Origin: Sulfurovum sp.
GTDB taxonomy: Bacteria > Campylobacterota > Campylobacteria > Campylobacterales > Sulfurovaceae
Direction of reading: 5' to 3'
Assembly (NCBI GenBank): GCA_028684885.1
Contig: JAQUFB010000003.1
Coordinates: 1 to 44,793 of the forward strand
Length of the DNA stretch: 44,793 nt
A program made the position numbers and the translations under genes. Shown here piece after piece: positions 1 through 44,793 of this stretch (within the stretch, counting starts at the first letter, position 1; every line of letters starts with the position of its first letter). Under the pieces are notes generated by a model. The model saw nothing but the letters and a program-made list of their open reading frames with translations. It ran no database searches and was not told where the DNA came from.

Positions 1-95
1 GCCGCCTGGTCCGGAGTGTTGGCAACGATACCTTTTGGCGTAGGAACACCGTATTTGGCAAAAATCTGTTTTGCCTGATACTCATGAATATTCAC
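1..95 (-). CDS. sucC: Succinyl-CoA ligase (ADP-forming) beta subunit, N-terminus only (runs off window)
   Basis: Minus-strand translation from GTG at 95: (M)[31 protein letters not shown], the typical SucC N-terminus; GGAG-like SD upstream. Confidence 0.88.
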
Positions 96-235
96 GTTAA
101 TCTCCTTTAAAATTACAAATTAATTCATTTATTATAGGCTTTCATCAGATAATATAGGATTAATTCTATTATTAGTTCTTTTGATTTTGAAAAAGTGTAT
201 TATATTTACACAGTTTTAGAGAGGAAAAATAAAAA

Positions 236-267
236 TTACTCCAGATGAACACTTTCACCTGGAGTAA
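236..267 (-). terminator. Rho-independent terminator downstream of fumC
   Basis: TTACTCCAG (236-244) pairs with CTGGAGTAA (259-267), with inner TGAA/TTCA; on the minus strand it is followed by TTTTTATTTTTCC. Confidence 0.8.
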
Positions 268-271
268 AATG

Positions 272-1672
272 TTACGCTTTAGGAGCGATCATCTCCTCCG
301 GCTTCACGGCAGCATCAAACTCTTCAGCGGACATAAGTCCAAGATTTACGGCCTCTTCTTTCAGCGTTGAACCGTTTGCATGCGCTGTTTTTGCGATCTT
401 CGCTGCATTCTCATATCCAATATACGGGTTGAGTGCTGTTACCAACATTAACGAATCATTTAGGAATCTCTCTATATTCTCCTTCAATGGCACGATACCG
501 ACTGCACAGTTCTTATCAAAACTGACCATTGCATCTGCCAAAAGTCTGGTAGACTGCAGGATATTATAGGCGATCACGGGTTTAAATACATTCAGCTCAA
601 AGTTACCCTGACTTGCGGCGATACCTACAGTCGCATCATTTCCCATTACCTGTACGGCTACCATTGTCATCGCCTCAGCCTGTGTAGGATTCACTTTACC
701 CGGCATGATAGAAGAACCTGGTTCATTTGCAGGGATCTCGATCTCTGCAAGCCCGCATCTTGGACCTGATGCCAACCATCTGATATCATTTGCGATCTTC
801 ATCAAGTTTGCAGCCAGCGCTTTGAGTGCGCCTGAAAGTACCACTTCTGCATCATGTCCGGTCAACGCATGGAATTTATTGGGTTGAGAAACAAAACCGT
901 AATTTTTTTCCATGAAACTATTGAGCTGAGCTGCTACTTTTTGTGAGAATTCAGGGTGGGAGTTCAGCCCTGTACCTACGGCTGTACCACCAATTGCCAA
1001 TTCTTTACAGTATTCAAGCGCATCATTGATCTGCTTGAGATTTGTTTCCAGCATCGCTACATAACCCGAAAGCTCTTGTCCGAGTGTCAAAGGCGTCGCA
1101 TCCTGAAGGTGAGTTCTACCGATCTTTACAATATTCTCAAAAGCTTTTGATTTAGCATCCAGTGTATCTTTCAGTTGATTGAGTGCCGGGATCAATTGAT
1201 CTGTCACGGCGACAACTTCAGCAATACGCATAGCGGTAGGATAGGTATCATTGGAACTCTGCCCTTTGTTGACATCATCATTGGGGTGGACCAGTTTCTC
1301 TTTGGTAAAATCTCCACCGAGTATCTCAGTGGCTTTGTTTGCTACCACTTCATTCATATTCATATTGGACTGTGTACCAGAACCGGTTTGCCATACTACC
1401 AACGGAAAGTTATCGTCAAGTTTACCGCTGAGTACAGTGTCGCAGGCTTTGGTGATCGCTTCAGTCTTTTCATCGTTCAGGCGACCGAGTTCGTTATTTA
1501 CGAGTGCACATGCTTTTTTGAGATTTGCAAAACCGTATACCACTTCCAAAGGCATCTTCTCGTTTCCGATCTCAAAATTAAGTAGTGAACGTTGGGTCTG
1601 CGCAGCCCAATACTTATCTGCAGGAACCTGCATCTCCCCCATTGTATCTTTCTCTATTCTGTATTCCATCAT
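272..1672 (-). CDS. fumC: Fumarate hydratase class II
   Basis: 466 aa; contains [16 protein letters not shown] and [14 protein letters not shown] fumarase/aspartase signatures. Confidence 0.95.
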
Positions 1673-1678
1673 TGTCTC

Positions 1679-2641
1679 CTAATTAAAAAATTTGTTCTCT
1701 CTGAGCGTATCAATACCTTCCCGGATAGAATCTATAGAAACCTTAAACTTCATTTTTGTCTCTTCATCCAACTCCATCTCAATGATCTCTGCAACCCCGT
1801 TACGCCCAAGTATCACCGGTACGCCGGCTGTTACATCACTATAACCGTATTCTCCATCCAGCAATACAGAAGAAGAGACAACAATACGGGCATTATCAAG
1901 TATGGCCTCTACCATATGCGCCACGGCACGGCCAGGGCCATAATAGCCAGAGGTCCCCAAGTGTTTCACGATCTCTGCACCACCATTTTTTGTACGTTCG
2001 ATGATCTGTTTCATCTCTTCTTTTGTCAACAGTTCTGAAGCATTCACTGAACCTATCTGTACCTTCTGTGGCAAAGGTATCATATTCTGACCATGTTCAC
2101 CAATGACAAGATCACCGGTTTGTGTCATTCCATAGCCCAGTTTTTGATAGATCTGATATGCCATTCTGGCACCATCCAGTGCCCCGGCCATTCCTATGAT
2201 ACGATGACGTTCCCATCCTGTCATCTTGTGGATCACATAGGTCATCACATCCAGAGGATTTGATACACAGATAATGATGGCATCCGGAGAATTTTTTGCT
2301 ACGTCCTCAACCACCTCTTTCATGATCTTCGCATTGATCATCAGAAGATCCGCTCTGGTCATTTCACCTTTTCTGGGTACACCTGCAGTGATCACGACAA
2401 TATCACAATCTTTGATATCTGCTGCACATTTTGCTGCGGTTACCCGTACTCCTTTGGGCGAGTAATGGGCCGCCTGCCCCATATCAATCGCTTTACCCTG
2501 TGCTACACCTTCGGCGATATCAAAAAGAATGATCTCCTCACAACTGCCCGTCATGACCAATGAGTATGCTGCCGTAGCACCTACGGCACCGGCACCTACG
2601 ATCCCTACTTTACGTCCTGCCACACTATGCCTCTTCGTCAA
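1679..2641 (-). CDS. mdh: Malate dehydrogenase (LDH-like family), NAD-type Rossmann signature
   Basis: 320 aa; GAGAVG Rossmann loop, IILFDIAEG (Asp at end of beta2), PRKGEMTRADLL, GEHGQNMIPLP. Confidence 0.88.
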   Translation of the reverse strand: MTKRHSVAGRKVGIVGAGAVGATAAYSLVMTGSCEEIILFDIAEGVAQGKAIDMGQAAHYSPKGVRVTAAKCAADIKDCDIVVITAGVPRKGEMTRADLLMINAKIMKEVVEDVAKNSPDAIIICVSNPLDVMTYVIHKMTGWERHRIIGMAGALDGARMAYQIYQKLGYGMTQTGDLVIGEHGQNMIPLPQKVQIGSVNASELLTKEEMKQIIERTKNGGAEIVKHLGTSGYYGPGRAVAHMVEAILDNARIVVSSSVLLDGEYGYSDVTAGVPVILGRNGVAEIIEMELDEETKMKFKVSIDSIREGIDTLRENKFFN

Positions 2642-3584
2642 AAAACTTCAGTTCATAGAGCTTGTCTACCATCTCCTGTACCGCAGCCACAGACTTGGCA
2701 AAACGTTCCTGCTGAAGCGGTTTAAGTGTCATGTGTATCACCTCTTCTCCCCCGCCTGCACCGATCATCACAGGAACACCGGAGACAATGCCTGAATATC
2801 CATAATCATTTTCAAGCATAATGGCACAAGAGTGAATCTGCTTCGTATCTCTCAGCATAGACTCTACCATGATCGCCGTAGATTTTGCCGGTGCATAGTA
2901 TGCCGAACCGTCACCCAGAAGGTTGACAATCTCTGCACCTCCGTTTCTAGTCTTCTGGACAATTTCACCGATCTGCTCTGCATCAAGCAGGTCTTCGATC
3001 GGTACTCCTGCTACCGTTGTAAACTTCGGCAGAGGAACCATCGTATCGCCATGTCCCCCCATCACAGTCGCACGGATCTGGCCTGCGCCATACTCAAGTT
3101 GTTCATAGATAAAGTGCGCCATACGTGCAGCATCCAGGATACCGGCCATCCCAAGCACTCTTTCTCTGGGAAATCCTGTAACTTTTTGTGCAACATACGT
3201 CATCGCATCGAGCGGGTTGGATACAACAATGATGATAGACTCGGGAGCATACTCTTTGATCTCCAGCGCATATTTTTTCACGATCGCTGCATTTTTGGTA
3301 AGCAGATCATCTCTGCTCATACCTGGTGTTCTTGGCGCACCCGCGGTGATCACTACGATATCAGAACCGGCGATATCCTCAGGCCCCCTTGCTGCCCTTA
3401 CAACTGTATGCTGACGTGCTGCGTTCGCAGCCTGGGACATATCAAGTGCTTTTCCTCTTGCCTTGTCAATATCACGTCCTCTTAATACGACATTGTGGCA
3501 TGCTCCGTTCATTGCCAAAATAAATGCAACGGTTGAACCGAAGTTGCCCGTTCCGACAACGGTTACTTTTCTACCTTTAGCCAT
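2625..3584 (-). CDS. Malate dehydrogenase paralog (LDH-like family), NADP-like Rossmann signature
   Basis: 319 aa; GTGNFG loop, VVLRGRDID, PRTPGMSRDDLL, GGHGDTMVPLP; tandem and overlapping with the preceding mdh. Confidence 0.88.
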   Translation of the reverse strand: MAKGRKVTVVGTGNFGSTVAFILAMNGACHNVVLRGRDIDKARGKALDMSQAANAARQHTVVRAARGPEDIAGSDIVVITAGAPRTPGMSRDDLLTKNAAIVKKYALEIKEYAPESIIIVVSNPLDAMTYVAQKVTGFPRERVLGMAGILDAARMAHFIYEQLEYGAGQIRATVMGGHGDTMVPLPKFTTVAGVPIEDLLDAEQIGEIVQKTRNGGAEIVNLLGDGSAYYAPAKSTAIMVESMLRDTKQIHSCAIMLENDYGYSGIVSGVPVMIGAGGGEEVIHMTLKPLQQERFAKSVAAVQEMVDKLYELKFFDEEA

Positions 3585-3772
3585 TTGAATCCTTTCTAAT
3601 GAGATCCACAGGGTGACTCTTTAGCAAAACATAACTCATCATTTTAGGGGCTGGCAGCCCGTAAGATCATCAATAATGTTTTGCAATGCTTTAGAAGTCG
3701 ACTACCCCATGTTGTTTTCAGAAAAATCTGAGAAGATTAGTATACCAAAATGTTGAAATATTTTGATAAGAA

Positions 3773-3797
3773 ACACTGCATCCTTTTGATGCAGTGT
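3773..3797 (-). terminator. Hairpin terminator downstream of icd
   Basis: Perfect 10-bp stem ACACTGCATC/GATGCAGTGT with 5-nt loop; followed on the minus strand by TTCTTATC (weak U-tract). Confidence 0.6.
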
Positions 3798-3822
3798 CCA
3801 TATTGTCCACTATAGAAACGTA

Positions 3823-5997
3823 TCAGATAGCGTCAATGATACTGTTGAGTGTCGCAGACGGTCTCATCGCCGCTTCAGTTTTTGCATCATCCGGGTGGTA
3901 GTATCCCCCGATATCCTGTGCTTTACCCTCTACAGAAAGAAGTTCTTCCATGATTTTTGTTTCATTGGCTTCAAGTGCTTCGGCAACCGGTGCAAATTTT
4001 GCAGCAAGTTCAGCGTCTCCACTGTTTGCCAATGCTCTTGCCCAGTACTGAGCCACGTAGAAGTGGGATGCTTTATTGTCAGGCTCTCCCGCTTTTCTTC
4101 CTGGCGCCTTGTTGTTGTCAAGGTATCCCTGGTTAGCCTCATCAAGTGCCGCTGTCACAGCTGCAAGTTTCGCGTCCGGATACTTCTGGTCAATCATTCT
4201 CAGTGACTCGGCAAGTGCAAGGAACTCACCAAGAGAATCCCATCTCAGGTGACCTTCGGCAAGGAACTGGTCAACGTGTTTAGGCGCTGAACCGCCTGCA
4301 CCGGTTTCAAAGAGACCGCCGCCGGCGATCAACGGAACGATTGAAAGCATTTTTGCAGATGTTCCAAGCTCCAGGATCGGGAAGAGGTCAGTCAGGTAAT
4401 CTCTGAGAACGTTACCGGTTACAGAAATCGTATTGAGACCTGCTCTCACTCTTCTCAATGTGTATTTCATCGCTTGTTTTGGCGCCATAATGTGATACTC
4501 TATCGGCGTCTCTTCAAGGAGCGGAGGCAAGTATTCCATCACTTTTTTGATCATATTGGCATCGTGTGCTCTGTTTGAATCCAACCAGAATACAATCGGC
4601 TCACCCGTCAATCTTCCTCTTTCATGCGCAAGTCTTACCCAGTCTTTGATCGGGATATCTTTTGCTCTGGACATTCTCCAGATATCACCTTTCTCAACCT
4701 TAAAGCTCATAAGGACTTCACCGTTTTGAGTGACTTCTACCACACCGTCTTCTGCCATTTCAAAAGTCGTCGGGTGTGAACCGTACTCTTCAGCTTTTTG
4801 AGCCATAAGACCGACGTTCGCAACGCTCCCCATTGTCGTTACATCAAATTGGCCGTTTTTCACACAATCATCAACGATCTCTTTGTACATTGTCCCATAA
4901 GCTCTGTCAGGAATTACAGACATACACGTCTGTACGTTGCCGTCCTTGTTCCACATTTTTCCACCGTCTCTTACAACAACCGGCATGGAAGCATCGATAA
5001 TGATGTCATTGGAAGCGTGCAGGTTGGTGATACCGTTGTCAGAATCAACCATCGCGATAGCCGGGCTTGCTGCATCGATCACCGCTTTCAGGTCAGCTTC
5101 AACTGCATCTTTGATATCTGAGTTTGCAAGTTTCTTTGCAAGATCGCCAAGTCCTAGGTTCGGATTTACCCCAAGTGCTTTGAACTGCTCAGCATATTTT
5201 TCAAAGACATCTTTGAAAAATACCTCAACAGCGTGGCCGAACATGATCGGATCAGATACTTTCATCATAGTCGCTTTGAGGTGGATAGACCAGAGTAGCC
5301 CCTCTTCTCTTGCTTCTTCGATTGTCTCCGCGATAAATGCTCTAAGCGCTTTTGCAGACATAAATGTACCGTCAAGTACTTCTTTGTCCTGAACATCTGT
5401 CAACTCTTTCAATACTTTACCATTGAGAGAAATCGTTACATTTTCGTTGCTGGATGTGATCACTGATTGTTCATTTTCATAAAAATCGCCATCGTTCATA
5501 TGCCTTACACATGCTTTGGAATTCTCTTCGAATGCTCTGAGTTTATGCGGGTTTTTCTGTGCGAAGTTTTTTACTGCAACTGCTGCACGTCTGTCTGAGT
5601 TACCTTCTCTCAGTACCGGGTTAACCGCTGAACCAAGGCAGGTGTTATACTTCTCTCTGATCGCTTTCTCTTCATCCGTTTTCGGGTCTTCGGGGAAGTT
5701 AGGAATGTCATATCCCTGTTCCTGAAGCTCTGCGATACACTCTTTGAGCTGAGGGATAGATGCGGAGATGTTTGGAAGCTTGATAATGTTACCTTCAGGA
5801 TTTAGTACAAGCTCACCCAGTTTTGAAAGTTCATCTTCTGCTTTACCCATCGCCGCAAGTACGCGACCTGCAAGCGAGATGTCACTCTGTTCAAGTTCTA
5901 CACCGCCAGCTGCACAGAATTTAGATGCAATCGGGAAAAACGAATATGTTGCCAAAGCCGGAGCTTCGTCAATTTTTGACCAAATGATTTTTGCCAT
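3823..5997 (-). CDS. icd: Isocitrate dehydrogenase, monomeric NADP-dependent type
   Basis: 724 aa; MAKIIWSKIDEAPALATYSFFPI N-terminus and DNGITNLHASNDIIIDASMP typical of monomeric IDH. Confidence 0.94.
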   Translation of the reverse strand: MAKIIWSKIDEAPALATYSFFPIASKFCAAGGVELEQSDISLAGRVLAAMGKAEDELSKLGELVLNPEGNIIKLPNISASIPQLKECIAELQEQGYDIPNFPEDPKTDEEKAIREKYNTCLGSAVNPVLREGNSDRRAAVAVKNFAQKNPHKLRAFEENSKACVRHMNDGDFYENEQSVITSSNENVTISLNGKVLKELTDVQDKEVLDGTFMSAKALRAFIAETIEEAREEGLLWSIHLKATMMKVSDPIMFGHAVEVFFKDVFEKYAEQFKALGVNPNLGLGDLAKKLANSDIKDAVEADLKAVIDAASPAIAMVDSDNGITNLHASNDIIIDASMPVVVRDGGKMWNKDGNVQTCMSVIPDRAYGTMYKEIVDDCVKNGQFDVTTMGSVANVGLMAQKAEEYGSHPTTFEMAEDGVVEVTQNGEVLMSFKVEKGDIWRMSRAKDIPIKDWVRLAHERGRLTGEPIVFWLDSNRAHDANMIKKVMEYLPPLLEETPIEYHIMAPKQAMKYTLRRVRAGLNTISVTGNVLRDYLTDLFPILELGTSAKMLSIVPLIAGGGLFETGAGGSAPKHVDQFLAEGHLRWDSLGEFLALAESLRMIDQKYPDAKLAAVTAALDEANQGYLDNNKAPGRKAGEPDNKASHFYVAQYWARALANSGDAELAAKFAPVAEALEANETKIMEELLSVEGKAQDIGGYYHPDDAKTEAAMRPSATLNSIIDAI

Positions 5998-6259
5998 AAT
6001 TGTTCCTTACTTTTTTGTTTTAGTGGAACAAGTGTAGCACTATTCTTGTATAAGGAGAATGAAACTTTTGGTTATCAAAAAGTTATCCGCTAAAAATGTT
6101 TCCATACTACACAACTATCCATTGAAGGACGAGGGGAAAAGAGAAAAACTTTGAAAATCAAATCCTGAAAATAGATTGATACACACGGTTTATTTGCACA
6201 TTTTATATCAATATGTAACATTTTGGAAAGAAATCTTTTACTTTTGACGCCTTTCATCT

Positions 6260-7888
6260 TTACGGGGAAAGCGTACCTTTGTCTATATCGCATCTGAGTG
6301 CCCGGTCAACCAGGAGTTTGGCCACAGTTTCATTCTGGTTGACAAAACTTTTGATCGGAAGGTCTGATAACTGCTCGATCTGTCTGCGGTCCGAAACCTT
6401 GAGGACAATATCGATCCTCTCATCAATACTCTGGATCGCTTCACAGATCAGCCTGATCTTTTCATCGTTGTCAATCGCAATGATCACGGCGGTCGCATTT
6501 TTGATATCCAATGAACTCAAGAGTCTTTTTGAGGCTGCGTTTCCAAAAAAAACGCTGTCACCTTTTTCTTCTCCCAACTTCACCAGACTTCTGTCGTGTT
6601 CGATCACTATATAAGGGATCCCCTGGGATTTGAGTTCTTCTACTGTACGCTGACCGAGCAACGAATATCCGCACACAAGAATATGATGAGAAATCGGTGA
6701 TGAGCCTATAGGTTCCCTCATCGCCTCAGTAGGATTTTGATAGAAGAGATTGGTAAAGGCCCTGACATGCTTGACTGACAATGAGGTAAAGATCAGTGAA
6801 ACTACGACTACGGAGATCAGCACCTGAAGCACTTCATTGTCAACAAGCTGATAGGATTTTGCCAGGGCAAACACGGCAAAGGAAAACTCCCCTACCTGTG
6901 CCAGAGCCAGTGCCGTTTTAAAGGCACGCTTTGGAAACGAGAAGATCACGGTGATCAAAAAGATGATGATCGTTTTAAGAAGAAGGATCGCCACGGTCAA
7001 TCCGGCTATGACAAAGAAATACTCCCTGATCACTGCAAGGTTGATCTGAAGTCCTACCGTAATGAAAAAGAGTCCAAGCAAAATATCCCGGAAGGGGACA
7101 AGGTCTGCTTCGATCTGATGCTTATACTTGCTCTCAGAGATCAGCATCCCTGCAATAAACGCACCGAGCGAATAGGAAAACCCGAAAGCATGAGCAAGCA
7201 GGGAGGCAGAGAGAACGATCAGCAGGATCGCCAGGATAAAGAGTTCCTCCTTTTTGCTGTCCACAACCGTACCCAGGAATTTGGTTGTGGCATACTTCCC
7301 CAGCACAAACAGTGAAAAGATCACAATAAAACCGGAAATCAGTGTACCCAAAACAATTTCTGACGCCGAACCGGAAGGTTTGCCCAAAAAAGAGACCATA
7401 AGCAAGATAGGAATGACTGCTATATCCTGAAAAAGAAGGATTCCGAGCGCATATCTCCCGTAAGGCCGGTGGATGTCGCCGTTGGCATTGAGGGTAGTCA
7501 GGACAATCGCCGTAGAGGAGAGGGAAAGTGCCATTCCCGCCACCAAAGCGCTTTTCATGGGCAAGTCAAAGAATGCAATGCTCAGATAGGTAAACAAAAG
7601 TGCAGTGAGTGTTACCTGCAGTATCCCAAATACAAATACCTCCTGCTTCATCCGCTTCAAGTGGTTCAGAGAAAACTCCAAGCCAATCGTAAACATCAGA
7701 AAAACCACACCGAACTCCGCAAGTTCTGCCAAGACCTCCTGATCGATCTTGGCATAGTCAAAAAATGTTGCAATGATAAACCCGGTAAAAATATATCCTA
7801 CGATTGTCGAGATATCAAAACGTTTCAACAGCAGATTGAGGAGCAGAGAGAGTGCTGCTGCGAGTATGATCAGCATCAGTATATCCAC
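6260..7888 (-). CDS. Cation:proton antiporter (CPA2/KefB-like) with C-terminal TrkA-N domain
   Basis: 542 aa polytopic protein; GYIFTGFIIA...FGVVFLMFTIGLEFS, GEFSFAVFALA, and VCGYSLLGQRTVEELKSQGIPYIVIEHD Rossmann domain. Confidence 0.88.
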   Translation of the reverse strand: MDILMLIILAAALSLLLNLLLKRFDISTIVGYIFTGFIIATFFDYAKIDQEVLAELAEFGVVFLMFTIGLEFSLNHLKRMKQEVFVFGILQVTLTALLFTYLSIAFFDLPMKSALVAGMALSLSSTAIVLTTLNANGDIHRPYGRYALGILLFQDIAVIPILLMVSFLGKPSGSASEIVLGTLISGFIVIFSLFVLGKYATTKFLGTVVDSKKEELFILAILLIVLSASLLAHAFGFSYSLGAFIAGMLISESKYKHQIEADLVPFRDILLGLFFITVGLQINLAVIREYFFVIAGLTVAILLLKTIIIFLITVIFSFPKRAFKTALALAQVGEFSFAVFALAKSYQLVDNEVLQVLISVVVVSLIFTSLSVKHVRAFTNLFYQNPTEAMREPIGSSPISHHILVCGYSLLGQRTVEELKSQGIPYIVIEHDRSLVKLGEEKGDSVFFGNAASKRLLSSLDIKNATAVIIAIDNDEKIRLICEAIQSIDERIDIVLKVSDRRQIEQLSDLPIKSFVNQNETVAKLLVDRALRCDIDKGTLSP

Positions 7889-7889
7889 T

Positions 7890-8597
7890 CTATACTCCTT
7901 TTTTCTTCTCTGTAGGACGGATAGAAGTAATTCCTACATTGAGCCAGCTATGCAGCCCGCCGCGGTACCATTTCATCTTTTCAGGAGGATATCCCATTGC
8001 CAGCAGTGCTTCGATCATCTGGGGAGACTGCCTGCACCATACACCGTTGCAGAAAAAAAGCACAGTTTTGGCTTCTGAAAAATCATACCCTTCTTTTGTT
8101 GATCTCACTCCCAGCAGTACCAGTGCTTCCTGTTTCTTTTTTTCCCACTTTCCCTCTTCGGTAAAATAGACAAAAGGGATATTGACCGCACCGGGAATTG
8201 TCCGAGCCTCATACCACCCTTTTTTACGACTGTCGACAAAAAGCATATGCGGATCTTCCTGCATCTCCTCCAGAAACTCCAGCACCTCCAGTTCGCCGTA
8301 AGTATCGATCTTCTCATGGATCTTCATGGGAGAAAGTACACCGGCAGTGGTAATAAAACGCTTTGTGCAGAACTCAGGTACCGTCTGGAGAGGATAGGCT
8401 TCGCTCCAGAATGTTCTGCCGTCAAAAGGGACTTCCCTGCATCTCAGGTCAGAATCCCTGGCGACCCTTATCTTTGCTGTGCGGCCATCCTTGGTCTGAT
8501 AGCTTACTTCGATGCTGTGTGCATGCAGCATCTTTGTCATCTCCTCCGCATTACCCAGGGCGAGCAGAGAGATAGATAAAATAAACATACGCCACAT
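7890..8597 (-). CDS. Exported rhodanese-like domain protein
   Basis: 235 aa; N-terminal signal-like segment MWRMFILSISLLALGNAEE; rhodanese features FVDSRKKGWYEARTIPGAVNIP and FFCNGVWCRQSPQM. Confidence 0.8.
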   Translation of the reverse strand: MWRMFILSISLLALGNAEEMTKMLHAHSIEVSYQTKDGRTAKIRVARDSDLRCREVPFDGRTFWSEAYPLQTVPEFCTKRFITTAGVLSPMKIHEKIDTYGELEVLEFLEEMQEDPHMLFVDSRKKGWYEARTIPGAVNIPFVYFTEEGKWEKKKQEALVLLGVRSTKEGYDFSEAKTVLFFCNGVWCRQSPQMIEALLAMGYPPEKMKWYRGGLHSWLNVGITSIRPTEKKKGV

Positions 8598-8665
8598 TCT
8601 CTTCTCCTTCTATTCGTTCATTCTGCCTGACCGCGTGTGGTATTGATGATGTAGCACCCGGCTTC

Positions 8666-11600
8666 TCAGGCGCTATCATCCACCATCAACGGCTCTTCCA
8701 GATAGACACCCAGCTCTTTAGCCTCCTCAAGGATCAGTTCGCTCACTTTCATTTTGCTCTCTATCACCACATCCGCAAGCTTTGATTTGATATGGAGTTC
8801 AAGGGGACGTTTGCCCGGATACTTTTCAGCCAGGCACATCAGCTCTTCCGCGATCTTTGGGTCCGGCATCAGATTGAGCGCCAGAATAAGCGGCGGTTGT
8901 TCCGGCTCCTCGACATGTTTCTCCTCTTTTTTGACTTTGACCTTCTCTTTTTTTGCATCTTTCAGTGACTCGATCTTTACTATATTCATACGGGTAAATT
9001 CACCGTCCTTGGTGATCTTGACCTTGAAAGCGATCGGTTTGGTCAGGTCAAAGTCCTCCTCGAGTTCTTTCAGCCTCTTCTCAAATAGCATCAGCTCGAT
9101 ATTCCCATGCAGGTCCATGACATTGGCGATGCCGAACTTATTGCCTTTTTTGCTAATCTTTTCTGTGATCCCTTCGATTTTGCCGATAAGCAGTGCCTCC
9201 GAACCGTCTGCAAGATCATCGATCTCCGAACTGAGCGTATAGCTAATCCCCTCCAAAGTATCACGGAACTTGTCCAGAGGATGCCCGGATACGTAAAATC
9301 CAAGAGAAGCCTTCTCCATCTCCAGTATCTCAAGAGGGTCAAACTCAGGCATATCTGAAAGTGTCAATGTTACCGCTGTCATCTCTTCCCCGGCGCCAAA
9401 AAGCGAATTTTCCGCCATTTTCTTTGCATCAGCGGCTTTCTTCGCCGCTTCTATGATCTCTTCAATCTGAGAAAGCATCGCATGGCGCGAATAACCGAAA
9501 CAGTCAAGTGCCCCGGCTTTGATCAGTGACTCAATTACTTTTTTGTTCACCTTACTCGAATCAATACGGGAAACAAAATCGCTTAGATCCTTAAAAGGAC
9601 CCTCCTTACGTGCTTCCAGTATCGATTTGATCGCAATATCCCCCGCGCCTTTGATCGCTCCCATACCGAACATGACAACTTCTCTTCCCTCCAACTCTTT
9701 CGCCTCGAAAACGAGTCCGGAGATATTGACATCCGGAGGCAAAAGGTCTATATCCATACGCTTCAACTCATCGACATACTTCACAACTTTGTCTGTGTTG
9801 TTCTTTTCCAGTGTCAGGATCGCTGCCATGAATTCTGTAGGATAGTAGCGCTTCAGGAATGAGGTATAGAAAGTAACCAGCGCATAGGCTGCAGAGTGGG
9901 ATTTGTTAAATCCGTATCCGGCAAACTTCACGATCAGGTCGAAAAGTTCTTCCGCTTTCGCACGCTCAAAACCTTTCTCCTGGGCACCGTCTGCAAACTG
10001 TTCTTTCAGCTTGTCCATCTCTTCCTTGATCTTTTTCCCCATAGCCCGTCTGACAAGGTCTGCACCGCCCAGAGAAAAGCCACCGATCGTCTGCACGATC
10101 TGCATGACCTGTTCCTGGTAGACGATAACCCCATAGGTTGGCTTGAGAATAGGTTCAAGCTCAGGGAACATATAGGTGATCTCCGCGCGCCCGTGCTTAC
10201 GCTCCACGAAGTCATCTAGCATTCCTGATTCCATCGGACCCGGACGGTAGAGCGCGAGCATCGCGATAACATCTTCAAACCCTGACGGCTTAAGCTTTTT
10301 CGCCAGATCCTGCATACCCGCTGATTCGATCTGGAAGAGTCCCAGTGTCTCACCGGTAGAGATATAGTCATAGACACCTTTGTCATTGATATCTTCCTGG
10401 ACGAAGTCGATACGCTTCCCATAACGTTTTTCAACCAGTTTATTGGCCTCTTCAACGACAGTCAATGTTTTCAACCCCAGGAAGTCGAACTTGATCAGGT
10501 CCACATCCTCGACATATTTTCCGCTGTATTGTGTCGCAAGCGTATTGAGGCCGGAAGGTTTGAAGAGCGGTGTTTTTTTCCAGAGCGGTTCATTTGAGAT
10601 CACAACACCGGCCGCATGGGTACCGGCATTACGGTTGAGTCCTTCCAGTGCCAGCGCATACTTCCAGGTACGTGCTGCCAACGGGTCACTCTCCAGAAGC
10701 TCTTTGATCTTAGGTTCTTTTTCATAGGAACTTTTCAGGTCTATCCCCAGTTCATCGGGGATCAGTTTTGCCATGGCATCGGCTTTGGCGTATGGCATAT
10801 CCAATACTCTGGCAACATCACGGATCACCCCTTTGGCAAGCAGTTTACCGAACGTAATGATCTGTGCAACGTTCACACGTCCGTATTTTTCGATCACATA
10901 ATCCAGTATCTCCTGACGGCGGGCCTGGCAGAAGTCCATATCGATATCCGGCATCGATACACGCTCCGGGTTAAGGAACCTCTCAAAGAGCAGGCCGTAT
11001 GGCATCGGATCGATATCCGTGATACGCAGTGAATATGCTACCAATGATCCCGCAGCAGACCCACGCCCCGGCCCCACAGGGATACCCATCTTCTTGGCCG
11101 CATCAACAAACTCCCATACGATCAGCATATATCCCGGGAACTTCATACTGGTGATGATCTCTATTTCGGTCTCCAGCCTCTCACGGTACTCCTGATGTTT
11201 GGCAGGGTCCACGATCTTAAGACGCTCTTCCAACCCCCTCCTGGACTCTTCAATAAAGAGTGCCGTATCGTTCGCCAGAGAGTACTCTTGGTCGGGCTCG
11301 GGAAGCTCCAGCCCTATCAGTGCCGCCTTTTCTCTGGCAAATTTGAAGTTCGGCGGTGTGGGGTTGCCCAGTTTGATCTCAAGATTGCATTTTTCAGCAA
11401 TCTCCTGTGTATTTTCGAGTGCTTCGGGGATATCTGCGAAGAGTTTTGCCATCTCCTGGGGAGACTTCACATAGAACTCATGGACCGAGTGACGCATACG
11501 GTTGGGGTCATCATAGAGTTTGTTCATTGCAATACACATGAACGCTTCATGAGCATCTGCATCTTCGGGATTTGTATAGTGCGTATCGTTCGTAGCTACG

Positions 11601-12244
11601 ATCTTGATACCCGTCTCCTGGGAGAGCTGTATGATCTGAGCGTCGATACGAAGCTGATCACCGATACCGTGCCGCATAATCTCCAGATAGAAATCATCAC
11701 CGAAGAGCGCCTTGTATTTGAGCGCTACGCGCTTCGCCTCTTCGTAGCCCTTGGCACCGAACTTCACATTGCGTTCGGAGAGATTCAGATGCCAGTTGAC
11801 CTCGCCCTGAAGACAGGCAGAGCTACAGACCAGACCTTCGGCATGGTCTTTGAGCAGATCCCAGTTGATACGGGGGTAGTAGTAGAAGCCATTCAGATAT
11901 GCCTGGGAACTCAGGTACATCAGGTTCTTGTATCCTACTTCGTTCTTCGCGTACAGGCAAAGGTGGAAACGTTGACGTACACTCTTATCATCGATATCAG
12001 GCTGATTATGGACATACGCCTCCATCCCGATGATCGGTTTGATCCCCTCACTTCTCATCGTATTATAGAAGTCGATCGTACCGAACATATTGCCATGATC
12101 GGTCATCGCGACCGAATCCATACCCAGCTCCTTGACCTTCTTCGCCAAGGCTTTGATCTTGTTGGCCCCATCAAGCAGCGAGTACTCGGTGTGGAGGTGT
12201 AAATGGGTGTATTTTGGCATGTTTTTCGGTTCTTCTGACATCAT
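8666..12244 (-). CDS. dnaE: DNA polymerase III alpha subunit
   Basis: 1192 aa; PHP domain YTHLHLHTEYSLLDGA, PDIDMDFCQARRQEI, GYGFNKSHSAAYALVTFYTSFLK. Confidence 0.96.
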   Translation of the reverse strand: MMSEEPKNMPKYTHLHLHTEYSLLDGANKIKALAKKVKELGMDSVAMTDHGNMFGTIDFYNTMRSEGIKPIIGMEAYVHNQPDIDDKSVRQRFHLCLYAKNEVGYKNLMYLSSQAYLNGFYYYPRINWDLLKDHAEGLVCSSACLQGEVNWHLNLSERNVKFGAKGYEEAKRVALKYKALFGDDFYLEIMRHGIGDQLRIDAQIIQLSQETGIKIVATNDTHYTNPEDADAHEAFMCIAMNKLYDDPNRMRHSVHEFYVKSPQEMAKLFADIPEALENTQEIAEKCNLEIKLGNPTPPNFKFAREKAALIGLELPEPDQEYSLANDTALFIEESRRGLEERLKIVDPAKHQEYRERLETEIEIITSMKFPGYMLIVWEFVDAAKKMGIPVGPGRGSAAGSLVAYSLRITDIDPMPYGLLFERFLNPERVSMPDIDMDFCQARRQEILDYVIEKYGRVNVAQIITFGKLLAKGVIRDVARVLDMPYAKADAMAKLIPDELGIDLKSSYEKEPKIKELLESDPLAARTWKYALALEGLNRNAGTHAAGVVISNEPLWKKTPLFKPSGLNTLATQYSGKYVEDVDLIKFDFLGLKTLTVVEEANKLVEKRYGKRIDFVQEDINDKGVYDYISTGETLGLFQIESAGMQDLAKKLKPSGFEDVIAMLALYRPGPMESGMLDDFVERKHGRAEITYMFPELEPILKPTYGVIVYQEQVMQIVQTIGGFSLGGADLVRRAMGKKIKEEMDKLKEQFADGAQEKGFERAKAEELFDLIVKFAGYGFNKSHSAAYALVTFYTSFLKRYYPTEFMAAILTLEKNNTDKVVKYVDELKRMDIDLLPPDVNISGLVFEAKELEGREVVMFGMGAIKGAGDIAIKSILEARKEGPFKDLSDFVSRIDSSKVNKKVIESLIKAGALDCFGYSRHAMLSQIEEIIEAAKKAADAKKMAENSLFGAGEEMTAVTLTLSDMPEFDPLEILEMEKASLGFYVSGHPLDKFRDTLEGISYTLSSEIDDLADGSEALLIGKIEGITEKISKKGNKFGIANVMDLHGNIELMLFEKRLKELEEDFDLTKPIAFKVKITKDGEFTRMNIVKIESLKDAKKEKVKVKKEEKHVEEPEQPPLILALNLMPDPKIAEELMCLAEKYPGKRPLELHIKSKLADVVIESKMKVSELILEEAKELGVYLEEPLMVDDSA

Positions 12245-12304
12245 CTACCTTTCTATTTGTTGGGACGTATTTTAGATAAATCTCCTTTAAATCCCGCTCT
12301 TGTA

Positions 12305-12856
12305 TTAGCAATAATCCAGCAACATTCCCTCTTTTACCGACTGCATCGCCTGAACACCGCCCAGTCTCTCAAGAATTGCAAGCCCGAAACAGACCGCAGT
12401 TCCCGGTCCCTGCGAAGTCATCACGTTATCGTCAACAACCACTTTACTGTCTTCTCTATATCCAGGATGGTTAATCTCATCTTTCGACCCCGGGTAACAA
12501 GTATAATCATGACCCAGCACACCGGCTTTTTTAAGCACATAGGGTGCGGCACACATTGCGCCTACAATCTTGTTTGCTTTGAACTCCTGAAGCAGGGAGA
12601 TTACCTTTGCATCTTCAGCCAGTGCATAGGTCCCGCCCCATCCTCCGGGAAGCACCATCATATCGAACGCATCGGCACTGACCTCAGCGATAGGGGTATC
12701 CGCCATAAGGGTGATCCCATTGGCTCCAAGCACTGCGCGATCCTGCCCCACATACGCAATAGTCACTTCGATGCCTCCCCGACGCATCACATCGATCAGT
12801 GCAACCGCCTCAAGCTCTTCAAATCCTTTTGCCAGTGGTAATACTACTTTTGCCAT
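12305..12856 (-). CDS. DJ-1/PfpI family protein (YajL/ThiJ-like)
   Basis: 183 aa; MAKVVLPLAKGFEELEAVALIDVMRRGG and nucleophile elbow GAMCAAPYVL. Confidence 0.9.
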   Translation of the reverse strand: MAKVVLPLAKGFEELEAVALIDVMRRGGIEVTIAYVGQDRAVLGANGITLMADTPIAEVSADAFDMMVLPGGWGGTYALAEDAKVISLLQEFKANKIVGAMCAAPYVLKKAGVLGHDYTCYPGSKDEINHPGYREDSKVVVDDNVMTSQGPGTAVCFGLAILERLGGVQAMQSVKEGMLLDYC

Positions 12857-12987
12857 CTGTTCTCCTTTATCTGTGAAACTCTAGTGATTATAACGATATA
12901 AGATCAATAAATGCTAAATGGCAGAGTCAAGAAAGAAAAACTTGAATCTGTTGAGAAGTTTTTAAAAGAGAAAAAAAGGGGGAGAAG

Positions 12988-13005
12988 GATCGGGAAAACC
13001 CGATC
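12988..13005 (-). terminator. Rho-independent terminator downstream of efp
   Basis: GATCGGG-AAAA-CCCGATC, 7-bp stem with tetraloop; the minus-strand continuation is CTTCTCCCCCTTTTTTT. Confidence 0.65.
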
Positions 13006-13012
13006 TGAAAAA

Positions 13013-13579
13013 TTACTTGGCTTTTTCCAGGTATTTGCCCTCTACCGTATCTACCTTGATCATCTCACCTTCAAGGATATGGAACGGTACCTGTACCACT
13101 GCGCCACTCTCCAGCTTCGCAGGCTTTTTACCGCCTTGTGAGTCACCTTTGAAGTTTGGCGGAGTCTCTACGATTTTAAGGACTACCGTCTGAGGGATCT
13201 CGACAGAGATCGCTTTTCCGTTATAGAAAAGTATTTCTGCTTCCATGCCGTCGATCATGAAATCAAAAGTATCTTTACCCACTTGCTCATGTGTCAAACC
13301 GATCTGCTCAAATGTCTCTGTGTCCATAAACTGAAGAAACTCGCCATCATCATAGAGATACTGCATCGTTTTTTGCTGAAGTTCCGGTACTTCAAACTTG
13401 TCACCCGCATGGATCGTTTTTTCGATCACCTTGCCTGTTTGTAGGTTTTTAATCTTTACCCTTACAAACGCCGCTCCTTTTCCCGGTTTCACGTGTTGAA
13501 ACTCGATTACCCTATAAGGGTTTCCGTCGAGCTCAAATCTTGTACCTTTTTTGATATCACCCATACCGATTGTAGCCAT
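13013..13579 (-). CDS. efp: Elongation factor P
   Basis: 188 aa; [37 protein letters not shown] with the conserved PGKG lysine loop. Confidence 0.96.
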
Positions 13580-13651
13580 ACTAGCTCCTCAAAATAAAAT
13601 CATTGGAGAGATTATATCGAATGGTTGGTTAATAAATAGGTGAGGCGAATC

Positions 13652-13673
13652 GTTCCCGCCAAGAAGCGGGAAC
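13652..13673 (-). terminator. GC-rich hairpin downstream of the RND operon (terminator-like, no U-tract)
   Basis: Perfect stem GTTCCCGC-CAAGAA-GCGGGAAC 19 bp past the RND C-half stop codon. Confidence 0.5.
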
Positions 13674-13691
13674 ACTGCAGATATAAAAAGA

Positions 13692-15419
13692 TTATTTCGT
13701 AATAGAGATGTTATGATGCTCCATATCACATGTGCCGTTCTCAAAATCCATCGCTTTGGCATTATCCATCAGGATCGGGACAAAGAGAAGCGATACAAAT
13801 ACCGCAGCGACCGTACCTGAGATCAATGCAACTCCGAGACCCCCAAAGACAGGATCACTCGCAAGCAGTGCCGACCCAAGGATGATCGCCACAGCCGTCA
13901 ATGCGATAGGCTTCGCCCTTGTTGCCGTGGCGACTGCGATCGCTCTGCGTTTCGGCATCCCCTGGCACTCCATCAATGACTTGGCAAAGTCGATCAGCAG
14001 CAGCGAGTTTCTTGAGCTGATTCCCATCAGTGCGATAAAGCCAATCAGCGAGGTTGCCGTAAGGAAGAAGGTTTCGCTCGTAAACCAGTTTGCCACCCAG
14101 TGTCCCACGATCACCCCGATAAGCGAAAGGAAGGAACCGAGCAGGATGATACCGCTGAGCACAAAACTCTTGTAGTAAACCACTAGCAACAGGAAGATCA
14201 AAACCAGTGCGGCGATAAATGCACCGCCAAGATCCCTGAAGGTATCCAGCGTCACCTTCATCTCGCCATCCCAACGGAGCAGAAACTTCTCTCCTGTTTC
14301 CCTGTCCGTCAGGTGCAGATCGAACATATAGGTATTGATACCCGGTTCTTTTTCAACGATATACTCCTTCTCGAAATACTCCATCATCTGCGCTCTGGCA
14401 TCAAGTAACGGATAGACCTGGGAGACCATATCTGTCTCTGCGACCACATTGATCATACGGCTCAGATTTTTATGCATGATCATCGGATTGGATTTCACTT
14501 TTTTGATCTGCACCACTTCACTCAAAGGCACCATCATTCCCTGCATATTCATCAGGTTGAGCGAAGAGAGCTTGCTTTTGAGCGCATTTTCTTCTTCTGA
14601 AAAGAGCTTCTTGCTCTCTTTTTCCAATACCAGGAAAATGGGAATCTGATCGGTGGAATTATTCGAGTTTTTATGCGCGACCACCATCCCCTCAAATGCT
14701 AGGTAGAGGATATTATTAACCTGCTCGACACTCAGACCTGAACGTGCGATCTTCTCTTTATCCGGAATCAGCTCATATTTGTCAAAAATCTCATCCGCCA
14801 TGACATCAACATCCACAAGTCCTTTTGTCTGACTGAGGATCTCAGAGGTCTCCAGTGCCACTTCTCTGATCTTTTTAAGATTCTCGCCATGAACTTCGAC
14901 AACAACAGAAGCCATTGTCGGAGGGCCTGCAGGCTGCTCGATGAACTTGATATTGGTCTCTTTGACCAGAGGGAGGCAGGCCTCTTTTATCACGGGACGC
15001 AGACGCTGTACCATCAGGAACGAAGGTTCCTCACGGTGGTGCTTATCGGTAAGGTTGACCGATATCTCGGCAACATTTTCCGTCTGTTTCATACTCGCAC
15101 CTTTGACCAGACCTGCATAATCCAAGGGGATCCCCTGCCCCAGGAAGAGCTCGATATGCATGATCTCCTCTTCCTTCTTCAGGAAATCGATCACACAGGA
15201 GCTGACCTTTTTCGTCTCTTCGATCGAAGAGCCTGTAGGGGTGTCGATATAGATCGAGAAGGTATTGTCACTTTTGCCCGGAAGCATCTTCGCCAGAACC
15301 ATTTTGGTAGGAAACATCAAGAGCGAAGCGAAGAAGGCTACGGCAGTCAGAGTGACTACAAGTTTCTTCTTTTTCTTTTCATTGAGGATGTCATAGATAA
15401 AATTTTCCAATTTTTTCAC
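13692..15419 (-). CDS. RND efflux permease, C-terminal half (TM7-TM12 equivalent), separate ORF
   Basis: 575 aa; starts GTG; MKKLENFIYDILNEKKKKKLVVTLTAVAFF (TM7-like), second periplasmic domain, GFIALMGISSRNSLLLIDFAKSLMECQGMPKRRAI. Confidence 0.88.
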   Translation of the reverse strand: MKKLENFIYDILNEKKKKKLVVTLTAVAFFASLLMFPTKMVLAKMLPGKSDNTFSIYIDTPTGSSIEETKKVSSCVIDFLKKEEEIMHIELFLGQGIPLDYAGLVKGASMKQTENVAEISVNLTDKHHREEPSFLMVQRLRPVIKEACLPLVKETNIKFIEQPAGPPTMASVVVEVHGENLKKIREVALETSEILSQTKGLVDVDVMADEIFDKYELIPDKEKIARSGLSVEQVNNILYLAFEGMVVAHKNSNNSTDQIPIFLVLEKESKKLFSEEENALKSKLSSLNLMNMQGMMVPLSEVVQIKKVKSNPMIMHKNLSRMINVVAETDMVSQVYPLLDARAQMMEYFEKEYIVEKEPGINTYMFDLHLTDRETGEKFLLRWDGEMKVTLDTFRDLGGAFIAALVLIFLLLVVYYKSFVLSGIILLGSFLSLIGVIVGHWVANWFTSETFFLTATSLIGFIALMGISSRNSLLLIDFAKSLMECQGMPKRRAIAVATATRAKPIALTAVAIILGSALLASDPVFGGLGVALISGTVAAVFVSLLFVPILMDNAKAMDFENGTCDMEHHNISITK

Positions 15420-17041
15420 GAGTGTGCCTCCTCATTGTGATGATGTTTATGCTTTGGTTTTTTCAGCAGTTTCAGACTCAAGTACGGGGTAAAAATATAT
15501 GCCACAAAAAGTGAAGCAATCAGTGCGACAGGTACATTATATGGGATCGGCTGCATAAACGATCCCATCATCCCCCCGACAAACGCCATCGGCACCATTG
15601 TCATAATGATCGCCAGTGTCGCCACATTGGTCGGTGCACCGATCTCATCGGTCGCTTCGACGAGCAGTTCTCCCATCTCTTTGCTCTCTACATCATGCGC
15701 ATGCAGATGTCTGTGGATATTTTCTATCACAATGATCGCTGCATCCACCAAAAGCCCCAGCGAAAGAAGGAATGCAAACAACGTGATCCTGTTGATCGTC
15801 TGTCCCGACAGATAGGCAACAAAAAGTGTGATCGCCAAAATCGCCGGTACTGTAAAGGTAACGATAATAGACTCTTTCCATCCTAGTGCGAAGACCAGCA
15901 TCACTGCAATAATAATAATCGTAATGATCAGGTGGTGCATCAACTCATTGACGGCTTCATTGGCTCTGGTACCATAGTTTCTTGTGACCAGATAGCCGAT
16001 ACCCTCTTTTTCAAATCTTGCTTCATAGGACTTCAGTACTTCCATCACTTCATCTGCAACGAATACGGCATTGGTACCCGCAAGTTTGGCAACAGTAAGT
16101 GTCACCTGTTTGGCTGATTCGCTGAACTGCTCTTCTTTGGCATTCTTATGAAGGATCTCTGCGGTTTGGAAGTTCTGAATATCGATACCTTCCGTCACAT
16201 TTGCAACATCCTTCAGATAGATCGGTGAGCCCATATACTGCGCGACCATAACATTGCCCACATCATCTACGCTCTCTATCGCATTTTTCACTCCGAAAAC
16301 CACAAGCGTGTTTTGCTGTGTTCGCCCCTTCACTTCAGGGACATTGACTGCCACCGACTGGACGGCTTTCATGATCTGTCCGAGGGAGAGATGATATGCT
16401 GAGAGTTTTCCCATATCCACTTCGATATTGTACTGTGCTTTACGCGCACCTTTGAGTGTGGTTTTTGCGACATTGTTGACCGAATTGAGCTTTTGCTGTA
16501 CTTCTCTGACGATTTTGAAAAGTTCTACCTCGGAGAGATCGCTCTTGGGTTTGGGATAAAAGGCAATGGTGACGATAGGGATATCAATATCGATATCAAA
16601 CGGTTTGACAATCGGCTGCATCGTTCCTTTTGGCAGCTGATCCATATTCTGCATCACCTTGTCGTAGAGCTTGAGGTTTGAGTCTTCCCTGTCCTCTCCG
16701 ATATAGTACATCACATTGACCACGCCGACATTCTCCATCGCCATGCCGTGGATATGCTCTATACCGCTGACCTCTCTCAGTTTACGCTCCAACGGATTGA
16801 TGATCACATTTTCGATCTCTTTGGGAGAAGCACCCGGCATCGGCACGATCACTGCACCGCCGGAGATAGCAATCTGGGGGTCCTCTTCACGTGGCATAAT
16901 GTTCAATGCCAAATACCCCATCAGGATCAAAAAAGCACCCAAGACCGCCGTCAAAGGGTTTCTTAAAAACCCTTTTGCAAGCTTGCCTGCAACATCGGTT
17001 ACTTGATATTCTTTCTTATTGGTGGTTTGCATCACAATCAC
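15416..17041 (-). CDS. RND efflux permease, N-terminal half (TM1-TM6 equivalent), separate ORF
   Basis: 541 aa; LTAVLGAFLILMGYLALNIMPREEDPQIA and LSLGLLVDAAIIVIENIHRHL (conserved Asp of TM4); ends in KKPKHKHHHNEEAHS. Confidence 0.9.
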   Translation of the reverse strand: MIVMQTTNKKEYQVTDVAGKLAKGFLRNPLTAVLGAFLILMGYLALNIMPREEDPQIAISGGAVIVPMPGASPKEIENVIINPLERKLREVSGIEHIHGMAMENVGVVNVMYYIGEDREDSNLKLYDKVMQNMDQLPKGTMQPIVKPFDIDIDIPIVTIAFYPKPKSDLSEVELFKIVREVQQKLNSVNNVAKTTLKGARKAQYNIEVDMGKLSAYHLSLGQIMKAVQSVAVNVPEVKGRTQQNTLVVFGVKNAIESVDDVGNVMVAQYMGSPIYLKDVANVTEGIDIQNFQTAEILHKNAKEEQFSESAKQVTLTVAKLAGTNAVFVADEVMEVLKSYEARFEKEGIGYLVTRNYGTRANEAVNELMHHLIITIIIIAVMLVFALGWKESIIVTFTVPAILAITLFVAYLSGQTINRITLFAFLLSLGLLVDAAIIVIENIHRHLHAHDVESKEMGELLVEATDEIGAPTNVATLAIIMTMVPMAFVGGMMGSFMQPIPYNVPVALIASLFVAYIFTPYLSLKLLKKPKHKHHHNEEAHS

Positions 17042-17837
17042 ACTTTATGATAATTTTTGTATACATTCCAGGATAGACAGATGCATCCTGTTTGTCAAAC
17101 TCCATCTTGATCTTGAACTTGTGTGTCATAGGGTTGGAGCTGGGGATGATTGAGGAGATCTTCCCCTTGGTTGAAAAATCTATAGAAGGGATCATCAAAT
17201 CCACCTCTTCCCCTACCTTGATATGCACCAACTGGGTTTCCGCGATTTCTGCGATCACTTTCAAGCGGCTAAGATCCGTCAGAACGACTGCCGGCATACC
17301 CGGGATCGCCATCTCACCTTCATTGAGCTTTTTGTCAACGATGACACCATCATTGGGTGCAGTGATCTGAAGGTATTTATACTGATTCAGCACCTCTTCT
17401 TTTTTTGCCTCTGCCTGCTTCACCTGCTGCTCTGCGATCTCAACCATATCCTTGAGATTTGCCGCAGCAAGTTCCAAGGTCTCCAGTTCATACTTGGAGA
17501 CCATTTTTTTCTCATAAAGCCTTTGATGCCGTGCAAGGTTGGTCAGGACATTGGTGTATTGGCTTTTGTTCATCTGAAGCGCGAGTCTTGCCTGTGATAT
17601 CGCCAGGTCCACCTGGCTTTCTGCTGCTTCGATCTCTTTGGAGTCTATCTCATAAAGAAGTTGTCCTTTTTTGACGATTTCTCCTTCACTGACTGCCATG
17701 TTTTTGACATAGCCCATATAACGGCTGGTAATCATTTTTTGATTATCCGAAACCACTGAACCGCTCAATTCAATATCGATGGCATTTGCACCGACCGTTA
17801 TACATAAAAGCATTATCAACGTGACTAGTTTTTTCAT
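17016..17837 (-). CDS. RND periplasmic adaptor (HlyD/MFP family)
   Basis: Translated from MKKLVTLIMLLCITVGANA (signal peptide, GGAG SD); GYVKNMAVSEGEIVKKGQLLYEID and TAPNDGVIVDKKLNEGEM. Confidence 0.88.
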   Translation of the reverse strand: MKKLVTLIMLLCITVGANAIDIELSGSVVSDNQKMITSRYMGYVKNMAVSEGEIVKKGQLLYEIDSKEIEAAESQVDLAISQARLALQMNKSQYTNVLTNLARHQRLYEKKMVSKYELETLELAAANLKDMVEIAEQQVKQAEAKKEEVLNQYKYLQITAPNDGVIVDKKLNEGEMAIPGMPAVVLTDLSRLKVIAEIAETQLVHIKVGEEVDLMIPSIDFSTKGKISSIIPSSNPMTHKFKIKMEFDKQDASVYPGMYTKIIIKCDCDANHQ

Positions 17838-17853
17838 ATCTTCTCCTCGTTTC

Positions 17854-19251
17854 TTATATATCACTACTGTTCAACAAACTATTGAGTTCAAACACTTTGG
17901 TGTTACGCTCATTTTTCGCAGTCAAAAGTTTCAACAGGATCTCCAGTTCTTGAGACTGCTTGATCAGAACATCCGAGATAGAGACCATCCCTTCCTCATA
18001 GCGCCCCTGATAGTTTTCATAGACTTTTCTTGCAAACTGCAGCTGTTTTTGATAACTTTTCACATCCGCATCCTTGCTTTTAATCTCGGTTTCCAGCTTT
18101 TTTGCTTGCAGGCTGATACCGCTCTTTGCCAGTGCTACCTGACTTTGTATCTTCAACCGGTTGAGCTTCGCTCTTTCGAGATTGGCGTAGTCGGTTCCCC
18201 CTGAGAAAAGGTTCCATTGAACTTGGACTCCGACAGTATAGGAGTCTTTCTGCTTAAACTTATTCAGAAATTTGTCATCCGAGCTACCGTACTCTGCGAA
18301 TGCACCGGCAGTCGGCAGAAAATTCGCCTCTTCGACCCCTACAGCCATCTCTGCGATCTTTTCACCAAGAAGCGCTTTCTGGATATCGATATTATTGGCT
18401 TCGAGGTTCTTTTGGTCTACCGCAGGGATAGCTGCCATTTCGCTGATTTTTTCAATCGATGAAACCTCGGTGTTCAGCAGAAAAGAGAGGAACTGGTATG
18501 CCAGCTCTCTGTTCAGTTTCGCTTGGTTGTACATGCTCATCGCCTCAGCTTTACGCGCCTGAACTTCCAGAAGATCGATATTTTTTGCATATCCCTCGGT
18601 TTTCATTGTAGATACGATCTTCTCGAGATGATGGATGTTTTGGAGGATCTTTGAGAGATTGCTGATGTAGTTTTCAACCAATGAGATGTCATAAAAAGCT
18701 TTTTTCGTCTGGAAGATCTTTTCGTTGAGCAGCTGCTTTGCATCATAGAGACTCATCTGGTGCATCGATTCGGTGATACGCCCGTACTCAGTCAGTTTTC
18801 CCCCGGTATAGAGCGGCAGCATATAGGAGAGTTTAGTCTGAAAGTGGTTTCTGGCTTCAGGGTAATTCAGATCATCTGGTGCTACTTGCAACAAACCACT
18901 CATATCTTGAGGAGGTATACCCTGGGATGCATCATATATTGCTTGCCCTAATGGATTAAGAAACTCATTAAAACCAAAATCTCCAAACGTAGCTTCACGG
19001 CTCGCCAGTTTGAACCCGAAGACATTTCCTGCATCATTCGAGCGCATTCCGGATACCGCAACATCCAGTTTACCAAAGTGGTGTCCCTTTGCCGCTTTTG
19101 CTTCATACGCTTTCATCTGCGCTTCAAAACGTGAGACTTTCAGTTCAAGGTTATTCTCCTTTAAGAGCTCCAGTGCCTTTTGCAGCGGAAGGTTTTCCAG
19201 TCCGGCAAAAAGCGGCAATGCCAAAAGAAAGATCAGATACTTTTTCATCAT
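17854..19251 (-). CDS. TolC-family outer membrane efflux protein
   Basis: MMKKYLIFLLALPLFAGLENLPLQKALELLKENNLELKVSRFEAQMK and a long coiled-coil domain; operonic with the MFP and RND genes. Confidence 0.88.
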   Translation of the reverse strand: MMKKYLIFLLALPLFAGLENLPLQKALELLKENNLELKVSRFEAQMKAYEAKAAKGHHFGKLDVAVSGMRSNDAGNVFGFKLASREATFGDFGFNEFLNPLGQAIYDASQGIPPQDMSGLLQVAPDDLNYPEARNHFQTKLSYMLPLYTGGKLTEYGRITESMHQMSLYDAKQLLNEKIFQTKKAFYDISLVENYISNLSKILQNIHHLEKIVSTMKTEGYAKNIDLLEVQARKAEAMSMYNQAKLNRELAYQFLSFLLNTEVSSIEKISEMAAIPAVDQKNLEANNIDIQKALLGEKIAEMAVGVEEANFLPTAGAFAEYGSSDDKFLNKFKQKDSYTVGVQVQWNLFSGGTDYANLERAKLNRLKIQSQVALAKSGISLQAKKLETEIKSKDADVKSYQKQLQFARKVYENYQGRYEEGMVSISDVLIKQSQELEILLKLLTAKNERNTKVFELNSLLNSSDI

Positions 19252-19327
19252 CAATACCCCCAGTAAATATAACATTATAACCTAACAAACGGAGAGTAAG
19301 CTAAGATTTATTTATAATAAGGTGGGA

Positions 19328-19336
19328 TTATATCAT
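19328..19336 (-). promoter_or_regulatory. Candidate extended -10 promoter for the tolC-MFP-RND operon
   Basis: Minus strand TGATATAAT (TGnTATAAT) about 77 bp upstream of the TolC start. Confidence 0.45.
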
Positions 19337-19378
19337 ATATAACTTATCATACTATTAATGAAGAATTGATCGTTGCAA

Positions 19379-19396
19379 ACAGCCAGAAGGCTGTTA
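19379..19396 (-). terminator. Hairpin immediately after the serA stop codon
   Basis: AACAGCC-AGAA-GGCTGTT, 7-bp stem, 2 bp past the serA TAA; weak tail. Confidence 0.5.
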
Positions 19397-19398
19397 CA

Positions 19399-20988
19399 TT
19401 ATAGAGATGCGTGGCTTACGTTGATACACGCTTCCAGCGCTGAAAGTTCATCGAGAATCGCTTTTGTTACCTGTCCATCGACTTTGACAACGGCGAGTGC
19501 CTGCTGTTTTTTGTCGCGTCCGAGCCTGAAGTCAGAAATATTGAGATTATGGCTCGCCATAATTCTACCCACATCACCGATAACACCCGGAGTATCCGTA
19601 TTTCTGAAAAAGACCATTGTCCCTTTTGGTTCAACATCCAAAATATACTCATCAATTTCAACAATACGTTGTTCGGTACCGTCAAATACCGTACCGCCGA
19701 TCGTGATCGTGCCCTGCTGTGTAGTCAACTTGACTTCAACCTTATTAGTAAATCCGCTTGTATTCGGCTTGGTATCTTTGATGATCTCGATACCGCGCTC
19801 TTTTGCAACAAACTCCGCATTGACATAGTTTACCTGGTCGGAGAGCGACTCAGTCAGCACACCTACCGTGGCAAACGTACCAAGCGACTCAACATATTCT
19901 GCGATCTCGCCTTTTGCCGTAACCTTGATCGATTTGATCGCCGACTTTGTTACCTGAGCAGAGATATGTCCGATCTTCTGGATCAGTTCAAGATACGGGC
20001 GAACATAATCTGGGAGCTCATTCTCTTTAATCGGAAGGTTGAGTGCATTCGGATAAGCGATGCCTTTTGCAGCTGCAATCGCATTTTCTGCTGCCTGGAC
20101 CGCGATGTTTCTCTGAGACTCTTTGGTATTTGCACCTAGGTGCGGTGTCACTGTCACATTATCAAGATCAAGCAGCGGATGATCCGTTGCCGGCTCTTTG
20201 TTAAAGACATCGATCCCTGCCATAGCGATCTTGCCTGATTTCAATCCTTCAAGAAGTGCTTCCTCGTCATAAAGCCCGCCTCTTGCGCAGTTAATCAGAA
20301 TCACACCCTCTTTCATCTTTGCGATCTCTGCAGCACCGATCATACCGACAGTCTCTTCGGTCTTTGGCGTATGGATCGTAATAATATCGCATGCCAGGAT
20401 GTCATCGAAGTTTTTCGTATATTTGATGTCAAGATCTGTTGCCTTGGAAGAATCAATATACGGGTCATAGGTGATCACATCCATTTCGAACGCTTTTGCC
20501 CTCTTGCCTACACGTGATCCGATATTACCGAAACCGATAATCCCAAGTTTTTTATCCTTGAGCTCAGTACCATACCAGTCCTGTCTTCTCCAGATGCGGT
20601 CCTGCTTAAGATTATTATGTGCATAAGGGAAAGTCCTGACACAAGAAAGCATATGTGTCATCGTAAGTTCCACTGCTGCAATCGTATTGGCAGTTGGTAC
20701 GTTCATCACAACAATTCCCTGTTTGCTACAGCCGGGAATATCGACATTGTCTACACCGACACCTGCACGTACGACAGCAGTCACTTTTTTCGCATTTGCC
20801 AAAAAGGCATCATCAACATCCGTCGAAGAACGTGTAATCGCAACATCAGCCAGAGGGATAATCTCGGCAATCAGTTTCTCTTTTGGTTCATCGGCAGCAT
20901 TAATCAGCTCAATATCATTATCATTTGCAAGAATATCTAAACCACTCTGATGGATGTGGTCACAAACAACAATAGTCTTCTTTGACAT
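19399..20988 (-). CDS. serA: D-3-phosphoglycerate dehydrogenase with C-terminal ACT domain
   Basis: 529 aa; GVGVDNVDIPGCSKQGIVVMNVPTANTIAAVEL, GIIGFGNIGSRVGKRAKAF, INCARGGLYDEEAL. Confidence 0.95.
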   Translation of the reverse strand: MSKKTIVVCDHIHQSGLDILANDNDIELINAADEPKEKLIAEIIPLADVAITRSSTDVDDAFLANAKKVTAVVRAGVGVDNVDIPGCSKQGIVVMNVPTANTIAAVELTMTHMLSCVRTFPYAHNNLKQDRIWRRQDWYGTELKDKKLGIIGFGNIGSRVGKRAKAFEMDVITYDPYIDSSKATDLDIKYTKNFDDILACDIITIHTPKTEETVGMIGAAEIAKMKEGVILINCARGGLYDEEALLEGLKSGKIAMAGIDVFNKEPATDHPLLDLDNVTVTPHLGANTKESQRNIAVQAAENAIAAAKGIAYPNALNLPIKENELPDYVRPYLELIQKIGHISAQVTKSAIKSIKVTAKGEIAEYVESLGTFATVGVLTESLSDQVNYVNAEFVAKERGIEIIKDTKPNTSGFTNKVEVKLTTQQGTITIGGTVFDGTEQRIVEIDEYILDVEPKGTMVFFRNTDTPGVIGDVGRIMASHNLNISDFRLGRDKKQQALAVVKVDGQVTKAILDELSALEACINVSHASL

Positions 20989-21037
20989 GTAATAACCTTT
21001 GTTTCAATTTATTAAGAACACATAATTTAGTATGATT

Positions 21038-21070
21038 AGAAAAATGAGGTAAAATTACCCCCATTTTTCT
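21038..21070. terminator. Bidirectional hairpin between rpsA and serA
   Basis: AGAAAAATG (21038-21046) pairs perfectly with CATTTTTCT (21062-21070); inner GGTA/TACC. Confidence 0.5.
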
Positions 21071-21117
21071 TTCATCGAAGTATAGGATTTGAAGCTTTAA
21101 TTTCTCTAAAAAAATGA

Positions 21118-22770
21118 TTATTTTTTAAATGCATCGCCAAATGCATCACCTAGCGTCATACTATCATCCTGCTCAAGATTGAGTTTTTCCATCGCTTCTC
21201 TCTCTTCTTGACGCTCAAGTCTTCTTACTGAGACTCTGATACGGTCGTTATCCGCATCGATAAAGCTGATCACGCCCTTGATCTCCTGTCCTTTTTCGAC
21301 CTCTTCAAATTTCAGAGGGTGAAGATCTTCCGTTCTGATCAATGCATCAACATTGTCTCCCAGAGAAATAAAGATACCAAAGTCTTTTTTGTCTTTTACT
21401 GTTCCTGTTACAATCGAACCGTTTCTATGATTTTGTGCAAATGCACTTACCGGTGAATCTTCCAAAGCCTTTTTGGAAAGAGATACTTTTTCCGCATCTT
21501 TATCGATCTTGATAATTTTCACTTCAATCTCATCACCTGCTTTAAGCTCTGATTTTGCAGTTTTATTCTTATCCCATGATACTTCTTGGTTATGAAGAAG
21601 GCCTTCAACAGGACCCACAATCACAAAAGCACCGAAATCAGTGACAGACGACACTGTACCTTTTACAACATCACCGACTTTATACTCTGTTGTAAATGCA
21701 TCCATTGGTTTTGGAAGAAGGTTTTTAAGACTTACTCTCAATCTTCTTCCTTCTTTGTCTACCTCGATCACTTCTACATTGATCTCCTGACCATTTTCAA
21801 GGTAATCTTTTGGGTGTTTAACATTTTTATCCCATGAGATCTCTGATACATGAAGGAAGGCTTCAAGATCTTCTCCAAGGTCTACGAATACACCGTATGG
21901 CTCGATATTGGATACCGTAGCTGTCACAGTGTCACCTACTCCGATAATAGAGTCGATATCCGCCCATGGATCCGGGTTTGCATCTTTGATAGAGAGTGAA
22001 AGGTGTCTCTTCTTCTTGTCATACTCAAGTGCAACCACGTTTACTTCATCACCTTCGTTGAAGTATTTTGCAGGATTGACAGGCCCTTTGTGAGAGATCT
22101 GTGAGTAGTGGACAAGACCATCCATCCCACCTACATCTACAAACATACCGTAAGATGTAATCTTTTTCACCGTACCTACTACCGGCTCTTTACTTTCAAG
22201 CAAAGCGTTTACAATCTCATCTGTTTTTGCTTTCTCTCTTTCGATAAGCTCTTTTCTTGATACTACAACTGAACCTTTTTCTTTATCAACTTTTACGATC
22301 ATTGCTTTGACTTTTTTACCGATAGGATCTGTTTTTGATGAAAGGTAAGAAAGTGTGCGCGGCATAAAGAACTCAAGGCCATCTACCTCTACTACATATC
22401 CGCCTTTATTTTTCTTGGTCACAGTACCTTCGATAATATACTCTTGCTCAGGATCGTATTCAGCAATAAACTCATTGATCGCTACCCTACCTTGAGCTGC
22501 TTTATAAGATACTCTACCTCTGCCAAGCGTGACTACTTCGATCTCATCATTTACATTGAAAAGGTTATTGCCTTCTGCATCTTTGATCTCATCAAGGCTG
22601 AGATTTGCATCCCTTCCGCCACCGATATCTACCACTGCCAGATTGTCTTTTTCATCAATTTTTACAATCGTACCTTTTACCAAATCACTTTTTGATTCTG
22701 CTTTCTTGAACGATTCCTCTAGCATCGCCTCAAAATCTACGTCTTCTACTTCGATATCTTCGAACTTCAT
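21118..22770 (-). CDS. rpsA: 30S ribosomal protein S1
   Basis: 550 aa with repeated S1 domains (GTVKKITSYGMFVDVGGMDGLVHYSQIS, GVFVDLGEDLEAFLHVSEISWD, GAFVIVGPVEGLLHNQEVSWDK). Confidence 0.95.
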   Translation of the reverse strand: MKFEDIEVEDVDFEAMLEESFKKAESKSDLVKGTIVKIDEKDNLAVVDIGGGRDANLSLDEIKDAEGNNLFNVNDEIEVVTLGRGRVSYKAAQGRVAINEFIAEYDPEQEYIIEGTVTKKNKGGYVVEVDGLEFFMPRTLSYLSSKTDPIGKKVKAMIVKVDKEKGSVVVSRKELIEREKAKTDEIVNALLESKEPVVGTVKKITSYGMFVDVGGMDGLVHYSQISHKGPVNPAKYFNEGDEVNVVALEYDKKKRHLSLSIKDANPDPWADIDSIIGVGDTVTATVSNIEPYGVFVDLGEDLEAFLHVSEISWDKNVKHPKDYLENGQEINVEVIEVDKEGRRLRVSLKNLLPKPMDAFTTEYKVGDVVKGTVSSVTDFGAFVIVGPVEGLLHNQEVSWDKNKTAKSELKAGDEIEVKIIKIDKDAEKVSLSKKALEDSPVSAFAQNHRNGSIVTGTVKDKKDFGIFISLGDNVDALIRTEDLHPLKFEEVEKGQEIKGVISFIDADNDRIRVSVRRLERQEEREAMEKLNLEQDDSMTLGDAFGDAFKK

Positions 22771-22945
22771 ACCTATCCTTATGTGTACACTAATTTTGTG
22801 ATATTATACCTACTTTTTCCAAAAGAACGCTTACTGACAAGGAGGGTTTTAAGGTACGGAAATGCCGAAGATCTCTATAAAAAAGATGATCTCTTCAGGA
22901 ATATTTTAAGAATTGATATGCTAGGTTTGAGTAATCACTCGTTAC

Positions 22946-24229
22946 TCAAGAGGAAATACTCTCAAGTACATCAAAATAGGTTGGGAAGGTCTTAGCCGTA
23001 CATTCAGGTTCATTGATCGTCACAGATACCGGATCAAGTGCCAGCAGAGAAAAGCACATTGCCATCCTGTGGTCATCATAGGTATCGATCGCTGCATGCT
23101 TCAGCGCTGGAGGGGGTGTCACCTTCAGGTAGTCCTCCCCCTCTTCCACTGCCGCACCGACTTTACGAAGCTCTGTTGCCATCGCAGTGAGCCTATCGGT
23201 CTCTTTGACGCGCCAGTTGTAGATATTGCGCAATGTCGTCGTACCTTCGGCAAAGAGTGCTGTCGTTGCGATCGTCATTGCCGCATCGGGAATATGATTG
23301 AAATCCATATCAATACCATGAAGCTCTCCCCTGCTGACAGCAATATAGGTATCCCCCCATTCCACTTTTGCGCCCATCTTCTCCAGCACATCGGCAAAAC
23401 GGATATCCCCCTGGATGCTCTTTTTGCCGATGCCCGTCACTTTGACCCTGCCCCCTTTGATCGCTCCTGCTGCAAGAAAGTAGGAGGCAGAAGAGGCATC
23501 ACCCTCTACCATAAAGCTCTCAACCGCATGATAGTTCTGCCCGCCTTTGACCTTGAACGTACTATAGTTCTCATTCTCTACAGCAACGCCAAAATCCTTC
23601 ATGATATCCAAAGTAATGTCAATGTAAGGTTTTGAGACCAGTTCGCCTTTGATCCTGATCGTTGTATCATGCTCTATCAGCGGAGCGGCCATCAGCAAAG
23701 CAGTAAGGAACTGGCTGGAGATCGCACCGTCTATCTCAACTTCACCGCCCTCCAGACCGCAAGCCTCGATCAAAAGCGGAGGATACCCTTCGTTTTTTTC
23801 ATACGTGATCTGCGCTCCGGCCTCTCTCAATGCATCGACAAGGTGGCCGATGGGGCGTTCTTCCATACGCGGTTCACCGGTGAGGCGGTATCTTCCTTTT
23901 CCAAGGCAAAGCGCCGCGCAAAGCGGCCGCATTGCCGTACCGGCATTGCCAAGAAAGAGCTCTTTGGTCTCACTGTGTACAAAAGCTCCCCCATTCCCTT
24001 CTACGATACATTCGGTTTTATCCTCTGAGAGCCGGTAGTTCACCCCTAAAACATTCAGGGCATTGAGCATATGGCGTGTATCATCACTCTCCAGAAGGTT
24101 GGTGATCTTTGAAGTGCCTTTAGCCAAAGCTGCAAGCAAGAGTGCCCGGTTCGACAGGCTTTTGGATCCCGGAAGGTTAACCTCTCCATCGATCTTTGAG
24201 ATAGATTTAAGCGTGATAGAGTTCATCAA
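22946..24229 (-). CDS. aroA: 3-phosphoshikimate 1-carboxyvinyltransferase
   Basis: 427 aa; [54 protein letters not shown]. Confidence 0.95.
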
Positions 24230-24234
24230 TATCC

Positions 24235-25071
24235 CTATTTTTTCATACTTTCGATCTTATCGATCACGTTTTGAACAACCCAGTCAGGTGTTGAAGCACC
24301 GGCAGAGATCCCGCAGAGTTCTTTCCCCTCGAACCAGGAGGGATCCAGCTCCTGCTCATTCTCGATCAGGTAGCTCTCCTCGCAGTCACGTTTGCAGATA
24401 CTGTGCAGCTGCTTTGTGTTGGAGGAGTGTTTGCCGCCGATGACGATCATCACATCCGCACGTTTTGCCAGCGCTGCTGCCGCATCCTGGTTTTCAAAGG
24501 TCGCATTGCAGATCGTATTGAAGACACGTACTTCTTTGCGTGTCAGGATCAACGCATTGACGATCTTGAGAAAATCTTCTGGCTTTCTGGTCGTTTGCGA
24601 GACCAGGGCTACTTTACCGCTAAGGGGCAACGATTCCAGCTCTTCTGCTTCAAGTACGATAAATGCATCCTCGGGGTTGACGGCATAACTTACCACCCCT
24701 TTGATCTCAGGATGGTTCTTGTCGCCAAAGATGATGATGGAATATCCCTCTTTACTCATTTTCTCGACGATCTGCTGAGGCGTTGTCACATAGGGGCAGG
24801 TCGCATCGATTACTCTGTTTTTCTGCGCTTTTAAAACTTCAAGTTCGTGTTTAGGGATACCATGCGTACGGATCACTACAGCATCATCGGCATCGATATC
24901 CTCAAGTGTTTCGGCCAAACCGATATTGAACCCCTCTTGGAGTCGATTGATCTCATCTTTATTGTGGATAAGAGGGCCATATGTTTTGCTTCCCTTATGC
25001 TCTTCTGCGATACGGATCGCCCGTTTGACACCAAAACAAAAACCGTAAGAGGAAGCCAGCTCAATTTTCAT
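24235..25071 (-). CDS. ispH: 4-hydroxy-3-methylbut-2-enyl diphosphate reductase
   Basis: [24 protein letters not shown]...; the longer ORF to 25116 overlaps pheT, so the start is placed at MKIEL. Confidence 0.93.
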
Positions 25072-25078
25072 CATCTGC

Positions 25079-27415
25079 CTACCTGATTTGTGCATGAAAT
25101 GCTTCTGCCAGCGCACTCATGATACTGTCCATTACTTTCTCGATATCACCCTCTTTGAGTGTATCTTCCATAGACTGGATAAAGAAACGGATCGTCAAAC
25201 TTTTCTTCTCGCCCAGTTTTTCATCTTCATAGATATCTACCGGATACGCATCTTTCAGCATCGGAAGATCAAGACCCTTGATTACCTTTGCGACTTCATA
25301 GTAGAGGATCGATTTGTCGATCACTACGGAAAGGTCTTTATAGACCCCTTGGAATCTGGAAACCCCCTCGGCATTGATATGCTTTGGCAGCAGCGGGTCA
25401 AGATCGATCTCGGCAATAAATGTCACCGGGATATCGTAACTCTCCTGTACTGTCGGATGAAGCTTGGAGAGATACCCGCATACTCTGCCGTCCACTACGA
25501 TCTCTGCAGACTGGTAGGGATGGATCAATCCATTACTTCTGCTGCAGGGCACCAGTTCAAACGCACCGATGATCGCACTGATCTTATCGACGAATGCAGC
25601 AAAATCGATCGACTTTGGTTTGCCTGCATTCTGCACACTTTCGCTCTCAGAATGTCCCGAAACAACAAAAGAGAGTACCTCTTTTTCCTGTCTCTGGGGA
25701 TCAAATACCGTACCTATCTCAAAGAGGGGGATAGACTTTTTGGAGTAGCTTACATTCCGCTTCACTGCCTGCAGGAGGTTGGTCAGAATCGTGGTCCTGA
25801 GCGTATTCAGCTCCTCTGCGATCGGATTGGAAAGCTCCAGTTTCTCCTCTACTGTAGGAAAACCGTACTTTTCCAGTACCGTTTTTTGCGTAAAGATATA
25901 GCTTACATTCTCATAAAAGCCGCATCCTACAGCACGGTTTTTGAAGGCTTTTTTCACCTTGTACCTGTCCGACGTGGTATTGAGGCGGTTTGCTTCGGTA
26001 AATGCCAGCGGTTTTGCTTCGATATGGTTGATCCCGATGATCCTCACGATCTCTTCAGCCACATCCTGGACATTTTTGATGTCATGCCTAAAGAGCGGGA
26101 TGGTTGCAGAGACCACGGTCTCATCTACCGAGCTGATCACAAATTCCAGATGCTGCAGAATCGAAACGATCCTGCTCTTCTCTATCTCCATACCTATAAT
26201 CGATGAAATCTCTTTCGTATCCACCGCAATCGCCTCTTTCTCCCTGCTTACCTCCACACGGAGCGCACCCTCATAACAGGAGAACTCAAAATAGGTATCA
26301 AGCAGCATCGAGAGGTAACTGAGCCCGAAAGCCAAGTCGGGGTTGCTCCCTCTTGAAGTATAATAGTAGAGGTCATCCGTAACAAAAGAGGCTTCGGCAC
26401 TCCAAACCGCTTCCACCATCACATCGGGGTTGATATAGCTGGCTTCTATCAGTATCTGATCGCTCTCATCAGTTGCTTTCGCCGTTTCATCCTGGTTGAC
26501 ACCGACTGTTGAAAACACTTTGCCGTTGCCTACAACTTCTACGATCCCTTTCTCTGAGGAACGTACGGATACTGTGACCTTTTCATCTTTGCGGAAGAGG
26601 CTGCTTTGATAGGCTCGCAGTGCAATACCCGTCGTATGCATCGCATACTTCAGCATCGCATCGAGTTTCCCCTCTGTACTTTCATCGATCATCGCAAGCC
26701 TGAGGCTGATAAGGAAACTGCTGTGCGCCTGTTCAAGATTTGCCAGTTTATAGTAGAGGTCTGCATCGATCTCTCCCTCCTGGTGGATCTCCGCTTCTCT
26801 GGCAATACCGAGCTTCATCTTCTCTTCCTGCTTGTACTCAAATACCTTCAGTTCCCTGTCCAGCGCCACACTCAGGTCTCTGGCTACACCATAAATACTC
26901 AGACAGTCCCCTCGGTTTGCCGTGAGCTCAAGCTCAAAGATCGTATCGGCCACTGCAGGATATGCCCCCAGCTCTTTGCCGACTTCAAGGGCTCCGATAC
27001 TCTCATCAAGGATCATAATCCCATCACCCATAGCAGGCAGCCCAAGCTCGGTAGAGGAGCATACCATCCCTTCGCTCTCAACACCACGCAGTTTAGCATG
27101 TTTGATCACAAAATCACCCGGCAACTCCGCACCGATCGTCGCAACGGCTACATACTCCGCATTCACCACATTGGCTGCGCCGCAGACGATCTGTCTTGTT
27201 CCCGTACCCACATTAATCTTGCATACATTCAGTTTGTCCGCATCGGGATGTTTTTCACAAGAGAGCACCTTACCGACAACCACTTTCTCCGGTATCGTAA
27301 TCTTTTTGATGCTGTCTACTTCCAGCCCGATCGCATTGAAAGTCTTATAAAGCGTATCATTGGATACATCGCTAAGGTCTATAAATTCATTTAACCAAGA
27401 TCTTGTTACTATCAT
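25079..27415 (-). CDS. pheT: Phenylalanine--tRNA ligase beta subunit
   Basis: 778 aa; [22 protein letters not shown], tRNA-binding domain [18 protein letters not shown]-terminal anticodon-binding-like domain. Confidence 0.95.
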
Positions 27416-28404
27416 CTAAACTGCTCCAACAAACGAATATCTCCTTCAAAAAGCGACCTCAAGTCAGGGATTTGGTGAATAAGCATAGCAATGCGCTCAA
27501 TTCCCAAACCAAATGCGTAACCGCTTACATCGTCATATCCTACGGCTTTAAAGACGTTCGGATCGACGATCCCGCAACCGAGAATTTCTATCCAACCAGT
27601 GTGGGAACAGACACGACATCCGTCTCCACCACAAAATGGACAGCTAATATCAGCTTCAGCCGACGGTTCGGTGAAAGGGAAAAAACTCGGTCTGAAGCGC
27701 ACTTCGACATCTCCGAACAAATAGCGCAGGAAATCTGTCAGAATCGCTTTGAGGTTCGCAAAACTGATCTTGCCTTTCTCATCGACGACCAATCCCTCTA
27801 CCTGATGAAACATCGGTGTGTGTGTCACGTCATAGTCACGTCTGAAGACCGACCCCGGTGCGATCATACGGATCGGCGGCTTAGTCTCTAGCATCGTACG
27901 GATCTGTACCGGTGAGGTATGCGTACGAAGAAGGGAACCGTCACCGAAGTAGAATGTATCCTGCATATCGCGTGCCGGGTGGTACTTTGGCAGGTTAAGT
28001 GCTTCGAAGTTATGAAAGTCATCCTCTACCATCGGGCCGCTCTCGACTGCGAAGTTGAGCGCTATAAAATAGTCGATGATCTTATCCATCGTCTCCATTA
28101 CCGGATGCAACGCTCCCTTCTGTACCTTGTTTCCGTAAAGAGAGACATCGATCGCTTCAGCTTTGAGAAGCTTCTCTATCTCTTCGGCCTTCAACGCTTC
28201 ATAACGTGTGTCAAAACGCTCCTGCAGCACAGCTTTGGTTTGGTTGAGGCCCTCGGCAAATGCTTTCTTCTCAGGCCCCGGGATATCTTTCATCTTCGCA
28301 AACTCTGCAGCAAGCACACCCTTTTTGCCGAAAAGTTCCACACGTACTTTTTCCAGTGCTTCAAGCGACGCAGCCTGAACGATTTTCTCTTCTAATTCTT
28401 TCAT
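27412..28404 (-). CDS. pheS: Phenylalanine--tRNA ligase alpha subunit
   Basis: 330 aa; [62 protein letters not shown]; overlaps pheT by 4 bp. Confidence 0.96.
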
Positions 28405-28489
28405 ACAATCCTCTGTAGATGACTTCTATGTATATTGCCGTGATTTTATCGAAAAGTTGCTAACAGTGGGATTTATTATGCTTTATCTG

Positions 28490-28498
28490 TGTTATAAT
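28490..28498 (+). promoter_or_regulatory. Candidate extended -10 promoter for the HIT gene
   Basis: TGTTATAAT (TGnTATAAT) about 34 bp upstream of ATG 28532. Confidence 0.5.
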
Positions 28499-28531
28499 TG
28501 CCCATGAAAAGCGTAATAAAGGACAAGCAGT

Positions 28532-28885
28532 ATGTGTATATTTTGTAAAATCGTAAACGGAGAAATTCCGAACAATACCGTGCATGAAAGTGAGCATTTT
28601 CTGGCATTTCATGACCTCTATCCCAAGGCGCCCATCCATATCCTTATCATCCCTAAAATCCATGTAGAGTGTTTTCAGGAGGTAAGTGCAGAGACCATGG
28701 CGGGACTGACGCTCTTTGCACAGGAGGTCGCGAGAAAAGTAGGTATCGCCGAAACGGGATACAGGCTCATTACCAACAACGGAGAGGACGGCGGACAGGA
28801 GGTTTTCCATCTTCACTTCCATCTGCTCGGCGGTGCTAAACTCACCTGGGACCACTCCCACGAAGATGCACACAGAAGTATCTAG
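28532..28885 (+). CDS. HIT family (HinT-like) nucleotide-binding protein
   Basis: 117 aa; CIFCKIVNGEIPNNTVHESEHFLAFHDLYPKAPIHILIIPK and HLHFHLLGG (HxHxHxx). Confidence 0.95.
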   Translation: MCIFCKIVNGEIPNNTVHESEHFLAFHDLYPKAPIHILIIPKIHVECFQEVSAETMAGLTLFAQEVARKVGIAETGYRLITNNGEDGGQEVFHLHFHLLGGAKLTWDHSHEDAHRSI

Positions 28886-29046
28886 CCCTCTTCTCTCCCA
28901 CTCTTTATCGGGAGATACTGGCTATGAGAGAATCACTGTTGCATGTTCTCTCATACCCATCTCTCTTCACTACCTTTAAAACAAGATAAATTTTATCCTA
29001 TTAATCTACTAAGCACAATTCATGTATACTTATTCAATTATCATTG

Positions 29047-29122
29047 TATCTGGGGGTGGCAGTTTTGCCTGAGAAATACCCTTTGAACCTGATCCGGGTC
29101 ATGCCGGCGTAGGAAAGAGCAC
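29047..29122 (+). promoter_or_regulatory. TPP (THI-element) riboswitch upstream of the TonB receptor operon
   Basis: CTGGGGGTGGCAGTTTTGCCTGAGAAATACCCTTTGAACCTGATCCGGGTCATGCCGGCGTAGGAAAGA contains the conserved CUGAGA, ACCCUUUGAACCUGAUC and GCCGGCGUAGG blocks. Confidence 0.93.
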
Positions 29123-29190
29123 TTTCATCACTTCAAAATTTCTCCCTCTCACCCGAAAATACACCGATAAATCTATAAATCGAGGATAGT

Positions 29191-31269
29191 ATGATGCATA
29201 CAAAACTGTTACCCCTGTCACTGATCACTGCTATGGCACTGCAAAGTGCGTATGCAGAGAGTACTACAGAACTTGACCCTATCGTGGTCAGTTCGGATTT
29301 CAGGGAGAAAAAACTCTCAGAAACAAACAATGCAGTCACAGTAATCGGAGAGGAGGGAATTTACGACAAAGCCTCTCAAGCATTTATCGAAACATTATCC
29401 AGTACGCCAAATGTAAATTTTACTACCGGTGCATCTAAAGCCAAGTTCATTCAAATTAGAGGAATTGGAGAAAGAGGACAATATCAGTATCCCCTCAATC
29501 CATCAGTTGGCCTAATAGTAGATGGGGTAGACTTTTCATATATCTCTTTGGGTGCATCTATGTTTGATGTAAAACAGATTGAAGTACTTAGAGGGCCACA
29601 AGGAACTACATTTGGGGCAAATGGATTAGCTGGTGTGGTAAGTGTGCAAAGTAATGAACCGACAAGAGAAACAGAAGGCCACATCGAAGCAACGGTAGGC
29701 AACTACAATACCAAAGCTTTTGGAGCTGCTATGGGTGGAGAAATCAATAAAAACCTCTTGGGAAGATTCTCGATCTATAAAAATACTTCTGACGGTTTTA
29801 TGAAAAACAGTACCTATGATCGTGACGATACCAATAATATTGACGAACTGATAGCTAAAACACAATTACGTTGGTTCGTGTCAGAGAAGCATACGATTGA
29901 TTTAAAGTACACTCATATAGATATCGACAATGGTTATGACGCTTTTACTTTAGATAATTCTTGGATATCAAAAGCTGACGAACCGGGTAAAGATAAACAG
30001 AAAACTGATGCACTTTTCATGCAATCCCAATACGAATTTGAAACAACGAATTGGATTACGAAACTTGAAGGCAGCAAAAGCGATATTTTGTATAAGTACG
30101 ATAACGATTGGTCATATGCAGGTGCGATTGAAGACGGTGTAGTACAATATTCAGGGAGTGACTCATATGACAGAGAATACAAGAGTTGGAGTATAGATAC
30201 AAAATTGCTTTCCGATGATGCACATAAAATATTTAACGGAACAACGGATTGGACCTTGGGGCTATATCATAAAAACCAGAAACAAAAATTAGCTAGGCTC
30301 GAAAGATATGAAGAGTGGTATACACCATTAAACTCAAAGTATGATACCAAATCAACTGCCCTTTATGGACAAATTAATACTCAAATCGATTCTAAACTAT
30401 CCCTTGTTACGGGTTTAAGACTTGAGCAATGGGAAGCAAAATACAGTGACGATAATAATGACGATCTTAAATATGATGAGACAATAGCAGGTGGAAAGGT
30501 TGGATTAAACTATCAAATCAATCCATCTAACTTAATGTATTTAACTCTTTCTCGCGGTTATAAACCAGGTGGCTTCAATATTGAAAATCTCTTAACAGAT
30601 GTAGATACTACTAGCTATGATACAGAATATTTATGGAATCTTGAGGCAGGTTATAACTCATCATATTTTGAAGGTAAACTATTAAGCCGTTTAAATATCT
30701 TCTATTCCAAACGTAAAGATATACAAATTGGCACGGACATTCAAGTAGAAGATAGCTATGAAACATATATTTCAAATGCATCCAGCGGACATAGTTATGG
30801 TTTAGAATCAAGTTTGGTATTCTTAGCAACTGATAATTTAGAGCTATACAGCAACATTGGCTTATTGAAAACAAATTTTGATGAGTATGATAACCAAAAC
30901 GAAGAGGCTTATGATATCGAAGAAAGAGAATTTGCACAGGCACCGACATATCAATATGATATTGGATTTAAATACATGATTTCGGACAATTTATTAATAA
31001 AATCCAATATGACCGGTAGAGACAGTTTTTACTTTTCAGATGGACATGATCAAAAATCAAAAGCGTATAATCTTTTAAATGCAAGTATAGAATATATAAA
31101 TGGCAACTGGAGTGCTATTCTTTGGGGTAAAAACCTGACTGATAAGGAATATGCAACGAGAGGATTTTACTGGGCCAATACTCCTGCTGATGACTGGGGC
31201 AACACTAAACTATATACTCAAAAAGGCAACCCAAGAACCTTCGGTCTGACCGTATCGTACGACTTCTAA
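29191..31269 (+). CDS. TonB-dependent outer membrane receptor (predicted thiamine or thiamine-precursor uptake)
   Basis: 692 aa; signal peptide, TonB-box-like ELDPIVVSS, plug DVKQIEVLRGPQGTTFGANGLAGVVSVQS, C-terminal beta-strand ending NPRTFGLTVSYDF; preceded by a TPP riboswitch. Confidence 0.92.
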   Translation: MMHTKLLPLSLITAMALQSAYAESTTELDPIVVSSDFREKKLSETNNAVTVIGEEGIYDKASQAFIETLSSTPNVNFTTGASKAKFIQIRGIGERGQYQYPLNPSVGLIVDGVDFSYISLGASMFDVKQIEVLRGPQGTTFGANGLAGVVSVQSNEPTRETEGHIEATVGNYNTKAFGAAMGGEINKNLLGRFSIYKNTSDGFMKNSTYDRDDTNNIDELIAKTQLRWFVSEKHTIDLKYTHIDIDNGYDAFTLDNSWISKADEPGKDKQKTDALFMQSQYEFETTNWITKLEGSKSDILYKYDNDWSYAGAIEDGVVQYSGSDSYDREYKSWSIDTKLLSDDAHKIFNGTTDWTLGLYHKNQKQKLARLERYEEWYTPLNSKYDTKSTALYGQINTQIDSKLSLVTGLRLEQWEAKYSDDNNDDLKYDETIAGGKVGLNYQINPSNLMYLTLSRGYKPGGFNIENLLTDVDTTSYDTEYLWNLEAGYNSSYFEGKLLSRLNIFYSKRKDIQIGTDIQVEDSYETYISNASSGHSYGLESSLVFLATDNLELYSNIGLLKTNFDEYDNQNEEAYDIEEREFAQAPTYQYDIGFKYMISDNLLIKSNMTGRDSFYFSDGHDQKSKAYNLLNASIEYINGNWSAILWGKNLTDKEYATRGFYWANTPADDWGNTKLYTQKGNPRTFGLTVSYDF

Positions 31270-31278
31270 GGAGCTACC

Positions 31279-31533
31279 ATGCAGATCTCTGTAGATATCA
31301 GTCTCTACCCCCTCAAAGAGGGGTATGAGCAGCCGATCCTGGACTTCATCGCCGCACTGGAGAAAGAGCCGAACATAGCTATCGTACGCAATGAACTGAG
31401 CACCCAGATACACGGGGATTATGCTATCATTATGCCACTGCTGCAAGAGGAGATATATGCCGTTTTCGAGGAACTTCCCGATTCGGTATTTGTCCTCAAA
31501 CTTGTAGGAAACAACCGCCAAGGTATCTATTAG
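31279..31533 (+). CDS. Small YkoF/MTH1187-like thiamine-binding-fold protein
   Basis: 84 aa; MQISVDISLYPLKEGYEQPILDFIAALEKEPNIAIVRNELSTQIHGDY; pattern resembles the YkoF-like superfamily; TPP-regulated operon context. Confidence 0.7.
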   Translation: MQISVDISLYPLKEGYEQPILDFIAALEKEPNIAIVRNELSTQIHGDYAIIMPLLQEEIYAVFEELPDSVFVLKLVGNNRQGIY

Positions 31534-32139
31534 ATGAATGTTGATCTCGACGCCATACTCACCGCGTTTACTGCCATGCCCATAGGGGAGATCATCGCCG
31601 TCATACTCGGGATACTCTATATCATCCTCGCAGCAAAAGAGTCTGCATGGTGTTGGGTGTCAGGGTTTTTCAGTACCCTGATCTATACGATCCTTTTCTG
31701 GGAAGGGCAGCTGCTCTCCTCCGCACTCCTCAACTTCTACTATATGGGGATGTCAATCTACGGTTTTATCCTCTGGAAACGCGGCGAAGGAAGAGAGGAA
31801 AAATCTCTTGCCGTCACTTCCTGGCCGCTTTCCAGACATCTCTTCGCTATTGTGACCGGAGTGCTCTTCAGCCTTTTTGCCGGGTACCTTCTGACTGCCT
31901 ATACCCCGGCACGCCTCCCCTATCTTGATGCTGTGGTCATGGTCTTTTCCATATTCGCGACCTGGATGCTCGCACAAAAGATACTGCAAAACTGGCTCTA
32001 CTGGATGGTGATCGACGTTGCTGCGATCACACTCTACTGGTCGACAGGATACTACGTCACGATCATTCTTTTCACGATCTACGTCATACTCTCAGGCTAT
32101 GGCTATTTCAGCTGGCGCAAGTCCAAGGCAGGTGTATAG
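31534..32139 (+). CDS. pnuT: PnuC-family transporter, predicted thiamine transporter PnuT
   Basis: 201 aa polytopic; ILGILYIILAAKESAWCWVSGFFSTLIYTILFWEGQLLSSALLNFYYMGMSIYGFILWKRG is PnuC-like; TPP operon context favours PnuT. Confidence 0.85.
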   Translation: MNVDLDAILTAFTAMPIGEIIAVILGILYIILAAKESAWCWVSGFFSTLIYTILFWEGQLLSSALLNFYYMGMSIYGFILWKRGEGREEKSLAVTSWPLSRHLFAIVTGVLFSLFAGYLLTAYTPARLPYLDAVVMVFSIFATWMLAQKILQNWLYWMVIDVAAITLYWSTGYYVTIILFTIYVILSGYGYFSWRKSKAGV

Positions 32140-32859
32140 ATGGATCTTGAGCTGGAGGGCTGCCCGATTTTCCTGAAAGACCCGATCAAAACCCTCTCAT
32201 TGCTCCCCGAGCAGGGGTATTGCAACATCAACTACCTGGCGATCACCGAAAATACACGCTATCTGCTGAGAAAGCTTCAGCCCAATCAAATAGACCGTGC
32301 CTTTGAGTACCGGGTACAACACCGAGCGCACCAAAGAAAACTCGGGGCAAAACCCGTTCACTATGATGCGGAAAACTACCTCATGATCTCGGATTTTTTG
32401 GAAGGGGAACACAAGAGCAGGCTCACCCCCAGGGAACTTCGTACCCTGGCTTCCACCCTGCGCAAACTCCACAAGATCAAGCTGAGAACCAGACCCTACA
32501 GACTCAAAAAAGCGTTCAAGCCCAGACATACCAAAGCGCTTCATGCGCTCAGGAAGCTCAACAGGGAGCCCAGAGAACTTGTCCTCACCCACCATGACCT
32601 CAATCCCAAAAATATCCTCTTTCACAACCAAAAAGTGAAGTTCATCGACTGGGAATATACCGGACTCAATGACCGCTACTTCGACCTGGCAACGATCGCA
32701 GCAGAGTACCACCTCACAAAAAGAGAGGAGCACTACTTTTTAAGAAGCTACTTCAAAAACAGCGCCAGGATCAACCTCAAAAAACTCCACCTCCACAAAG
32801 AGCTTTATACCATTCTCTGTTCTCTTTGGTTCAAAAACCTTGATGAAACAAAAAACTAG
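32140..32859 (+). CDS. Choline/thiamine kinase-like phosphotransferase (predicted thiamine kinase)
   Basis: 239 aa; APH/ChoK catalytic motifs LVLTHHDLNPKNILFHNQKVKFIDWEYTGLNDRYFDLATIAAEY; TPP operon context. Confidence 0.8.
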   Translation: MDLELEGCPIFLKDPIKTLSLLPEQGYCNINYLAITENTRYLLRKLQPNQIDRAFEYRVQHRAHQRKLGAKPVHYDAENYLMISDFLEGEHKSRLTPRELRTLASTLRKLHKIKLRTRPYRLKKAFKPRHTKALHALRKLNREPRELVLTHHDLNPKNILFHNQKVKFIDWEYTGLNDRYFDLATIAAEYHLTKREEHYFLRSYFKNSARINLKKLHLHKELYTILCSLWFKNLDETKN

Positions 32860-32904
32860 CAGATATACTTTATGCACTAAAAAATATATAAATCAAAATG
32901 GCAA

Positions 32905-33028
32905 TTGAACCCTCTGAAAAATTATCTTCGTCATCCTGAACTTGATTCAGGATCTATGCATTTAGGGTGCTGCAAGCCTATGGATTCCGGATCAAGTCCG
33001 GAATGACGGTATTTTTCAGAGGGTTCAA
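32905..33028. repeat. 124-bp MITE-like/REP-like palindromic element
   Basis: Perfect 18-bp terminal inverted repeat TTGAACCCTCTGAAAAAT...ATTTTTCAGAGGGTTCAA; inner arms GTCATCCTGAACTTGATTCAGGATC versus reverse complement of GATTCCGGATCAAGTCCGGAATGAC; each arm also holds its own small palindrome. Confidence 0.8.
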
Positions 33029-33202
33029 GTACAGCTAGCGCCAGCCTCTTATGTTTTTATTTTATGTATGCCGCAGGTACTTTTTTGTAGTTCGTTGCCA
33101 GAGACTAGAACATTTTTTGTATACTTTAGCACTTATCGTGTCACCAAACAACCCATAAAAAAATAACACCAAACAACTTTTATATTAGATTAAAGTTTAC
33201 TT

Positions 33203-33211
33203 TGCTATAGT
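33203..33211 (+). promoter_or_regulatory. Candidate extended -10 promoter of the thiC operon
   Basis: TGCTATAGT (TGnTATAnT) about 12 bp upstream of the riboswitch 5' end. Confidence 0.45.
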
Positions 33212-33220
33212 GCGGATAAG

Positions 33221-33353
33221 TCCTTTCGGGGAGTCCAAAAGGCATCTATTTGCTAAGAGCGCAGACTTTTAGCAAATAGATGCCCAGTGGGCTGAGATGG
33301 CAGACGCCAGACCCGTTGAACTTGAACCGGATCATACCGGCGTAAGGAAGAAG
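33221..33353 (+). promoter_or_regulatory. TPP (THI-element) riboswitch upstream of thiC, with extended P3 stem
   Basis: TTTCGGGGAGTCC..GCCCAGTGGGCTGAGATGGCAGACGCCAGACCCGTTGAACTTGAACCGGATCATACCGGCGTAAGGAAG; a 16-bp helix GGCATCTATTTGCTAA/TTAGCAAATAGATGCC forms the variable stem. Confidence 0.94.
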
Positions 33354-33479
33354 GAAAGCAACGGCGCAATGACCCCTCAGGTTAGCCTGCCATTTTAGAA
33401 CACTCCATGCATCATGATGCATATCTCTCTAAAAGCTGCAACTCCGTCTTTTTTACACACAATATATTCCAATATATGA

Positions 33480-35375
<1,896 letters not shown>

Positions 35376-35385
35376 GGGGGTTTGT

Positions 35386-36429
35386 ATGAAAAAAGTAGCG
35401 ATTATCGGTGCGGGACTCCTGGGAAGGGTCACGGCACTCAACCTGTTGGAAAATGAAGATGTCGAACTGACGATCTACGAGAAAGCAGGATACGACGGTG
35501 AAGAAGCTGCCGCATCCACGGCTGCGGGTATGCTTGCACCCTTTGCCGAGCTCGAGACTGCAGAGTCAGTGATCCTGGACCATGGAATGCGATCGATCAA
35601 ACTCTGGCCTGCGATCCTGGAGAAGATCGGTATCCCCGAAGCCTACCAGCAGACAGGAAGCATCATCACTGCACACCCGCAGGACCAGGCCGAACTCGAC
35701 CGCTTCATCTCTACGCTGCATGCCAAAGTACCGGCAGCAGAAGGGATCAGGACGCTGGACAACCGTGCACTTGTGGAGCTGGAGCCTTCGCTCAAACACC
35801 ATACACAGGCATACCACCTCTATGCAGAGGGGCAGGTCAACTCTGCGATGTTCATAGAGGCATCGACGAAGTATCTGCTGGATCACCCCAGGGTGACATG
35901 GTATGAAAACCACCCGGTCGATGAGGGGCTCAGTGATGTAGATACCTTCAATGCTGTTCACGGTACAGACTTTGACTGGGTCTTTGATACACGCGGTCTG
36001 GGTGCCAAAGCGGATATGCCTGATCTTCGCGGTGTACGCGGCGAGGTCTTCTGGCTGGATGCGCCCGAAGTGGATATCAGCAGGCCGACCAGGCTGATGC
36101 ACCCGCGCTACAAGATCTATATCGTTCCGCGCGCCAACCACCGTTTTGTGATCGGTGCTACGGAGATAGAGAGCGAGGATGACTCACCGATGTCGGTACG
36201 CTCTTCCCTTGAGCTGCTCTCAGCGGTCTACAGTATGCACCCGAGCTTTGCCGAGGCGCGTATCGTCAAGACAAAAACAGACTGCCGTCCGTCACTGGAG
36301 GACAACCTCCCCCGTATCGAACAGCACAAAGGGTTTACCCGTATCAACGGTCTTTACCGCCACGGCTATCTGCTAACCCCTGCCATTGTAGAGGAGGCGC
36401 TAAACACCGGCATCAGGAGAGGCGCATGA
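35386..36429 (+). CDS. thiO: FAD-dependent glycine oxidase
   Basis: 347 aa; MKKVAIIGAGLLGRVTALNLLENEDVELTIYEK dinucleotide-binding fold, DAO family, located between thiC and thiS. Confidence 0.88.
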   Translation: MKKVAIIGAGLLGRVTALNLLENEDVELTIYEKAGYDGEEAAASTAAGMLAPFAELETAESVILDHGMRSIKLWPAILEKIGIPEAYQQTGSIITAHPQDQAELDRFISTLHAKVPAAEGIRTLDNRALVELEPSLKHHTQAYHLYAEGQVNSAMFIEASTKYLLDHPRVTWYENHPVDEGLSDVDTFNAVHGTDFDWVFDTRGLGAKADMPDLRGVRGEVFWLDAPEVDISRPTRLMHPRYKIYIVPRANHRFVIGATEIESEDDSPMSVRSSLELLSAVYSMHPSFAEARIVKTKTDCRPSLEDNLPRIEQHKGFTRINGLYRHGYLLTPAIVEEALNTGIRRGA

Positions 36430-36626
36430 CGATCTACGTGAACGGTGAGAAAAAAGTTTTTGAAAAAGAACAGATGAGCGTGAGAGAGCTGCTTGATGCG
36501 CTTCAGTACAAAGAGGGATTTGCCGTGGCACTCAACACCACTTTCGTACTCAACACGACGTATGAGACAACAATGATCAAAGAGGGGGATGTACTTGACA
36601 TCCTCGCACCTGTACAAGGAGGCTGA
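36426..36626 (+). CDS. thiS: Sulfur carrier protein ThiS
   Basis: 66 aa; ends in ILAPVQGG (C-terminal diglycine); ATGA overlap with thiO. Confidence 0.93.
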
Positions 36627-36627
36627 G

Positions 36628-37440
36628 ATGAGCCATACAGATATGATAGATACACAAAACGACAAATGGATACTTGAAGGCAAGGAGTTCGACTCACGCA
36701 TGATGATCGGGTCGGCACTCTACCCTTCCCCCAAAGTGATGAAAGAGGCGATCGAAGCGTCAGGTGCACAGATCGTCACCGTATCCCTGCGCCGCCAATC
36801 CGGCGGTGACAAAGGGAACCCTTTCTGGAAAATCATCAAGTCCCTGGGTGTCCAGGTCCTGCCAAATACCGCAGGATGCCACACCGCGCAGGAGGCGATC
36901 ACTACTGCAATGATGGCGCGGGAGGTCTTCGGCACCAACTGGATCAAGGTAGAGGTGATAGGCAACCAGTACAACCTTCAGCCCGACCCCTTCGAACTGG
37001 TTGAAGCGACCAAGGTCCTTGTCAAGGAGGGGTTCAGGGTACTGCCCTATACGACGGATGACCTTGTCCTCGCACAGAGACTGGTCGATGCAGGCTGTAC
37101 CACACTGATGCCGTGGGGTTCGCCGATCGGATCGGGAAGAGGTCTGATGAATCCCTATAACCTCAAAGCGATCCGCAAACAGTTCCCGAATCTTCAGCTG
37201 ATCGTAGATGCAGGGATAGGCAAACCCTCCCACGCGATCCAGGCGATGGAGCTCGGATATGACGGGATACTGCTCAACTCCGCCGTTGCCCTTGCGCACG
37301 ATCCTGTCCAGATGGCAAGAGCCTTCAAGCATGCCCTCACAGCAGGCAGACTCGGCTACAAAGCGGGAGCGATGCAGGAGCGGGACATGGCATCTCCATC
37401 CACACCGACCATCGGTACGCCTTTCTGGCATCAAGCCTGA
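36628..37440 (+). CDS. thiG: Thiazole synthase
   Basis: [93 protein letters not shown]. Start moved from 36589 to 36628 (GGAGGCTGAG SD). Confidence 0.95.
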
Positions 37441-37445
37441 TTGCT

Positions 37446-37471
37446 ATTCCCGGTTCACCGGGAGTTCTTTT
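37446..37471 (+). terminator. Terminator at the end of the thiCOSG operon (convergent with mgtE)
   Basis: TCCCGG-TTCA-CCGGGA stem with flanking pairs, followed by TTCTTTTC; directly after the thiG stop. Confidence 0.65.
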
Positions 37472-37473
37472 CA

Positions 37474-38835
37474 CTATATTGCCATCAACTCCGCAAACCA
37501 GAGAAATGTAAAAAAGCCGATGATATCCAGTGCGGTGATCACGATCACAGAACTGGCAACCGCAGGATCGAAATTCATTCTTTTCAGCAGTATCGGCACG
37601 GTTGTTCCCAATACACCGGCCAACACCAAACTCACAAACATGGAAAGTCCGATCGCAACGGAGATATTCCCATTCCCGAACCATAACTGTGCAGCGATAC
37701 CGCTGGCAGTACCAAAAAGAAGCCCATTGGTCAGAGAGATACTGAGCTCTTTTTTAAAGATAGGCCGAAGCAGTTCAAAATTGATATTGCCCAGAGCCAT
37801 CTGCCTTATGATCACCGTCATCGTCTGGACAGAAGCGGTCCCCGCCATATTGGCAACGATAGGCAGCAGGATCGCCAGTGCCACCATTACAGAGAGTACC
37901 TCTTCAAAGATCCCTATCACAAGCGATGCAACGATCGCATTGGCCAGGTTGATCCCCAGCCATATAGAGCGTGTTTCAGTCGATTTGAGAAAGCTCTCCT
38001 GTATCTCTTCGGCCTTATGCAGCCTGCTGAGATTGTAGATCTGTTGCGTAGCACTCTTCTGCACTGTATCCACGACATCATCATGGGTGATACGCCCCAA
38101 AAGATGGCCTTTGTTATCAAGTACGGCCAACGTAGGAAGGTCATACTTGCTCACACTCTCGATCACCTGATCGATACTCTCATGCGCAAGTACACTATAT
38201 GACTCGGGATACCTATCGATGATATGATCAAATGTCTGATCCGAATTTTCTATCAGAAGGTCATCTATCGGGATGGCTTTGATGAACTTCCCTCTTTCAT
38301 CGGTCACATAGACCGACTGTACCGTACCCAACCCCTCTCTCTTGAGCTCAGCCAATATCTCTATGGCCTCAGCGATACTCTTGTAGCTTGGCACCACAAA
38401 GAGCTCCGTCTGCATCAACGCACCGGCCTGATCCTCCGGATAGGTCATAAGCTTAGAGATAACTTCTTGTCTCTCCGGGCTTAAAAGCGCATAGACCTTC
38501 CGGCTCTTCTCCTTCTCTTTCTTTGCAACGGTCAGAAAAAAATTGGTCGCGTCATCACTGTCCAGTGCTTCGATGATCCGGGATAGCCTCACCTCATCAC
38601 TTTCACGGATATAATCGACCTGAAAAGGGAGGGGAAGCTCCATCAGTATCTCCGCCCTCAGCTCCGGGGAGAGGAGATTGATATAGGTGAAGAACTTCTC
38701 CTCATCATGCTGTTTGAGCACTTCCAGAAAAGCCGCATGGTCTGCGTCGCTCATATGCACATCATAGGTGCCTTTTTCAAGCTTCTCAAGGTAGAGGTCC
38801 AGAGACTTTATATCCATACGCTCACTTCCCATCAT
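37474..38835 (-). CDS. mgtE: Magnesium transporter MgtE
   Basis: 453 aa; MgtE N domain, CBS pair, membrane domain LPIVANMAGTASVQTMTVIIRQMALG. Confidence 0.93.
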   Translation of the reverse strand: MMGSERMDIKSLDLYLEKLEKGTYDVHMSDADHAAFLEVLKQHDEEKFFTYINLLSPELRAEILMELPLPFQVDYIRESDEVRLSRIIEALDSDDATNFFLTVAKKEKEKSRKVYALLSPERQEVISKLMTYPEDQAGALMQTELFVVPSYKSIAEAIEILAELKREGLGTVQSVYVTDERGKFIKAIPIDDLLIENSDQTFDHIIDRYPESYSVLAHESIDQVIESVSKYDLPTLAVLDNKGHLLGRITHDDVVDTVQKSATQQIYNLSRLHKAEEIQESFLKSTETRSIWLGINLANAIVASLVIGIFEEVLSVMVALAILLPIVANMAGTASVQTMTVIIRQMALGNINFELLRPIFKKELSISLTNGLLFGTASGIAAQLWFGNGNISVAIGLSMFVSLVLAGVLGTTVPILLKRMNFDPAVASSVIVITALDIIGFFTFLWFAELMAI

Positions 38836-38980
38836 TGTTCCTCCGTGTTAAGGAGATACGATAGCATAAAAGCGATAAAATATAAACTTTGATTCATGTA
38901 CTGCTACCTGGAGACTATGTCATTATCGAAATGATGATCTTTCCCCGCACACTACACACTCACAGTGCTATAGTCACACT

Positions 38981-39187
38981 ATGAAGATCAATATATGTAA
39001 AAAATTTCCCAAAATAAAAAAGTTTGAGAAAAAGCTTTCCAAGGCTTTTCCTGATACTTCCATTCAAGTCAAATCCTGCATCAATATGTGTAAAAGGTGT
39101 AAGTCTCAGCCTTTAGCAAAAGTAGACGGGGTGAAGGTGAAGGCTAAGAAGGTTGAGAAGCTTATTGAGAAGATAGAAACTCTCTAA
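38981..39187 (+). CDS. Small Cys-containing protein, DUF1450/YuzB-like
   Basis: 68 aa; MKINICKKFPKIKKFEKKLSKAFPDTSIQVKSCINMCKRCKSQPLAKVDGVKV. Confidence 0.65.
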   Translation: MKINICKKFPKIKKFEKKLSKAFPDTSIQVKSCINMCKRCKSQPLAKVDGVKVKAKKVEKLIEKIETL

Positions 39188-39242
39188 TGTCATCAAAATA
39201 TACTATAATAGTTTCAACTATCCAAAAAGGGGGGGAATAGAT

Positions 39243-39911
39243 ATGATCGATAAAGACTCTATACTGGAAGCCTATTACTTTCGTCATGCTTGCAAAGTTT
39301 TCGATACAGACAAAAAGATACCTAATGATGAGTTTGCATTTATCTTGGAAACCGCCAGGCTCTCACCTTCATCATTCGGGATGGAGCCCTGGAGGTTTAT
39401 TGTCATCACTGACCCGGAGCTCAAAGCCCGGCTCAAACCACACTGCTGGCATCAGGAACAGGTCACCTCATGCAGTCATTTGGTCGTAATACTCACCAAG
39501 ACTGCGGCTATAACAAATGACACCTATACCACCAAGATGCTAGGACGCTTAGTCAAGGACAAAAAGGAAGTAGAAGGTCTTCTCAATTTCTTTAAAAGTT
39601 TTCTCAAAGAGAAGATTACTAGATTTGTTACGCGTTACTTCTACAAAAAGTTTACCGAAGATCGCCCGATCTATGAGTGGTGTGCCAGACAGTGCTATAT
39701 CGCAGCCAGCTCCATGGCTACGAGTGCTGCGATGAGAGAAATAGACAGCTGTTTTATGGAGGGATTCAAGAAAGAGAAGGTCGAAGATGCGCTGGATATC
39801 GATACAGATCAGGAGGAGATAGCTCTGCTCCTTGCTTTTGGCTATCGTGTCAATGAACAGCCTAAAAAACACAGACTTTCTTTAGAGGAGATCGTTGAGT
39901 TTAAAGAGTAG
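39243..39911 (+). CDS. Nitroreductase family NAD(P)H-dependent oxidoreductase
   Basis: 222 aa; RHACKVFDTDKKIPNDEFAFILETARLSPSSFGMEPWRFIVITD. Confidence 0.9.
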   Translation: MIDKDSILEAYYFRHACKVFDTDKKIPNDEFAFILETARLSPSSFGMEPWRFIVITDPELKARLKPHCWHQEQVTSCSHLVVILTKTAAITNDTYTTKMLGRLVKDKKEVEGLLNFFKSFLKEKITRFVTRYFYKKFTEDRPIYEWCARQCYIAASSMATSAAMREIDSCFMEGFKKEKVEDALDIDTDQEEIALLLAFGYRVNEQPKKHRLSLEEIVEFKE

Positions 39912-40164
39912 TTCATTCTTCCCCTGCCTCTTCACTCCTAATCTCCTAAGTAGTATTAAAAAATATAATCCTACGATGAAACATATAGGTAACTGGAAAG
40001 ATAGAAAACAAAAAAATGATGATTCATCCGACTTTTCGGGGAGGTCCTCATGAAGTAAACGTCATATCAGAAGATGAGTTTATTTTTAAATTTTTTCCAG
40101 AGATACAACTGAATGATATTGTTTGCGAAATAATGTGGCTGTTATTGGAAATTTTATGAAAATA

Positions 40165-40195
40165 TGGGTTCCCTATCTTCTTGATATGGAACCCA
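40165..40195 (-). terminator. Terminator downstream of the peroxiredoxin gene
   Basis: TGGGTTCC/GGAACCCA 8-bp stem with inner TATC/GATA; minus-strand tail TATTTTC. Confidence 0.6.
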
Positions 40196-40202
40196 CTGGA
40201 GA

Positions 40203-40817
40203 TTAGGAGAGTATCTCTTCTATCGTGATATAGTCGCCGACTCTCCCTGTCATCTGTTCTACATCCGTATTGACCGGAAGGGTTTTCTTGCCTGGCTGCC
40301 ATCCTGCAGGACATACTTCACCGGTCTTTTCTGCATGCTGCCACGCTCTGACCTGTCTGAGGAACTCGTTGACGTTTCTTCCCACCATCGGTGCCTGTAC
40401 TTCCTGCGCTACGACAGTCCCTTCAGGGTTGATCAGGAATCTTCCTCTAAGAGCGATCCCCTCCTCTTCGATCATCACACCGAATGCTCTGCTCACTCTG
40501 CCTGTAGGATCGGCACCGATCGTAAGCTTAAGCCCTTTCAACAACGGTTCCGTCTCGACAAATCTTTTGTGCGAGAACTTTGTATCCGTAGAGACTGCAA
40601 GGATCTCAACACCCATCTCCTGGAACTCGTCATATTTCGCGTTCATAGCCGCGATCTCTGTAGGACATACGAAAGTAAAGTCTGCCGGGTAAAAACATAC
40701 CACATGCCACTTACCTGCATAATCTTCACTCTTTACGTTTGTATAGTGACCTGTTTTAGCATCATATGCATCCATGGCAAATTCCGGTGCTTTTCTTAGT
40801 ACTAAAGATGAACTCAT
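40203..40817 (-). CDS. 2-Cys peroxiredoxin (AhpC/Prx1 type)
   Basis: MSSSLVLRKAPEFAMDAYDAKTG...FYPADFTFVCPTEIAAMNAKYDEF...TGEVCPAGWQPG; an in-frame start further upstream (40910 or 40916) is also possible. Confidence 0.93.
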   Translation of the reverse strand: MSSSLVLRKAPEFAMDAYDAKTGHYTNVKSEDYAGKWHVVCFYPADFTFVCPTEIAAMNAKYDEFQEMGVEILAVSTDTKFSHKRFVETEPLLKGLKLTIGADPTGRVSRAFGVMIEEEGIALRGRFLINPEGTVVAQEVQAPMVGRNVNEFLRQVRAWQHAEKTGEVCPAGWQPGKKTLPVNTDVEQMTGRVGDYITIEEILS

Positions 40818-40926
40818 TCTATTTTCCTTTTTTTCTGTATTAATATTGTTATTCTGTTCCGAAACGTTTTGCGTTTCTTCTATCGGTTTTGAACCTGTAT
40901 CACAAGCCATAATCAATCCTTTCTAT

Positions 40927-40947
40927 AAAGGATAAAAATTATCCTTT
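40927..40947. promoter_or_regulatory. Perfect inverted-repeat operator candidate upstream of the peroxiredoxin gene
   Basis: AAAGGATAA-AAA-TTATCCTTT; GATAAAAATTAT recurs 17 bp downstream (40948-40959). Confidence 0.5.
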
Positions 40948-41078
40948 GATAAAAATTATTTTATATGAACTTTCCTTAAACTTTTATAAATATAGGTAAA
41001 AAATATCATTCTCTTTACATTTTATTATAATTTGCATGAGAATAGCTCTTGGAAGCTTGATTTTTGTGAAAAAGTTTT

Positions 41079-41948
41079 CTACAGCTTTATAGGAATGTAG
41101 TAGCTCAACTCAAACTTCTCATCCTCGGATAAAAAATGGTTCTTGTGGTAGATGGCATACGAGGGGTTTGTGGTGGTTTCATAGCCGCTTTGGATCAGCC
41201 AGTCAAAATAGACCCAGTTCATAAACCGCAGCACATCCCCGTACACTCCGCCAAAATCAAACTTTGCATAGACCCCTTTGGGGATATTGAGGGTCGGGAG
41301 GGTCGGATTTTCAAGTTTTGTTTCCAGGGCGATACATGCGATGTATTGGCACTCGTTCAAGGGTATAATGGTCGGGTTGTCATGATGCATTCCTATCTGG
41401 GCGACATTGTAGAGTTCGTTGCTGAGTACCCAGGTCTGTAGCTTCTGCCATGTCTCTTTGATGGACCGGTCATACCCCTGGTGGCGAATGTAGTACACCT
41501 GCATCTCGGGCATTTTTACGATGGTCGGTTTGAGCGAACTGAAGTCGGCGGTTGACTTGGCAGCGCTGCTTGATCTCCTGAGAATATTTTTGATATAGGA
41601 GGTGTAGCCGTCGTTTCTCCACTCCTTCGGTGTCATCAAAAATCTCTCTTTAAATACTTTGGTAAAAGCGGTCTGCGAAGAGTAGCCGCATATTTTGGCT
41701 ATCTGCGTGATGGTGGAGTTTCTGTTTGTCAAAAGCAGGCTTGCCGCTTTTTGCAGCCGTATCGATCTGATCGTTTCATAGATAGTTCTGCCAAACTCTT
41801 TTTTGAAGATACGGTGCATGTGAAACTTGCTTACATGGAACTCTCTGCTGAGCTCATCCAGCCGGATATCCGTATCGATATATTTATAGATATAGTAGAT
41901 GATATCATTGGCGATCTTGGTATGCTGCTGTATCGTATCTTTTTTCAT
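41079..41948 (-). CDS. AraC-family regulator with C-terminal GyrI-like effector domain
   Basis: 289 aa; two HTHs (IRLDELSREFHVSKFHMHRIFKKEFG; ITQIAKICGYSSQTAFTKVFKERFLMTPKEWR) and GyrI-like C-terminus (MPEMQVYYIRHQGYDRSIKETWQKL). Confidence 0.92.
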   Translation of the reverse strand: MKKDTIQQHTKIANDIIYYIYKYIDTDIRLDELSREFHVSKFHMHRIFKKEFGRTIYETIRSIRLQKAASLLLTNRNSTITQIAKICGYSSQTAFTKVFKERFLMTPKEWRNDGYTSYIKNILRRSSSAAKSTADFSSLKPTIVKMPEMQVYYIRHQGYDRSIKETWQKLQTWVLSNELYNVAQIGMHHDNPTIIPLNECQYIACIALETKLENPTLPTLNIPKGVYAKFDFGGVYGDVLRFMNWVYFDWLIQSGYETTTNPSYAIYHKNHFLSEDEKFELSYYIPIKL

Positions 41949-41958
41949 ATCCCATTAT

Positions 41959-41992
41959 AGCAATATTAAAAATTATTTCAAGCAATATCAAA
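41959..41992. promoter_or_regulatory. Direct-repeat operator candidate in the AraC/aminotransferase divergent region
   Basis: AGCAATATTAAA (41959) and AGCAATATCAAA (41981), 11/12 identical, 22-bp period. Confidence 0.5.
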
Positions 41993-42068
41993 TAGTTTTA
42001 TACGCAATTAAAATGGAGAATAAACGCTCTCATTCTACTACAATGGTGAAAAAATAAAAGGATAGAGA

Positions 42069-43244
42069 GTGAAACGCTCATTTATACGTGAGATACTCGA
42101 ATCGATCGACAGCGATACCATCTCTTTTGCCGGAGGACTGCCGGATGAGAAGCTCTTCCCGCTTGAAGATCTGAGAAAAGCAAGTGAAAAAGTATTTGAC
42201 AATCCTCAAAACCTGCAATACACCATCAGCAACGGCATCCCCTCCCTCAGGGAAAAGATAGCCGGTTTTTATAACAAAGAGGGCTTTGAGACCAAAGCTT
42301 CCAATATCCTTATCACGACAGGAAGCCAGCAGGGTCTTTTTATCATTGCCAAATATTTTCAAAACACGAAAATCATCGTGGAAGAGCCGTCCTACCTTGG
42401 TGCCGTCAATGTCTTTCGGATGAACGGCCTGGCGATGCAAAGCGTTCCCCTGGCATATGACGGTATTGAGAGCGGGCAGTTTGAAGATGGTTATTCCGAT
42501 ACAAAGCTGGCATACCTTATTCCGGATTTTCAAAATCCCAAAGGATCTCTTTACAGCAGCGAAAAAAGGTGTGAAGTGGCAAAGAGTGTCCTGAAACATG
42601 GCGGCTATCTCATCGAGGATGCACCCTACAGCGAACTCTACTTTGATCAGAAAATGCCAAGCATCAGCAGCCTGATCCCCGACAACAGTTTCCATCTGGG
42701 CTCTTTTTCAAAGGTACTTTCTCCGAGTTTGAGGATAGGATGGGTAAGGGCAAATGAGGAGATGATCAAAAGGCTTACCATGATCAAAGAGACCATCGAT
42801 CTGCATAGTTGCGGGATTTCCCAGTATATACTCGATCACTATCTGGAAGATCTTAACAGCTATCAGAATCACCTGGACTCCTTGAGAGGTGCCTATAAAG
42901 CAAAGATGCATGTTTTTACGAAAGCGCTGCAGGAAAACTTAAAAGACTTCCAATTGGAAGCACCCAAAGGGGGCATGTTTGTCTTCGGTTCGCTGCCCGG
43001 TGTTGATACCTTTGAGTTGGTACAAAAGTGCATCAAAGAAAAAGTTGTGTATGTCCCGGCAAACCAGTTCTATCTTGATAAGCCCATCAGCGATGAGATC
43101 CGGTTCAATTTTACCTATACTGCCCCACATGAGGTCGAAGAGGGATTGCAGCGCATCAACAAAGCATTGAAGGCATTAAAAAGAGAGTACCGGACCGGTA
43201 ACGGCCCAGACCGAAAGGGGACCATTGCAACCGTTAAGGCTTGA
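42069..43244 (+). CDS. PLP-dependent class I/II aminotransferase (MocR-effector/2-aminoadipate-transaminase-like)
   Basis: 391 aa, GTG start; TISFAGGLPDEKLFPLEDLRKASEKV, GSQQGLFIIAKYF, GSFSKVLSPSLRIGWV (PLP Lys). Confidence 0.9.
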   Translation: MKRSFIREILESIDSDTISFAGGLPDEKLFPLEDLRKASEKVFDNPQNLQYTISNGIPSLREKIAGFYNKEGFETKASNILITTGSQQGLFIIAKYFQNTKIIVEEPSYLGAVNVFRMNGLAMQSVPLAYDGIESGQFEDGYSDTKLAYLIPDFQNPKGSLYSSEKRCEVAKSVLKHGGYLIEDAPYSELYFDQKMPSISSLIPDNSFHLGSFSKVLSPSLRIGWVRANEEMIKRLTMIKETIDLHSCGISQYILDHYLEDLNSYQNHLDSLRGAYKAKMHVFTKALQENLKDFQLEAPKGGMFVFGSLPGVDTFELVQKCIKEKVVYVPANQFYLDKPISDEIRFNFTYTAPHEVEEGLQRINKALKALKREYRTGNGPDRKGTIATVKA

Positions 43245-43743
43245 TCAGAATGGGTGTCCCCACCTTGATATACTTCAGTACTTCGTCCATATCGCTGTTG
43301 TAAAGTGCGATGCATCCCGCAGTCCAGTCGGTACGCTGTTTGAAAAATGACTTCAACCATCCCTGGTTGTTCGGCTGACCGTGGATCATGATCGAACCGC
43401 CGGGACTTTTACCGATTTTTTGGGCATTGCAGCAATCGGTTGCATTGGGATATGAAATATGCAGGGCTTTATAAAAGGAGCTATCGAGTTTAAGATAATC
43501 AAGCCTATAGTAGCCCTCCGGCGTTTTTTGGTCACCTTGCACTTTTTTGTGGCCTACAGGATTTCCGCCCAGAGCAATATTGAAGGCTTTTAATATCTTT
43601 CCTTCATGTGAAAGATAGAGTTTTCTTTCTGATTTTACTACGGTAACCAGATCTGCTTTCATCTCCTGTGAGCTTGAGAGCGGTTCAATATTTGCAAAAA
43701 GAAAAATCGGAGCGATAACAAAGATAAAGAGATATTTTTTCAT
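43234..43743 (-). CDS. L,D-transpeptidase (YkuD domain), exported
   Basis: 169 aa; signal peptide MKKYLFIFVIAPIFLFA; SIMIHGQPNNQGW...DWTAGCIALYNSDMDEV catalytic motif. Confidence 0.9.
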   Translation of the reverse strand: MKKYLFIFVIAPIFLFANIEPLSSSQEMKADLVTVVKSERKLYLSHEGKILKAFNIALGGNPVGHKKVQGDQKTPEGYYRLDYLKLDSSFYKALHISYPNATDCCNAQKIGKSPGGSIMIHGQPNNQGWLKSFFKQRTDWTAGCIALYNSDMDEVLKYIKVGTPILIKP

Positions 43744-44227
43744 AACAATCCTTTAACGGGGTCTGCATCATATTAACGATCAAAAAGCAGGGGAGAGAAG
43801 AAGGCAGAATAATCCTCATGTATGGGGAAAATATACCTTTTGGGGTGTGCGGTCTGGCGATCTTTAACATAAAGACCCATGACTTTCTGTCCTTGCTTCA
43901 CAACAAGTTTAGCTTTTAACATTAATATTTGTATACATTATACTTCATAAATATTAAATAAAAATAAGATCAGTTATTTTCATGCCGTTCGTTTCCCCCT
44001 ACTCTCGCGATATGGGATCAGCAAAAAGATTACCTATCGATACACTGATCAGAGTTAAATTAATAAAAATTTAAGTTTTATTTTGTATTAAGTTTTATTA
44101 TATATAATTTCACCTGACTTCAATAAAAGAGACAATTTTTCTCTCTTAATCTCCCAAATCAAAGTTTTATCACAAAGGAGCAAACATCGAAGTACTAGCC
44201 TATACAGTTATTACATTTATCACTCTC

Positions 44228-44793
44228 ATGTTGATGGTGGCCGGAGCAAAACGTACCGCCTTCACCCGACAGCTACTTGTACTGCTCAGCCTTCTCTTCT
44301 TGGGTACCACCACCGCTGAAGCTGCTTACGAACGCATAGCAAAACATGCCGGAATAAATCACCAAACATTTGAAAATATCGTGAAGAAGATCGTCAAGGT
44401 AGAGTCTACTACGGGCAGCTATCATATTGAAAATAAAAAAAGCGGTGCCCATGGACGCTACCAGATCATGCCGAAAACAGCCAGACACTATTCGCAAAAG
44501 CTCGGTATCCCTTACAGTCAATGGAAACAGCCGCGAAATCAGGACAGAATCTTTCAGGCGATCCTCAAATCCAATATCCAAGAACTGAAAAAAAACGGCA
44601 TCAAGATCAATGCATTTACCATCTACGGGGCGCACCAGCAGGGTGCAGGCGGTTTCAATGCCATTATGAAAAACAAAAAGCTTACAAGAAGCCTGGAGAG
44701 AAATCTCCGATACAACCTTCCCAAGAAACTGAGAAAAACACACCGTTCAAGACTCGTAACGGTATGGAAAGAGTATTGGCAGGAGAAGCTTGC
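44228..44793 (+). CDS. Lysozyme-like/lytic transglycosylase family exported protein, truncated at window end
   Basis: Own translation (absent from ORF track because no stop is in the window): MLMVAGAKRTAFTRQLLVLLSLLFLGTTTAEAAYERIAKHAGINHQTFENIVKKIVKVESTTGSYHIENKKSGAHGRYQIMPKTARHYSQKLGIPYSQWKQPRNQDRIFQAILKSNIQELKKNGIKINAFTIYGAHQQGAGGFNAIMK...; E-S..G.YQI-P-TA motif. Frame is open back to 44150. Confidence 0.8.
   Translation, partial: MLMVAGAKRTAFTRQLLVLLSLLFLGTTTAEAAYERIAKHAGINHQTFENIVKKIVKVESTTGSYHIENKKSGAHGRYQIMPKTARHYSQKLGIPYSQWKQPRNQDRIFQAILKSNIQELKKNGIKINAFTIYGAHQQGAGGFNAIMKNKKLTRSLERNLRYNLPKKLRKTHRSRLVTVWKEYWQEKL

Follow-up and report, generated by a model that had tools for sequence, protein, structure and literature searches.

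The minus strand of a Sulfurovum contig carries two neighbouring genes of the lactate/malate dehydrogenase (LDH/MDH) family, which we call mdhA and mdhB, raising the questions of why one organism should keep two such enzymes side by side and whether they draw on different nicotinamide cofactors. To our knowledge, few bacterial malate dehydrogenases prefer NADP. The window analyzed here (the whole 44,793 bp stretch of contig JAQUFB010000003.1) derives from a metagenome-assembled genome (MAG) that is 83% complete and is most closely related, among named genomes, to Sulfurovum MAGs of the Campylobacterota. The mdhA-mdhB pair is also found in three single-contig genomes (G221, G225, and G264) and in many independent MAGs, and is therefore neither a chance occurrence nor an assembly artefact.

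Organization of the icd-mdhA-mdhB-fumC locus

The genes are ordered icd, mdhA, mdhB, and fumC, with the following features, all on the minus strand and listed in the direction of transcription:

3823-5997, minus strand: icd, monomeric isocitrate dehydrogenase with NADP residues His574 and Arg585; upstream neighbour of mdhA
3773-3797, minus strand: 10-bp hairpin between icd and mdhA, a possible terminator or attenuator (region z-score -4.9)
2625-3584, minus strand: mdhA ('up'), LDH-like malate dehydrogenase, 319 aa, ATG start; predicted ortholog of the canonical Campylobacterota MDH, with the β2 Asp lost
3549-3551, minus strand: Thr12 of MdhA, within GTGNFG; Thr in 38/38 Gly-Arg-type sequences vs Ala in 119/121 Asp-type sequences
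3474-3482, minus strand: Arg35-Gly36-Arg37 of MdhA at the end of β2 (cofactor 2'-phosphate site), with Gly for the NAD-type Asp
1679-2623, minus strand: mdhB ('down'), predicted NAD-type malate dehydrogenase paralog, 314 aa, GTG start
2519-2521, minus strand: Asp35 of MdhB, the NAD ribose-binding Asp, conserved in 50/50 sequences
2081-2101, minus strand: GEHGQNM of MdhB; the catalytic His is kept and the next Asp (LDH numbering 197) is replaced by Gln
272-1672, minus strand: fumC, class II fumarate hydratase, 3' of mdhB
236-267, minus strand: intrinsic-terminator-like hairpin with a T-rich tail, 3' of fumC (terminator scan)

An initial annotation of this DNA described mdhA and mdhB as tandem genes overlapping by 17 bp. 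Both are intact open reading frames in tandem, but the overlap hinges on a TTG start codon at 2641 that is not conserved, with L157 reading TCG at that position. The sequence GTG GCA at 2623 is present in all four of the closest relatives (L157-L160), and in more distant relatives the codon aligned with this GTG is ATG. With the mdhA stop codon at 2627-2625 and the mdhB start at 2623-2621 the genes are separated by 1 bp, and translational coupling through a 17-bp overlap is ruled out by the start at GTG 2623.

The hairpin between icd and mdhA was not among the elements listed by a simple terminator scan; the one following fumC is likely to mark the end of an mdhA-mdhB-fumC unit. The positions of the two hairpins suggest that the transcription unit may consist of these three genes and exclude icd. 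The product of icd matches TIGR00178, and its His574 and Arg585 correspond to His589 and Arg600 of the Azotobacter monomeric enzyme, which are its NADP residues and are Leu and Asp in the NAD type (PMC4360740); the window icd is thus of the NADP type. The location of mdhA directly after an NADP-type monomeric icd had been taken as a pointer to NADP use by MdhA. Position and icd type are both correct, but the adjacency carries no such information, because icd-mdh-fumC synteny is identical in genomes with an Asp-type MDH, the NADP residues are kept in all 166 icd matches of the loci including those beside Asp-type MDHs, and a strong hairpin separates icd from mdhA.

MdhA and MdhB are both predicted malate dehydrogenases

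In profile searches MdhA and MdhB match PRK06223 at 396.8 and 360.2 bits, respectively (cut-off 283), and each contains both LDH/MDH Pfam domains (PF00056 at the N-terminus and PF02866 at the C-terminus). Residues Arg102, Arg109, Asn140, Asp168, Arg171, and His195 (LDH numbering) are present in 100% of the sequences in all four MDH classes compared, and both window proteins have the dicarboxylate-binding Arg102 in place of the Gln of lactate dehydrogenases. Because all of these catalytic and substrate-binding residues are kept, both proteins should be L-malate dehydrogenases that are ordinary in their catalysis, and the interest of the pair lies in cofactor evolution and not in a new kind of enzyme.

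The motifs GGHGDTM and GEHGQNM are found as quoted in the initial annotation, which had suggested from them that MdhB may differ in substrate range. Residue 197 is mostly Gln or Glu instead of Asp among the 50 MdhB sequences, but it alone differs; the six catalytic and substrate residues are kept in 50/50, and a different substrate range is not indicated. Reassigning MdhB to the lactate dehydrogenases, or to those for other 2-oxoacids, is not supported, since Arg102 and the remainder of the site are retained.

The cofactor site of MdhA lacks the NAD-type aspartate

The two motifs reported at the end of strand β2, VVLRGRDIDKARGK and IILFDIAEGVAQGK, are both present, as is the contrast drawn between them, with Gly36-Arg37 in MdhA corresponding to Asp35-Ile36 in MdhB. 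Residues R35-G36-R37-D38 of MdhA align without gaps to Leu-Asp-Val-Val of a solved NAD-MDH, placing Gly36 on the β2 Asp. In an AlphaFold2 model of MdhA (pLDDT 93.1) β2 ends at residue 35 and the next helix begins at residue 39, such that the turn where the adenosine ribose binds, immediately after β2, is predicted to comprise residues 36-38; the structural placement of RGR proposed earlier is thus borne out by the model. The MdhA model superimposes on NAD-MDHs in the PDB with TM scores of about 0.92-0.95, and the MdhB model, which also matches PDB NAD-MDHs, has F34-D35-I36 in a topology matching that of MdhA. By the residue at the end of β2, MdhA groups with the NADP-type enzymes, having no acidic residue there, and MdhB with the NAD type, having Asp in 50/50 sequences. 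Arg37 and Thr12 of MdhA are invariant and may bind the 2'-phosphate, although Arg37 is also seen in Asp-type relatives and its setting is predicted from a ligand-free model. The window protein has Asp at position 38, where 29 of 38 relatives have Asn, and Asp38 could partly replace the lost carboxylate.

The β2 aspartate is lost almost only in genomes with a second MDH

We compared canonical MDHs at the level of genus, family, and class, with every canonical copy entered a single time and one MAG that has two such copies (G416) excluded. Of the copies that keep the Asp, 115 come from genomes lacking an MdhB-type paralog and six from genomes that have one; of those that have lost it, 45 are accompanied by MdhB and one is not. 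Genomes without the paralog thus keep the Asp in 115 of 116 copies, and the paralog is present in 45 of the 46 genomes with an Asp-less copy, a count that includes three genomes from additional searches (G381, G398, and G446) and in which absence was called at E 1e-112, G381 passing only on a looser search. The converse is not true. Some Asp-type genomes (e.g. G177 and G335) contain another family match, which at E 1e-112 falls outside the MdhB class. The sole exception to the pairing is the single-contig genome G343, whose Asp-less MDH (G343:C1:1528906-1529844, L125; motif VIIRAIEVDK) is accompanied by no second LDH/MDH-family gene; like the paired genomes, G343 carries an Mqo-like gene.

The Asp-less proteins fall into a Gly-Arg class (38 sequences, with a co-fixed change of Ala12 to Thr) and an Ala/Ser-type class (9 sequences). 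A further Asp-less motif, RSSSNPT, occurs in the canonical mdh of L131 (G044) and L241 (G314), both from genomes with an MdhB-type gene. The MDHs of other phyla included in the comparison keep the β2 Asp, 52 of them aligned directly and nine more read by eye beside a misplaced gap or shift. Gly36, Arg37, and Thr12 are invariant in 38/38 Gly-Arg sequences, and all four Gly, four Thr, and five Arg codons are used at these positions; judged by this codon pattern, the Asp loss is real, fixed, and constrained at the protein level. Its recurrence across the genomes of relatives also rules out a chance variant of one MAG.

The pairing of Asp loss with an adjacent Arg had been read as a signature of NADP preference. 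The loss of Asp stands, but the Arg did not arise with it: the motif in Sulfurovaceae relatives that keep the Asp is RDR, such that Arg37 was available before the Asp was lost.

Phylogeny of MdhA and MdhB

In a phylogenetic tree all Campylobacterota MDHs form one clade relative to the sequences from other phyla used. MdhA falls among the Gly-Arg sequences, which make up a clade (SH-aLRT 99) with Asp-type Sulfurovaceae as its sister group; elsewhere in the tree is a second clade without the Asp (RAN, RAH, RAI, and RSS; support 99-100), and MdhB and its kin form a single clade (support 100) on a long stem. By tree position, MdhA is the ortholog of the ordinary, ancestral Campylobacterota MDH and MdhB is a second, Campylobacterota-specific MDH. 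The tree requires two changes of the Asp whether the motif columns are included or removed, with a single Asp-less clade not formally rejected (AU p = 0.0521). With only two independent contrasts, the association between Asp loss and MdhB cannot reach significance (sign test p 0.5). The direction nonetheless carries information: several lineages have MdhB and keep the Asp, and Asp loss nearly always occurs with MdhB.

Within the genus, Gly-Arg and Asp genomes are equally similar to the window in the flanking genes (71.2 vs 71.4% identity for icd; 88.5 vs 88.2% for fumC), but mdhA is 83.4% identical in Gly-Arg genomes and 66.1% in Asp genomes. The Gly-Arg mdhA, often beside mdhB, thus seems to have followed a separate course from its flanking genes, although the icd-mdh-fumC neighbourhood is conserved. 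The mdhA/mdhB pairs of f6 and f7 genomes (G356, G015, and G266) group closely in both subtrees, a pattern suggesting that the two genes travelled together. Among the Gly-Arg genomes, G316, G393, G401, G429, and G434 have mdhA and mdhB at separate places.

Cofactor preference and alternative explanations

Mutation of the site at the end of β2 switches the cofactor preference of MDHs and LDHs in the laboratory (PMC5817062, PMC12609799). Replacement of the Asp or Glu by Gly, together with neighbouring changes, shifts the T. flavus, S. coelicolor, and Microcystis MDHs towards NADP (PMC5817062; PMC12609799), and G84D with its neighbours reverts the sorghum NADP-MDH to NAD (PMC5817062). In the literature searched we found no kinetics for MdhA, MdhB, or their relatives, nor any paper dealing with the cofactors of Sulfurovum or Sulfurimonas MDHs; the search did not return the classical enzyme-assay papers on vent Epsilonproteobacteria.

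Several known enzymes share features with MdhA. The ordinary Campylobacterota MDHs of the PRK06223 family resemble it in identity (~57-68%), in their position between icd and fumC, and in their catalytic residues, but have the β2 Asp (RDR, RDN, or VDR) and Ala12 in place of Gly36 and Thr12. Chloroplast NADP-MDH (TIGR01757) likewise has Gly for the β2 Asp (GSERSFQ, PMC12609799) and catalyzes the reaction predicted for MdhA, but belongs to another subfamily, MdhA scoring 30.5 bits against a TIGR01757 cut-off of 598.3. The Methanocaldococcus jannaschii L-2-hydroxycarboxylate dehydrogenase (NAD(P)+) (PDB 1hye/1hyg) is a member of the LDH/MDH superfamily with Gly-Arg at the end of β2 (LIGRE); however, it represents a distant branch outside the 60 best PDB matches of MdhA and has the loop GASGRVG and not GTGNFG. 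The Microcystis aeruginosa and Metallosphaera sedula MDHs are prokaryotic and use both NADH and NADPH (PMC12609799), but the Microcystis enzyme keeps its Asp44 and prefers NADH, whereas MdhA has no such Asp and occurs alongside an NAD-type paralog.

We propose that a change of Asp36 to Gly in ancestral MdhA would have removed a charge repelling the 2'-phosphate of NADP, leaving the pre-existing Arg37 free to face the phosphate, and that a further hydrogen bond may come from the Thr that replaces Ala12 in the glycine-rich loop. MdhA would then most likely prefer NADPH and reduce oxaloacetate to malate, and MdhB with its NAD-type Asp would carry the NADH-linked reaction, such that MdhA would have been allowed to change. 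Together with FumC the two enzymes would cover the steps linking oxaloacetate, malate, and fumarate in the (reductive) TCA cycle, with both nicotinamide pools accessible. Co-expression of the two enzymes and a division between reductive and oxidative TCA flux, as put forward in the initial annotation, are hypothetical. The pair represents a plausible cofactor switch in central metabolism. D44G alone gives just a 1.54-fold gain for NADP in the Microcystis MDH (PMC12609799), and Gly36 of MdhA would therefore need partners. With this small effect in mind we put the probability that MdhA prefers NADPH at roughly 0.65, and the same holds for the explanation as a whole, with a rebuilt cofactor site in MdhA and an NAD-type MdhB.

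The main competing explanation is that MdhA is a dual-specificity enzyme still using NADH well, with the two genes differing mainly in kinetics or regulation. The weak response of the Microcystis enzyme to a single D to G change, the existence of natural dual-coenzyme MDHs (PMC12609799), the NAD(P)+ designation of the Gly-Arg enzyme of M. jannaschii, and the Asp or Asn38 directly after Gly36-Arg37 are all consistent with this, but the co-fixed Thr12 and invariant Arg37 suggest active binding of the 2'-phosphate beyond mere relaxation, and the separate NAD-type MDH kept in almost every Asp-less genome would be redundant; about one chance in four seems appropriate. At the other extreme, MdhA could be decaying or without a role, leaving MdhB as the working malate dehydrogenase. 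The ancestral residue is indeed lost almost only where a second MDH is present, but with catalytic and substrate residues invariant in 38/38 Gly-Arg-type sequences and only synonymous variation at the Gly, Arg, and Thr positions, this is very improbable.

NADPH preference by MdhA is compatible with a further use of the pair as a soluble transhydrogenase, in which malate/oxaloacetate cycling between MdhA and MdhB would exchange electrons between the NADH and NADPH pools. The adjacency of two genes predicted to use opposite cofactors would suit this role, as would the scarcity of the membrane transhydrogenase PntB, which only 4 of 78 genomes in the Sulfurovum-like genus encode. However, PntB is rare genus-wide with or without the pair and its absence does not mark the pair; Asp-type genomes also lack PntB yet live without the pair, and mdhA and mdhB lie apart in the five genomes noted above. 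We consider this use unlikely, and equally so the broader proposal that such a shuttle replaces transhydrogenase in reductive-TCA-cycle bacteria, a second NAD-type MDH having repeatedly freed the ancestral one.

With NADPH preference as the favored reading, a change of cofactor appears to have taken place, probably twice, in a core TCA-cycle enzyme of autotrophs common at vents and seeps, in lineages that have a second copy. If so, metabolic models giving NADH to every MDH step would be wrong for these organisms, and RDR, RGR, RAN, and RSS would constitute a natural before-and-after series on cofactor choice following gene duplication.

Other features of the window

Two TPP riboswitches lie in the regions 29042-32859 and 33217-37440 (plus strand). 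One precedes genes for a TonB receptor, a PnuC-type transporter, and an APH-type kinase, likely for thiamine uptake and salvage; the other precedes a thiC-like gene, an oxidoreductase gene, and thiG. A c-di-GMP-I riboswitch (43845-43923, minus strand; 50.6 bits, cut-off 35) is situated upstream of an open reading frame at 43234-43743 (minus strand) whose 169-aa product resembles a secreted L,D-transpeptidase-type protein. An RND efflux pump at 13692-17041 (minus strand) is split into two overlapping open reading frames, coding for an N-terminal half of 541 aa and a C-terminal half of 575 aa, and adjoins adaptor-like and outer-membrane-factor-like genes.
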